Source of the DNA: Theocolax elegans
Taxonomy: Eukaryota > Arthropoda > Insecta > Hymenoptera > Cerocephalidae
DNA: 64,000 nt
Assembly (NCBI GenBank): GCA_026168455.1
Contig: CM047431.1
Span: forward strand, 7,896,943-7,960,942
Direction of reading: 5' to 3'
The notes beneath the pieces were generated by a model. It searched no databases. It had not been told where the DNA came from and was given only the letters and a program-made list of their open reading frames with translations. Shown in pieces: positions 1 through 64,000 of this stretch; the first letter of the stretch is position 1; the number at the start of each line of letters is the position of its first letter. Position numbers and translations under genes: made by a program.

Positions 1-313
1 CCTCGTCAAATACAATTTAATCCTCCGAGTGCCGCTTCCCTTCCAGATGTCACCTGGAGCAACCTCAGCAAGTTTAATTTTTACACACGCTGCTGCAGAG
101 CAGCCCGACTAACTGGCGAAGAAAGCCCGGGCCCTGGTATTATCACGCGCCGATCTCCCGGTTTACATCCAGGTATTCATAGTACTTCCAGTCGAGCTTT
201 CGGTTTTCACTGCCTCCCTTGCTTGGCGCACTGCCTTCTCGTATCGCAAATACGTGTACCCTGAGTTTGCGACTTAACACTAACCGGCCACCTCTCCAAT
301 CGGCCAATGCCCA
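1..313 (-). repeat. LINE 5' leader fragment, copy 1
   Basis: This block closely matches 21942-22311, which lies upstream of ORF1 of the minus-strand LINE at 18197-22403. Both copies contain the same order of segments, including a shared pyrimidine-rich middle and the end 'gatgccca/aatgccca'. The two sequences part company after that point (position 313 here, 22311 there). I infer that this is the 5' untranslated region of another minus-strand copy whose coding part lies to the left of the window. It could instead be an independent dispersed repeat. Confidence 0.7.
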
Positions 314-365
314 AAAAACTGTGTCTGGCGATAGAAGGTAATCTTGGCTTCAAGAATTTGCAACT

Positions 366-864
366 ATGATTTCTAAATTTATATCAAATTGGTAAGTTCT
401 TAATTATTAAAAAAATATTATTCTTGTACTTTCTCTTAATAGTCAAATAGAAGTTATGAGTCTGAAATACCTTCTACATTTTATAAAATAAAATATATAT
501 ATTGTTTCAGGATTGCAAAATTAATTGCAAATATAAGACACATAAATAATCCTGAAACTTTGTAACGTTTTTAACTAAAAATTTACTGATTTACTGAAAA
601 TATTATTTCTTTTTCCTTAGCTGGTATGGTCATTTCAGATGGACATTTAATCCGGATGAAATTTTGAGGAGATATTTTTATACATATTTGAATCCACTGA
701 AATGGACCAGCCTGACACCAAAATTCTTTCCAGGTAAGTTATGCATCATTTTTTAACAAAAAAATCATCAAAAATGGAAAAAAATTGATATGATTGACTA
801 AAAATTTTTTTCTTTGCATTTTTTCTGAAAAGGGTTTTATTCACGTGGATTGAATGGTAAATAG
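366..864 (+). CDS. possible three-exon small gene, function unknown
   Basis: Three exons can be joined in phase: 366-391, 621-733 and 833-864. Exon 1 starts with ATG and ends at a GTAAGT donor. Exon 2 has a pyrimidine-rich acceptor ending TTAG and a CAG/GTAAGT donor. Exon 3 follows a TTTTTTCTGAAAAG acceptor and ends at TAG. The joined frame has 56 codons with no stop, and exon 2 is open in only the required phase. The product would be basic and aromatic-rich, with no motif I recognise. It may be a real small gene, a fragment of a larger one whose true ends I cannot see, or chance. Transcript data are lacking here. Confidence 0.35.
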
Positions 865-1128
865 GAAGATGTTTCTGCAACCTGGGCCGAAAAGGATGGG
901 CAACAACAAAGTGAACCTGTAGCAAGTGGCTTCGAATCAATAAATAGAATTCTACGGTGCTATAGCCAATCTAACCTGGAAAGTGGTTTCGAATGCAGCT
1001 TTAATCATGGTAAAGTATAGTAAAAATAGTATATTGTAGGTAGACATATTTTCCATTTCCTAAAATTTAAATTCAAACTATTTATATATGTTTAAATCAC
1101 TTTGATTCTTTTTAAGGTTTTTAAACAG

Positions 1129-1142
1129 ACTTGTCCCCTTAA
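1129..1142. repeat. Kolobok-like terminus remnant
   Basis: The sequence ACTTGTCCCC followed by TTAA matches the right terminus and target site of the Kolobok-like element ending at 11148. No matching left end was found within the window, so this is probably a solitary end of a related element. Confidence 0.35.
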
Positions 1143-1158
1143 GCTTTTTTTGAAATGT

Positions 1159-1942
1159 AAAAATTGCTAAAAATCATGCCTCTTTTTGATCCGCTGCAGA
1201 TTTAGTTCCCATAATCGTAGCTTAAAAAAACCAACGGGGTTTGAAAGGTAATTGTTTTAGCTTTAAAATGAGGGGTCGAACGTTTTTTTAACCCACTTTT
1301 TACCGATGTTAGCGCATTTTTTGTGAAAAAACATGCTTTTTTGGAAATGGGAATATTTCAAAGAAAAAGAGAGATAGAGAAAAACTTCAAAGAGAAAAAA
1401 GATGCTATTTTACTCACAGAATATAGATCTGCAGGTTAAAACGAGATATGGACAAAAAATTTTTTTTCAATTTTTTAGCATATCAAAAAACTAAAAAAAC
1501 CTTTAATTAAGTTGTAGATTAAGTTTAGAAAATTTAATTTAAAAATAATAGAATAACATTAAGTTAAAGAATGCTACATTGTCTACAACTTAATTAAAGG
1601 TTTTTTTAGTTTTTTGATATGCTAAAAAATTGAAAAAAAATTTTTTGTCCAAATCTCGTTTTAACCTGCAGATCTATATTCTGTGAGTAAAATAGCATCT
1701 TTTTTCTCTTTGAAGTTTTTCTCTATCTCTCTTTTTCTTTGAAATATTCCCATTTCCAAAAAAGCATGTTTTTTCACAAAAAATGCGCTAACATCGGTAA
1801 AAAGTGGGTTAAAAAAACGTTCGACCCCTCATTTTAAAGCTAAAACAATTACCTTTCAAACCCCGTTGGTTTTTTTAAGCTACGAATAAGGGAACTAAAT
1901 CTGCAGCGGATCAAAATGAGGCATGATTTTTAGCAATTTTTC
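1159..1942. repeat. foldback element with 360 bp arms
   Basis: The left arm (1159-1517) and right arm (1583-1942) are nearly identical inverted copies separated by about 65 bp of AT-rich spacer. Shared landmarks are the CTGCAG-containing segment near each inner end and the GATCCGCTGCAG segment near each outer end. No coding capacity is visible. This looks like a MITE-type foldback; no clear target duplication was found. Confidence 0.8.
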
Positions 1943-2794
1943 ATCTCTTTTTAATACTTATAAAAAACTCAAATTTAAACTTTTTTACTTGTACAGTAGC
2001 ATTTTTTAAAGGTTTTCACCTGCTCTTTCGAATGGCGTTGGATTTTTTGAGCTACGATGTTTTGCTCCTGAGCAATAAAACTTTTAATCTTTAGTGATTT
2101 TTGCGTAGGGTGGGCAAAAGCATGTGGTGGTGAGTGTATCTACCAGATTTTAGCTTTCTTTTGAACTTAGGTTTGAATGTACATCTTTACTCGTTTTCGG
2201 GTTATAAAAGATTAAAGTTAAGGGTTGTTTTGGTGAAATTTTTCGTTATTTGCTTATACATATCGTAAAAAGGCCATTGGAATATACAACTCCGGGTTTC
2301 TTCATATTTTTATAGTAGAAATCATATCCTAGAGTTGGGTTAAGATCCATTTCCAAAAGGAAGTAGACTCTCCTTCTAAGTTCTCACATGGTTTTTTTAT
2401 TATTATTTCACAAATTATCAATATATAGCAAAAATAATAGCATTTACAAAGCTAAGAGGTTCACATAGGCCAAGAACAAAGTTCCTTTCGGCGTGATTTT
2501 CAATTAGTCGCTAATTATTTAACCACTACGAATTTGTTCGAAAAAAGCAAAAATATATTTATAGTGCTTTAGTTGTCCTGGTTTAAATAGTTTTCTGGTG
2601 TCGGAGCGAAAAAAGCAACTAAATAATAGCAAAAAGCGCTTGAAAAATTGGTATTTTCGCAATTTCTTTAGAAATTTTGCGATACCCTGAAAAATATCTA
2701 ATACAATTTTTAATGTAGAAAGCGCGCATTAAATGGTTTATTATCGTTTTTTGTTTTTTAATGAGATGCCAAAGTGAAGTTTTATGCTCCCTAA
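1943..2794. other. AT-rich interval, nothing recognised
   Basis: No open frame with recognisable homology, RNA gene or clear repeat was seen in this interval on either strand. Confidence 0.4.
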
Positions 2795-5668
2795 CACAGT
2801 GTTCCTCAAGCATGTAAAAGTGGTCCGAAAATGGATCCAGAAACAGCTAATGCAGAAAGTTTCTATATTGTTTTTAGATGAAAAAAATGTAAAAAAGTGA
2901 TCGGCTTCCCAAGTTATGGACGCTTTTGTGTCACGCTAAGCGCATTCATGAATAGCCAAGCAGAGCATTTGTGTACACACGTATAATTCTTTCAGTAATT
3001 CCGTGTAAAAGAAATTGAGTATGTATTGATCATTTATTGTTGCTACATTATTGCTAAATATTTTGTCGATTGAAAAATTGAATGGAATCATTTAAAAATC
3101 ATAATTTCCAGAACAAGCTTACTGAAACCACTTTTAGCGTAACCCATGATCAACGACGAGGACGTAGTGGTTAACCGATCACATTTTTGTTTTTTTTTTT
3201 GTATTTTTTTTGTTTTTTCTTCTGTTTTTTGTCGGGTTTTTATTTTTTTTTGTTTTTTCTTCAGTTTTTTGTCGGTTTTTTTATTTTTTTTTTATTATTT
3301 TCAGCATATTGTATAAAATATTGTTCAATAACGATAAGATACTTTTAAGAGCTAAAGGTGTAGCGATGAGAATTCTACGACAGCTTTCTGTAAATTTGGT
3401 AAATAAGTCTCACGATGATAACCGTTTACTTTATAACGTTCCCAAAACTTCAAGAAATCACGATGAATTAATTCACCACTCTGCTCTGACCAAAAACCTA
3501 AGCCATTATTTCTTTCAATGAACTCAAAACCTTCTTGTGCATGTGAAAGAATTACAAGGATTTTCAGTGTTTCTGAAAATTTTTCAAGACTTTCCAAAGC
3601 TGCTTTCAGTTCTTTAATATAATTATCAAGTGAAGGTCCTACTTTTCCAGAGGTGAAACAACAATTTACCACTTTATCCATAGCTTTGAAAGCTGCAATG
3701 TACGGTATAACTTTAAAAATACCTACATCTTTATATATTTCTGGATCTTTTAGCCTATCTGACTCTATCAGCAATTTCCTACACGCATTGCCTTCAAAAG
3801 CATCACCATGATAGTTTTTCGAAACTAAATTGAGCTTGCGTGGCCACAATATAGCTTTCTCTAGACCTAACATGATTTACAAAGCCTTGCAGGACATGTA
3901 ATTCAAGTATCACGCATTTCTGTAAAACATAGACATCATCATCTTCATCAAAAATAGGAAGATTGATAGTGCTATGACACTTTCTACTACATTCCTTCTC
4001 TGCTCCTTGGTTCCTTAGGAGGCGGTATCTTTCATAATCTCTTCTCAAGTCGCCATAAGTTTTCAAATTTGTACAATTTTCCATTTTTTCACTATCAGAT
4101 AGCCTTGTAGTAGCATTATCATTCGAACTGGTTTTAGAAGTGTGCTTATTTTATACACAGCAGCAGTTAAGTGATAAGGAGACAAAACAATATGGACAAA
4201 GAAATGTTGATGTTGCGGTTTGTTGTCCATTAACTATCAGCAAAAGCTTGAAGTCTGCAACAAATTTGAAAGAAATATTATTGAGTTGGGTCAAGTCAAA
4301 TAAAAGCTTAATATTTGCGTGAGTTTCTTTTATTCCAGGAACCACACACAACAATAGCAACCTATTTACACTAGATAGCGTCAAAGGCCACGTTCTTGTC
4401 AACTTTATTTATTATGATCTTTTTACTCCGTCCAGCATTGCTCATATTTAAATCAATATTGGCCCGCCTGCCACTTTCATCCTGATTGGATTCTACATTA
4501 CATTTTATTACATGAGTTGTAATTTGCTGTTGGATTTTCTGTGGAAGTTTTTTAACTATTTTTATGGCATTATCCCTGAGATTTTTGCATTCATGAGCTT
4601 TACCTTTGCCAATTTCTTGAAAACATTTAATGCAATATTTTAATCAACAGAATCATAACTTTTATTTAGTTCGAGCTTCTCTGATTTATGTGATTCATAA
4701 TATCCAGTAGAAATGTCAATTTCTTTATTTATATCCCTAAAGTTTCCTCTGCCTTTTTCAACCTTAATCTGTCCTTTGGACTGAGCAGTGAAACATACGT
4801 AACAATTACAAGCGTTATTTAAACGAGTTTCTTTTGCTACTACTATCTCTTTGTAGTTAGGTATAGTTGGTACTTGCCGATTAAAAATTTCTTTTTCAAT
4901 ATCAAGTAGTGTCAAATAACAAGTCCTACATATGCTCACAGGATATCTTACATCGTTTAAATCGAAATCCATAGATATAAACTTCTTTATAAGTTTTTCA
5001 GTAGATTTACTTATTAAAAATTTATCTGGTTTTTTTTCCAAAAACAATTTTACGACAACAAGCTTAACATACTTTCTTTCTATTATCATGATGAGAATAC
5101 CGAGGAGGCATTTTAAAAACGCAAGTTTAAAAAATGCAACTGCAACTCGGGAGGGTTGGATGGCTTTTCCTCTGATGTATATGACTTCGACATACATTTA
5201 TCGATTACGGATTTCCATGCGCCACCTAGCGGTATCAAAATAAACTTTTAATTGTGTCATATATTTATAAAACACCAACTATATGAAAATTAGATGATGC
5301 ATTTTGAAATACGTCGGAAAAACGACGAAACAATTGAAATATGGATTTGTTTATTAAGCCATCATATCAACATTCTAATAGATAATATTCAAATTATCAA
5401 AAACCAATAATACTTTTAACAATAAGTAATCAATACACACTCAATTTCTTTTGTTCGGAGTTAGAAAACGAATTATACGTGTGAACTCAAATGCTCTAAT
5501 TGGCTATTCGTGAATGCGCTTAGCGTAACACAAAAGCGTTCATAACTTGGGAAGCCGATCACTTAGGATTTTCAATTTTACATTTTTTTCATCTAAAAAT
5601 AATATAGAAACTTTCTGCATTAGCTGTTTTTGGATTTATTTTCGTTTACATGCTTGAGGAACACTGTG
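2795..5668 (-). mobile_element. DNA transposon with ~200 bp TIRs and CTAA target duplication
   Basis: The termini are inverted copies beginning CACAGTGTTCCTCAAGCATG (2795 rightward, 5668 leftward). Similarity runs for about 200 bp inward on each side, to about 2990 and from about 5475. A CTAA flank is present at 2791-2794 and 5669-5672, so a 4 bp target duplication is likely. Inside, on the minus strand, are pieces of a zinc-finger protein seen in many arthropod repeats. A T-rich tract lies at 3183-3305. I cannot assign the superfamily with confidence. Confidence 0.8.
3352..5197 (-). pseudogene. decayed transposon protein, zinc-binding N-terminus and SEQ...E C-terminal domain
   Basis: Three minus-strand open segments appear to belong to one broken gene. 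The upstream segment (4640-5197) carries a CxxC pair followed by CxCxxC, a putative zinc-binding N-terminus. It is followed in another frame (about 4640 to 4400) by a lysine-rich piece. The downstream segments (3803-4084 and 3352-3873) end in a motif reading GFWSEQSGE..H..FLKFW, typical of an arthropod repeat protein family. Several frameshifts and stops separate the parts and much of the expected middle appears to be missing. No function other than transposition is suggested. The SE...E pattern recalls the region around the last catalytic Glu in RAG1/Transib proteins, but I would not rely on that alone. Confidence 0.6.
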
Positions 5669-5770
5669 CTAACTTACCGACCCCGAAAATTACATAAAAT
5701 TAATTATAATTAAAAAGAAAGTTAATTTTCGTAAATCTAGTAGAATAGTTCCCTTGCTTTATTAATAATA

Positions 5771-5957
5771 TATCTGTCTTCAAAATTTGAAGCAAAAATA
5801 TTGACAACTTTTCGAGAAAACCCCTACCAAACATCTTGACATATCTTTTAATTAGTCGAGTGTATAACCTCGAAATGTAAGGAATTATTATAAATTTTTG
5901 TAAGAGGTTTTTCGAAAACCAATCGATATTTTTGCTTCAAATTTTGAACTGAGATAA
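5771..5957. repeat. imperfect inverted repeat
   Basis: The segments 5771-5830 and 5900-5957 are imperfect inverted copies sharing CAAAATTTGAAGCAAAAATAT. They are AT-rich and probably the remains of a small foldback. Confidence 0.5.
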
Positions 5958-6401
5958 ATTAATTATAAAGGAAGTTTTTATGACCTTTGAGGCTGGTAAA
6001 GTAAAGAGGATAAAACTTGACTTTTTTAGCCCCTTAAAAAAGTAGGTAAGACACAAAAATACGTCCTCTTAAAATTTTCCAGAATTCGTCTTTTTGCTAT
6101 ATCTATTGTAACTTCGTTCTACCATAATATTTCACGACCATATTCACACGATAAAATAGCTTATAGTAGTATGAATAGAAGACATGAAAATATTTGGATA
6201 TTTCAAGGTACTTCGATAAATATTGATAAATAACCCATGTTAGAAACCTTCGTAATAAAATTTTAACTTATACTTAAGATACTATTAAATAAGTGAATTT
6301 GTTTTGATTTTAGTATTAAATTACAGACAAAAATAATTGAAAAGAAAATGCATGATTTTAAGCAAGATTGAAAATTGTAGTACAATCGGTAGTAACCTAA
6401 C
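5958..6401. other. AT-rich interval, nothing recognised
   Basis: No gene, RNA or clear repeat seen. Confidence 0.4.
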
Positions 6402-6544
6402 ATGATTAATTTCTATGAGTAAAGTATATAATATCGGTCTTTCTCGAACTAAATGCTTTAATTTAAAATAAAGCAGGCCTATCGTACTCTTTGTCCACTA
6501 TGGTTGGTGGAATTTCCCAGAGCACGGCGTTTTAAATTAATTAA

Positions 6545-6613
6545 AGGCTTTTCGTCCTCGATCTCCAGCTTGGACTCCTCAGTAAGGAACTGGAGATTTT
6601 ACCTTAGACGCCT
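6545..6613 (-). ncRNA. type III hammerhead ribozyme, unit A
   Basis: On the minus strand the order is stem III, GUC cleavage triplet, stem I (UAAGG/CCUUA), CUGAGGA, stem II (GUCC/GGAC), GAA, stem III return strand. Predicted cleavage lies between 6607 and 6606. In this copy stem III has one mismatch (AGGCGU against AAGCCU), and loop I carries an A in place of G, so activity may be reduced. The loops still share eight complementary bases. Confidence 0.85.
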
Positions 6614-6943
6614 GTCGCAAGATGAACCGCGACGCCAGCAAGATGTTTTGCGGCTATATATATATAGAAAAGAGACGACGATCTCTCCAACGAGTGTAGA
6701 GAGATAGTAGTCTCCATCTGGTGGTAGGAAAAACCACCAGCCAGATTGCGACGTCTTAGACCGAGTTGCAAGTTATTTGCAATAAAATGAAAATATCGTT
6801 CGGTGATATGTATATGAGTAAAGTATATAATATCGGTCTCTCTCGAACTAAATGCTTTAATTTATAATAAAGCAGGCCTATCATACTCTTTGTCCACTAT
6901 GGTGGGTGGAATTTCCCAGAGCACGGCCTTTTAAATTAATTAA

Positions 6944-7012
6944 AGGCGTTTCGTCCTCGATCTCCAGCTTGGACTCCTCAGTAAGGAACTGGAGATCTTA
7001 CCTTAGACGCCT
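6944..7012 (-). ncRNA. type III hammerhead ribozyme, unit B (intact)
   Basis: All core elements are present on the minus strand: AGGCGU/ACGCCU stem III of 6 bp, GUC triplet, UAAGG/CCUUA stem I, CUGAGGA, GUCC/GGAC stem II and GAA. Both loops have 14 nt and contain perfectly complementary 9-mers (GAUCUCCAG and CUGGAGAUC), which predicts a kissing interaction. Predicted cleavage lies between 7006 and 7005. It sits exactly 399 bp from the copy in unit A, so a transcript through both would yield a unit-length RNA. Confidence 0.93.
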
Positions 7013-7432
7013 GTCGCAAGATGAACCGCGACGCCAGCAAGATGTTCTGCGGCTATATATATATAGAAAAGAGACGACGATCTCTCCAACAAGTATAGAG
7101 AGATAGTCGTCTTCCTCTGGTGGTGAAAAAAGCCACCAGTCAGAGTGCGACGTACGCAGCCGAGTCGCAAGTTATTTGAAACAAAATGAATTTATCATTC
7201 GTAAATATGTATATGTATATAATATATAATATCGGTCTCACCGAACTAAATACTTTACTTTAGAATAAAACAGGCCTATTGTACTCTTTGCCAATTGTGC
7301 TTGGTGCAATTTCCCAGAAATTCTGGTTGGTGGATTTTCCCACCACCAGAGGGAGACGACTATCTCTCTACACTCGTTGAAGAGATCGTTGTCTCTTTTC
7401 TATACATATAGCCGCAGAATATATGTATAGCC

Positions 7433-7497
7433 GCGTCTAAGGTAAGATCTCCAGTTCCTTACTGAGGAGTCCAAGCTGGAGATCGAGGACGAAACGC
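7433..7497 (+). ncRNA. type III hammerhead ribozyme, inverted unit, shortened stem III
   Basis: The plus strand carries the GUC triplet, UAAGG/CCUUA stem I, CUGAGGA, GUCC/GGAC stem II and GAAAC. The 9-nt loop complementarity is intact. Stem III is reduced to 4 bp (GCGU/ACGC), because a deletion just upstream removed the segment that precedes the ribozyme in the other units. Confidence 0.82.
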
Positions 7498-7924
7498 CTT
7501 TAATTAATTTAAAAGGCCGTGCTCTGAGAAATTCCACCAACCATAGTGGACAAAGAGTATGATAGGCCTGCTTTATTTTAAATTAAAGCATTTAGTTCGA
7601 AAGAGACCGATATTATATACTTTACTCATATACATATCACCGAACGATATTTTCATTTTATTGCAAATGATTAAATTCTTATTTTACTTTCAAATTGTTA
7701 TGAAAATTACAAACTTACTACACTTTTGTCGCAATGAAAACTACATAAATAATAGAATAAACAATTGGATGAACTCCATGAAAGAATTATTTAAAAAACA
7801 TTGATGTTTTCACTATATGTCGAAACATTAAACGAACAATCAGTTAAGGGGACAAGCCTGGGTTAAATGCTGAAAATAAATAAAGTGATTTAGTCGTATG
7901 TAAAAATTTTTTAAAAATAGTTAA

Positions 7925-8439
7925 GGGGATGTCGGAGCTATAGCCTCCATCAAAAGCCGTGAGATCGAGCGGCTTCGAATGGCGCTGTAGTCAGGTGTCG
8001 ATTTCTACGATAAACGTACTTAAAACATAAATTATAAATTTTACAGCTATATAGAACTGTTGAAAGATACTTTCCCCCCTAGCTATAACTAAAATTAAGG
8101 TAAATTGTACTATTAGTCTTGGCAGCAAATGTTTATTTTTTTAAAGAAATGTGAAATACGTTGCATGTAGCATTACGGCAGATATAGATTCATTGAATAT
8201 GAGACGTATTTCACATTTCTTTAAAAAAATAAACATTTTCTGCCAAGAATAATATTATAATTACCTTAAGTTTAGTCATAGCTAGGGGGGAAAGTATCTT
8301 TCAACAGTTCTATATAGCTGTAAAATTTATAATTTATGTTTTAAGTACGTTTAACGTAGAACTCGACACCTGACTACAGCGCCATTCGAATCCGTGAGAT
8401 CGAGCGGCTTTTGATGGAGGCTAAAGCTCCGACATCCCC
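7925..8439. mobile_element. 515 bp foldback MITE nested in the Kolobok-like element
   Basis: The ends are GGGGATGTCGGAGCT and its complement, flanked by TTAA at 7921-7924 and 8440-8443. The arms (7925 to about 8165, and about 8200 to 8439) are near-perfect inverted copies. One 21 bp palindromic segment next to TTCGAATGGCG is in opposite orientation in the two arms, as if it had flipped. The GGGG start and TTAA duplication match its host element, so the same kind of transposase may have moved it. Confidence 0.85.
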
Positions 8440-9228
8440 TTAAGGTCCTGGAAATTTGTATACTTACAATATACTATATTTACTTGATTTTCCCTGAGAT
8501 AAACTTGAATTAAAATCCACTTATCCTGCTCCGTAGTCCATGGTTGCACAATATCCATTTTTTGCTCAAAAGATACTTGCCGTAGACTTTCTTGAATATG
8601 GGCCATCCGTATAAGCCCAGGTTGGAGGTAAATGATCTTAGTTATAATCTAATCCACTTGAATGGAGCACTTTTCTGAAACAATCAAATGAACAACAATT
8701 ATTTATAAAATTACACTACTTTTTCCATTTTTAGTCATTTTTGTCAAATAAATTGTTTGTAACTTACTTGGAAACATTTTTTAACTCAGTGTGCTCCATT
8801 CAAGTGGATTAAAATATATATAAGAAGGTCTCCTCCAAATTTCATCAAGATTAAATGTGTAGATCCTGAGATATCCTGCGGCAACTGACTGAAAAAGAGA
8901 AAAAATAACATTTTGAGATATTTAAGTTTAAAGTTTATATCTAAAAATTATATATAATTATTGTAGCTATTTTAAATAATTGAAAACTACAATCTAAAGG
9001 TTGTAGGAAATCAGTTCCTACTAATAACCTCTTTGAGGTTACTTACAAATCACTGAATGACACTGAAAAGAAAAATAGATTTTTATTAATAAAACATGGT
9101 AAATGACCTTACCATTGCAATACAGATTTTGAAAGTTACTTTTTTTCATCACTTCTGTAAGGCAATTGTGTGAAGTTCCAGTCAAAGCGAGCACCCTTGG
9201 TAATGAATTTAGCCATCCAGTATGATGC

Positions 9229-10646
9229 TCAATGCTGACCTGCTCCGTAAGAAGTTTCTGGCACCTGCAATCTTTCTTGCCTTCTCGCTCTCATTGCCTC
9301 CATGGTGTTGGCTTCCACTTTCCTCTCTGCATGGAACAACCTTGAGTCGTTGCTCACTTTCACCCAGTCATGCACATACTGTCTAGGGGTGACGCCAAAC
9401 TGCTTCATGATCTGCAAATAAGCTGCTCTTCCATCATTGAAAATGGTGACAGCCGTATATTTCTGCCACTGACACCAACTACTCACTCCAACCGGGCACA
9501 GATGATGTTGAGGCTTCTGATCAGTTGATATTTTGTGGTAATACGTAGCCCATATAGCATCTGTCATTTCCTCGACAGAATCACTGTGGGCTCTAATCGC
9601 ATTACCATAGTACACAGTCAACTGATCAATAACTCTTGCAGTCAATCTTCCCTGACCTCCGATACTCTTGCCATCAGATAACTTCTGTGCACCTAGAATT
9701 TTCTTCAAGTTCCTTAGGCTTGTTCCCATTCTCTTCTGAACGTGCCCAACACACTCTTTCTTCTCCACTAAAATTTCCCCATAAGGTTCAGTCTCGAGAA
9801 TTGTCTTGAACACTTTGGAGTCACCATCACCAATGAAACGACGATACATCACTCCATGTTTCTCCTCAGAGCGCTGAAACATTTGCACAATACCGTCCAC
9901 TTCCATTTTTCCAGCAGATTCTTCATGATTTGATGAGCACTGAGCCTTGTGTTTTTCAAACCACTCCAAATAATCTGTTGTCTCAGTTTTTCCTTCCCAT
10001 CTGGAACAAGCCAAACAGAAGGAATTTTTGATGGCAACATCAATCACTTTGCCAGTATAATGTCCAATTACACTTGAGACTCCTTAGAGCGATGAAAATC
10101 CTCTCTTCCTGTACGTCCCATCACCAGAAATAGTGAGTTCATTTGAGTTGTCAGGTGTCAATTCCAATTCTTCTGTCACAGCCTTACTCATGGATTGCTC
10201 AGCGACTCTTTCACAAGCATCACTGATCTGCTCGTTGACACTATCAAAATTACTGTGGCTTATAGGTGGTGGTAAATCCATGATACCACAAAAACTTGCC
10301 AATCCTGCGTGTCCTTGCCCAAGAGCTCGTGCAGCCAAAACACTTCTCTTATTGACGTCATAAGCATTCCTTTTTGGACCCAATAACTTGCAGGAATTTA
10401 TTGGATATGCTCTTTGACACTTAGTGCACTTTACAATGAGCTTGAATCCCAGGCCACGTTCCTAGAAGCTGTCCTCAATCTTTTTGGTGAAGGGCTTCGC
10501 TCTTCTGTGTTGCCATGAAACTTCTTCGCTCTTTTCTTTTTTCTTCCAAATACTCTTTTCTTGTATAGGCCAGCTCCTGAAGAACCAGGTAGCCGACCTC
10601 GACTATCTGGTACTTTACTGTCTGATGCCATAGCACCAGTTTTCAA
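9229..10646 (-). pseudogene. Kolobok/Mutator-like transposase, one frameshift and one in-frame stop
   Basis: The N-terminal part (10431-10646) is basic and rich in Lys and Arg. A frameshift near 10440 leads into a CxxC motif and then YDVNKRSVLAARALGQGHAG, a stretch typical of insect Mutator-like transposases. The frame continues through SGDGTY (first Asp). It then has a single TAA at 10081-10083, and goes on in the same frame to GDGDSK (second Asp) and ECVGHVQKR (likely Glu). The C-terminal part has CP...SWCQW, a probable zinc-binding segment. The total is about 470 residues, so the gene is nearly complete and probably inactivated recently. The reaction would be cut-and-paste transposition at TTAA. 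Confidence 0.85.
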
Positions 10647-11492
10647 GTACAGAAGGGCTTTTAAAAAGTTTTAGACAATTAAATCACTTGAAAAACTACA
10701 CTAAATATATAATATATGTGTGTGTCTGTGTAGCACTTCAAGTAAAAAAATAAAACAGATTTTACACTGCACTTCACTCGCGTAACCGAAAATCGCGATA
10801 TTATAGTGAAAAGCGCCGAAAATCAATAAAAGGATGCAAACAGGTGTTTGTTGGTAAACAAAACAACTGTCACTGCCGTGTAAAGAAAAGAGGTTATCTT
10901 TGACAGTACGTAGTTCGTATTCGCAACGCCAGAGAGCGCATGAGCGCTGACGCGGCGAATTTAAAATTGTATGCGCAATTAGTGAATTTTTAAAAAGACC
11001 GCATTTTATAATTTTAGATATAACTAAAAGAAAAATCAAAATTATGACATGCGGGGCGGAAAATACTGTTTTTAACAACATTTTCTTTCGAAAAAATCAA
11101 TAAAAAAAAAAATCGATTTTTTCATCATTTTAACCCAGGCTTGTCCCCTTAAACAATAATTAAATAATTATATTTTTTTATTTACGATTAAAATGGTGAT
11201 TTTTGCTAAAATTTTTAATTGATATCCATATCAAACTGCGAACGTTCGAGAATCTTGAAAATTAAAATTCGATCTCAATAAGGGAACTTGTTGCTACCGT
11301 GATTCGCGATTATTTATGTTCCATTAGTTCACTTCACGTTCGATCTTATGCGTATTTTAAGTGTTTCGTCGAGTTTGTATATTTTCTCCCTGCTTTCTGA
11401 CTGCGAATATCATATAATCAGGATAGGTTCAACTCTATTTAATCATTATAAATAATCAGGTAAGTATTATATACGATATACAATTGTGTTGT

Positions 11493-11724
11493 TTGATACA
11501 AAATTTTATGGTTCGGTAATATGTATATGTATATAATAATATCGGTCTCTCCGAACTAAATGCTTTACTTTAGAATAAAAGTTTCGAGGACGAAACGCCT
11601 TTAATTATTTTAAAAGGCCGTGCTCTGGGAAATTCCACCCACCATAGTGGATAAAGAGTACGATAGGCCTGCTTTTATTCTAAAGTAAAGCATTTAGTTC
11701 GGAGAGACCGATATTATTATATAC
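11493..11724 (+). mobile_element. hammerhead element insertion, 5'-truncated and partly inverted
   Basis: The insert is flanked by perfect 13 bp copies of ACAATTGTGTTGT (11480-11492 and 11725-11737). Its left part (11493-11580) is an inverted copy of the unit's 3' region. The right part (about 11581-11724) is a direct copy that begins inside ribozyme loop II at TCGAGGACGAAACGCC. Both parts contain the TCGGTCTCTCCGAACTAAA element in opposite orientation. The ribozyme is therefore only half present and cannot cleave. Confidence 0.85.
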
Positions 11725-12063
11725 ACAATTGTGTTGTGTTACGTACGCTTATGAGGTTAAAATATTTTTTTTTTTTTAATATTGTGATTTCATATTGTGC
11801 CACTTAAAATAAAATGCTTTAAATTTTTATAAATCAATTTTATGCATATTAATTTTAATAATGTTTATGTTATTTTTTTAAGCTTAAGTGATTTAAAACT
11901 TTATCTCCAAATATAAGACGCTTTAAATTTTTATGAATAAAAATAAAAATAAAAGTGAATTTTATACTACCATCTTTCTGTTGCGTACAAATATCTTTGA
12001 ATATCAAAAAATAAATAAATAAATTTTCTTTTTCGTTACTTACACATATTTTAGTAATTTCAG

Positions 12064-13771
12064 GATTACTTGATAATGTTGGATGGGATTCGAGAGGATA
12101 CCGTTAAATACTATTACAATAATATTTCTATAATCGTGATAAGAGAAACGGAGTGTTGTAACATATTTCGGTGCAATAAAAGGTCGTCAACGGGTTGTCC
12201 AGGAAAAATGTATACATACAATGAGTTGTATATTGAAGAAATTGTAGATCACATTCAACATGAATTGGAATAAAATTATTTGGAAAAATACAATTTCAAT
12301 CACTAAAGACAGATTATTTTGTGTAATCTCAACTTGCATTGCGCTAATCTGCAAAAACCCAGAATAGTTTTTAAATAATTTTTTTCTTAACCAGATATTG
12401 GATCCTGAAATCAATTTTCTGAAAAATTTGGTGCTTGCAATATGTATAAATCTTTAGTAATTTTCAAATCCATATTATCAATATAATTTTTGTCTTGGAC
12501 ATTGAAGTCTATACGTTACCGACCAGTTTTGCTTTACGCAAAATCAATTTCAAATATTCTTTTTTAAAGAGTAGCTCTTTTACTACTTCGTTATGCTCTA
12601 AAATTCGTTCATAATTGTTTTTAGAATTTTAATTTATTATTTCTATCATGATTTTTGGATTGGCAGATTTCTGTAATCATTGTACAAAATAATAAAAAAA
12701 TAAATAAAATAATAAAATAATAGCCTTAAAGATGTGCATGAAATTGAAGTATACTGTTTTATAAATGCATTATTATGGTCGGCAAAGTGTCGGATAATTA
12801 CCGACGTGACCGTGTAAACGCAATATCGGCGCTTACGATACGCAATCTCGTAGATTCTGTTGCGAGACATGTGTGAGATTAGACGCGATCGTTATCCAAC
12901 CTCTTCATTCCGGGTGTATGTGTATGTGTGGATTCAGCGCAGGTATACAATGTACCTCTCGCAAAACTTACTCGCGCACGCGAATAATTTGTATTAATTA
13001 CAATAAATTATAATAAATATTAATACAAATTTTTCTGTACTAGCAATTCTGATGGTACAGTTTATTTTACAGTAGCATTTATGAGGTCATCCATGTTCAA
13101 CCATAGGCGTATGAATGTTCCACGATTACCAACAAATTTAAGGGAATTAGTAGTAACGATGCCTTCGAACCAGTGCAAAATTTTTATAAAGGTATATGCA
13201 CCAGTCTGCATGGTTCAGTAATGATAATATTTGTTCACAATGGAACGTTACAACCCGTAAACCTTACAACCTTACAAACTTTCAAGGAATGTTCGGTTTT
13301 ATTTATGGATGGTACATTCAATGTAAGTTTTATGTCATTATATTATTTTTCAATATTACGATTATTTAGTTTTATGATATTAATAACATGACGTTTACGA
13401 AAGTTTTGCGAACGTTTTGCTAGTACATTTTTTAATTTTGTAACATTTTTCTGGCCGTTGAATCACGTTTAATTTTCAACTTGCGAAAATTCGAAAGTTT
13501 TGCTACCGCTCATTTGTCAGAATGCTTATTTCATTGTACTCAGGAATATTATAATTAATATTTTATTTAGAAATATACTATGTAAAATAATTGTATTTAA
13601 TAGGCCGTTAGAAAGTATTGGCGAAAAGACTGTGGTATTAGTGAAAATGCAACAAATGATGCAGTTTTGGCACTAGCGCTAGTTTTACCTTCTTTACCCG
13701 ATTATAAGACGGAGGATATTTTGGCCATGGTTTGCCCCTTGTATCAGTCATATCAGTATTGCGAAAAGAAG
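12064..13771 (+). pseudogene. FLYWCH zinc finger and MULE transposase relic
   Basis: The segment 12064-12273 follows a TAATTTCAG acceptor and encodes a FLYWCH-like finger. It has C..FRCNKRS..GCPGK and a terminal HIQH, with Phe in place of the usual Trp. The segment 13080-13322 encodes PRLPTNLREL and, after a frameshift, NFYKG...VLFMDGTFN, which is the entry to a MULE transposase domain with its first Asp. It ends at a GTAAGT donor. The segment 13604-13771 resumes after a TAG acceptor with LALALVLPSLP, similar to a later MULE region. The middle of the catalytic domain is absent. This may be a deleted transposon or a decayed domesticated gene. Confidence 0.65.
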
Positions 13772-13961
13772 TAAAAACTAATAACGTCAAAAAACTTTAA
13801 TCGACACTTGGAAAACAAAATTGGATACCGAAAACCCATTTGGTTTATGTTAGACTCGTGAGTTCTTTTTGAAATACAAATCAGTATTTTGCCCAAGAGA
13901 TTTAGTTAATAAAGGTAGAGAGGTTCAGAGTTATAAGCGACGATTTAACAGGTAAACTGTA

Positions 13962-13990
13962 CGCACGCACCCACACACACACACACACCC
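13962..13990. repeat. (CA)n microsatellite
   Basis: A short CA-rich run interrupted by C-rich steps. Confidence 0.8.
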
Positions 13991-14008
13991 ACGTACATAC
14001 ATACATAT

Positions 14009-15402
14009 TGTGACAATGTGCTTTGCACATGTCAAGAGCGAGCGATAGAACCCCTAGCTACACCTACCTACCCATATACTTTTCCCTAGCTACCTACCCT
14101 CATAGTTTAATAACCCCATCCCAAGCACAGCACACATAAAACACTTGGCCTTGACGTTAAAGGCCTGGCCAAGCTCAGAACCTCAGGTGGGCTCCTCCGA
14201 GTCTGACACTGCAAGCAGGATACTCAAAGGGAGGCGATCACCAGGAAGCCTCCAGGACTCTCCGAAGCCTCACAGTACAGCAGACTAGGCGAAGAGGCAC
14301 TATCCGGGAGGAAGGCTATGGATCCTCCAACGCCAACCAATATACAGCTGTAAAAGAGTCACGTAATTAATACAAGTACGCATTAAGAGGACCAGGAGCA
14401 AGGAAGAAGATAAACAGCTGTATGTAAACACTACAGCTGTACAAGGAACAGTATAGAGCAGAATGAGGTTAGGTTGTTATACGTAAACAACGTATATAGC
14501 AGACCTCTTTCACAGTATATAAAATAAATACGCATACTCGCGTAATCCCGACGACAAAGTATTTACCTGGAGCTGTAGACGAAGAGGCTATCAGTCACCG
14601 AGGTTGACGTCGTCGAGGAGAGGGGTGAATCGGCCCCGAGCAGCGATGCGGCTGCGGGTGCGTTCGTACCTGAAACTCACACCGTACAACTTAGTGAATA
14701 ACGCTAGAAGGAACAAGGTAATAGTTACCTGGGAAGAGGTTGTACCGCATCTCCGAGACGGAAGCAGCACCAGGTCATCATCACCATACAGCCGATTTGT
14801 ACCGATACAGCCTGAACACAGCGGCACTCGACCCGCTCGCGAGACGCGAGATCGAGATACCGCGTACGAGTAAGTACTGCGCAGGCGCGCGGTACGATCA
14901 CGGAGCTCTCGAGCAAGCCGAGAACCAGAGCTCTATGGACGGTCGACTCGACTACACCGAACGAGATACCACGAGTGTGATTCTGGGTGTGAAAGAGAGC
15001 GAGAGAAATAAAGAGAGAGAGAGAGAGAGTAGCAGCATTCTCCCGACCAAGTGTCCCGGACTTAATCAAAAGGTTGGTGTGTCATTACCTCTTTCTGCCG
15101 ACGGTACCGCCGTGTACCCTAGGAAGTGCGTGCGAGCATCCAGTCCTTTCCCGTCCTCCCCTTCCCCTCCTTACAGCATAACCCGGTGCAACCGAAACTC
15201 GGCCACGGTTCGGAACAGCGAGTGTACTGCCACTTAGATTTTGTTCGGCTAAGATAACCCGCGTGTTATCGGTATTCGTCGCGCATTAACGCGGCTGGCG
15301 CCCACCCACTAATTATCATTGTTATCAATAAATACATCTTTTATTTATAATTAATTGCTGACCCTCATTAACCTGCACCCTGATCCCCAGTGCAGCGTTA
15401 CA
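14009..15402 (+). mobile_element. solo LTR, 1394 bp
   Basis: The element starts TGTGACAATG and ends GCAGCGTTACA, giving TG...CA termini. ATAT flanks both sides, although the surroundings are AT simple sequence. The part from 14465 to the end closely matches 36052-36980, which is followed by a primer-binding site. That match identifies this block as an LTR. A GA run lies near 15015. Open frames seen here are not coding. No internal region adjoins it, so it is best read as a solo LTR formed by recombination. Confidence 0.75.
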
Positions 15403-15420
15403 ATATATATACATATATAT

Positions 15421-15788
15421 GGGCTATTTCACGTCAAGTGGTACAATGAAAATTTTAAATCGCTCCAAAATTTGAGAACAGGCTGGAAACATCTTCCAGT
15501 ACATACAAAAAAAATTTAGGTTTTAAAAATAATTTGCCTAAGAGTTATTCAACCATGAAAAGTGAAAATTTTTCAATTTTTTAGAAATTTTCTATTTTTA
15601 AAGCCATTCATCTCAAAATCTGTTGATTTTTTTGAAAAACATTAGAAACAACTTTTGTTTAATTAATCTTTAGAACTTATCTACCCTGGTTACATTTCTT
15701 AATTTTAAAATCTCGAAGAGATAGAACACCCGGCCATATTAAATATCAAAAAAAGGCGACCACGCCACAATCGATTTTAATCTAACAC
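15421..15788. repeat. single arm of the GGGCTATTTCACG foldback family
   Basis: The start GGGCTATTTCACGTCAAG and most of the following 360 bp match the left arm of the foldback at 52645-53901. Only one arm is present. It is truncated at about 15788, where R1 ORF1 sequence begins. Confidence 0.75.
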
Positions 15789-15789
15789 A

Positions 15790-15970
15790 GCGATTGCGGC
15801 AAAGATCGGGCCAAATATGGTATCCCCGGATAATATTAAAACCAGGGGATCCTACAGTGGCACCCTAGCTGCGACCATCCAGCTTCCGGCAGTAGCAGCC
15901 AAAAAACTGCTGCAAGACAGGAAGCTCCGGATTGGATGTGTCAATTGCAGAGTTCGACTGCGAGAGGTCA
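15790..15970 (+). pseudogene. R1-clade ORF1 C-terminal fragment
   Basis: The frame reads through GTLAATIQLPAVAAKKLL and ends IGCVNCRVR. This matches the C-terminal zinc-knuckle region of R1-clade ORF1 proteins, RNA-binding proteins that package the element transcript. It stops abruptly where a minus-strand LINE fragment begins. It may be the upstream part of the R1 copy that continues at 17150, although the endonuclease region between them is missing. Confidence 0.65.
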
Positions 15971-17150
15971 CGTCTCTTTTACTTTTCTTCTTGTCTTCCT
16001 TATCTTAGACTGTGACGGTTTTTGGACTACCGAACTTTCCAGAGTTCGCATTTGTCTTTTCCTTATTTTGCGATTTAACTCTTTCTACGTTCTCTTTATT
16101 TTTTATTCATTTTCACTTTATTTTCTTTCTCTTTCTATGTTGGGGATCTAGGGACTAGGACTTCCTACTCTTCCTACTTCTTTCTTCTCTCTTCCTTCTC
16201 TTCTTACTCTTTGCTCTTAAAATTCGGTCCGTGACTTATATTCGGGTTTTGTCTGACATGACACTCACTTATACTACTGAATATTTTTATTTCCGTTTCC
16301 CTGACATGAGCACGTGGTTTTATTGGCTAGGTCCATTGGCAGTATGTTAGTGCTTCTGGAGGACGTCACGAAAGTCTAGTATAAAATATGTCTTATTTCA
16401 ATATTGAGGGCGCTGTCATCGATTCTTTATACTATACCCGATATCCTAATACACTCTTTGCAGTTGCTATATTCTTCTCTCTTCCTAATGTCTTCCTTCT
16501 TCTTTCTTCTTCCACCCTACTTTGTTTCTTATTTTCCTCTATCTACTTTTATAAAAGAAGGAGTTCTTATCTAGCGTCCGTTCATTCTCCCTGACTTTCA
16601 TAATCTTTCACACTATCTTTCAAACTTTGTCTTTCATCTCCATTCATTCTTCTTTCGCTCTATTGCCATTTTTCCTCTTTCAGCGTCATTCATTCTCGTC
16701 AGTTATGTTCTTTCTAAGAATATGTGTTGGTTTAACCTATTGTCTAGTATGAGAAACTATCTTGATTACCTCTGTGCCTATTTCCTTTCCTATTCCTCCA
16801 TTTGTTAGTTACTATTGTAGAGCTTTTTCTATCCTAGCTACTTTCATTCCCTTCTCACTTATGCTTTTCCCTTTTTCTGTTATCTATCTACTTTCTGGAA
16901 TATTATCTAGCCCTAACCTACTCACTCATTCTCTTCCCTTATCTATTCTATTTGAGTTTCCTCCTCAATTTCTACTATGTCTACGACTAAGTCTCTTTCT
17001 AGAATTTCCGTAGCATCCTTTGCGAGTAAGATTTCTTTCGTCATCCTTGTCAGCCTCTCGGTCCCTTCCTTTGTTTCCAATAAGGCTTTTATATTACTCA
17101 TTTCCGTTACACGGGTAGTGACCACCAAGCACTCGTGTATCAGTTTCAGC
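15971..17150 (-). mobile_element. 5'-truncated copy of the minus-strand LINE (3' part only)
   Basis: On the minus strand the frame at 16943-17150 reads ...TKEGTERLTRMTKEILLAKDATEILERDL. This parallels the C-terminus of the reverse transcriptase ORF at 18978-20705. The pyrimidine-rich plus-strand sequence from about 15985 to 16940 matches the 3' region at 18300-18970, including GACTGTGACGGTT and GAGTTCGC. This is a 5'-truncated retrotransposed copy of the same family. No target duplication was recognised. Confidence 0.7.
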
Positions 17151-18196
17151 TGACCAGCGGGAGGACAAAGAGAGCAGAAAGAGGAGCAAGAAAGAGATGG
17201 GCACCTTCCACGTTTGATCGTGAGACGTTCCTCTGCTCCTTGAGGGGGCAAAAGTGGAGGGAACCGCCGAAGAAAAAGCACGAGGCCTCACGAATGCCTT
17301 AACAGCGGCTTGCGATGCCTCTATGGCCGTAAAGTTCAACCCTCGCGGCCGCCCACCAATAATCTGGTGAAGTGAGGACATCGCAGAAAAGAGACGTGAG
17401 TGCCTGCGTGCCAGAAGGCTGCACCAAAGAGCGAGGGGAACACCGCGGTTCCAAGATCGTTCCGCAGAATACGAAAAAAGCGGAGGGATCTCAAGGTGGC
17501 CATCAAGGCTGCCAAGAGAAGGTGTTGGCGGAAACTATGTGAGGAGGTGGACCACGACCCCTAGGGCAGACCGTATAAAACGGTCATGAATAAGATCAAC
17601 CCCGGGGGCGCTGTTGCACCGACCAGACGGCCAGATGGCCACCATTGGTGCAGCCGAGTCGCCAGACATTAGTGAAGCCGAACTGAGGATGGCCGCTAAA
17701 GGTATTTCCGTACGTAAAGCCCTAGGGCCTGACGGAATACCTGGCCTGTCCGTCAAGTCAGCGGCAATGAGTGCTCTGGGCTTGTTCCTCGACGCATTCA
17801 ACGCATGCCTAAGAGAAGGTTGCTTCCCGGCCCAATGGAAGACGCAGAGGCTGGTACTCCTACCGAAGGGAAACAAACCCCCGGATGAGCCATCATCTTA
17901 CCGCCCGCTCTGTCTACTGGATATAGTCAGGAAGCTCCTGGAGTGGGTGATCTGCGCCAGGCTCGCAGCGGCCATCGGTCGGGCCGGAGACCTCTTCGAC
18001 AACCAGTTCGGCTTCCGAAAGGGTCGATCGACCATGGACGCTGTAGGCAGAGTTGTTGGTATAGCCACAAACGCCATCAATACTGGTCGGAGTGCAAGGC
18101 GGATGTGTGCCATCATCACCTTGGACAACCGGAATGCCTTCAACTCTGCCAGATGGGATGACATCATGCTGTCCCTGCAGCACTTCCAAGTGCCAC
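17150..18196 (+). pseudogene. R1-clade ORF2, linker and N-terminal half of reverse transcriptase
   Basis: The best open part is 17614-18196. It shows GPDGIPG, SSYRPLCLLD, NQFGFRKGRSTMDA and LDNRNAFNSARW, which are the ordered early motifs of R1-clade reverse transcriptase. The upstream part (17150-17610) resembles the endonuclease-RT linker in broken frames. The apurinic-type endonuclease itself is missing. The coding sequence is cut in mid-domain at 18196 and continues at 22404, after a 4.2 kb insertion flanked by a 13 bp duplication. R1-clade enzymes act by target-primed reverse transcription. It is not clear whether this copy derives from an rDNA-specific R1 or a dispersed relative. Confidence 0.85.
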
Positions 18197-18253
18197 AAAA
18201 AAAAAAAAAAAAAAAAAAAAAACCGAGCTAGATCGATGCCTAACGCATCGATC
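18197..18253. repeat. 26-A tract and 9 bp hairpin at LINE junction
   Basis: A26 directly abuts the target duplication. After CCGAGCTA comes GATCGATGC-CTAAC-GCATCGATC, a perfect 9 bp stem with a 5 nt loop. Either could be a structural 3' end or a foreign filler. Confidence 0.75.
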
Positions 18254-18977
18254 ATTGCCGCCGTACCTCGCCTCTGGCATACCGGCGGTCGTCCATGTCA
18301 CATCGTTTATTCCTATCTTTCTTGTATTTCTTATCGACTGTGACGGTTATTTGGACTACAGAACATAAAGAGTTCGCTTTAGCCTTTCTCTGCTCTTGCG
18401 ATTATACTTTACTCGTTTGTTCTTATTTATTGCTTCGGTTTTATTTTTTATTTTTATTTTTGTTTCTTTGTTTCTTTGTTTCTTACTTTTGCGCTTTTTC
18501 AGAGGAGCAAGACCAACTGTTTATGAGGTTTTCCTCTTGCCTTTCCTTTCTCTTCTTTCTTCCCTTCTCTCTTCTTTCTTCTCTTCTCTCTTCTTTCTTC
18601 TCTCTTCTTTGGCTTTTGCCTAACCTACAAGAAGGAGTTCCTATTCACCTATCTATTCTCTCACTCACCCTTTCTTTCATTCTGAGCTTTTACATTCATC
18701 CTTTCCTTTCGCTCAACTTTCATTCTACGAAAACCCTTTTTCCCTATACGGAATGTTAGTCATTATATTAATTAGTACAAAATCTCTATCTACCTTGATT
18801 ACCTCTGTTTTACTACCTCTGTTAGTGCGACATGTATTAGTGCGACTTTCGATTTTTACCTATCTACTATCTTCCGTCTTTCACTCATTTCACTTTCTCC
18901 CTCTGCTCACTTATGCATTTCCTTTCTCTCTACCCTATTTCTATTTCAGGAAGATTAACTGTACCTACTTCTATCTC

Positions 18978-20705
18978 TCACACTTCGTCTTCCTCTGTTC
19001 CTACTACTTCTACTATTGTCGCGGTTAAAGCCAAGTCTTTTTCTAGGTCTTCGGTAGCAATCTTTACAAGCATAATGTCTTTCACCATCATGGTTAATTT
19101 GTCTACGCCTTCTTTGGTCGTCATCATCCTTTTCGTATTTCTAGCTGCTTCTTCCATATCCTGTACATGTTTATGCCGTATTGTTTCGTACTTCACACAT
19201 GTCCATAAAGCATGTTTGGGGGTGTCTGCCTCTCCACAGCTGCATAGGTCGGACTCTACAAAGTTAAATCTTTTCCTGAAAGATTGGAAGTTTCCATGTC
19301 CACTGAGTATTTGGATCAGCCATTTACTCGGTCTAAACCAAAACTTCGCTAGCCTTTCTTCTATGCTAGGTAAAACCTCATATGTGCGTCTTCCTTTTAT
19401 CGTGTTATCCCATCTCAACTGCCATTCTTTTCTTATCTCCTGGTCTAGTCTTTCTATTATCAATTTTCTTTCTCTTCGCGTGCCTAGTCCTTCCTCCGAT
19501 TGTACTGTAAAGTTTTTATATCGGTATTCTTTTCCTTTTCTCATCCAATATAGTCCGATTCTTCTTTCGCACTCTAAGTCAATCGGTAGGTGACCTGTGA
19601 TCATTGTAATAGATTCGGCCGAGATGGTTCTGTACGCTCCTGTGGTTTTCATCAGGGCATATCTTTGCGACATTATGAGTTTCTTTTTCTGGACATTATT
19701 TGTGAGCCCGTACCATCCTGCTGCTGCATATGTTATTATGGGTATGAACACTCCCTTATATATTATATCTAGAGATCGATAGCCTAAGCCCCATTCCTCT
19801 CTTGCCAGGAAGGCCAACCTTTCGAAAATTCCTCTGGTTTTCTTTGAGATCTCCGTAACATGCGTTTGTACGCTAAGGCCTTTGCCAAAAGAGACGCCCA
19901 GATATTTAAACGGTTCTTGCCTTTTAATTCTTTGTCCGTTTATTCTGATTAGTGGGTAACATTTAGGATGAAATGTTCCCTTTGCTAGTAACATTGCACA
20001 TTTATCTGGGGCATGTTTCATTTTGACACTTTTACTCCATTCTTCTATTATATTTATGGCCATCTGTCCTTTCCGTTCCAGTTCTTTACGGGAGTCTCCT
20101 TCGATTATGATTGCTTGATCGTCTGCATAGGCTATCGTCTCATGTCCTTCTCTGTCTAACTTGTGAAGCACTTCATCAAATACGACATTCCATAGGATTG
20201 GACCTAGTAGGGATCCCTGTGGGCATCCCTTTGTCACATTTTTGCTTGCAAAATTGCCACCTTCGGTTATTATTACTTTCCTATTACAGAGGTAATCCCT
20301 AACGATATTGTACAGTCTCCAGGGGCAGTTCATGCCTCTCAGGTTCTTTAGTACTCCCGGCCACCATACATTGTCAAATGCGCCCTTAATGTCCAAAAAC
20401 ATTATGAGTACATATCTACAGCTTGAGTTGTGCACCTTGGTCTTTAAGTACACTATCGCATCTTCGGTTGATCTGCCTTTCCTAAAACCGTATTGTTTGT
20501 CAGACAGACGTGGTTCCACGATTTGATCTAATTTTTTGATTATCAGACCTTCCAGAATTTTTCCTAAAACTGGTAGCAGGCATATTGGTCTATATGAACT
20601 AATTAGACCAGGATCTTTGTCTCTTCCCTTTTTGATTGTAATTACTTTGCCTGTTTTCCAAGTATTCGGAAATATACCGAGTTTTAGACAGTTATTCCCT
20701 GGCAC
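18978..20705 (-). CDS. non-LTR reverse transcriptase (ORF2, N-terminally deleted)
   Basis: This is a 575-codon open frame. Motifs in order are YRPICLLP (about residue 38), YGFRKGRSTEDA (72), FLDIKGAFDNVWW (103), GCPQGSLLGPILW (160) and the catalytic YADD (193-196), followed by KYLGVSFG. A CxC...H....C zinc knuckle (CSCGEADTPKHALWTC) lies near residue 490. These features place it in the R1/LOA/I-like part of the non-LTR tree; I cannot fix the clade. The frame enters directly from an ORF1-like sequence with no endonuclease and no RT-0 region, so the ATG is not a natural start. The unbroken length suggests a fairly recent copy. Confidence 0.9.
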   Translation of the reverse strand: MPGNNCLKLGIFPNTWKTGKVITIKKGRDKDPGLISSYRPICLLPVLGKILEGLIIKKLDQIVEPRLSDKQYGFRKGRSTEDAIVYLKTKVHNSSCRYVLIMFLDIKGAFDNVWWPGVLKNLRGMNCPWRLYNIVRDYLCNRKVIITEGGNFASKNVTKGCPQGSLLGPILWNVVFDEVLHKLDREGHETIAYADDQAIIIEGDSRKELERKGQMAINIIEEWSKSVKMKHAPDKCAMLLAKGTFHPKCYPLIRINGQRIKRQEPFKYLGVSFGKGLSVQTHVTEISKKTRGIFERLAFLAREEWGLGYRSLDIIYKGVFIPIITYAAAGWYGLTNNVQKKKLIMSQRYALMKTTGAYRTISAESITMITGHLPIDLECERRIGLYWMRKGKEYRYKNFTVQSEEGLGTRRERKLIIERLDQEIRKEWQLRWDNTIKGRRTYEVLPSIEERLAKFWFRPSKWLIQILSGHGNFQSFRKRFNFVESDLCSCGEADTPKHALWTCVKYETIRHKHVQDMEEAARNTKRMMTTKEGVDKLTMMVKDIMLVKIATEDLEKDLALTATIVEVVGTEEDEV

Positions 20706-21391
20706 TTAAAGCACCTGGAGACTAGTACAAAGTCCTGTATTTTGCACGATTGATAATCTACAAAGATCCTCCTTCTTTGCAACAACCTAGTTCTAATTTT
20801 TGGGGTTACCTCAATAACCCAGTTGGTCCTGCTCGTATCCCTCTTTCCTGTTTTAAACTTCGGCGTTATTTCTTTTTCCGCCTCGTCAGCCGAGCAAACG
20901 CTTTGCTCGACTATTATTTCCCTTATTTCTTTCTCGTTTAGATTTTTAGGAAGATCATATATGATCATCCTCGGCTTCTGTTTTGTTGGCCTATGCATTT
21001 CAAAGGTCTCCTTTAAAGACGGTTTATTTAGAATCTTTTGTAAGGACTCTTCATTTTCCGTCTCGATAATTAAACCTTTGTTAATTGTCCTGAGGCTTCT
21101 GATCTGAGCCTTCTCTGCTCTCGGTCGGAATTCGGCTTGAAACTTGGATTTTATCTCCTCTTCGTTTCTAAACTTGTCTGCTTTTTTCGGCTTAATAATG
21201 AGCTTATGCATTGCCGGATTCTTTATCATAACAGCCCTAGTGGTCTCTTTCGGCGCAACTAATTTCTTGGTAACGTCTGCGTACGAGAAGTTACCCGGAT
21301 TTACTGCCTTTTGCCTCTGTTCAGATAGGACTTTAACTTGTCCTTCCAGAAATGCTGCTTTTGCCAACAGTGTTGAGACTAGGCTGTGCAT
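20684..21391 (-). CDS. LINE ORF1 (Gag-like), C-terminal part cut at a zinc knuckle
   Basis: This 235-codon frame is rich in Lys, Glu and Arg. It contains an RNA-binding-like region with MIIYDLPKNLNEKEIREII, a fold start common in LINE and Gag-like proteins. It ends in RCFKCQG, the first half of a CCHC knuckle, and then is cut off. The last bases overlap the reverse transcriptase frame in another phase, showing an internal deletion at this point. It overlaps the next upstream frame by 13 bp, so the two probably formed one ORF1. Confidence 0.75.
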   Translation of the reverse strand: MHSLVSTLLAKAAFLEGQVKVLSEQRQKAVNPGNFSYADVTKKLVAPKETTRAVMIKNPAMHKLIIKPKKADKFRNEEEIKSKFQAEFRPRAEKAQIRSLRTINKGLIIETENEESLQKILNKPSLKETFEMHRPTKQKPRMIIYDLPKNLNEKEIREIIVEQSVCSADEAEKEITPKFKTGKRDTSRTNWVIEVTPKIRTRLLQRRRIFVDYQSCKIQDFVLVSRCFKCQGITV

Positions 21392-21801
21392 GTTGTCAAG
21401 GTCTCATGTGCGTTTTCGCTGTCTTTCTTCGTTAGGTGTCTCTTAACGATCTTTATTTGGTCCAACATGTACATTGGTACCTCTATCAGGCTTTTGACCT
21501 CAATTTTTCTACTTTGTTTGCCGGTGTCTATTTCCGTGCCTTCCGACTCCAAAGAGCTTGAAGACTCAGATACTGATTTTGTTCTTACTTTCTTTGCCAT
21601 TCCGGGCTTTGCCCTTTTTGGCTCTTTCGACTCCTCGTCCGAGGAAGACGACAGACCGCGCTTATTACTTTTCTGATCTTTTTCTGTTTCTTTATCTTTT
21701 GGTTTCCGCTTTGGTAAACCAGCTCCTGTTGTTGCTTTGGGGTTGGGTTCCCCTTCTGTTTCATTTCTGTGCGCCATTAGTTTGTGTTTACTAGTTGACA
21801 T
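21379..21801 (-). CDS. LINE ORF1, charged Ser/Lys-rich N-terminal part
   Basis: The 140-codon frame starts MSTSKHKLMAHRNETEGE. It is low-complexity, with KRKPKDKETEKDQKSNKR and SSSSDEESKEPK segments. It lies just upstream of, and slightly overlaps, the frame at 20684-21391. A single-base shift would join them. This is typical of the disordered N-terminus of LINE ORF1 proteins. Confidence 0.6.
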   Translation of the reverse strand: MSTSKHKLMAHRNETEGEPNPKATTGAGLPKRKPKDKETEKDQKSNKRGLSSSSDEESKEPKRAKPGMAKKVRTKSVSESSSSLESEGTEIDTGKQSRKIEVKSLIEVPMYMLDQIKIVKRHLTKKDSENAHETLTTCTA

Positions 21802-21941
21802 TTCTCATGTTTGTTATTAGTGTGTTCATTGTGCATCCTCTTGATTACACGTCGCTATAAGACTCTAGCAAGTTATTCGGTGATCACCTATTAGCAGTTT
21901 TTGTTTGACAGGTTTGACCGTGAGCCTTGAAAGTATCGTGG

Positions 21942-22311
21942 CCTCGTCAAATACAATTTAAACCTCCGAGTGCCGCCTCCCTTCCAGGTGCCACCTGGAG
22001 CAACCGCAGCAAGTTTAATTTTTACACACGCTGCTACAGGGCAGCCCGACTAACTGGCGAAGAAAGCCCGGGCCCTGGTACTATCGTGCGGTCCGGGCGT
22101 GCACGATCGGCGATCCGAACGCCGACCTCCCGGTTTATATGATGTACCCTCTTTACATCCAGGTATTCATAGTACTTCCCGTCGAGCTATAGGTTTTCAC
22201 TGCCTCCCTTGCTTTGCGCACTGCCTTCTCGTGTCGCAGATACGTTTATCCTGAGTCTGCGTCTTAACACCGGCCGGCCACCTCTCCAACCGACCGATGC
22301 CCATTGCTGCG
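21942..22311 (-). repeat. LINE 5' leader, copy 2
   Basis: Closely matches 1-313, and lies upstream of ORF1 of the inserted LINE. It contains an extra GTGCGGTCCGGGCGTGCACG segment absent from copy 1. Confidence 0.75.
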
Positions 22312-22403
22312 ATTTAGCCTACCGAGACGCTGATGCCTACGCTGTCAGCCATCGGCGTTTCCCCCTCTGGCGGCGTGGACGCACGCAGTTGGTTTTCCAG
22401 AGG

Positions 22404-23652
22404 TTCCAAGTGCCACACTATCTCATGGAGGTCACCTCGAGTTACCTGACTGACCGTACTCTGCTCTACGACACCGACGACGGTGTGCACTCCCACAACA
22501 TCACGGAAGGCGTGCCGCAGGGTTCGGTCAGTGGGCCCCTACTCTGGAACGTTGTCTATGACGGCCTGCTTAGGCAGCAACTTCCGGAGGGAGTCTCGAT
22601 GGTAGCTTTCGCGGACGACGTGGCGCTAGTGATGGTCGCAAAGAGTGTCAAAGAGATCGAATATCTCGGAGACGTCTCTATAAAAGTGGTCGCCACTTGG
22701 TTGAGAGACCACGGACTTAGTCTGGCGGCGGAAAAACGGAGGCGGTGCTCACCTCTCGCACAAAAAAGGAGAGGACCGCCACCTTCACGGTAGGTAAAGA
22801 ACGGATACGGTCGGTAAAAACGTTGAAGTATTTAGGGGTCACACTAGACGCGCGGCTGTCGTTCAAACACCATCTCGCAAACGCTGGCTCAAAGGCGGCA
22901 AAGGTGGCCCGTGCGCTGGCGGGCATCATGCCCAACATCGGGGGACCCCAGCAACCGCGAAGGTCCCTCCTTGCCTCGGTGGTAAGCTCCGTAATTTTAT
23001 ACGTAGCTCCTATCTGGGCTGATGCCCAAAACAGGCACAAGAGCTTTGGTGCTCCGTGCCAGAGAGCCTGCAGGATAGCTGCGCTAAGGGTGGCCCGGGC
23101 GTACCGAACCGTATCTGACATTGCGCTTTCGGTGGTCGCGGGGACCGCCCCCTTCGACCTCCTGGCAGCCGAGAGAACTGAACGACACCGTGAGGGTGGG
23201 CGACGCCTAGAAGAGAACCGCTGCCACAACCGATGGCCATTGCGGACCGTAGAGGAGCGGCAGCGGAGATGGGACTCAGCCAGGGACGGCCGCTGGAACT
23301 ACCGCATCATCCCGCGGATCCACCTGACCCAGGAGTTGACCGGGCACGGATGCTTCCGTAGCTACCTATTTCGTATAGGGGTCTACGGCAGCGCAGAGGG
23401 CCCGGCTTGTCCAGGGGTGGACGAAGACGTGGAACACGTCCTCTTACGGTGTCCTCGTTTCAGGGAGGGACGGGACCAATTTCAAATCACTTGAACCGGT
23501 CCCCTCACCCTTGAGGGCATCGGGGCGTGCCTGCTTGGCTCCCAGGAGGGATGGAACGCGGTAGTGACCCTCTGTACGTCCGTAGTGGACAGGCTGGGTC
23601 TCATCAGAAGAGAAGAGGAGAGAAGAGTTGCGATAGCAACAGTAGTGGGCTA
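22404..23652 (+). pseudogene. R1-clade ORF2, C-terminal half of reverse transcriptase and zinc knuckle
   Basis: The frame resumes at FQVPHYLMEV, directly continuing the frame broken at 18196. It shows GVPQGSVSGPLLW, the catalytic FADD, KYLGVTLDARLSF and a C-terminal CPGVDEDVEHVLLRC knuckle typical of R1-clade elements. A single-base loss near 22735 shifts the frame. Another break near 23492 introduces a stop before the conserved tail GACLLGSQEGWNAVV, which ends at TAA (23650-23652). The 28-30 kb copy ends with the same tail. Confidence 0.85.
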
Positions 23653-24268
23653 ATCTAGCCGTTGCCTCCCCCCGCGAAGTAATGCCTCTCGGCGGTTCCC
23701 GCGGCGGAATAAAGGTAAGAAAAGAGGTGGAGTTTTAGTGGGTATGCCTATCGACATCCTTCGGTAGGAGAGTCACACACATGGGGAGTCTCGCATGGCT
23801 CCAGTCATGGTGCATTAAGCATTTCTCCACCTCTTCCGTGTGCCGCGACAATACATAATACGCGCAGGCGGAAGTCCCGGGTAACCTGTCGGATCGAGAT
23901 CCTCGCCTGTGACAGGTTTCGCTCCCAGGAACCGCTGTTCGAGTACCGTCGTACCCGAACACACTCCCGATGTACACACACATACACAAGGGGGGGGGGG
24001 AAGGGTCACGATAGTGAAATAAGGTACGCTAAGATACCGGTGACGCTCCTCGGGGATGGCCCAGCCGATCCTCGGCGACTGGTCGACCTCCTAGGCAGAC
24101 GACCGGTGGTTGAGGTGGTGAAGGCGGCCCTTGCCGCGGCGAGTGAGCCGCGATTCGCGGGACATACGTTTTTGTCTACCCGGGTCTCCGCACTTAGCCC
24201 CGCTCCGGAACAACCGTTCACAGAGCTTAATACAGAGATGGGTGGAATGCACTCTCGGCACTCACGAG
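23653..24268 (+). other. R1 3' flank and unassigned GC-rich segment
   Basis: The first part probably includes the R1 3' untranslated region (GAATAAAGG near 23707). A G9 tract lies at 23991-23999. From 24040 a GC-rich frame is open to the MITE start at 24268, but I do not recognise its product. Confidence 0.4.
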
Positions 24269-25054
24269 TAGGAGTGTGCGGGTACTCGGAAAGTCGGGTT
24301 ACCCGATTCGAAAACCCGACCCGTCGGGTCGGGTTTGAGTCGGTCGGGCTTCGGATTTAACCGTAACCCGAAAATTTTCGGTCTGCTGGATTGTTTCGGG
24401 CTACCCGAATTTTTCGGGCTACCCGAATTTTTCGGGCTACCCGAATATTTCGGACTACCCGAATGTTTTGGACTGCCCGAATATTTCTCGCCCTATCCCA
24501 ATATTTCAATCCTAATTATTTATTAATTAATATTCCTTTCACTTTTAAAGTAAAAAAGATAATAAGTTTTTAACAAGAATTACAAGGGAAATATAATAAT
24601 AGGAAAATAAAATAAATAAATTAATAAATAAACCAGCTAATAATATAGCAACTAAATAAGTTTAATTTTTGAAAAACCACTTATTTATACCAAAACTAAT
24701 GAATTTGAATTAAATATTCGGAATTGCCGGATCACAAGAAAAATTCGGGCTACCCGAAAAATTCGGTCAACCCGAAAAATTCGGACTCTCCGAAATACTC
24801 GGATTACCCGAAACATTCGGAATACCCGAAATACTCGGTCTACACGAAAAATTCGGTCAACCCGAAATTCTCGGGTTACCCGAAAAATTCGGACTACCCG
24901 AAATATTCGGGTTACCGGATAAATTTGAACTACCCGCAAATTACGGGTTACCCGTTAAATTTTCGGGTCCCGAAAATGTTGGGTACCCGCCCGAACCCGA
25001 AGAAGATACCCGAACCCGATCGGGTCGGGTAGTCGGGCTACCTGCACACTCCTA
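24269..25054. mobile_element. hAT-like MITE built of CGGGT/ACCCG minisatellite
   Basis: The ends are TAGGAGTGTGC and its complement, flanked by perfect 8 bp CTCACGAG copies (24261-24268 and 25055-25062). An 8 bp duplication and TAGGRGTGY ends fit hAT-derived MITEs. The arms consist of about 17 bp tandem units of the form CGGGCTACCCGAATTTTT (24395-24500 and, inverted, 24716-25020). Each unit carries the sites in opposite orientation, so the single strand can fold in many registers. An AT-rich centre separates the arms. No coding capacity is present. Confidence 0.85.
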
Positions 25055-25307
25055 CTCACGAGCAGTACAATTCGGGTATACAATATAATAATCCGTCCCG
25101 ATCGACGGATCTTATACACTGATTAGGCGATCGCCTAATTTCTCGAAAAAGGGATGGGAGTGGGGAAACTCACACACTCTTTCGCACTCCCATCCCTACG
25201 TATAGTTGTGCGTATAATTGTACACTCGTAGAAAAATAAGCAAGTGTCGTCGGTTGGCCTTGACATACGAAAGGCTCCGACGACTTACAATTCGCGAATT
25301 TAAATAC

Positions 25308-25563
25308 TATTTAAGGTTTAAATGGCTTACAAGAGTGTGACAGCATACATTTATGTCTTTAAAAGTATTTTTAATGAAAAGTTCGGAAAATTTTACAAAA
25401 AAAGTCATACTTATGTTTTTAGTGAAAAATGCATCCCCTGGGAGCTAAAAATTCATGAAAATGGGCATATAATGCAAAAAAGTGCTAAAATGTCAACTTT
25501 GACTCTCTGTAACTTAAAATAATGGCCCAAAAATCTGAAAAAATTCAGGAGAACTACTGGATA
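25308..25563. repeat. left arm of a 4.7 kb inverted-repeat structure
   Basis: Starts TATTTAAGGTTTAAATGGC. It is the inverted counterpart of 29786-30044, sharing GAAAATGGGCATATAATGCA and CAACTTTGACTCTCTGTAACTT-like segments. The two arms enclose 4.2 kb containing a Penelope-type ribozyme and an R1 relic. Confidence 0.75.
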
Positions 25564-25799
25564 CCTCTAAAACATATTCCCACAGTTATAGCAATATTTA
25601 TTTTTTTCATCTTCGATGTCACAGAGAACCACCCATATATATAAATACACCGAATTGTGCTTGGTTGACTGTTTATCTAACCGCTTGACGTATCGGTTAT
25701 CCGATTATAAAAAAGGTATATTTTTTTTCACCTTATATCTAAGTTATTCAATATTGTTTGTGCGTTCTTTTAATTTGTTATTTGTGTGTTATCAATAAA

Positions 25800-25842
25800 T
25801 AGCCTGAAGAGGTTGGCAGACCACGCCAATGAAACGTCGCTA
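25800..25842 (+). ncRNA. Penelope-type minimal hammerhead ribozyme (type I), imperfect
   Basis: The order is stem I (UAGC), CUGAAGA, stem II (GUUGGC/GCCAAU with one bulged G), GAAA, a minimal ACGU stem III, the GUC cleavage triplet, and the stem I partner GCUA. This compact stem III is the hallmark of ribozymes in Penelope-like retroelements. Predicted cleavage lies between 25838 and 25839. The bulged base in stem II suggests decay. No reverse transcriptase or GIY-YIG frame was seen nearby, so only a pseudo-LTR fragment may remain. Confidence 0.55.
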
Positions 25843-26342
25843 GGAACAAAACTTTTTGTCTTTTTTTTCCTTGACCTCCGTCAGATCGTCAAATTTTCCT
25901 ACTAATTACCATGGACAGCGCTCATCATATTTATATATCGGATATTGCTTAAGTAGATATTTATATCAGTAATTTTTTCACAGTTGAATACCCTAATGAT
26001 TATGTCGTTCTATCTGAAAATGATACGAGTGTCCATATAGATACGTTGCATGCATCAGGCATTGCTGATTTCGTAGCATATAAAAAAAGGTAAGACGTGT
26101 AAATATACTACGATATTAGTGTAAAAAGCACGTCGCCTATCCTTTTTTACTTCGATCTTCGCTATTTCGACATTGCATTTCGCACGCCGAAAACGGTGGG
26201 TAAAATACATACCAATAAATCGTTCCACACCGACTTCTGATTTGGCAAGTGATATTGAAACTCAACAAAATGAGGCTAATGGTGATCTATTATAATATAT
26301 TTGTATATTATATATTTTCTTTCTTAAAAAAAATAATATTAC

Positions 26343-26520
26343 TAAATATAATCTTTTCTTCATCCCCCCGCCGAAAGTACGTATTGCCCGGCCGCATATG
26401 GATACGGAAAGAGCGACTTTTGCGGCCGGCCGGACTCTCGCGCGCTCTGATTGGCTCATAGATTTTCGCAGCCTCGATGCTTAGCAACGGCTGTAGCAAG
26501 GGCCGCAACGTTCCTAATAT
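26343..26520. promoter_or_regulatory. GC-rich patch with inverted CCAAT box
   Basis: This GC-rich island in AT-rich surroundings contains GGCCGGCC, an ATTGG (inverted CCAAT) at about 26449 and TTAGCAACGG. It might be a host promoter, but no adjoining first exon was recognised. Confidence 0.25.
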
Positions 26521-26994
26521 AACATGTACAGTGCTTAACCTCTCAAGTAAACATTGCTAAATTATTTCAAATTTATTAATCAATTTACTACAAACACTTA
26601 TGGTTTTCAAATGTAAATTGTATTTTAATGTTGCCTTATAAAATATCTTGTATAATTGTTTTGTTTAATAAAACGATAGATAGAAAGAGAGAGCGAGAGT
26701 ATATATAGAATACTTATGTTGACTGTGTTCATTCTATCTATTTCGTTTCATTTTTAAATTTCACTCTATCAATTTAATATTGATTTCATATCGGTGGTGT
26801 AAATACATGTGAAAGAAATATGTTTCATTTTTTTATGTTCAAATTTTAACAGTGCAATTGATATTTGACTACAAATGTAAATTTTATTAATGTAAAGTCG
26901 ACTTCTTCTATGCACGCTGTTTATCGCAACTTTGCATTAAAAGCGCTGCTAAAGTAATACGATTTTACAATAAATTTATACATGCTTAAGTGTA

Positions 26995-27092
26995 TGTTTG
27001 TTATATTTTTGATGTCCGCCCCCGACCAGCAAAAACCTCGGCTTCGCCTCGGTTTTGCAAATGTCGGGCGGGCATCAAATGTATAACAAACA
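26995..27092. repeat. GC-rich hairpin repeat
   Basis: The segments 26995-27026 and 27063-27092 are inverted copies (TGTTTGTTATA..TTTGATGTCCGCCC). The loop is itself an inner hairpin, CCTCGGCTTCGCCTCGG. A related GGCCGAGGCGAAGCCGAGG motif occurs at about 27300. This is probably a small MITE. Confidence 0.6.
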
Positions 27093-28039
27093 TCGAATAT
27101 CGCGTGTCTTGTCGTGGTATGAGAGGTTACATCTACATGGCTCTGAAGCAGGCCACGAAAGAAGCTGCAGACGAATATTGTGGCACCGGGCATTTTGTAT
27201 TAAATTAATTATTAGATGCATACTTTCGGACTAGGATGAAGAAAAATAGTATACGACACTCGGCCAGAATTTTGGATACCCTGGCCTGCGTGATATGACG
27301 GCCGAGGCGAAGCCGAGGAAATCCAACTTTCTGGCCATGTATCGTAATATACTATTGTAATTTGAAGGTCCTGCAGAAAGTAGCAGCCAGTCAATTTCTA
27401 ATAATCGCGCTAGAAATTATAAAAATATTTTAGCTATGCATAGTATATTTTAATTAGAACAGTTACTTCTGTGATATTCAAATTTTATCTACAGTATCTA
27501 CACGCAAAGAAATTTCAAGCGAACATTAGAAAAAAATATATACGAGAACAGACTTATACTAAATACTCTGCAAGAGTTGCATTCTGTTTATGCGATATCC
27601 GCATACACTCATGCCAGTAATACAAAATTCGAATGCGTCCGCGCTGGCGCGTTTTATTTATCCCTCTCTCATGAGTTTCATTTGCACCAGTTTATGCAAA
27701 AATTGCATGGAGACGATGGAATTTTAGTGCATAATAATTTTAAAAGGCGAACATAATTCCTGCGTTCGTATACGATATGAGTATATTTATGCATGAAAAT
27801 AGAATAACAAATTGGCTCTAAAATTTATTTCCGTGTAGACAATTAAAATGAATAAGCGGCGACTAAGATGGAAACTGAAGCGTATACGACAGGAAAAAAG
27901 CAATGCTGATACTGCGCCTTTACAGCGGAATATGCAAAATAAGAAAGAATAATAATTACATAATAATTACAATCTGTACGTTTTTTCAAAAAATATTTAG
28001 GGTAAACTAACGCTATGCTTCGGTGGAAAAATTTTCCGC

Positions 28040-29706
28040 GAGCTGAACATCGTTGAATGTGCCACAAATGTTTGCGGACACAGTCAGTGCTTGTTTTCAA
28101 TGAGGATGCTTCCCAGCACGTTGGAAGGTGTAGAAATTGGTGCTTCTCCCAAAGCGGAGCCAACCACCGGAGAACCCTTCCTCGTACCGTTCAATCTGTT
28201 TGTTAGATATAGCTGGGAAACTGTTCGAGCATATCATTTGTGCCAAGCTACAAGCAGCGATTGGAGAGGTAGGCGAACTATCTGACAATTAGTTCGGGTT
28301 TCGGAAAGGGCTCTCAACTATTGACGCTAGAAGTCGAGTTGTTGAGCTGGTCACCAATCCCATCGGTGGTACTAGGAATTCTAGGCGCACGTGTGCTATC
28401 ATCGCACTGGATATCCGCAATGCCTTCAACTCGGCTCGGTGGGACAACATTATGCTAGCTTTGCAAGGTCATCTCGAGCTACTTTACAGAACGGAACCTC
28501 CTCTATGACACCGAGGATGACGCGCACTCCTACAACATCATCGGAGGCGTGCCACAGGGTTCGGTCTTGGGACCTCTTCTTTGGAACGTCATTTACGACG
28601 GACTGCTTAGGCAGCAGCTTCCACAGGGAGTGTTGATGGTGGCTTTGCGGACGATGTGGCTTTGTTCGTCGTCACAAGGAACATCGATGAGATAGAATAT
28701 CTCGGAGATATCTCTATCGCAGTAGTGGCTGCATGGTTGAGCACCCATGGGCTGTGTCTGGCGGCCAAAAAGACCGAGGCGGAACTTATCTCCAGAACGA
28801 AGCAAAGGAGGTACGCCCCCTTTACTGAAATAGTAAACGTACAAGATTGCCGGACATGGTGAAATACCTAGGAGTCATCTTGGATGCGCGGCTAACATTC
28901 AAGGAACACCCACAGAGTGCAAGGTCGAAAGCCGCAGGAGTGGCTAGAGCTTTGTCGGGCATAATGCCCAATATCGGAGGGCCAAAGCAGCCACGTTGAG
29001 CTCTCTTAGTGACAGTGGTAAGCTCGGTAATTTAATATAGAGCCCCGATTTGGGCGGATGCCCTAAGAAGTAACCTAAGCTACGGTGCATCCTGTCGGCG
29101 AGCCTGCAGAGTAGCCGCACTAAGAGTAGCTCATGCTTATAGAACCGTGTCAGATATAGCCCTCTCGGTGATCGCGGGAATTCCTACCATCGATCTTTTG
29201 ACGAAAGAGAGGGCTAATACATACAGAAAAGGTCGGCGTACCTTAGAAAACAGCAGCGAAGCAGCACGTGGTAGTAGCAGTCGGTGGTCAAACAGGACCA
29301 TCGAACTGTGGCAGCAGTGATGGGATTCGGCAAGCAAAGATCGCTGGACCCACCGCGTCATCCCAGATGTCGCCAAGTGGACAAGTAGGAAACACGGATT
29401 CGTCACCTTCCACCTGACCCAGGTGCTTACGGGCATGGGTGTCTTCGCAGTTACCTGCACCGCATCCGTATATACGGGGGTGCGGAGTGCTCGACCTGCC
29501 CTGGTGTTGACGAAGACGTGGAGCACGTCTTGTCCTGGTGTCCTCAATTCGCAGAAGAAAGGGGTGATTTCCTAACCTTTTGGAAGGAGCCTTTGACACC
29601 AGAGGATATCGGGATGTGCCTTCTTGGTTCGCAAGAAGGTTGGGATGCCGTAGTAGCCTTTGCAGCATTCATTCAAAGAAGAAGAGCGTACAAGGGGCGA
29701 CATTAG
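28040..29706 (+). pseudogene. second R1-clade ORF2 copy, heavily decayed
   Basis: In broken frames this segment retains QFGFRKG, the LDIRNAFNSARWDN motif, GVPQGSVLGPLLW-like and DDVALF, and a KYLGV..DARLTF region. It also has the C-terminal tail GMCLLGSQEGWDAVV. These match the copy at 17150-23652. Frameshifts and stops occur throughout. A deletion removes the part between LALQ and YLMEV around 28470, where the other copy carries its LINE insertion site. The copy ends at TAG (29704-29706). Confidence 0.8.
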
Positions 29707-29785
29707 TAGCCGCCCCACATGCACAAGACAGTGATATTATTGCCAGTAGCTCTGATACTAGTACTACTGTAGCAGTGATACTATA

Positions 29786-30044
29786 TCCAGTAGCTCTCTT
29801 GAATTTTTCCAGATTTTTTTGGGGCCATTATTTTAAGTTACAGAGAGTCAAAGTTCACATTTTAGCACTTCTTTGCATTATATGCCCATTTTCATGAATT
29901 TGTAGCTCCTAGGGGATGCATTTTTCGCTATAAACATAAATATGACTTTTTTTGTAAAATTTTCTGAATTTTTTTGATTAAAAATACTTTTAAAGTCATA
30001 AATGTATATTATCACACTCTTGTAAGCCATTTAAACCTTAAATA
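29786..30044. repeat. right arm of the 4.7 kb inverted-repeat structure
   Basis: Inverted counterpart of 25308-25563, ending CCATTTAAACCTTAAATA. It adjoins the 3' end of the R1 relic. Confidence 0.75.
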
Positions 30045-31506
30045 GAGAAAATCAGCAATTAGTTGAAACGATACTTACATCGAATGCGTGATGACCCCAC
30101 TGGCGCACTGAATGTGCGTCATTTGACACCATCGTCATCAAAGCGGCTTGCTCGCGTAAGGTCTACTTATCTCCAAAGCTTTAATTTATTACTTTTATCT
30201 AACGTTCGTGCACTTGCGTTTCGGACGACTGCCACTCGCAAATTTCATTTTCTTGGTATCCACGTATTCCGATTTAAAACACTTACATAATGATTCTTCG
30301 CGGTTCTTTTGTTGTCTTACGGATTTTCGTCCCATGTCATAGTTTATGAATCCGGCTGTCTATTAGTAATAACTTTAAAACCTCCTTTTTGTATGTTATG
30401 ATCCTAAATTAAAATTCTCTATGCTTTTAAATTCAATTTTTACTGCATCCACCTGGAGTAACTCTCTTTACTTATTCTAGTTTACTTTTTCGTTCTCACG
30501 CAGCTTTCATGCAGTTATTTCTAATTTTTACTGCGTAGAGAAAAATTCTAAGAAGATTCTAGAAAAAGATTCTACGAAAAAATTCTCCGCAGCACTTTTT
30601 GTAATTTCACTGCATAAAAACATTTTTATGAAAAATAATAATTTGATTTTGTGTCTGATGCGACAAAAGGCTAGTGAGCGGGGAGAAAGAGGAACGAAAG
30701 AAGTAAAATACTGGAGCAGAGCTTAAAATAATAAGTAGAAACAAATCGGGACAAATCTAAAAATCAAAAAATTTTACGCATTTAGTGGAAAATAACTATT
30801 GAGAGGGAGAAAGCGTTAGACACGGAAAAATATAAAAATAAAATGTATACATGTAAATACGAGGGTAAACTTAAAAACTAAAACTTAATATAAGATATAA
30901 TAAATAACAGACTTTACAAAATAAATTTAAATTTAGTATTTAATATTTAAGAGAACTTCATAAACAAATATCGGGAAAAATTCTAAAAAGAAATTTTATG
31001 TGATCTATAGTTTGAATAAACTAAACTAAACTAAACTAGTATATAAATTGCGTATAAGGTAAACAAAATGTTTTATAAAATTAATTATTCATTAAAATGT
31101 TGGGTGGTTGATTGCATGATCGATACGCGTATTCAGCCTTGATATTATTTCCGTCAAGGCCGATTATCCAATAATAGTGGTTTACGTCACCACCAACCCA
31201 TAAATTATTGGGTCGATCGCGCAACCAATCATCCCTGGCACTCGGAAAGCGCGCAATACAAATAAATAAGTACCATATCGGTAACCCAGTCGGTGCTGCC
31301 GCCCCATAGCTACCAGCTATATAATTAATACTAACTAATCCCGACACACTCATACAACAATTAAAATTTATTTTCAACCACTATTTACAGCTATATACAT
31401 TTTAAAAGTTACTACAATTCGCCCCAAACTCTACCGACGGATCTACCTAAAATAATTAATTAATCTAATCATACTGCCGGCGCATACCCACATCTACAAC
31501 CGGCGA
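30045..31506. other. AT-rich interval, nothing recognised
   Basis: No gene recognised. The 98-codon minus-strand frame at 31081-31377 has aromatic-rich sequence but no motif I can place. Confidence 0.35.
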
Positions 31507-31525
31507 ATATGTATAAGTGCGCGCG

Positions 31526-31526
<1 letters not shown>

Positions 31527-31601
<75 letters not shown>
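31527..31601. repeat. (TA)n microsatellite
   Basis: About 37 TA units, ending where the short LTR begins. Confidence 0.9.
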
Positions 31602-31604
<3 letters not shown>

Positions 31605-31829
31605 GACGTGGTGGATCTGCATGAAAACAGATCACCCGTCATTTAGGGCTCTGCAGTACCGACGCGGCCAGCGCAAGAATCGGCAGAAGACGCGGGAAAG
31701 TATAGCTACGACCGATTGCGGGCGTAGCGCAGTGGTACTGTGAACGCCTTTGGATCCGAAGGGGCTTGGGTTCAAGACCTGACGCCCGTTCCTTTTTTTA
31801 ATTTGTAGCAAATGAGTCTCATTGTTACA
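31602..31829 (+). mobile_element. 228 bp solo LTR-like element carrying a tRNA-like sequence
   Basis: The element runs from TGTGACG to GTTACA, with TG...CA ends and ATAT on both sides (in TA repeats). A second copy of 229 bp lies at 38675-38903 on the minus strand. Both start TGTGAC..GTGGAT and hold the same tRNA-like core. In the second copy the end of the unit is followed by a sequence complementary to a tRNA 5' half, which supports calling the unit an LTR. It might otherwise be a tRNA-derived SINE. Confidence 0.6.
31718..31788 (+). ncRNA. tRNA-like sequence inside short LTR (copy 1)
   Basis: The 71 nt sequence has a complementary acceptor stem (CGGGCGT/ACGCCCG), an A-box-like GTAGCGCAGTGGT and a B box GGTTCAAGACC. 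The anticodon arm is CCTTTGGATCCGAAGG, which does not give a normal 5 bp stem and 7 nt loop. The region recalls tRNA-Arg(UCG). It is a pseudo-tRNA, possibly still a pol III promoter. Confidence 0.6.
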
Positions 31830-31889
31830 ATATATATATGTATACACACTCTATTATGCCACGGTATACCTTCGTACGTATATATTAGG

Positions 31890-32480
31890 TTTACCGCTAC
31901 TCCTACTCTACTCGAGCGCTTCCCTTCATTCCGCGAGTTCTCTCCCACAATCCCACCTACGGTCGCTCACTCAAACTCTTCGCGCGCGCAACACTCTCGC
32001 TGCTCGAGTGATCCCCCCTTCCCGCGCACCTCGCCTAGTGCCGCACGATCGTCGCCGTCGGTGCCGCGTTCCTCGGTATACGGATGTCAGGTGGGGAGCA
32101 CCCTGGCTCTCTTGACTAGTTGCACGAAGTTCCGGCGCGCGCGCACCCGTGCGCCATCTCGACCGTTGTCGTCTGCTAAGCACGTGTGACGGTTGAGGTT
32201 AGGACGCCGCCTAACCTCCCGTCTTGTTGACATCAGCGGCGGATACGCAAGGTATCGTGATACGACCTGGGCTCGGTCTTTGGCTCACGATACCTCTCGG
32301 CCGTGGTCTGGCTCATGGTCCACGTATTACCATCGGGTATCGATCGCGTCTTTTCTCCACTTCGTCGCTACAACTTACCCGTACCGTGGGTATCAATATT
32401 TAATTAAAAGTGCTTCGGTGCACTTCGGTCCGCCAGCGAGGGATTCACTACCTGTAACGCGATCGCGAGCTAAACGTTAA
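31890..32480. other. CpG-rich region, possible host 5' region
   Basis: This stretch is GC- and CpG-rich (GCGCGCGC runs, TCGTCGCCGTCGG), unlike its neighbours. Frames on both strands are open by composition only. A tandem-like GGTATCGTGATACG/GGCTCACGATACC inverted pair lies at about 32250-32290. It could be the first exon and promoter of a host gene, but no splice-linked coding exon was identified. Confidence 0.3.
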
Positions 32481-33708
32481 GTGACGTTATGCATGCACAT
32501 GACTTGTATTTACAAGTATTGTGCGTTGTGCATTTTACAACGTCACAACACAAAAATGCCGTAGAAGAGTGACATAATGTTATAGTGATCGAAGAGACTA
32601 AAAATATTAATATATACAAAATTTTATTATATACTAATATTTTATCCAAACATTTATATTTATGTACACACATATATATTATATACGTGTCAAGTATGAT
32701 TCAATAAGACGGCGTCGAATTTCATATATTACTCTTAAATAAATTACGTACACGAATTTAACGAGTATTTTGCATATGTAATTTGGGAAGAATGGATAGG
32801 TAAGATCAAAGGTATATTTATACTTAATGACTTTTCCTTCAAAATGTTTATTGTTTAGTAAACTTGCAAGAATCAGGATTCTTGTTTCAGAGCCAATAAC
32901 ACGAGTAGCTATTTACCTACACGAATTTACGTTGCTGTAATTGCATATTAAAATAACGAGACAGTAACTTTAAGAGTTCTCTATTATAGAGATAAAGTCC
33001 AAAGTGAATATTTAATTTATAATGACTGAACAAATGATCATTAACTGAATAATTGGAATCAAATTAGAATGGACATACCACAAGGAGAATTTATTTATTT
33101 CTGCCTAGGATTGATAATATATATGATTTGGGAAACCTTTGAGCAGAAAAAAATCAGTGATAAACGAAATACATGCCCGAAACTTTTTTAAAAGTTCTAA
33201 ATTTTTAATGGATTATATATAAAAAGACGTGTACCAGCATAAACAAACATAGCAAACAAAAAGTTATTTTTTACACAATATAATATTTTTTTTACGTCAA
33301 CGGTCTGAAAAATGTACTTTATTGACCTCTCTACGGGGAGCAAAAATTCATTTTATTCTTTAAGGATGTGAATTACTTGTATTACCCGGTAAATTAACAT
33401 TTTTCCCTTTAAATTTACTTTATTGATCACTAAATTTACTTTACTCCATCTAAATTTCATTTATTGTCGAAAAAATATCTATTTTATGGTCAGGATGAAA
33501 TCTTATATGCATTTCGGGAGTAATTGATAATTATTTCCTTGTGCGATGTTCTGCTATCGCTAAAGCTCGGGCATCAAACTTCGCCCGCGGCAATAAAAAC
33601 CAATTTTACTTCCTTGGTACATAAGTAACTATTTTGTATTTTTATAATTTTTTTCTTATAGAATAATAAAAGAATGAAAGAGTTTATTAAAAGAGTCAAC
33701 ATTCTTAC
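32481..33708. other. AT-rich interval, nothing recognised
   Basis: No coding or RNA feature recognised. If 33709-33977 is an exon, the part downstream of it on the minus strand (below 33709) would be intron. Confidence 0.35.
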
Positions 33709-33977
33709 TTTTTTCGTGTAGAGGAGCTGAGAGAACTTCTTTACTTCTTTCTAGAGCTTCATTTACATCCAATAAACATTCTGAGCTAAATGATAATTGG
33801 TTTTCGGATAATAAATTTTCTTGCATTATATCATCAATTTCCTTTAATACTTCATCGGCCGTCTTAACGGGCTCACCAATGTTATAATTGTCACTGCGGC
33901 TGGTTAATATTAATGAATGCATATCTAAATCTGTTGCCACAGCTTCATCTTCACTACTTAAATCTTCCATCACAGTT
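33709..33977 (-). CDS. candidate host exon with start codon, FEZ/UNC-76-like motif (tentative)
   Basis: On the minus strand a TTTTTTCTATATAG acceptor precedes AACTGTG and an ATG at 33970-33968. The frame stays open for 87 codons to a GTAAGA donor at 33708. The product is acidic (MEDLSSEDEAV) and contains VKTADEVLKEIDDIMQE. The TAD-V--EI--MM/IMQ pattern resembles a conserved segment of FEZ/UNC-76 kinesin adaptors, but that is one motif only. Non-repetitive composition and good splice sites make it the best host-gene exon in the window. Neighbouring exons were not found. Confidence 0.5.
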
Positions 33978-34647
33978 CTATATAGAAAAAATTTAATGTA
34001 TATCACAGTATATATGAAAAATTATCAAACAAATACATATAATTATGATTGTAATAAAGATTTAAATATGAGTAAAGAATTAAAAATTTTCAAAAAATAT
34101 TTTGAATTTCAACCTTTGTGCTGCAAATGAGTTAAAAATTGTTTTTATTATCATTTTTAATTGCGAACATTCCCACGGTAGGTACATCATTTATATAATA
34201 TTTTTTTTAGTTATTTTCTTAAATATACACATATTAATATTCAGAATTGAATATTAACATAGTTAATGCAAACATATCACAAATAAGTACACAAATAATA
34301 AATAGTACTAAAAAATAGTAAATTTAATAAATGTAGTCTTTTAAACTAAAAAATATAAGAGAATTAATTTTTTTAAACTAATAAAAAATGTTTAAAAAAT
34401 TAGTACGGTACTGGGAAGGTCACTGAAGAGATCGAAAAAATATTTGTACACGGAAAAAAGCGAGTACATACTACTAACATATGTGATGTTGCCATCACTG
34501 TTGTCACCTAAAATAAGAATAATAAAAGATTAAGAATAATTCATTTGTAATAAATGTAATTAAAGCTATCGTTTACCTATTACGAGAGATATATAGAATG
34601 CGCAGTATTGTAAATAGTTAACCAAAATTTAATGGAAATTCCATTTT

Positions 34648-34820
34648 AATTGATAATTAAATTTTAATGTTTAATTACATTATATTTAATTCATAATTAA
34701 ATTTCAATTTTTAATTACATTATATCTAATTGATAATTAGATTTTCATTTTTAATTAGATTATATCTAATTATTAATTAAATTTTCGTTATCAATTAATG
34801 AAAAACTCATTGATAATTAC
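34648..34820. repeat. 40 bp AT-rich tandem repeat
   Basis: Units beginning AATTGATAATTAA start at 34648, 34688, 34728 and 34768, an exact 40 bp period. Further decayed copies extend to about 34880. Confidence 0.8.
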
Positions 34821-35437
34821 ATTTTTATATTCATTTATTTAATTAATAAAGAAATTTTAATTTTCAATTAGATATAATCTTATATATCTTATACGTCACA
34901 AGGTATCGAGGTTTCTACCGAATTTCAAAATCATAAATTACCGAAACTCCAATAGCAACTCCATTTATTCGATAAGAATTCGTTTATTTTCTACCCGGGT
35001 AAGTCTAACTCAGTGGCGGTAACAAGTCTTCTGCTAGACTTTGCAAGCTTGACTTTTGAGATACTACATCTACACTAAATTTTTTACACGAGAATATTAT
35101 GACAAAAATTCGTAATCTTATAAAAGTCGTAATCGTTTTTTTTAATTTAAATTTTGAATTATTTAGAAAAAAAAACAGTTTTTCTGTAACACTAAATAAA
35201 TAAACTTTCTTGCTGCCTTTTAACAACTATGTTACTAATCTTAATAAATTAAATTAGTTGTTTAAAATACATAAAAACAAAAGAATTTTTAAAAATTCAA
35301 ATTTTACAAAATTCTCGGGTGACTAGTAAACGTACCGCCACCATAGGTCGCTTCGGAAGCCTGTTTGTTTACAAAAACAGCGCATTCGGCATTAGATGTG
35401 TTTACGATCGGATGGTTCTTTCATCTAGTCGTCTAAA

Positions 35438-35848
35438 ATGTCTTCGTCGCGTGGTCCTGGTAGATCAAGTAAAGTAACGAGTGCAGATATCGTGAAGGAA
35501 GTTTTAAAATGTAAGGATGATATAGTTAAAGAAGGATCAATTGTTAGTGCAACTAATTGTATATGGAAAACATTAGGAGAAACACTCCATTTAGATCCTG
35601 CCACTATTCATTCATACGCAGTGAACAATCGACATGATTTAAAAGTGATATTGCTAGGAAAACGAATCTTTAACTGTTCTATTCAAGATAATTCAAACAC
35701 GAGTCTCGAAACGACTTTTGAATCTCTTGAATTCGATTTTACGATGAGTAAAGATACGTTTAACTCGGTGATTGAAGAAACAACGTCGCACAAATCAATA
35801 AATGGAAAAAAAGAAGAATTATTCGAACAATTAAAAATCATTTTCTAA
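35438..35848 (+). CDS. hypothetical protein, 136 codons
   Basis: The frame starts MSSSRGPGRSSKVTSADIVKEVLKCKDD and has balanced, protein-like composition, with LGETLHLDPATIHSYAVNNRHDLKVILLGKR in the middle. There is no signal peptide or membrane segment. A TAA ends it at 35846-35848, and a CGGTAAGT donor-like site lies just downstream at 35878. It may be the first exon of a spliced gene or the N-terminus of a transposon protein. I do not recognise the family. Confidence 0.5.
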   Translation: MSSSRGPGRSSKVTSADIVKEVLKCKDDIVKEGSIVSATNCIWKTLGETLHLDPATIHSYAVNNRHDLKVILLGKRIFNCSIQDNSNTSLETTFESLEFDFTMSKDTFNSVIEETTSHKSINGKKEELFEQLKIIF

Positions 35849-36051
35849 ATCGGGATGCCATGAGAGAGAAAATAAACGGTAAGTTCTTATTCAACATATA
35901 CGTATTAGAAGTCACTTATTAAAAAAAAAAATTAGCATTTTTATAGTAAAATTTAATTACAATTCATAACTAATAATAATTTAAATAAATATCCCTTAAA
36001 GAATCGAGTGTGAGTTTTTGTTTAAATTTATGCGCACACCATAGGATAAAT

Positions 36052-36588
36052 TGAGGTTAGGTTGCTGTACACAAACAACGTGTACAGCCGATCTCCCGGA
36101 TAATCACGCATACAAATACGCATATGTGCGTAAACCTCACGTCCAAGTATTTACCTAGATCCATAGACGGAGCGGCTATCCATCAGCGAGGTCAACGTCG
36201 TCGAGGAGAGAGGGGTGACTCGGCCTCGAGCAGCAAGCGGCGGCGGGTGAGCTTCGTACCTGAAACTCATGCCGTACCAATTAGATGAATACAGATAATA
36301 AGGAACGAATTAGTAGTTACCTAGGAAGAGGTTGTACCGCATCTCCGAGACGGAAGCAGCACCAGGTCATCATCACCATACAGGCGAGTTGTACCGATAC
36401 AGCCTGAACACAGCGGCACTCGACTCGCTCGCGAGACGCGAGATCGAGGTATCGCGCACGAGTACGTACTGCGCAAGCGCGCGGTACGAACACGGAGCTC
36501 TCGAGCACGCCGAGAAGCAGAGCTCTACGGTCCGCCGTCCTGAACGGATCTTGATTATTATAGCGAAGCCGCAGATTATCGTGTAGCG

Positions 36589-36641
<53 letters not shown>

Positions 36642-36980
36642 CATCGCCATTGAGCGACGAGCGCCGATTTCCTCGATAAGATTGGTGAATACTTCACTCT
36701 CGCTGCGTACGGTACAGCCGAGTATCCGTAATAGTGTGTGCGAGTTCCTGGTCCCATCCTCCTCCCCTTCCCTTCCCCTACAGCGAACCGGAACGCTATC
36801 AGCGGAGCACAGCTCCAAGTAATCAACGATAACCGCGAGTTATCGGATTAGTTGTCGCGTAATAACGCGGCTGGCGCCCACCCAATAATTATTTTTTTTT
36901 TATTAATAAATAACTATTTTATTTATAAGTACTTGCTGACCCTTATTAACCTGCACCTTGATCCCCAGTGCAGCGTTACA
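36052..36980 (+). mobile_element. 5'-truncated LTR of the element at 14009-15402
   Basis: From GAGGTTAGGTTG to CAGCGTTACA it matches the last 930 bp of the solo LTR. The first 455 bp are missing. A (GA)n run lies at 36590-36638. Its 3' edge adjoins a primer-binding site, so this is a 5' LTR with internal sequence after it. Confidence 0.75.
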
Positions 36981-36981
36981 T

Positions 36982-36996
36982 TGGTGCCCAACGTGG
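36982..36996 (+). promoter_or_regulatory. primer-binding site, tRNA-Lys type
   Basis: TGGTGCCCAACGTGG begins one base after the LTR end. It is complementary to the 3' end of tRNA-Lys(CUU) with one mismatch (TGGCGCCC expected). Confidence 0.7.
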
Positions 36997-38497
36997 TTGT
37001 TATAAGGGATCTTTTTGCTTTTGTAATTAATAATTTAACGTAAGGTGGCGTACAGCATTATTATTTTTGTTTTTTTTAGTAGTGAAAAGCGAGCGAATAA
37101 GTATTGTAAGCGTCGAAGCGCGACACAAACAAGCGGCCATATTGCCTTTTCCTTTCCTTCAAGCAAGCTCGCACACACACCGGAAGAAGCCGGTCGGCCA
37201 TTTTGACGGCCATTTTCAGCAAGTAAAGTAAGCACGTGCACGGAAATATAATTTTGTTTTGTTATTATAATTTATTTGCACTGCTTTTGAAATATTGGAT
37301 ATGAACAGTTTTTTTTTTGGGTATGCTGATCAATATTATGTATATAAATAATTCATTTTCCCTCTCCTTCTAACCCATACAGCTATATTACCCAAGTATT
37401 AATCATTTTTTTTAAGTGCTTTTATAAGAGAATAATATTGTAATACATATAAATTGATAACCAATTTGCATTTTATAGTTATAATTATAACTCAAGCTGC
37501 TTGAAGCATAATTTATAATTTGTTTTTTTAAGCATATTAATTTCAATTGGCTATATGTATAATACATATTAATGCTATTGAATGTTCCCTTGCTATTATC
37601 ACGTTTGATTAAATTGTGTTTTTCTTTTTGCTTATATACAATTAATGCTTATTGAAAATAAAAACACATATTTTGCTAGTTTATTGTTAGCTTAATAAAT
37701 AATAATAATCAATTTTGCTTGACCTGCTATACCCATTGCAACAAAAATTTAATTTCTCCCTCATTGCTCCCCGATAATAATAGTTATTATAAAAATTATA
37801 CTGCATAATTTTTGTTTGTTGTTATTTTGCTGCCTGCCTAACCCAGTTGATATTTTATTTATATAAGCACAATTTGAACGTCCCTTGCACATGTACCCCA
37901 ATACTGATTGATTGTAGTATTGATAACATTAAATATTTAGTGAATATTTTGGTGTACAAATAAAATCTGTACATATTATTTTCCATAATAATAATGCTGC
38001 GTAATATATAATATAATAATTAATAATAAACACATATATACATATTTTTCCGCTGTATGTATTCCCGTACTGCCCAGTTGATAATAAAGCAATCAAGGAC
38101 GAAACGCCTTTAATTTTTGTTTTAATTTTTGTAAAAGGCCGTTACTCTGGGAAATAGTAGACAAAGGGTATAATGGGCCTGCTTTATTATAAAAATAAAG
38201 CATTTAGTTCGGAAAGACCGATAATTATATAGATAATAAAGCAAGCTTGTTTATTTTTTTTTTGCTGTTTGAGGATTGCTTAGTGAAAAGTGAATCTGAT
38301 TTAATTACTTTAGCTTGAAATTTTTTTTTTCTTTCCTTTCATTGGTATTTTTTGATTTTCGCTTGGTGTGTTTAATTTAATTTAGATATAATTAAACAAG
38401 AGCTAAGAAATTTCACTGCAATCGAGCTAATAAGAGCTACTAATAATAATATTTATTTAATTATTAAGATAAAATAAGCTACATTAAATTAATCAAA
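36997..38497 (+). other. AT-rich leader of the LTR element, with nested ribozyme element
   Basis: No coding sequence is visible between the primer site and the presumed gag start. The leader contains the 139 bp hammerhead element at 38093-38231. Confidence 0.4.
38093..38231 (+). mobile_element. hammerhead element insertion, minimal 139 bp copy
   Basis: Perfect 13 bp copies of GATAATAAAGCAA flank it (38080-38092 and 38232-38244). The copy starts TCAAGGACGAAACGCC, inside ribozyme stem-loop II. It runs through the conserved GGGCCTGCTTTATT and TTAGTTCGGAAAGACCGATA to an AT-rich 3' end. It has no inverted part, so it is the simplest insertion in the set. Confidence 0.88.
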
Positions 38498-38650
38498 ATG
38501 TCTCACAACGGTGATGACCTTGACTTAAATTTGGGAGAAGACTTATCGGTGTTACAACCAGCAGTAGGTGCCGGTATAATACGACGCAGTATTAATAATA
38601 CCAGTGATGGTACAATCACGGAATACGCGAGCAAGTCTTCAGTAGTATAG
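38498..38650 (+). pseudogene. possible gag start of the LTR element
   Basis: ATG at 38498 opens 50 codons beginning MSHNGDDLDLNLGEDLSVL and ends at TAG (38648-38650). The last codons lie inside the inserted tRNA-Asp half, so the original frame was cut off there. The acidic N-terminus suits a gag protein but has no diagnostic motif. Confidence 0.4.
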
Positions 38651-38671
38651 TGGTCAGTATCCCCGCCTGCC
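38636..38671 (+). other. complete tRNA-Asp 5' half at an LTR junction
   Basis: The 36 bases from TCTTCAGTAGTATAGTGG to CCCCGCCTGCC match tRNA-Asp from its first base to the anticodon loop, with a few differences (GCC where the anticodon GUC is expected). Three bases later the minus-strand LTR ends. The arrangement equals a half-tRNA primer followed by LTR cDNA, as known for copia-type half-tRNA priming. Confidence 0.7.
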
Positions 38672-38674
38672 AAT

Positions 38675-38903
38675 TGTGGCATGAGACTTTTAAGTGCTGA
38701 ATAAAAAATGAAGCGGCGTCGGGTCTTGAACCCGAGCCCCTTCGGATCCGAAGGCGTTCACGCTAACCACTGCGCTACGCCGCACTGGTCGTAGCGCCTA
38801 CTTATTGCTCTTATTGCATATATGCTACCGATACCGCGCCGCCTCGCGGTGTCGGTAATGCTGGCATCTTATATGACAAGTGGATTAAATCCACCTTGTC
38901 ACA
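38675..38903 (-). mobile_element. 229 bp LTR carrying a tRNA-like sequence (copy 2)
   Basis: On the minus strand it runs TGTGACAAGGTGG to GCCACA and matches the 228 bp unit at 31602-31829. Its 3' end is followed after 3 nt by a sequence complementary to the 5' half of tRNA-Asp. No internal region or second LTR follows, and no target duplication is evident. Confidence 0.65.
38713..38783 (-). ncRNA. tRNA-like sequence inside short LTR (copy 2)
   Basis: The 71 nt sequence has a perfect 7 bp acceptor stem (GCGGCGT/ACGCCGC), a GTAGCGCAGTGGTTAGCG D arm and a 5 bp T stem (TCGGG/CCCGA) with TTCAAGA loop. The anticodon arm CCTTCGGATCCGAAGG is a palindrome rather than a normal arm. Both A and B boxes are intact. 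Confidence 0.65.
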
Positions 38904-40880
38904 GTGTATGTACAATCTTTAGTTTATACTTTATTACAAATACTTATAACTTGTTTTATCTTTGAATAATTCGGCAGGATCATTATTTATTTTTCATACA
39001 TATTCATAATTAAATCATCAATCTAAATAAGTGATGTACCGTCAATTTAAAAGATATTCTGTGAACCTGTACATCATCTACTGGAAGTGATGTTAAAAAT
39101 GAGTTTATACATTCATCCTTGGCGCGTATGCATCTTTCAATTTAAAAGTGAATATCCGGAAAAAATTACATAATCTTGTGAAAAATAGTTACTGTTGTAC
39201 ATTTAATTTTTACGCTTCAGGATTTCACATCACTTTTGAAAATAAAAATCACGATAACACTGTCATAAAATAATTAAAAACATTCACGTTTGAGAATAGA
39301 AAAAGTGGGCCTACTTATACCAGATTGTGATGCAAGTTAAAATTGAACTGTATTTTAATAATTAAGTAATATTTAATATATTTAATGATTTAATATTATT
39401 ATATTCAGGTAAATTGCATCACAATTTCTCCAAGCAAATAATTATAGTTGATTATTGCAAGTGCAACAGTACTATTTTATAAAAAAGGAAAAATAATAAA
39501 TAAATAAGTAAAATCCGCAGTAAAAGGGAATTTTCCACTCACGGATGAATAATAATATATTCCGACACTCTACGCCTATGCGGGACTCCCCTTCACTAAG
39601 GGTCACTAAGTTCGTGCGCAACGACGAAGATCCGCACAAAGAGGAGACCGATAACACGTGTATTGATATTAATTAATTTATTCTTCTTTTTCTTTATATA
39701 TAAACATTAATAAATTAAACGATTCTTTTTCACTAATGCATCCACGAAATCGCGCTTAACACTCCTACATTTAATGAATTAATAATTTCTTTTCTATCAT
39801 AACAATTAACGAAGGAAATATATAAAATAATAAAATATCTTGAATCCAATATTTAGCTCAGTATCGCTGAGGCTTCTCGACACTCACGTCCGAACATCCC
39901 AAGGATACAGTCGAGGAGACATAGTTTCGCAGGAGTTTCGATTTATTTAAGAAAATTGCAGTAGTAAGTATGCTGCAACACGAGAAATCCTAATCCTTAC
40001 TCCCTTCTTTTTTAGGATCTGGGTAGCCTTAGTGGCGACAGGCCCCGAGTGGTCCCGTGGTTTTATATGGGACTGCGAAATTTCTTTTTTTTTACTATGG
40101 ATAAAAGAGTTTCGACTCTTATCCTTGAGTGCACCCCATCCGCAAGGATGACGCCGATTCCTGGGGCTAGGCTGGGTGAACCTTAAGGTTCCGTACAATT
40201 CCCTTTAGGAATCGCCGACCAGAAAATTGGAAAATTTTTTATCTACCGCGTCGTGATTGATTTTTATTTTTTTTGAACATAGTAAACGGATAGATATAAA
40301 TTCTTTATACCGTATCGCTTTAATTTTTAAATTATAATATAGAAAATGAACAATAAAAGTTTTTTTTATTTTTCCGCGTCGTGACTACTTATGAACTTTA
40401 AATTAAGAACATGTATTTGCTTAAGTTTAGATAAGTGAACATTCATATTGATTTTATTTCTTTTGTGCTTGATTCGGAAATTCGCGCAAATATATTAAAA
40501 ATGATTTCGGGCCACGTCGTGATGAATAATAATGAAGTCGATACGAATTATATTTATAAAAATATATACATTGATCATTAACACAAAACTGTATGTTATT
40601 TATGTGATTAAATAAATGTGATAAATTAAATAAATTTTATCCGTTCAAAAATAATATTTTTATACTTATTTAAGAGATTATTTCAAGTTTATCTGAACTT
40701 TATACAAATGTTTGATTAATATTTTTCCAAGTTTGGGATAGTCTCATTGCGTATGTTGATATCAACTTTTGCCAAACATAAACTTTATATCAAGTTGATA
40801 TTAAGTTTTACATTTTTACGCGGGTGTCTTGCACGATGTAAAAACAATTTATTACTATATCGACGCCTGAGTGGAACAAA
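38904..40880. other. interval without recognised genes
   Basis: AT-rich to 39480, then mixed composition. The 83-codon minus-strand frame at 39947-40198 shows no motif. Confidence 0.35.
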
Positions 40881-40972
40881 GACCTATCTCGGCAGTTGCT
40901 TCGATAAGACCCTATCTCGGCGGCGGCTTCGAGAAGACCCTATCTCGGCGGCGGCTTGAAGAAAGACCTTTC
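40881..40972. repeat. 28 bp tandem repeat, about 3.3 copies
   Basis: Units of the form GACCCTATCTCGGCGGCGGC recur every 28-29 bp and decay at the edges. The unit is GC-rich in an AT-rich region. Confidence 0.8.
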
Positions 40973-41925
40973 TCAAATGAGATTTTTTGTTTTCAAATTT
41001 TGTAGTAGCAGTACTGCGCGATTTTAAATTATGGTTTTAAGGCTTCAAATGTTAGTAAAAAATTCTGAAAAAAATCATTATTTGTTTTTTAATGTTGTCC
41101 ATGCTTTTGACCTCGTAATTAATAAAGCAGGGTTTGCAGGGGCAAAAAGCACTGCTTCTGTACAAACGCTTCTTACAAACCATTGAAGCCATCAGATAAT
41201 TTTACTACAGCTTACATTCTTACAATTAATAATTCAGTAAAAAAATTTAAGTAAAAATAAATAATATTTACCTATTTTTCCATGCTTAGCTATGGAATTG
41301 GTATGAATTTTTTAAATTTCTATTTAGTTTGTAATACTTCGTATACTCACAGTGCTTTATATAATCCTATCGAATAGTTCAAACCTTTTCCAAGTGACAG
41401 ATATCCGGTGCAGTCGAGGTCTGTAATGCAACGAATAAGTTTATTGCGCGCTCTGCCGGACTGCCGCTCTCCGAGCAGTCTGAGCTCTCTTGGGTGTGTT
41501 CCTATTTCGCCAATGCCAGCAGCAGTCAGCTGACCGTCTTAAAATGCCGCGTCGCCCGGTTTTTTCTTTATCGCTCGCTCCTTACCTTTTCACACGTAAG
41601 AAGTAGAATACAATTATTAATTTCGGATTAGAAATTCATTATGGATTTATGTAATAATTTTTCTCGTACTTGAATAATGAATAAATTCAATTAAGTTAGC
41701 TCGTCTTTTAACTTGATAAATATTAATATTTTTTTAATAAATAAATGTCGCAATTTTTGGTACAAAAGTATAGATTATTAATTCTATAAATTTAAATGCA
41801 AAAAACTTTCTAGCAAAATGAATTACTGAACGTAGTAAAAATTTTAAACGTTAAACTAAAAATGGCGAACAGTTTATAAAAAGTTATTGATATCAGGACC
41901 GAGTTAACTTGAAATAAAACAAAAA

Positions 41926-42549
41926 CATAAATTAGTAAATTTTGAAATGTTTTTTAACAGGTACAAAATAAATTCAATAAAAACATTAATACACCTTCCA
42001 AATATGTGCAAAAAGTTTGGGTTCCTGACAAAAGGTTACAAGACGAAATAATAAAAAATGTAGCCTCGTAGCCTTTCGTCCAGGGACCAAATTTTTTTGC
42101 ACATATTTATGGAAGGTGAAAATATTTGTTTTATACGTATACGTATATCTGTATATGTATATATAAGTAAACCATATCACTTATTAAAGATGAAAAATAA
42201 TTCACTGAAGACTTTTTTTTAAACATGAGCAGGTGCTAGACTAAAAATCAAATTGTTAATTTACATAATAGTGAATTATTTTTCATCTTTAATAAGTGAT
42301 ATGGTTTACTTATATTATACATATATAGATATACGTATACGTGTAAAACAAATATTTTCACCTTCCATAAATATGTGAAAAAAAATTTAGTCCCTGGACG
42401 AAAGGCTAAGAGGCTACATTTTTTATTATTTTGTCTTGTAACCTTTTGCCAGGAACCCAAACTTTTTGCACATATTTTGAAGGTGTATTAATGTTTTTAT
42501 TGAATTAATGTTGCACCTGTTAAAAAACATTTCAAAATTTACTAATTTA
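41926..42549. repeat. foldback element whose arms are themselves palindromic
   Basis: The outer arms (41926-42215 and about 42270-42549) are inverted copies. Within each arm, the segment starting CACCTTCCAAATATGTGCAAAAAG is mirrored by CTTTCGTCCAGG...TTTTGCACATATTTATGGAAGGTG, making an inner hairpin. A single strand can therefore fold as two small hairpins or one long one. The ribozyme element at 42550 was inserted at its right edge. Confidence 0.8.
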
Positions 42550-42650
42550 TGAGTAATAATTTACTTTTAGAATAAAGTAGGCCCATTGTACTCTTTGTCC
42601 ACTATGGTTGGTGGAATTTCCCAGAGCACGGCCTTTTAAAAAACAATTAA

Positions 42651-42719
42651 AGGCGTTTCGTCCTCGATCTCCAGCTTGGACTCCTCAGTAAGGAACTGCA
42701 GATCTTACCTTAGACGCCT
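42651..42719 (-). ncRNA. type III hammerhead ribozyme (left unit)
   Basis: Full core on the minus strand: AGGCGU/ACGCCU stem III, GUC, UAAGG/CCUUA, CUGAGGA, GUCC/GGAC, GAA. Loop I has one change (CUGCAG where CUCCAG is usual), which puts a mismatch in the loop-loop pairing. Confidence 0.88.
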
Positions 42720-43074
42720 GTCGCAAGATGAACCGCGACGCCAGCAAGATGTTCTGCGGCTATATATATAGAAAAGAGACGACGATCTCTACAACGAGTG
42801 TAGAGATATAGTCGTCTCCATCTGGTGGTGAAAAAAACCACCAGCCAGAGTGCGACGTATGCGACCTAGTCGCCGGTTATATGAGGAATAAATGAATATA
42901 TCGTAAATGTCTATAAGTATGTAAGTATTATCGGTCACACCGCGAACTAAATAATTTACTTTTAGATCAGATGGAGACGACTATATCTCTACACTCGTTG
43001 TAGAGATCGTCGTCTCTTTTCTATATATATATAGCCGCAGAACATCTTGCTGGCGTCGCGGTTCATCTTGCGAC

Positions 43075-43143
43075 AGGCGTCTAAGGTAAGATCTCCAGTT
43101 CCTTTCTGAGGAGTCCAAGCTGGAGAACGAGGACGAAACGCCT
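43075..43143 (+). ncRNA. type III hammerhead ribozyme (right unit)
   Basis: Full core on the plus strand with 6 bp stem III and GUC. Stem I loses its last pair (UAAGG against CCUUU), and loop II reads CUGGAGAAC, shortening the kissing pairing. Predicted cleavage lies after 43081. Confidence 0.85.
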
Positions 43144-43318
43144 TTAATTGTTTTTAATAAAGGCCGTGCTCTGGGAAATACCACCAACCATAGTGGACAA
43201 AGAGTACAATGGGCCTACTTAATTCTAAAAGTAAATTATTTAGTTCGCGGTGTGACTGATAATACTTACATACTTATAGACATTTACGAACGATAGATTC
43301 ATTTATTTTACTAATTTA

Positions 43319-44320
43319 CTAGCAACAATTCCTCGGTCGCTAACGCTCCCTCGGTCGAAATTACACTAAATATATACTTATTTTTAAAATTTTTTTTTAA
43401 TTTATAATTTTACAATTTAATTGAATAAAAATGTAAAATATAATATAATGTGTAATTAATTAACCTAGTATTCAGTTACAATCAATTTTTTTAGTCAATA
43501 AAATAAAAATAACAGTGTATTATATTTGCAACATTGTATATACTTAATTAATCTTAGTCAATTACACAAGAGTTTATAGATATTGAACATATTTCTACAT
43601 AATACTGAAACAATTAAAAAAATTAAAAATAATCGACATGATAAAACTTACACTGGAGTAAGGAATTTTAATTTTAATTTTTAATACGTATTAACACATA
43701 TATCATTAGTTACAATATTTCCACACTATTCCTGTAAGAAGCTACATCGATCTAGTAACAAATGTGTTATTTTTCTACCAGAATAATATTTTCAACAACA
43801 AAAATTACAATATAAAATTATTCTTTGACCATTATACATATATTTCATGCTTTTTCATGATGTTTCACGGAAAGGAGATGAAGAATTTAAAATTTCATAC
43901 AAAATTACTAAACTCTTTTTTATTACTAAATTCTTTCAAACAAATAATTATACGTAATAATTGAATTTATAAACATTTTTTTCAGATTAAAATTCTGGCT
44001 AAAAGATTTATTTTCACATTTTATTAATTTTGTTTTATATTCAAAAATCTTTTATAAAAAAGAATATTAGTAATTGCAACCAAAAAATATAAATGATATT
44101 ATACAATTACAATAATAAAAATTGAATATTAATTATAAAAGTTATTTTGATATTACACTTGGTATTACATTAAAAAAATAGAAGAAAAATAAAATTTTAA
44201 ATTTTTTAACCACCTTCCTCACGCATTTTACATCTTAGAAATAAAATATGTATTACATTAAATTATATATATTATACTATATATGTTATCAAAATTTATT
44301 AGAGTAATAGTACTGTTTTT
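43319..44320. other. AT-rich interval, nothing recognised
   Basis: Very AT-rich; no gene or RNA recognised. Confidence 0.4.
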
Positions 44321-44329
44321 GTCAGTGTT

Positions 44330-44880
44330 CGTATCACTGTGACCACTTTTTATTACCGAAAACCCCTATAAAATATTTTTAGAATTCTTCTACTAAACCC
44401 CCCTCTTACCCCCTACCACTCAATTATTACATGGGGGATAAATTACGACTGGATGTCATATTCAATGATGACCCTTCCTCCCACCTTCCTTCATCTTTAA
44501 AATAGAGGATAAAAAAGAGTGGTGGTCATATTGTTATTCACATGTACCGAAACCCCTAAATCATTTTTGGAATTTTACTAATTTTATTTCCCCCCTACCC
44601 CTCTTGCCCCTACTCCATCTAGCAATAAATGGAGGATAAATGAAGAATGATTATCATATCACTATTCACCGTAACCAAAACCAAATCTTACTTTTTTTAG
44701 AATAAAAAAGAATGGTCGTCATATTCTAATTCATATATACCGATAACCTCTATAAAATATTTAAAAAATGTTCTAATTTTACCCCCCCCCCCCCTCATGA
44801 CTCCTCCTGCACCTATCATTAGATGTGAGATAAATGATGTGTGGTTGTCGTATTCAGCGTTAACCCTTCCACTCCACAGA
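44330..44880. repeat. diverged tandem repeat, roughly 185 bp units
   Basis: Three decayed units share the order CCGAAAACCCCTATAAAAT, a C-rich block (CCCCCTCTTACCCCC), and GGATAAAT....GGTCGTCATATT. They start near 44330, 44540 and 44730. A C-homopolymer of about 12 occurs near 44782. Confidence 0.65.
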
Positions 44881-45094
44881 TACGTTTAATTCTTGTAACT
44901 TTTGGGATACCGGACACCGGAGAACGGATGAATTTTGATATATATATAGATGATAAATCAAAAATAAAATATTAATTTTGTTAACCACCTTTCTCACTCA
45001 TTTTACGTAATATTTTTTTAATTATTTATGTAATAATTTATGAGTATGTAAGAATTTATGTAATAATAGTGTTAGATACATAAAAAAAAATTTT

Positions 45095-45170
45095 GGGTCT
45101 CAGGATTTGAACCCGAGACCCCATGGTTACCGCACAATGCATACGCCTTAGCGCTCACGGCTACCGTGAC
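45095..45170 (-). ncRNA. tRNA-like sequence (SINE head or pseudogene)
   Basis: On the minus strand it runs GTCACGGTAGCCG to TGAGACCC and contains a B box GGTTCAAATCC with a TCTCGGG...CCTGAGA T stem. The CTAAGGCG D-arm end recalls the Leu/Ser class. The acceptor ends do not pair well, so it is probably not a functional tRNA. Confidence 0.5.
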
Positions 45171-45326
45171 TTATACTCATATCTATATCGGAACTTATAT
45201 TTAAGTTAGGCCCCCTAAAGGGGAGCTTAGAATTATAGGGTAATAAAACATTATTTAATTACTATTTGATTTATTTGTTTGCAATGAAAATAATTTAATA
45301 ATCTTATTTTACCAAAAAAAAAATTT

Positions 45327-45400
45327 GGGAGTGAGGTGATTTGAACCCTTGTCGTTCGGGTTATGGTTACCCCTCCTTTGCTAGTCGAGTTCTTACTCCC
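45327..45400 (-). ncRNA. tRNA-like sequence in SINE-like insertion
   Basis: On the minus strand GGGAGT...ACTCCC forms an acceptor-like stem with GGTTCAAATC as B box. It is followed by an A/T-rich tail and preceded by about 80 bp of GC-rich sequence that abruptly replaces gypsy reverse transcriptase coding at about 45480. It is therefore likely the end of a SINE inserted in the gypsy pol. Confidence 0.5.
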
Positions 45401-45484
45401 CGCCGCAGTAGGAACCGATCGGAGCGCGGCTCTACTGCGCAGACTCGAACTCCCGGTACGAGATAGAAACACTGGTGGAGACTC

Positions 45485-45784
45485 ATAATCATTTACAAGT
45501 TTTTGATTCAATCTCATTGCATCCAAGCAGATTCTAATAGATCCATCTTTTCTAGAGACGATCACGCACGAATTAATAAAATAACTCGTTGACCGACGTA
45601 TTAAGCCAAATCTTAACATTTTTTCGATTTCTATATTAACTTTTTCCCGATACCGTAAAGGTATAGGATAAGGATTAGAATATGAAAATTCTTCCTCTTT
45701 CAAGGTTAAATTATACTCAAAAGTAAGCAAGCATCCCGGAGTTCGTTTAGACACAGGTTTATTCTTGATTAGTAATTTCGTCAA
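45485..45784 (-). pseudogene. Ty3/gypsy reverse transcriptase, N-terminal fragment
   Basis: The minus-strand frame reads YPIPLRYREKVNIEIEKML, GLIRRSTS and VSRKDGSIRICLDAMRLNQ. This matches the first conserved block of Ty3/gypsy reverse transcriptase, upstream of the catalytic aspartates. It breaks off after YESPP where tRNA-like SINE sequence begins. RNase H and integrase were not found in the window. Confidence 0.8.
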
Positions 45785-45953
45785 ATTATTTTTTTATTCT
45801 TCGTTTAATGAATTACAAAAATTTACAAGATTATTAATTTCATCATTGGTTATGTCAAATTCATAATCAATTTGATGATTTTCGGCTAGTTTAGAACTTT
45901 CTTCTTGTGATCGCCCTCAAACTCTATTGCTTAAGAAGAGTACTCATTTGAGT

Positions 45954-46300
45954 TTAAAGTACATGTTTCATACGATCTCTTATTTTTATGGATAACTGCT
46001 CATTTATGGTATTTATTACCATCTTAAGTTTTCGTTGAGAATCGTACCCTAATATAGAATCCTTAACGAGTTTGAAAATATTTAAATAGATTAAATCGAT
46101 TTTTTGCCCGTTTATACTTGTAAGCAAAACTTGCTTTGTATTCTTTGAAGATTTTAATCCGGTCGCGTCTTTAACAACCTTTCCGGCAATTGGCAAAGTT
46201 GGACATTTTTTAAATACATCTTTATGTTTTAAATAATATTCCTCAGAGATACAAAATCTTCACTGCCTGTATCTATTAATACTTTTAATGCAATGTTATT
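45954..46300 (-). pseudogene. Ty3/gypsy aspartic protease region
   Basis: The minus strand at about 46260-46285 encodes LIDTGS, the active-site motif of retroelement aspartic protease. After a break it continues as the 80-codon frame at 45954-46196, which includes a LGYDSQRKLKM segment. It lies between gag-like sequence and the reverse transcriptase fragment, the usual order in Ty3/gypsy. Stops and frameshifts show that it is dead. Confidence 0.7.
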
Positions 46301-46765
46301 TAATGAGATTTCAATCTCTGGGCATTTTATAGGACTATGAATTTTTTTATGCGTATTTTGAGTATTTGTTGAACCCTCAACGTCATAAATTAATTCTTCA
46401 AAAGAGTTACCATAGATAGTATTTATACAGTATTTAACTACCGTATCCTTAAGATGACATTTATCTCGATTTTCCTGGTTAGTTACATCTCCTGTAAAAT
46501 CTTGATTCTTTTGCAGGAGTTTTTCCGAGATTTGGAATGTAACTGTCTTTATATTAAATTTTTAACGGTCTGTACGAGCCAGAATATATAAATATTCTTA
46601 ATCATTAGTCCATGGTGTGCTACAAATTTGCAGCCTCTACACCAAGTTCGATGAGTATAGATATTTTAATTCTGGAAACTAAAAATATTGATGTGGAAAT
46701 AAAAATTATTAATTAAGATAACTTTAAATATAAATATAAAGAAAGTGTATGATAAAATTGTAATG

Positions 46766-46829
46766 AACGTTTCGACCACAATTGCCAGTTGGTCTCATCA
46801 GTAAGGACTGGCAATCTACCTTAGACATT
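46766..46829 (-). ncRNA. type III hammerhead ribozyme, second family
   Basis: On the minus strand: AAUGU/ACGUU stem III (one G-U pair), GUC, UAAGG/CCUUA stem I, the canonical CUGAUGA, GACC/GGUC stem II and GAA. Loops I and II contain complementary 9-mers (AUUGCCAGU and ACUGGCAAU). Predicted cleavage lies between 46824 and 46823. Stem II and loop pairing differ from the first family but remain complementary. Confidence 0.93.
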
Positions 46830-46990
46830 GAATATAGAAATTATAACGAAATAGACCAAGAACAATACTATTGAATGGGGTATATATATACATTTAGAAG
46901 ACTTTATCACTTACATGTATTCAAAACCAAGAAAAAACCCCTAGTGGATAAAGTTGAAAACAATCAATAATAACAATAAAGTTCAAAACA

Positions 46991-47020
46991 ACCAACTGGC
47001 AATTGTGGTCGAAACATTCA
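46991..47020 (+). ncRNA. 3' half of second-family hammerhead
   Basis: Contains loop II, GGUC, GAAACAUU. The stem III strand ACAUU would pair perfectly with AAUGU. The 5' half is absent. Confidence 0.75.
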
Positions 47021-47277
47021 TTACAATTTTATCATACACTTTCTTTATATTTATATTTAAAGTTATCTTAATTAATAATTTTTATTTCCACATCAATATT
47101 TTTAGTTTCCAGAATTAAAATATCTATACTCATCGAACTTGGTGTAGAGGCTGCAAATTTGTAGCACACCATGGACTAATGATTAAGAATATTTATATAT
47201 TCTGGCTCGTACAGACCGTTAAAAATTTAATATAACATAAAATTCACGAGCGTATTACTCTTTAGTAACTGTCTTTA

Positions 47278-48467
47278 GTTTCCCGATTCAGCAGCATGAA
47301 TAATTATAGATTGATCATTGCATTGAAGATCATCTGTTTTATGGTTTGAATTTTCAAAGGACATTTCTTTTGAATTTTCCTTACCCTTCTTCTTGGTAAC
47401 TTTATTATTATTTTCAATATTAATAAAAAGAAGAAATGTTTATTGTTTTGGCTACTATTGCCATTATTATTTTTATTATTATTATTCGAAATTTTATTTT
47501 GATTATAATTATTATTGGAACAATTATTATTGTTTTGATAAAATTTATCATTATTTTTTGAAAATTCGGGCTTTTTTCCCGAGTTCTTACGCCATTAAAA
47601 TCACTTAATATTTTGAATAAAATAGTTTTATGTTTGACAGGTGATTTTCGTCTAGCTCGTAATTTGTTTCGCGGACTAAACCTAGTACGTAGCGTACTCG
47701 ACTCGAGTTTTGGGGCCCGAATACGTCCCAAACTCGATTTGACGGCGAGCTTGCTGCTGCAAAGTTGTGTTCCAAAATCTTCCTTTGAATTTGGAGCAAA
47801 GTTCATTAAATGATGATACGTCAGTCTCTTGTAAGTACCATCACTCTTTGGCAGACTCATTTAATGCCTGTGATAAAAGGCACAAACTATCATCAAAACT
47901 AGAGGCAGTATTATTTATATATTGCTTTAATTCTTTGAGAAAACGCATTGGTCTTTCTTCAGGCTTTCCTGCGAATTTTGGTAAAACTAAACTAATTCTA
48001 TTAGGACTATTTTGTTCCAAGATTTGCTACCTTTTCTTGACAAAATTCATGATTTTTATGGATTATTCGAGACAATTGATTTAAGTGATAGACAATGTCA
48101 TCATTTTCCGTAGTTTCACGTATTTATTCTAATTCCTCCTTAATCGTTTGGAATTTATGTATAAATACGCTATTCTCCTTTTCGAGGAGTTTTACACGAT
48201 TCTTAAAAAACCTATGTCACTTAAAGCATCCCTTAAGTGATTTGAAAGAGCATCTAACTTTTCGTTCTGCTCAATTTTCGAATTTTTTATTAATTCGTCA
48301 AATTGATTTTTCTCAGATATACGAACATTTTCGCTATCTTTCATTTGATTTTCAAGAATTTCTTTTTGGTTAAATAACAGTTCTAATTCGGTAGTAACTG
48401 CCTTTTCCCAATTAATCCGTCGTTCATTTATCGAATCGGAAGTTTGATTTGCTTTTATTTCGCGCAT
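47278..48467 (-). pseudogene. Ty3/gypsy gag-like region
   Basis: Minus-strand open segments at 48192-48467 (MREIKANQTSDSINERRINW, then heptad-like KEILENQMKDSENVRISEKN) and 47420-47860 (RNKLRARRKSPVKHK, then Asn-rich sequence in another frame) resemble an insect Ty3/gypsy gag. They show a coiled-coil N-terminal part and a basic nucleocapsid-like tail. No clean CCHC was seen. Frames are broken at several points. Confidence 0.5.
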
Positions 48468-49023
48468 ATAAATACCTGAACGGCTTATAAATACCTGAAA
48501 TACGGCATATAAATACCTGAAATATTATTTTATTAATTTTTGAAATTTAAAAAAACGCGATATTTAAATTTTGATTTCGAATTTAGAAATTAAATTTATA
48601 AGGACAATACTATTTCTGAGAAATACATTAGACGGCGATTTAAGTTGCTAATAGCCTCACTGTTTTGTTGACAGTAAAACCGTTCAACTAACTTACACAA
48701 TCTAATATATAAGAGAGATAAAGTAATATTTGTGTCTACTTTTCTTGCGGCAACATTAGTCTATTGCTTTCTCACGCGATCTCCCTAGTTTCGGTACAGT
48801 CCACGCTAATATTTTCTTACATTGTAATAGGCATTTAAATATTTATTAACAAAATTATAATTTATTTTATTAATTTTAATTATGCAAATATTTAGAATTT
48901 ATTTTATTCTTTTAATTAATACATAAAAAAAACCTTATAAATTTTAACAAAACTATAATATTAATCGGTTATTTTCCGATAACTTTTATTTAAATTCAAA
49001 TTTTATATTTTTAAATTTTTTCG
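48468..49023. other. AT-rich interval, possible gypsy leader
   Basis: No LTR boundary or primer site recognised. Confidence 0.3.
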
Positions 49024-49027
49024 TTAA

Positions 49028-49345
49028 CCCTTTCACTGGCAATGTATCATATATGATAAAAAAAAAGTTGTGCCACAACTGGCGATGTATCAGATATGCT
49101 CAAATTGAATAACTGCTGCATTTTTCAGTCAATTCATTTCATCTTCGGTGTGTAAGAGTTTTGGGGTTTGCTGATTACGAATCTAAGGTCAGAATTAAAA
49201 TATTCAAAATGACGCAAACATAACTATCAAAATCGATTCTGCGTCCCGAAAAGCCTTATATTCATAGTTAATCGTATAATTTCGTTAGTTTATTGTCCTA
49301 CCATTTATGACACGTACAGTAAAAAAGGCTGCACCAGTGAAAGGG
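49028..49345. mobile_element. 318 bp piggyBac-like MITE
   Basis: The ends are CCCTTTCACTGGC and the inverted GCACCAGTGAAAGGG, flanked by TTAA (49024-49027 and 49346-49349). CCC-starting ends with TTAA duplication fit the piggyBac superfamily. A subterminal repeat (GGCAATGTATCATATATG and GGCGATGTATCAGATATG) lies at the left. Confidence 0.75.
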
Positions 49346-49349
49346 TTAA

Positions 49350-50400
49350 AATAACTTCGATTAATTTCTCGAATATTGCACGATACATAATAAACGAATT
49401 GGTTCATCCATTAGATTTACATAATCGTATTTTAATTAACAAATCAGATACAAAAAGTTTATAATATAAATAATTAATAAGATCCTGGCAGGATCGCTAT
49501 TTATGTGACGGGCACGCCTTGCCGTCAGCATTTATTATTTATTTATTGCAGGTATTTTATCATATTTTCCTTATTAATCTGAAAAGTGTGTAAGGGTCGG
49601 AGAACATAGGTGAGTGCGCCTTGCCTCACCTATGGCACCTTAGCTATAGAATGTGTTATGTATGTGTAAATGTATGTGGTTAATCAGAATATAGTGGGGG
49701 CTTAGTGTCCCACTATATCAGACAGTGTGATTATATTAATACTCATATTGCGAGAGAGATTAATTAAAATAAATACAGATTTTAAATTTAATAAAAGAAA
49801 TATATTTATTTATTTATGAGAAATTAAAATCTATTTATAAAATATTGCAGGAACATAACTGATTTGTATAGAGTGCTAGAATAGCCTCCATATGAAACAT
49901 TGAACAAAAGTGACATAAAAGAGAATTTAAATAATACGATAAATGGCTGAATACTCGAGACTTCTGCAATAGAGCCTCGAGCCACAGCCGAAAATAGGCG
50001 CGCGGACCAGCTCTCTCGAGGCCCCGTGAGGCAATGCTGATCGTTGAGATTCGACAGTCGTTTAAGTATCTTCGGAGAAGCTTCCCTTTCCCTTAGCGTG
50101 ACGTTATTACATATGATCGAATATCAGCTTCTTGTTTTTCGGCTATAGAAGCAGTAAAATGAATTTTTTTTACTAGAAACTCGAGAAATTTCTTACAATA
50201 AGTATTTGTTATAAATAATTAAACATTATTGGTTTAATTATTTATTTAACAATTATTTATTAATATACTCATAACTGCTCCGATTAAGCTGAGAATTTGA
50301 GTATAAAAAAGAGACAATTCAAAATAAAAAATAAAATTATGTTTCATCAAATTTTATGTTTTTTAAATAGAATTTGTTATTAATAAATAAAATATGACAA
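49350..50400. other. interval without recognised genes
   Basis: The part 49480-49760 has moderate GC and short inverted motifs (GTGACGGGCACGCCTTGCCGTCA, ATAGGTGAG..CTCACCTAT), but no gene. Confidence 0.35.
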
Positions 50401-50408
50401 ATAAAAAG

Positions 50409-50482
50409 TTTCCTCAGATCGGGGATCGAACACACGATCTTGGAGTTTGTAGTCGAGTGCGCTAACCACTACGCTACGCTAC
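50409..50482 (-). ncRNA. tRNA-like sequence
   Basis: On the minus strand: GTAGCGTAGTGGTTAGCGC (A box) and GTGTTCGATCCCCGA (B box) with CTCGACTACAAACT as anticodon region. The T stem is imperfect, so it is probably a tRNA-derived repeat or pseudogene. Confidence 0.5.
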
Positions 50483-50589
50483 TGTTTATCTGTACATGCG
50501 ACTATACGTCTACATTAGCTTAGACTTAATAGTCACATACCATTATTACTAATATTATTATTATTATATTTATTATTATTAGTATTTTC

Positions 50590-50828
50590 CGCGCGGGGTT
50601 TCCTGTTCCCGTATGCAGCGCGTCCTCCGGGTGGTGGATGGGGGAAAGCTCATCACGCTTGCGTGAAGGGTAGAGGTGAAACAAAATATGAACTGATATG
50701 AATGATGAACAAACGAATGGAATACCTACTACCCCAAGCGGGCAGTTCCAAACTAGGAGTCAATCCCGCCGTCGGTTCCGATACAGATGTTGAGTATTGC
50801 ATCCGCAAGCAGGTTATGAAGCGGCAGC
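50590..50828 (+). pseudogene. R1-clade ORF1, 5' part
   Basis: The last 60 bases are open as VGSDTDVEYCIRKQVMKRQ. The composition matches the GC-richer ORF1 that continues at 52079. The sequence is interrupted at 50828 by foldbacks with CCCAAGTGA ends. The upstream limit is not clear. Confidence 0.45.
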
Positions 50829-51130
50829 CCCAAGTGAAAAAAATGAATTCAGAATGTATACAAAATGTATCCAAATAGTTTTATACAAATTGTATCAAAA
50901 AATGATTCTATACAATTTGATAAAAATTGTATACAAAGAGTAAAGAAATGTCTTTTTTCTTATTTTTGTATAAATAAAAGTCTTGCATATTAAAAATAGA
51001 AAATAAATGATACAATTTTTCTATGTATACAATTTTTATCAAATTATATAGAATCATTTTTTGATACAATTTGTATAAAACTATTTGGATACATTTTGTA
51101 TACATTCTGAATTCATTTTTTTCACTTGGG
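50828..51130. repeat. foldback with CCCAAGTGA ends
   Basis: Arms 50829-50935 and 51022-51130 are inverted copies (CCCAAGTGAAAAAAATGAATTC... and its complement). Confidence 0.8.
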
Positions 51131-51255
51131 TAGAATATACAAACACATCTAAGTAGAAAAATGAGTAAAACATGTATAAACAATATAATTCAGCGTTTGA
51201 AAACAGCAGCTGCTAACGAAAAAAAATTTAGACGGCTCGACCGAGAGCGGTTATC

Positions 51256-52078
51256 CAAGTGAAAATAATTTATAAATTTTTTATAAAAATTTTATAAAAT
51301 ACATTTTATATAGTTTTTATAAAAAATTGGCCATATAAAAATTGTATAAAAAATACACTTTATAAAATTTTTATAAAAAATATATAGAAGGACTGTTTAA
51401 AAACTAAATTAAATGTTTCAAATGAGCTGCACCATCCTGCAGTAACGAATAAAAAAATTTCGATGGCACGACCGAGAGGTTACGGATACCAAAAAAATTA
51501 GTATTTCAGCGCGACGAAGAATTACTACTGCCACCGACGATATTGATAAAAAAGTCCACAGTTCCTCCTTCGATTTGGCTGAAAGTTTTGAACGCCTTTT
51601 TGCTTTTTTCAAAGTTGTTGCATCGTAAAGGTTAGACGGGGTCTGAACAAATGTTTTGTTCTGTGGTTGTCAAGTCAATATTCAATTTTTTCATTAGCAA
51701 CCAAAGAAAAAATTAATATTGACTTGACAACCACAGAACAAAACATTTGTTCAGACCCCGTCTAACCTTTACGATGTCCAAGTCGACGTGTTAAGAGTCC
51801 GCCGGATGCAACAACTTTGAAAAAAGCAATACTAATATTTTTGATATCCGTAACCTCTCGGTCGTGCCATCGAAATTTTTTTATTCGTTACTGCAAGATG
51901 GTGCAGCTCATTTGAAACATTTAATTTAGTTTTTAAACAGTCCTTCTATATATTTTTTATAAAAATTTTATAAAGTGTATTTTTTATACAATTTTTATAT
52001 GGCCAATTTTTTATAAAAACTATATCAAATGTATTTTATAAAATTTTTATAAAAAATTTATAAATTATGTTCACTTGG
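51256..52078. repeat. second foldback with CCAAGTGA ends
   Basis: Arms of about 380 bp run 51256-51690 and 51700-52078. They include a TAAATTTTTTATAAAAATTT outer part, and a GC-richer inner part (GGTTAGACGGGGTCTGAACAA). It differs internally from the neighbouring foldback but has the same terminal motif. The two may form one compound insertion. Confidence 0.8.
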
Positions 52079-52175
52079 GGCGTCTATAGTAAGAAATCGC
52101 AAGAGGAGATAGAAATATTCCGAAAGGAATACGAGAAGGTAGAGAAGACGCAAGAGGACATCGACTCCATTTATA
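52079..52175 (+). pseudogene. R1-clade ORF1, middle part before the 3.3 kb insertion
   Basis: The open frame GVYSKKSQEEIEIFRKEYEKV...DSIY is charged and helical. It is directly continuous in frame with 55437 onward when the insertion is removed. Confidence 0.65.
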
Positions 52176-52644
52176 GTCCGGGCGCTGAGGGGGGTTTCGT
52201 GGCCACTTTTTGTCCCCTCGGGAACTTTTCATATTTGTATGTTTTTTGGGTCGTAGAAACAGAATTTTGAGGTTCCCAGGCCCAAATTTGGTCCCATTTT
52301 GAGATATGGCCCATTTTTAATAAAAATACCGAATTTTTCAAGCTTTTCGTAAAATTGACCTTATTTAATGCAAGAATGACTTTTTATATTATATAAGTAT
52401 GTATTTTTTGTAATAATTACGTAAATAAATAGTTATTTTACCGTGAAACAACCCAATAAAAAACGAAACTCAATTAAAAAGGCTTAGCATGCGCGCTCTT
52501 TTCTTATGCAGTAGGCCTAATCCGCACTTTTTAAATGTAATATAAGCACACGCATACGCTCATATATATATATACATATATAGGTATAGTTATGGTACAC
52601 ATATATATATATGTGTGTGTGCGTGTATATATATATATATATAT

Positions 52645-53899
52645 GGGCTATTTCACGTCAAGTGGTACGATGAAAATTTTAAATCGCTCCAAAATTTGAA
52701 AACAGGCTGGAAATATCTTTCAGAAGATAGAAAAAAATTTTTAGGTGTTAAAAATAATTTGCCTAAGAGTTATTCCATCATGAAAAATGGAAATTTTTCA
52801 ATTTTTTAGAAAAATTACTATTTTCAAAGCCATTTATCTCAAAATCTATTGATTTTTTTGAAAAAACATTAAAAACAACTTTTGTTCAAAATAATCTTTA
52901 GATCTTATCTACCTGGGTTACAATTCTTAATTTTAAAATCTCGAAGAAATATAACGCCCGGAAATATTGAATATCAAAAAAAGGTGACCACGCCACAATC
53001 GATTTTGATCTAACACCGCTCAAAAGATCACATTTTTCGCGAGCTTTCGAATGGCGGTGGTTAGATTATTGGCCAAGACCGTTGGTGTAAGTTATACCCC
53101 ATAAACCTCATAAAATCACTCATTTTCATGTATTTTAGGGCATTTATCTCAAAATCTATTGATTTTTTTGAAAAAACATTAAAAACAACTTTTGTTCAAA
53201 ATAATCCTTAGAACTTAACTACCTGGGTTACAATTCTTAATTTTAAAATCTCGAAGAGATAGGGCACTTGGAAATATTGAATATCAAAAAAAGGTGACCA
53301 CGCCACAATCGATTTTGATCTAACACCGCTCAAAAGATCACATTTTTTGAGAGCTTTCGAATGGCGGTGGTTAGATTATTGGCCAAGACCGCTGGTGTAA
53401 GTTATGCCCTAAAATACATGAAAATTAGTGATTTTATGAGGTTTATGGGGTATAACTTACACCAACGGTCTTGGCCAATAATCTAACCACCGCCATTCGA
53501 AAGCTCGCGAAAAATGTGATCTTTTGAGCGGTGTAGATCAAAATCGATTGTGGCGTGGTCGCCTTTTTTTGATATTCAATATTTCCAAGTGCCCTATCTC
53601 TTTGAGATGTTAAAATTAAGAATTGTAACCCAGGTAGATAGGTTCTAAAGATTATTTTGAACAAAAGTTGTTTTTAATGTTTTTTCAAAAAAATCAATAG
53701 ATTTTGAGATAAATGGCTTTAAAAATATAAATTTTTTTAAAAAATTGAAAAATTCCCATTTTTCATGGTGGAATAACTCTTAGGCAAATTATTTTTAACA
53801 CCTAAAAATTTTTTTCTATCTTCTGAAAGATATTTCCAGCCTGTTTTCAAATTTTGGAGCGATTTAAAATTTTCATCGTACCACTTGACGTGAAATAGC

Positions 53900-53901
<2 letters not shown>
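52645..53901. mobile_element. nested foldback, GGGCTATTTCACG family
   Basis: Starts GGGCTATTTCACGTCAAG and ends with the exact complement. The arms are over 500 bp and share internal repeats. Flanks are TA repeats. Single arms occur at 15421-15788 and 57899-57960. Confidence 0.85.
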
Positions 53902-53933
<32 letters not shown>

Positions 53934-53935
<2 letters not shown>

Positions 53936-54962
53936 GGTATTCCACGTGAAGTGGTCCGATCAAAATTTTAAAATGCATCAAATTTTGGGTATACAATGCA
54001 AATGTTTTTCAGAACACAGAAAAAAATTTTTAGGTGCCGGACTTAATTTGCTCAAAAGTTATTCTAATCTCAAAAAGCGAAATTTCCAAGTTTTTTTAAC
54101 ACCAGCTGGGTTTACCACTATTTAACTCAAAATCTATCAACAAAATCTATCAATTTTACTATAGAACATTATATGTAACATTCGTTGCTAATTATGTCTA
54201 GAATTTATCCTTCTGCGTTAGAATTTCTAATCTCAAAGTCAATGTTACATATACTACATGTCAATATTTAACTTAAAAAATGTAAGTGCGCCACAATTGA
54301 TTTTTTTATGCAAAAGTCTAAAAGAAAGCTTGGAGTAATACCTTTCAAATGGTTTGTAGCATTTTTATGTCCTTTAGTTCTGTAAAAAGTTAGAATAATT
54401 TAAAATTCTCAAAAAACAGAAAAAAATGACAAAAAATTTACAAAAATTAACGTAATAATTCCCATTTAAATTAAAAAAAAAATTTCGTGTATCTTTAAAT
54501 TATCATAGTTTTTACAGAACTAAAGGCCATAAAAATGCTACAAACCATTTGAAAGGTATTACTCCAAGCTTTCTTTTAGACTTTTGCATAAAAAAATCAA
54601 TTGTGTCGCACTTACACTTTTTTAAGTTAAATATTGACATGTAGTATATGTAACATTTACTTTGAGATTAGAAATTCTAACGCAGAAGGATAAATTCTAG
54701 ACATAATTAGCAAAGAATGTTACATATAATGTTCCATAGTAAAATTGATAGATTTTGTTGATAGATTTTGAGTTAAATAGTGGTAAACCCAGCTGGTGTT
54801 AAAAAAACTTGGAAATTTCACTTTTTGAGATTAGAATAACTTTTGAGCAAATTGAGTCCGGCACCTAAAAATTTTTTTCTGTGTTCTGAAAAACATTTGC
54901 ATTGTATACCCAAAATTTGATGCATTTTAAAATTTTGATCGGACCACTTCACGTGGAATACC

Positions 54963-54964
<2 letters not shown>
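53934..54964. mobile_element. nested foldback, GGGGTATTCCACG family
   Basis: Starts GGGGTATTCCACGTGAAG and ends with its complement. The arms are about 490 bp. The termini resemble the neighbouring family (GGG-TATT-CACGT), suggesting a shared ancestor or mover. Confidence 0.85.
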
Positions 54965-55005
<41 letters not shown>

Positions 55006-55436
55006 TATATATATATGTGTTATATACCTATATATGTATATATATATATATGAGCGTATGCGTGTGCTTATATTACATTTAAAAGGTGCGGATTAGGCCT
55101 ACTGCATAAGAAAAGAGCGCGCATGCTAAGCCTTTTTAATTGAGTTTCGTTTTTTATTGGGTTGTTTCACGGTAAAATAACTATTTATTTACGTAATTAT
55201 TACAAAAAATATATACTTATATAATATAAAAAGTCATTCTTGCATTAAATAAGGTCAATTTTACGAAAAGCTTGAAAAATTCGGTATTTTTATTAAAAAT
55301 GGGCATATCTCAAAATGGGACCAAATTTGGGCCTGGGAACCTCAAAATTCTGTTTCTACGACCCAAAAAACATACAAATATGAAAAGTTCCCGAGGGGAC
55401 AAAAAGTGGCCACGAAACCCCCCTCAGCGCCCGGAC

Positions 55437-56375
55437 TATTACGACAATCTAAAGAGCAAAGTCCAGGCTATGTTGGCTGCTTGTGCAAAGCAGCCTAACA
55501 TCTCCATAGTCGTCAAGACAGGGCTGAAGACCGTAGACACTCTTGTACAAGAGTTCTACGGAAAAACCAAAAAGATGGTTTCGGCAGTCGACGATTACAA
55601 GTGCCAAGTCGAGGATTATCGAGTTGGTCACGAGAATCGTCGGCGGCCTAAGAGAAGAGGCATAATAGCTAAAGCCGTCTTTACGGCTACAGTTAGAATG
55701 CAGAAATCAAAAAAGAAGTAGAGAGGGCCCCCAAAGCCCCCCCAGGTCTCTAAGAGCCGAAAGAAGAAGAAGCCTCGAAAGGAGGTACCACCACGTGGCA
55801 TGGACAAGGAGCAATCCAAGTCCGCGTCAGTGGCGGGAAAAAAGCCGTCGGTCAAGACGGGACAGGCGCCTCTTGATAGGAGAAAGTGCCAGATGGCGCC
55901 GGTATCCACCCTGGTGCTCACTGTCGCTAGAGAACGTTCGTTTGCTGAAGTCTTGGGGAAGCTCCGAAAGAAAATCAATCCGGACGACAGCGGCGCCCAG
56001 GTTCTGAGCGTACGGCCGACAGGGCGAGGAGATGTCCTGTTCCGGCTTGGCAAAAAGACGGACGCATCAGCATTCGTGGAGAAAGTCCGCATGGCTACTC
56101 AAGGTATGGGAGAAGTTAGGATCCGAGATCGAAGGGTGACCCTCGAGATCAGAGACCTGGACGTTCTCACAACGAGGGACGAAGTGGTGGCGGCCCTAAA
56201 TAAAGTTCTCGCATCTCCGCCTGAGCCGAGAGGGGTCCGGAGCCTGTGCCATCTTTCGGCGCGCGCTCGAAACCGCAAGGAAGGCCGTTTCACGATAAGT
56301 GGCATTCTCAACGTAGAAGGAAAGAATAAGGAGCGAATGACGCATGTCATGGACACGCCTCCCAGCTTGAAGTAA
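55437..56375 (+). pseudogene. R1-clade ORF1 (Gag-like), main part with one in-frame stop
   Basis: The frame runs YYDNLKSKVQAML..., then a single TAG at 55719-55721, and continues in the same frame to TAA at 56373-56375. The later part has RSFAEVLGKLRKKINPDDSG, VLSVRPTGRGDVLFRL and LEIRDLDVLTTRDEVVAAL. These are hallmarks of R1-clade ORF1, an RNA-binding particle protein. The expected C-terminal CCHC knuckles are missing; the end differs from the family after about residue 290 of this part. No ORF2 follows, so the copy is 3'-truncated near 56455. Confidence 0.85.
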
Positions 56376-56455
56376 TGTGAAAAACAGTTCCGGGCTGAGC
56401 AGGTGAAAGCGTTGGGTTTGAAGTTTTAGCCGGTAAAAATCCGGCACTGTCCCAC

Positions 56456-57379
56456 GAAAAAAAAAAATTATTAGTATTTTATTAGTATTCATATAAAACC
56501 AGTACATAGCAATTCAAACACTGTGACGTAACCGTACGCTATTGTTAACATTGACTAGACAAGGACGACAGATATCGAAAATTTGTCCCGTACCTTAACA
56601 TTCAACGTCGATTAGGACTTTTACATCTGTATCATACAAACACGGACACTGAGTCAGGAAGCATGGACACCTATCTTCTTTTCCTATTCGCTCATCCACG
56701 TTTGCCAGTATAAAGCACAACAGAGGTGCACCACGCCCAAGGTGATTTTGAAGTTCATTTAGGATGAAAAATCGATTTGGTTCCTCCGGGCAAAGAAGGA
56801 AGACATCTCACCAAAAAATCTACGCGTCCAAGTTGACACCGGAAGCCAATATCCCGACCAATCCTCGTAACATCTATTACGGATTAAAAAGGCGAGGAGC
56901 AAACAAAGGCATAAGACGGAGTTCAAATATCGTACTCTAACTATCGAGCTAATGTCCGCGTTGCAATGCAACGCTTACATTAGTCGAGACGTCTAATCAC
57001 TCACTATATCCTTCTCATGCACCTAAGTCGCGCGGAGACGTCCGTAACACCTCCAGCGGCCAAGAGAACGACGTTCTCGTCATTCCAGACTATTCCTATT
57101 TAGATCATTATGCATTGTATCTACTTCACTTAATTATCGACTGCATTGCGCGAATCCGCGTGGTACTTTGACGTCACGGGAGGTAACTATTTTTCGAGGA
57201 TCGCTTGCTCGATAAATTGTCGATATTATTTTTCTCTGCAGTTCAGAGGCTATAACACGCAGAGAATGGGTTTGGGCATGACTGAGAGACAATAACCTTA
57301 TTAATTAATTTGACAAAGATACGACTAATTTATGTTGCGTATGGAGAAGGTGATAGGAGAGGACCGAATAAAACATTGT
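56456..57379. other. interval without recognised genes
   Basis: Mixed composition with no motif I recognise on either strand. Confidence 0.35.
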
Positions 57380-57452
57380 TCGGATGCTGGAACTCGAACC
57401 GAGGATCCGCGAGTTTTCAGTCACGAGGCCTAACCACTAGGCCACCGTCCGA
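57380..57452 (-). ncRNA. tRNA-like sequence
   Basis: The 73 nt minus-strand sequence has TCGGACG/CATCCGA acceptor strands (6 of 7 pairs), GCCTAGTGGTTAGGC D arm and a CTGAAAA anticodon-loop-like segment (GAA). It also has GGTTCGAGTTCC as B box. The T stem is poor. It is a pseudogene or SINE head rather than a confident tRNA-Phe. Confidence 0.5.
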
Positions 57453-57898
57453 TCGTGTTGTAGTTGCATTTGTCTTGATATTTCGGGTTTCGGTCATCCT
57501 ACACCGTTCTCACACACATGCCGATCCGCACCTCGACGTTACGTACGTAACACCTCCGACGGCCGGAAATATGATGTCCTCATCGTTTTTATTGTCATTA
57601 TACCTCCGAAATATTTTTATTCATAATTTACACTTCTTTATCGATGCGTCTCTCGGATTCGTTGCGTGGAACTTCTGTTCTATTTTCGAGGCTCGTTCAC
57701 TCTGCACTTAGTTATTTTTTCTTCATTAGTAAGACTATGGAGGATAATGTAGGAATTTAATTTGTACGTGGGTTCATTCACATGAATTAGTGGATTCTAC
57801 TTCCCCGTGCAAGGGATGCCATTTATGTATATTGCTCCTTTTCATGCTGTTTTGTTATACAGCGTTGTTTTGTAGACCTATATTCCAAACACTACAAG

Positions 57899-57960
57899 CC
57901 TGTTCTCAAATTTTGGAACGATTTAAAATTTTCATCGTACCACTTAACGTGAAATAGCCC
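57899..57960. repeat. terminal fragment of the GGGCTATTTCACG foldback
   Basis: Matches the right end of 52645-53901 (CACTT.ACGTGAAATAGCCC) and is truncated inward. Confidence 0.75.
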
Positions 57961-58103
57961 ATATATATATGTTGGTGTTAATAACCTCTACATTATCATC
58001 TAGTCTGTTAAATAAGACCCAATGTTTGTCATCTAATTCTGTTAAAATATAATTTTCAAAAAATTTTGGGTATTTATAAATATCTTTGAAAATCCTTAAT
58101 TTA

Positions 58104-58673
58104 TTATTTTAGGGGGCAGTTCTCGAGTAATAGGTTGGATTGGTAAAATTTTGAACGACTCCATAAAACCCGATATACACCCACTGAGAGCATTGCACGT
58201 GCACCAACCTGAGTTTGCGTTATTACAATGGCTCCATCTTGATTAATTGAAAGTGGAGACAAACCTATGCTTAAACTATGATTTTGATCGTCCAAATATT
58301 GGTCAATCGTCTTTTGTGGAATTGTTTGCGCCTGCACAGTTCCAACCCTGCCAGCCCCAAGCGTAGGCGCCTGATGCTCCACAACCCCGCCAGAAGAAAC
58401 TTTTCTTTTCGTATCATGCATTACTTCGGGAGTTAAGCTGAGAGGGCACATCTGGGTTTATAGTGCTCAAATTCCCCCCTCCGCCAACATTTTTCTTGCA
58501 CTTTGGGCAAAGTATGAGTGCCTTGTTTCGTGTCTCGTTATTAGTATTAACTACTTTGCTGTCAATATTGCAGTTCTTATTGGACATTAATTTCAGTCCT
58601 TCCGATTTTATGACAAAACTTTTACGTATTGAGCATAGCGATGAACTCGTGCATGTAAACTTGTTACAAATAT

Positions 58674-58675
<2 letters not shown>
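58104..58675 (-). pseudogene. possible LINE ORF1 fragment with CxxC finger
   Basis: On the minus strand one frame reads from about 58675 through CNKFTCTSSSLC and ALILCPKCKKN to a stop near 58420. A second frame continues at 58104-58451. The Cys spacing recalls the PHD-like finger of CR1-type ORF1. It directly adjoins the tail of the LINE at 58679. The assignment is uncertain. Confidence 0.35.

Positions 58676-58730
<55 letters not shown>
58676..58730. repeat. (GA)n microsatellite
   Basis: About 27 GA units, adjoining the LINE's TTGA tail. Confidence 0.9.
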
Positions 58731-58734
<4 letters not shown>

Positions 58735-60580
58735 ATTGATTGATTGATTGAGACTTTATTCGGTCGTTTGGGGTAGAAACCCCATAGGCACTACAGATAA
58801 TACAAAGTATTTTACAGCATAGTTAATATAGGTTAAAATCTTAAAACCAAATAACAAAAATAAACGCTTGGTAATAACTTAGAATCATAGATCAAAGTTA
58901 TAACAATATAGCTAGAGCGCAAATTGCTAACAGGTAATAAAATAAAACAATATAATAATAAAATAAAATAAAATAATAATAGAATAATACAATAAAAAAA
59001 ATTATATAATGCAATAAATTAAATAAAGGATCGAAGAACGCTCGAATTTCTCATAGAACAAATTATTCAGATACATAGATAAAATACAGATAACGACGAG
59101 TTAAAAGTACATAAGTTAAAATAAGACTAGAAGTTACAGTAAAATAGGAATAATAACTACGAAGCCTCCTCGAGACATGGGATGGGCCGTGGCGCGATGC
59201 CCTCAGTTGCGATACGCATAGACCAGGCATTTCTGTCGAGCCCAAGCAGGTGGTTAAAAAGAATAGTTTTGAACTTTTCTATGAACATGGGATTAAATGG
59301 AATGGAGGGAAGCTGATTGATGATACGAGTGGAGGTTATAATGAATGATTTATTTAACGATTCAGTGCGTGGCGGAAGGTATGAGAGGGGTTTGGGTGGA
59401 TGACGAGAGGAATATCGAGGATTCTGATCGGGGGTGTTTAATATAATAAAGTGATTTGCTAAATATTAAATGATGATATAATGATGAGATGATATTAAAT
59501 GCTAGGGAGCCGATGAGAAAGGACCGTCTGGACTCGACAGAAAGCCATTTTAAGCCTAATTTATATGGAGTAACGTGATCACGCCTCGCTATATTACCCC
59601 AAACAAATCTTACACACGCATTCAACAATCTTTGAAGCTTAATATTTCTAGTCTGATCTACATCATGATAAACCGCACACGCATAGTCAAAATGCGGGAA
59701 AATAAGTGTTTCTACCAGATTTTTGCGGAGTTTAAGCGACATAGTTTTGCTATAATAACGCAGCGAGTGCAGTACTCCATGGGCGCGCCTTGAAATTCCC
59801 ATGACTTGCTTTGACCAGTCCAGAGTAGGGGTTATCATAACCCCAAGCGATTTTACCACATTTTCATACTTCAAGTAGTCATTGTTTAATCTGACCCTCG
59901 GAGCAGTGTCCAGGTTAATACGCGCAAGGTAAGCCTGACTTCCCAGGATCATGACCTTCGTTTTTTCCACATTTAACTTAAGACCGTTATTAATCGCCCA
60001 ATTCGCTATTGCATTCGCATCACAAGTAATACGCTGAACTGCATTATCGATATCTGATGGAAGAAACGAATGATAGACCTGGGCATCATCGGCAAACAAC
60101 ATATAATTACAATATTTAAGGATCTTAGGCAGATCATTGATAAAAATGGAAAAAATAACGGGACCCAGGACACTGCCCTGCGGCACTCCTGCATTTACCC
60201 CAAGCCAATCCGATGTCACACCACCCTCATCCACCACGGCCTGCATGCGGCCAACAAGATATCTATAGAACCAGTTCAGCACAACATCTGAACATCCGAT
60301 GTTACCCAATTTCTGAATGAGGAGATCATGCGGTACCGTGTCAAAGGCCTTGGAGAAGTCGAACAGGACCAAGATCGTTATCAACCTGGAATCAACAGCC
60401 CTTCTCACATCATCAAGTACACCTAGAAGAGCTGAATGAGTACTGTGTCCCTTTCGGAACCCCGCTTGCCTAGCAGTTAATAAACAATTTCTCTCAAGAT
60501 ACTCAATCAGCTGATCATGCACTACTCTTTCCAAAATCTTCGAGAGCTCACAGAGCTTGGCTATTGGTCTCGTGTCCGAG
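58731..60580 (-). mobile_element. CR1-like LINE, 5'-truncated, with tetranucleotide tail
   Basis: On the minus strand the element begins inside its reverse transcriptase at about 60580. It ends with GAATAAAGTCTCAATCAATC..., a (TCAA)n tail at 58731-58751. Short tandem 3' tails in place of poly-A are typical of CR1/L2/Rex-type LINEs. Its 5' side abuts the GA-rich tail of another copy of the family. Confidence 0.8.
59362..60579 (-). CDS. CR1-like non-LTR reverse transcriptase, N-terminally truncated
   Basis: Frame open from RPIAKLCELSKILERVVHDQL (first annotated Met at 60534) for over 390 codons. Motifs from that Met: AGFRKGHSTHSAL (residue 24), FDFSKAFDTVPHDLL (58), GVPQGSVLGPVIFSIFINDL (116) and catalytic FADD (147-150), followed by LNVEKTKVM and a thumb region ending near residue 350. 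The domain order and the lack of RNase H fit the CR1/Rex/R4 side of the tree; I cannot choose among them. The endonuclease and first RT motifs are lost by 5' truncation. The long uninterrupted frame suggests a young copy. Confidence 0.88.
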   Translation of the reverse strand, partial: SDTRPIAKLCELSKILERVVHDQLIEYLERNCLLTARQAGFRKGHSTHSALLGVLDDVRRAVDSRLITILVLFDFSKAFDTVPHDLLIQKLGNIGCSDVVLNWFYRYLVGRMQAVVDEGGVTSDWLGVNAGVPQGSVLGPVIFSIFINDLPKILKYCNYMLFADDAQVYHSFLPSDIDNAVQRITCDANAIANWAINNGLKLNVEKTKVMILGSQAYLARINLDTAPRVRLNNDYLKYENVVKSLGVMITPTLDWSKQVMGISRRAHGVLHSLRYYSKTMSLKLRKNLVETLIFPHFDYACAVYHDVDQTRNIKLQRLLNACVRFVWGNIARRDHVTPYKLGLKWLSVESRRSFLIGSLAFNIISSLYHHLIFSKSLYYIKHPRSESSIFLSSSTQTPLIPSATH

Positions 60581-60581
60581 C

Positions 60582-61940
60582 ACGAGAGAGAGAGAGAGAG
60601 GGAGAGAGATTATTTGATTGATACAATTTATTGGGCAATAGGGGTAATACACCGTATACACAATTTGACAATGAATATGTAATGGCGCATAATAAGTTAG
60701 ATAACATAAAATAAAAGAAACAAATGATCGCCATTGATAGTAGATTAAAAATAATAAAATAACAAAATAACCAAATAAATAAAATATATCAGTAATAATA
60801 AAAAAAAATAAAATCAAACAAATATTATTAGTTTAAAATTAATTAACTATATTGTTGACTGAAAACCACAGTAATTGTAAATATAGAAATAATGCGCACA
60901 AGTTTACAGATAAAAATAAAATAAATAATGGAATGGCGAGATCATAAAATCTTAACGTAAAAGGAATACTTAGATAACGCTAGCGTACATAAAAATAATA
61001 AATAACAGGTAAACGATGTAACTAGTGATTAAGACTAGGGATTCAATTCTCTCGCGACTAACCCTAGCATCCCAAGCCTGAGGGTCAAGTTAGAAAAGGT
61101 GAGATGAGAGGAGATATATAAATGCAGTAAATGAGAGGGGGTTAAAATCAGTGTAAAGAAGATGGTTAATGAGGCGAGTGGCGGTAATGATAAAGGAGTT
61201 GTTCAGGGCTTCAGTTCTGGGAGAATGATAGGTAAGATGAAACGGGCGGGTGACGTGAGAAACGAGCCGTGAAATATGTATCTCGCAGAGATAATGATTA
61301 GCAATCTAGCAATAGGATATGTGTGAGATAATGTTAATAATACAGGAGCCAATGAAGAGGGATCTTCTGAGCTCGACCGACAGCTGTCCTAATTTGAGAC
61401 GGTAGGGCGTCACCTGCTTACGCTACGGAATGTTATCCTACACAAAATGCACGCAAGTAATTAATAAGCGCTGAAGGTTTAAGTTTCTTGAATCATCGAG
61501 GTCGTTGAACACAGTACCTGTATAATCAAATGCAGAAAGATTAGTGCCTCAACGAGTTTTTTTCCTATTTTTACGCGAAAAAGCAGCTTGTAAAATCTTA
61601 AATAGTGTAAGACTGTGTAAGAGGCCACGCGCTTAGCTGTCATTGAGATAAGGGTCAGTATTGAATGCGCGACGGCGGGAGCGGACTTGACAGCAGATAT
61701 AGTTGTTTCAGGAGGTGCTGCCCGCTCCTGCGACACGGACGAAACCGAAGCCTTTGCGAGTTGCGGCAACATCGCAGTTCGCTAGTACCAGGAGTGAGCA
61801 CGTAACAATTGACATGCAGAAAGTTACCGCATCCAGTACACACCTCCGCGTGATCTTTCTTTTATGATTCTGCGGCTACAGACAAAACACGTATTGTGGG
61901 TAGATAGTTGCATTGCCGAGACGGAGACGAATTTTTAAAA
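60582..61940 (-). pseudogene. second CR1-like LINE copy, decayed and internally deleted
   Basis: Its 3' end at about 60582-60660 has a GA-rich tail and TTTGATTGATACAATTTATTGGGC, matching the end of the neighbouring copy. The segment 61290-61560 aligns with 59480-59720, the C-terminal part of the reverse transcriptase. Farther upstream, 61790-61940 encodes a broken CxxC...CxxC....HxxC finger, the PHD-like element found in ORF1 of CR1-type LINEs. The region between is deleted. Confidence 0.65.
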
Positions 61941-63107
61941 AACCGGTATAAGCGTTGAGGCGATATGCACAAATTTTTGCCGCAATCCGTGAGCTAAATT
62001 ATGTTTTCGCCGTATCCTAACTTCTTCAAATTGCAACATTTTATGGAGGATAATATGGACTCCCGGGCGTTAAAAAAGTACATAATATTATTTCAAGTAG
62101 TAGCCGCCGCACTGAAAAAAAATTAAGCAGAATTCGCCGTAAACAGCAAAGAGACTTCTACTTTCGGTAACAAAGGTAATTTGGGCTTGACTAGCACTCC
62201 GAGAAAGATATATCCTCACTTTTTAACCGTACCGTGACTTCATACTTATAATTAAGAAAGTTACCATTTATTGAAACCTTTAGGGCAGCGTCCAGGTCTA
62301 TCCGCGAAATGAAAACCTGTGACGTATACAACTACATATAATTATATTATTTCATAAATACGTAATTTTATATAAGAGGATATAGGGCATCAAAATAGAT
62401 TTCTTAGAAAGATCAATGAACTATATATAAATGTAAATATCCACAAGAATATTGTCAGCTGAAATTGACTAACATGTAAATTCTTAGAATTATAGCGTGT
62501 CACGATTTAAAGCGCAAATTTAGAAATATAAAAATGCAATTGCAGTTATATAAAAATAAATATTTTATAATTAAATGAATAATTAATTGTAAATAGAATA
62601 TTATTACAATAAAATTAATACAAATATTCAATTTAAAATGTATAAAAAAGAATTTAATTTTTAATTTTACGGCAAAACAGAAATTAATTACAAAAATTAT
62701 ATGTTTATGCAAAATCAGTATGCGAAGATATTTGTACATTTAAAAATAATAAAAATTATAATATATTTAATTTTGTAATTGTGTAAAAGACAAAGTGAAA
62801 TTTATAAGTAGAATAAAAAACGATTGTAAGTTTAAAAAATGAATTTAAGATTATTTTTAAATGTAGAAATAATTGAGGTTATAGAATTAATAAAAAAAAT
62901 TATAAAATAAAAGTAATTACAAAAATGCATAGGATATGAAAATAAATATGCAATTATTTCTTGTAAATAATTAGAATTTTAGATAATATTACATGTATAT
63001 AGAAACAAGAAAGAAAATATGATTTAAAATAAAAAATCAAAATACGAAATTAATGTAAAATATGACGAAAAATGGTTAAAAAGGACTTGTACTAATGAGG
63101 TAAAATA
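61941..63107. other. AT-rich interval, nothing recognised
   Basis: Very AT-rich with no recognisable gene. Confidence 0.4.
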
Positions 63108-63385
63108 GTATATAAAGAGAGAGAATGAGATAGAGAGAATGAGAGATAGAGAGTATGAGGGATAGAGAGAATGAGAGGGGAGAAGAATGAGAGTTAAAGA
63201 GATGAGAGTTGGAGAGAATGAGAGATGAGAGAATGAGAGAATAGAGAGAATCAGAGATAGATAGAAGAGAAGATAGAGAGAATCAGAGATGAGCGAATGA
63301 GATATAGAGAGAATGAGAGTTGGAGAGAATGAGAGCTGGAGAGAATAGAGATAGAGAGAATGAGAGATGGAGAATGAGAGATAGA
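63108..63385. repeat. GA-rich irregular satellite
   Basis: Repeats of GAGAGAATGAGA with variants GATAGA and GTTGGA run into the gap. Confidence 0.85.
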
Positions 63386-63485
63386 NNNNNNNNNNNNNNN
63401 NNNNNNNNNNNNNNNNNNNNNNNNNNNNNNNNNNNNNNNNNNNNNNNNNNNNNNNNNNNNNNNNNNNNNNNNNNNNNNNNNNNNN
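63386..63485. other. assembly gap, 100 N
   Basis: Exactly 100 N follow the GA-rich satellite, a conventional size for a gap of unknown length. Apparent frames crossing it are not real. Confidence 0.99.
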
Positions 63486-64000
63486 TATAGCACATTATAA
63501 ATTTTTGCAGTATTCGTACTTCAATTTTTATGTACAATTGTGGTATTTTTTACAATGAAACTGAAATAATAGCCGTCGTTGGTAAATGCACTACCCGTCG
63601 TGATACCGATGGATTTCATGCACAGTGTGTAATGCGTCAATACTACTCTTTTCTTGGTAAGTATAAATTATGAAACAAAATTTAACCCCTCTACTGGGTA
63701 ATGGGAGAACATTCGGGATCTTCTTTGTATCTCAACTGTAGACAGAATGACGATCAATGAGGCAGGTGATTAATTTCTACTGACAAGAGAAGTACTTGGT
63801 TATATTATGCTCCTCCTACAGTGAAGAATATGTAAGTTATTATAACTTGTTGTTGTAGACGCAAATACTGATTTTAATTCCTTTACTCCGAGATCCGCTC
63901 CTTTACAAGTGGTTTGTTTTCTAATTTTAGTAATCGCCCACACTCAGCATGAGTCAATGTAGATTAGGCAAATTTTAGTATCTTTTACATATATATCAAT
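63486..64000. other. interval without recognised genes
   Basis: Nothing recognised; a GGTAAGT donor-like site occurs near 63656. Confidence 0.35.

Follow-up and report, generated by a model that had tools for sequence, protein, structure and literature searches.

A probable retrozyme family with a predicted type III hammerhead and Penelope-like insertions in the genome of Theocolax elegans

The genome of Theocolax elegans contains a dispersed family of tandem units of about 396 nt that can with good confidence be regarded as a metazoan retrozyme, that is, a non-autonomous, non-coding element with a predicted type III hammerhead ribozyme, 9-bp kissing loops and mobilisation by a Penelope-type reverse transcriptase (RT). 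The family is real, mostly young and probably functional, with a predicted type III ribozyme and a Penelope-like mode of insertion. The analysis started from a window of 64,000 nt (the whole stretch of DNA under study, G000:C7:7896943-7960942, in a 658-Mb assembly), where an initial annotation had described tandem 399-bp units with type III hammerheads at positions 6415-7666 and had brought retrozymes to mind, an idea that the family as a whole supports.

The tandem units with their type III hammerheads were confirmed by Tandem Repeats Finder, which gave a period of 399 bp in 2.3 copies at 6414-7318 (the family consensus period is 396), by matches to the Rfam hammerhead model RF00008 and by inspection. 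The borders of the annotated interval turned out to be those of an insertion, but the content is not a simple tandem: it is a whole inverted insertion flanked by target-site duplications (TSDs), in which two arms meet head to head between 7318 and 7322 (Table 1). Both this Penelope-like design and the inverted third hammerhead copy on the plus strand had been overlooked. The right arm carries an internal deletion upstream of its hammerhead. The TSD measures 13 bp, with ATGATTAAWTTCT outside both arms and exact identity over 8 nt, and the alignments of the arms to the unit overrun into it, by a few bases on the left and by two on the right. Positions in the fetched copy of this locus (L039) were converted by adding 5357. 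Its two units lie 5.3 and 6.4% from the consensus, among the three most divergent of the 72 compared, and the insertion is a divergent, probably older member of a dispersed and mostly young family.

Table 1. Coordinates of the insertion and its parts, in positions of the window
Feature	Position	Strand	Evidence and remarks
Whole insertion, two head-to-head retrozyme arms	6415..7666	.	Arms mapped on the 396-nt unit; flanked by TSD
Left TSD, ATGATTAATTTCT	6402..6414	.	Sequence; 12/13 identical to right copy by inspection
Right TSD, ATGATTAAATTCT	7667..7679	.	Sequence; contains the exact 8-nt part common to left copy
Left arm, two units and 5′-truncated third, S-type 3′ end	6409..7318	-	Alignment to unit
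Right arm, inverted, L-type (tail) 3′ end	7322..7668	+	Alignment to unit
Full units of 399 bp	6409-6807 and 6808-7206	-	Each with a type III hammerhead
Right-unit type III hammerhead	6943..7013	-	RF00008 36.5 bits, E 7.4e-6; predicted cut 7006/7005
Left-unit type III hammerhead	6544..6614	-	Inspection; core present; predicted cut 6607/6606
Inverted-arm type III hammerhead	7430..7500	+	RF00008 30.4 bits, E 4.1e-4; predicted cut 7437/7438

The surroundings of the insertion hold several other repeats. A separate palindrome with 183-nt arms, 93% complementary, adjoins it at 7921-8443; it looks like a MITE and probably explains a match to a microRNA family, below the gathering score, in L039. Inverted pieces of about 200 nt at 54203-54695 are 82-86% like the flank of the GIY-YIG locus L070 and probably represent another Penelope-related palindrome. 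The minus strand at 9229-10047 has an open frame for a Mutator-like transposase (PF20700, E 6.7e-42), and three frames matching RVT_1, at 18978-20705 (-), 59362-60534 (-) and 22209-22793 (+), are probably non-LTR retroelements. A 310-bp tandem (1.9 copies, 94% matches) at 52831-53409 and a tRNA match of 34.6 bits, either a tRNA gene or a SINE, at 38711-38784 (-) complete the inventory.

The right-hand hammerhead of the left arm is intact and has the family's commonest sequence. Stem III is formed by AGGCG/CGCCU, the cut lies at GUC^U, stem I is UAAGG/CCUUA, and the core CUGAGGA is followed by stem II (GUCC/GGAC) and GAAA, so that the sequence elements CUGANGA, GAAA and NUH are all found, along with three stems of which stem III is the open one, as in the type III class of RF00008. 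Loops I and II have 14 nt each and contain a perfect 9-nt complement (GAUCUCCAG/CUGGAGAUC), which arose in 23 of 200,000 trials with shuffled loops; likely loop-loop pseudoknots have been described in about 40% of hammerheads (PMC3088659). The proposed type III topology with long complementary loops is thus supported by RF00008, by inspection and by the 9-nt complement, and the two cut positions proposed for the left arm were correct by inspection. The further claim that both units carry complete hammerheads is true of the right copy, which is perfect, but only partly of the left one, where the core nucleotides are present and GAAAA in place of GAAAC removes the G16.2-C15.2 pair beside the core. 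Raising the E limit to 10 in the search of the 1,451-base stretch did not bring up an RF00008 match for this copy, and it is probably weak, by analogy with a toad hammerhead with a GAAAg box that was reported to cleave 20-fold more slowly than a termite one, which the authors connect with differences at the cleavage site (PMC7936874). Because the pair adjoining the core is lost, the expected clean release of 399-nt RNAs from the locus as it stands is unsupported. The inverted copy has a C.C mismatch in stem III that leaves 3 bp. The locus itself possesses one clean and two damaged ribozymes.

Both RF00008 scores of the locus, obtained by searching the 1,451-base stretch alone, are below the Rfam gathering score of 48.5; the 14-nt loops exceed those of the model. 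A search of the whole window at the gathering threshold reported no hammerhead. When seven loci (42,413 bases) were searched together at E up to 0.1, only L021 was reported, at 39.9 bits, and not L018 and L039, though their ribozyme is identical, which indicates that the model detects this loop variant unreliably. The same 71 nt as in the window's right-hand hammerhead are present in 49 of 99 near-full copies from 37 fetched loci, which include the window's own and two that are mutual duplicates. Core, stems and 9-bp complement are all kept in 59 of these copies. Random substitution in the core, proposed earlier as grounds for doubt, is not the pattern observed, since 92 of the 99 keep the core; given that the family is very young, this retention reveals little about selection. 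Similarly, in a diversity scan the 69-nt ribozyme window ranked 28 of 396 for low diversity, a position that is not decisive for selection.

A query of one unit against the insect's own genome gave 126 matches, spread over six chromosome-size contigs, among the 40 scored of 1,561 first-look candidates. A second query, the 78 nt around the priming sites, gave 41 matches among the 40 scored of 1,454 candidates, all of them 100% identical across the aligned part. The loci fetched comprised 37 from the first list, which were the best full-unit matches, a selection that favours long arms, eight others from the second list and a long array (L085). In the 37 places, 72 near-full units differ from the 396-nt consensus by 0.5-6.4%, and 66 of them by no more than 4%; the family being this young, living animals may still express the units. 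The GC content of the unit is 42% and the longest frame in a tandem trimer of the consensus has 70 aa, so the unit contains no long frame and none of the RT and GIY-YIG coding capacity that characterises a Penelope-like element. The unit has a TATA-like stretch some 50 nt upstream of its cut site, together with an Inr-like TCATCT, and these are only suggestive of a promoter.

Some loci depart from the common arrangement. In the array L085 (G000:C2:43784000-43787700) nine or more units share one orientation, an inverted piece begins on the left, and the array continues beyond the fetched stretch. At L016/L017 (G000:C2:21475000-21486500) the retrozyme lies within a stretch of about 2.93 kb repeat period with open frames, which we take to be reminiscent of the L protein of negative-strand RNA viruses. 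Loci with large interiors were considered as autonomous copies and rejected. The open frames in the 3-kb gap of L014 resemble by eye a DDE transposase insertion and not Penelope. Of the spacings of 2.8-2.9 kb, that of L044 reflects a duplication whose frames do not exceed 79 aa, that of L016/L017 is placed in the repeated stretch just described and the third belongs to the array L085.

The usual insertion consists of two head-to-head arms of tandem units, one ending at an AC-rich stem-loop (S), the other (L) some 37 nt beyond it in the 3′ direction. With the sense unit numbered from the hammerhead cut, outer 3′ ends were typed as S at about 184-201 (...TTTACACATAT) or L at about 224-236 (...TTTATTTCAAAT), whereas inner 5′ ends are scattered across the unit. 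When both samples are taken together, S is paired with L in 26 of the 27 palindromes with both ends typed. The first sample includes 24 two-armed loci, after exclusion of L016, which duplicates L017, and of L021, in which duplicated palindromes form a composite. Its labels were assigned by hand; all 22 fully typed loci pair an S end with an L end, and in each of L037 and L040 one of the two ends is untyped. In the second sample of eight places, the pairing holds for four of five typed palindromes (L086, L088, L091 and the first of L093), the exception being L089, which is S/S and lacks a clear TSD; L087 and L092 were untypable and L090 is one-armed. L093 (G000:C4:12157400-12159400) combines a short L/S palindrome with an adjacent one-armed L copy.

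Target-site duplication is also common in the family. At 27 of 35 loci, made up of 22 of the 24 two-armed and five of the 11 one-armed, the two flanks share an exact run of 8 nt or more, compared with 10.5% of mismatched pairs. The commonest length is 13 nt, an approximate figure because some runs overlap element ends or simple repeats (L009, L011), and in the second sample four of the eight places have shared flanks of 13-15 nt. TSDs also flank one-armed, 5′-truncated copies (L015, L022, L024, L026 and L041). Head-to-head arms, a tail at one end and a TSD are together the marks of a Penelope-like insertion.

Penelope elements reside in the same genome. A search for GIY-YIG domains reported 98 matches, with 150 of 1,713 first-look candidates scored. 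One family (L050, L051 and L056-L059) has frames of up to 884 aa (L058), an 832-aa frame in L056 that matches both RVT_1 and GIY-YIG, and copies arranged head to head. Its hammerhead core resembles by eye the minimal type I, as do those of other GIY-YIG families, and searches for hammerhead families at E up to 0.1 reported none in L051, L056, L057 and L059. The ends of this family are again of two kinds, S (...ATATATCAAA) and L, about 31 nt further (...TTCTCATAT). As read from the printed sequence, L050, L051, L056 and L057 have one S and one L end each, with shared flanks of 9, 13, 13 and 15 nt, respectively. The resident Penelope family and the retrozyme units are thus unrelated in sequence and share the same S/L tail design. 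Comparison of the unit with the fetched GIY-YIG loci revealed no long-frame element sharing more than 16 nt, and the ends of 20 further GIY-YIG loci gave a single 13-nt match only; for this reason the helper is assigned by design and not by homology. The named species among 120 listed relatives of the resident Penelope protein are Leptopilina, Trichogramma, ants and one weevil, the first two of which we take to be wasps; these names point to a parasitoid wasp or a related insect as the probable host. A second GIY-YIG family (L052-L055), with copies 99.6-99.9% identical, occurs head to head at G000:C4:36104614-36111131, and a hammerhead core was not found in it with the pattern used.

The variants carried by the units provide information on the template of each insertion. 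One comparison covered 19 polymorphic sites in 31 loci, after removal of the duplicated, composite or interrupted loci L014, L016, L017, L021, L028 and L044. Within one aligned piece, 626 of 638 pairs of units agree (459.5 expected from the pool at common polymorphic sites); between different pieces of a locus the figure is 322 of 341 (244.3 expected). With only L016 left out, the counts are 1181 of 1202 within pieces (911.6 expected) and 816 of 842 between pieces (636.8 expected). The mean distance between units is 0.97% within a locus and 3.5% between loci, a contrast not reached in any of 2000 label shuffles. Private variants occur in units of both arms, for example in L030, L034, L035 and L038, and others are confined to one arm or some units (two further sites of L038, and L042). 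There is thus a tendency for the units at a locus to go back to a single monomer, as expected of rolling-circle reverse transcription of a circular RNA. The signal in trees is weaker: the nearest relative of 49 units from multi-unit loci belongs only to their own locus in 21 cases, is tied in 19 and comes from another locus in nine, and the units form a clade of their own in five of 13 multi-unit loci.

The length of the arms limits the kind of RNA that could have been copied. A linear monomer released by the ribozyme is rejected as the template because 41 of 49 tabulated arms are longer than it permits and none of the 49 5′ ends lies within 10 nt of the cut, with the reservation that arm lengths are biased upward because loci were chosen by full-unit matches. 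The table of arms was compiled by hand and omits L014, L016, L021, L023, L028 and L040, one arm each of L011, L018, L034 and L037, the repeated copies of L044 and minor additional pieces at other loci; in L034 the aligner divided the arm at the cut, but another alignment runs past it. Arm lengths and the likeness of units fit several laps on one circle, and a homogeneous multimeric transcript may also be compatible with them. Tandem-unit loci would yield such multimeric transcripts too, and gene conversion could mimic an origin from one monomer. The unequal S/L ends and the arm-specific variants of L038 speak against an origin of the second arm by self-priming (snap-back).

The predicted RNA of the unit is strongly folded. 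For the L018 unit the sense strand has z = -7.9, and either strand gives about -8 relative to shuffles; 64% of the circular fold is paired, and the S site is the 3′ side of a stem-loop with loop AAUUUACAC. In a nearest-neighbour model the hammerhead secondary structure has -13.5 kcal/mol and the kissing duplex -13.8, before any loop cost, and a competing rod hairpin, at -28.9 kcal/mol, is slightly better than both together. These modelled energies are so close that they suggest a kinetic switch.

Purified Penelope protein cuts and extends both strands in vitro, and its starts are internal, in an AC-rich stem-loop, at two adjacent sites matching the tail (PMC11167929). The 31-bp tail of Penelope has been described as optional and located on one of the inverted pseudo-LTRs, with TSDs of 8-10 bp (PMC3846280). 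From the location of S in a stem-loop and these start sites we infer that the units are mobilised in trans by a Penelope enzyme, for which S and L are the starts. Near-strict S/L pairing and shared variants further suggest that both strands are primed on one RNA. A tentative model, to which we give somewhat less than an even chance, is that a Penelope dimer primes both target ends on one small RNA circle, at S and L, with two RTs following each other, and that the 9-bp helix acts as a switch, with the hammerhead cutting in one state and an inert rod keeping the circle closed in the other. In the preferred reading, the unit would be transcribed, each copy would be cut by its type III hammerhead, whose active fold would be closed by the 9-bp pairing of loops I and II, and a host ligase would close the RNA into a circle. 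The same 9 nt could alternatively form a rod hairpin of similar stability, with the ribozyme off and the circle protected. The Penelope-type RT/GIY-YIG protein would then cut the two target strands about 13 bp apart, and both 3′ ends would prime on one RNA, one at S and the other at L, about 37 nt downstream. Both polymerases would follow the circle, in many cases beyond a full lap, and joining of the two cDNAs at their 5′ ends would generate head-to-head arms. Two RTs on one circle, as in the tentative model, would explain the S/L ends of nearly all typed two-armed insertions, the occurrence of the same private variants in both arms of several loci and the extension of arms beyond one unit.

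Other origins of the family have to be weighed against a retrozyme mobilised by Penelope enzymes. One alternative is an autonomous Penelope whose terminal repeat carries a type III hammerhead; the units would be its pseudo-LTRs and the tandems its internally deleted offspring. The S/L tails, the TSDs of about 13 bp and the head-to-head arms match the resident Penelope family, and families may have been missed, since the GIY-YIG search scored 150 of 1,713 candidates. This origin is nevertheless unlikely because the examined Penelope ends share no more than 16 nt with the unit, Penelope hammerheads look by eye like minimal type I, and neither the 3-kb interior of L014, which resembles a transposase insertion by eye, nor the duplicated interior of L044, with no frame over 79 aa, supplies an autonomous copy. 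A quite improbable origin is a viroid-like circular RNA of the insect or its microbes, reverse-transcribed by Penelope enzymes, so that the copies would be endogenised RNA agents. Size, the 64% paired circular fold, a type III hammerhead as in plant viroid-like RNAs and the one-monomer signal per locus would agree with it, as would type III hammerheads reported in HDV-like RNAs of termite and toad (PMC7936874). On the other hand, the hammerhead is matched on one polarity only of each arm, the 126 matches lie on six chromosome-size contigs (40 of 1,561 candidates scored), and the exact 34-nt ribozyme string has no match in IMG/VR, where a degenerate type III pattern gave four matches, on contigs of 23-100 kb.

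Two further models are highly improbable. Ordinary satellite DNA, spread by unequal crossing-over and with the hammerhead as a relic, would account for tandem units and for the array of at least nine (L085), and older hammerhead repeats indeed go by the name of satellites; however, dispersal, fixed S/L ends and TSDs require insertion, and TSDs at most loci contradict this origin. There is equally little to be expected of a DNA transposon (MITE) with the units inside its terminal inverted repeats. Inverted arms and TSDs are what it predicts, but the two ends are unequal by the 37-nt tail, the centre is variable, TSDs are about 13 bp long and the one-armed, 5′-truncated copies listed above are flanked by TSDs as well.

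The preferred reading, a retrozyme inserted by a Penelope-type enzyme, bears on a step for which Penelope elements have been considered a strong candidate in animals, the return to the genome being left open (PMC7229834). The family offers genomic evidence on this reinsertion, in the form of S/L ends, duplications of about 13 bp and arms mostly from one monomer, and the S/L ends shared with a Penelope family hint at a possible copying route for elements of this size. In addition, it provides a natural hammerhead with a 9-bp kissing loop. Here the evidence for Penelope-type insertion comes with a ribozyme type reported mostly from plants (PMC7761336). Insect elements that carry type III hammerheads are also mentioned in that source, with reference to an earlier paper and to work then in preparation, and type III in insects is therefore not new as such; a description of an insect type III retrozyme was not found in the literature searched, an absence that carries little weight.

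Among known systems, the non-LTR retrozymes of metazoans as described in PMC7229834 have much in common with the unit: it is a non-coding tandem hammerhead unit within 170-400 nt, its GC is under 50%, and it has TSDs and Penelope elements in the same genome. Those retrozymes carry type I hammerheads, in agreement with the initial annotation, which described animal retrozymes as mostly type I, whereas the hammerhead here has type III topology with a 9-bp loop-loop helix; and, unlike in that description, the insertions have Penelope-type S/L ends and inverted arms. With Penelope-like elements (PMC11167929, PMC3846280) the family shares head-to-head arms, an optional tail of 30-40 nt at one end, TSDs, AT-rich targets and a hammerhead upstream of the priming site, but the unit has no RT/GIY-YIG frame, its ribozyme is type III and not minimal type I, and its sequence shows no notable likeness to those Penelope ends with which it was compared. 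Plant LTR retrozymes (PMC7229834, PMC7761336) are likewise non-coding, with a type III hammerhead and a circular RNA intermediate, which for the unit would be a predicted one; they differ in their LTR layout, in TSDs of 4 bp in contrast to about 13 bp and in units of 600-800 nt in contrast to 396. Finally, the hammerheads of termite, fly and HDV-like RNAs (PMC7936874) resemble the present one in being type III in insects with enlarged helices I and II, but the termite motifs are reported there as isolated, whereas those of T. elegans belong to a dispersed mobile family.
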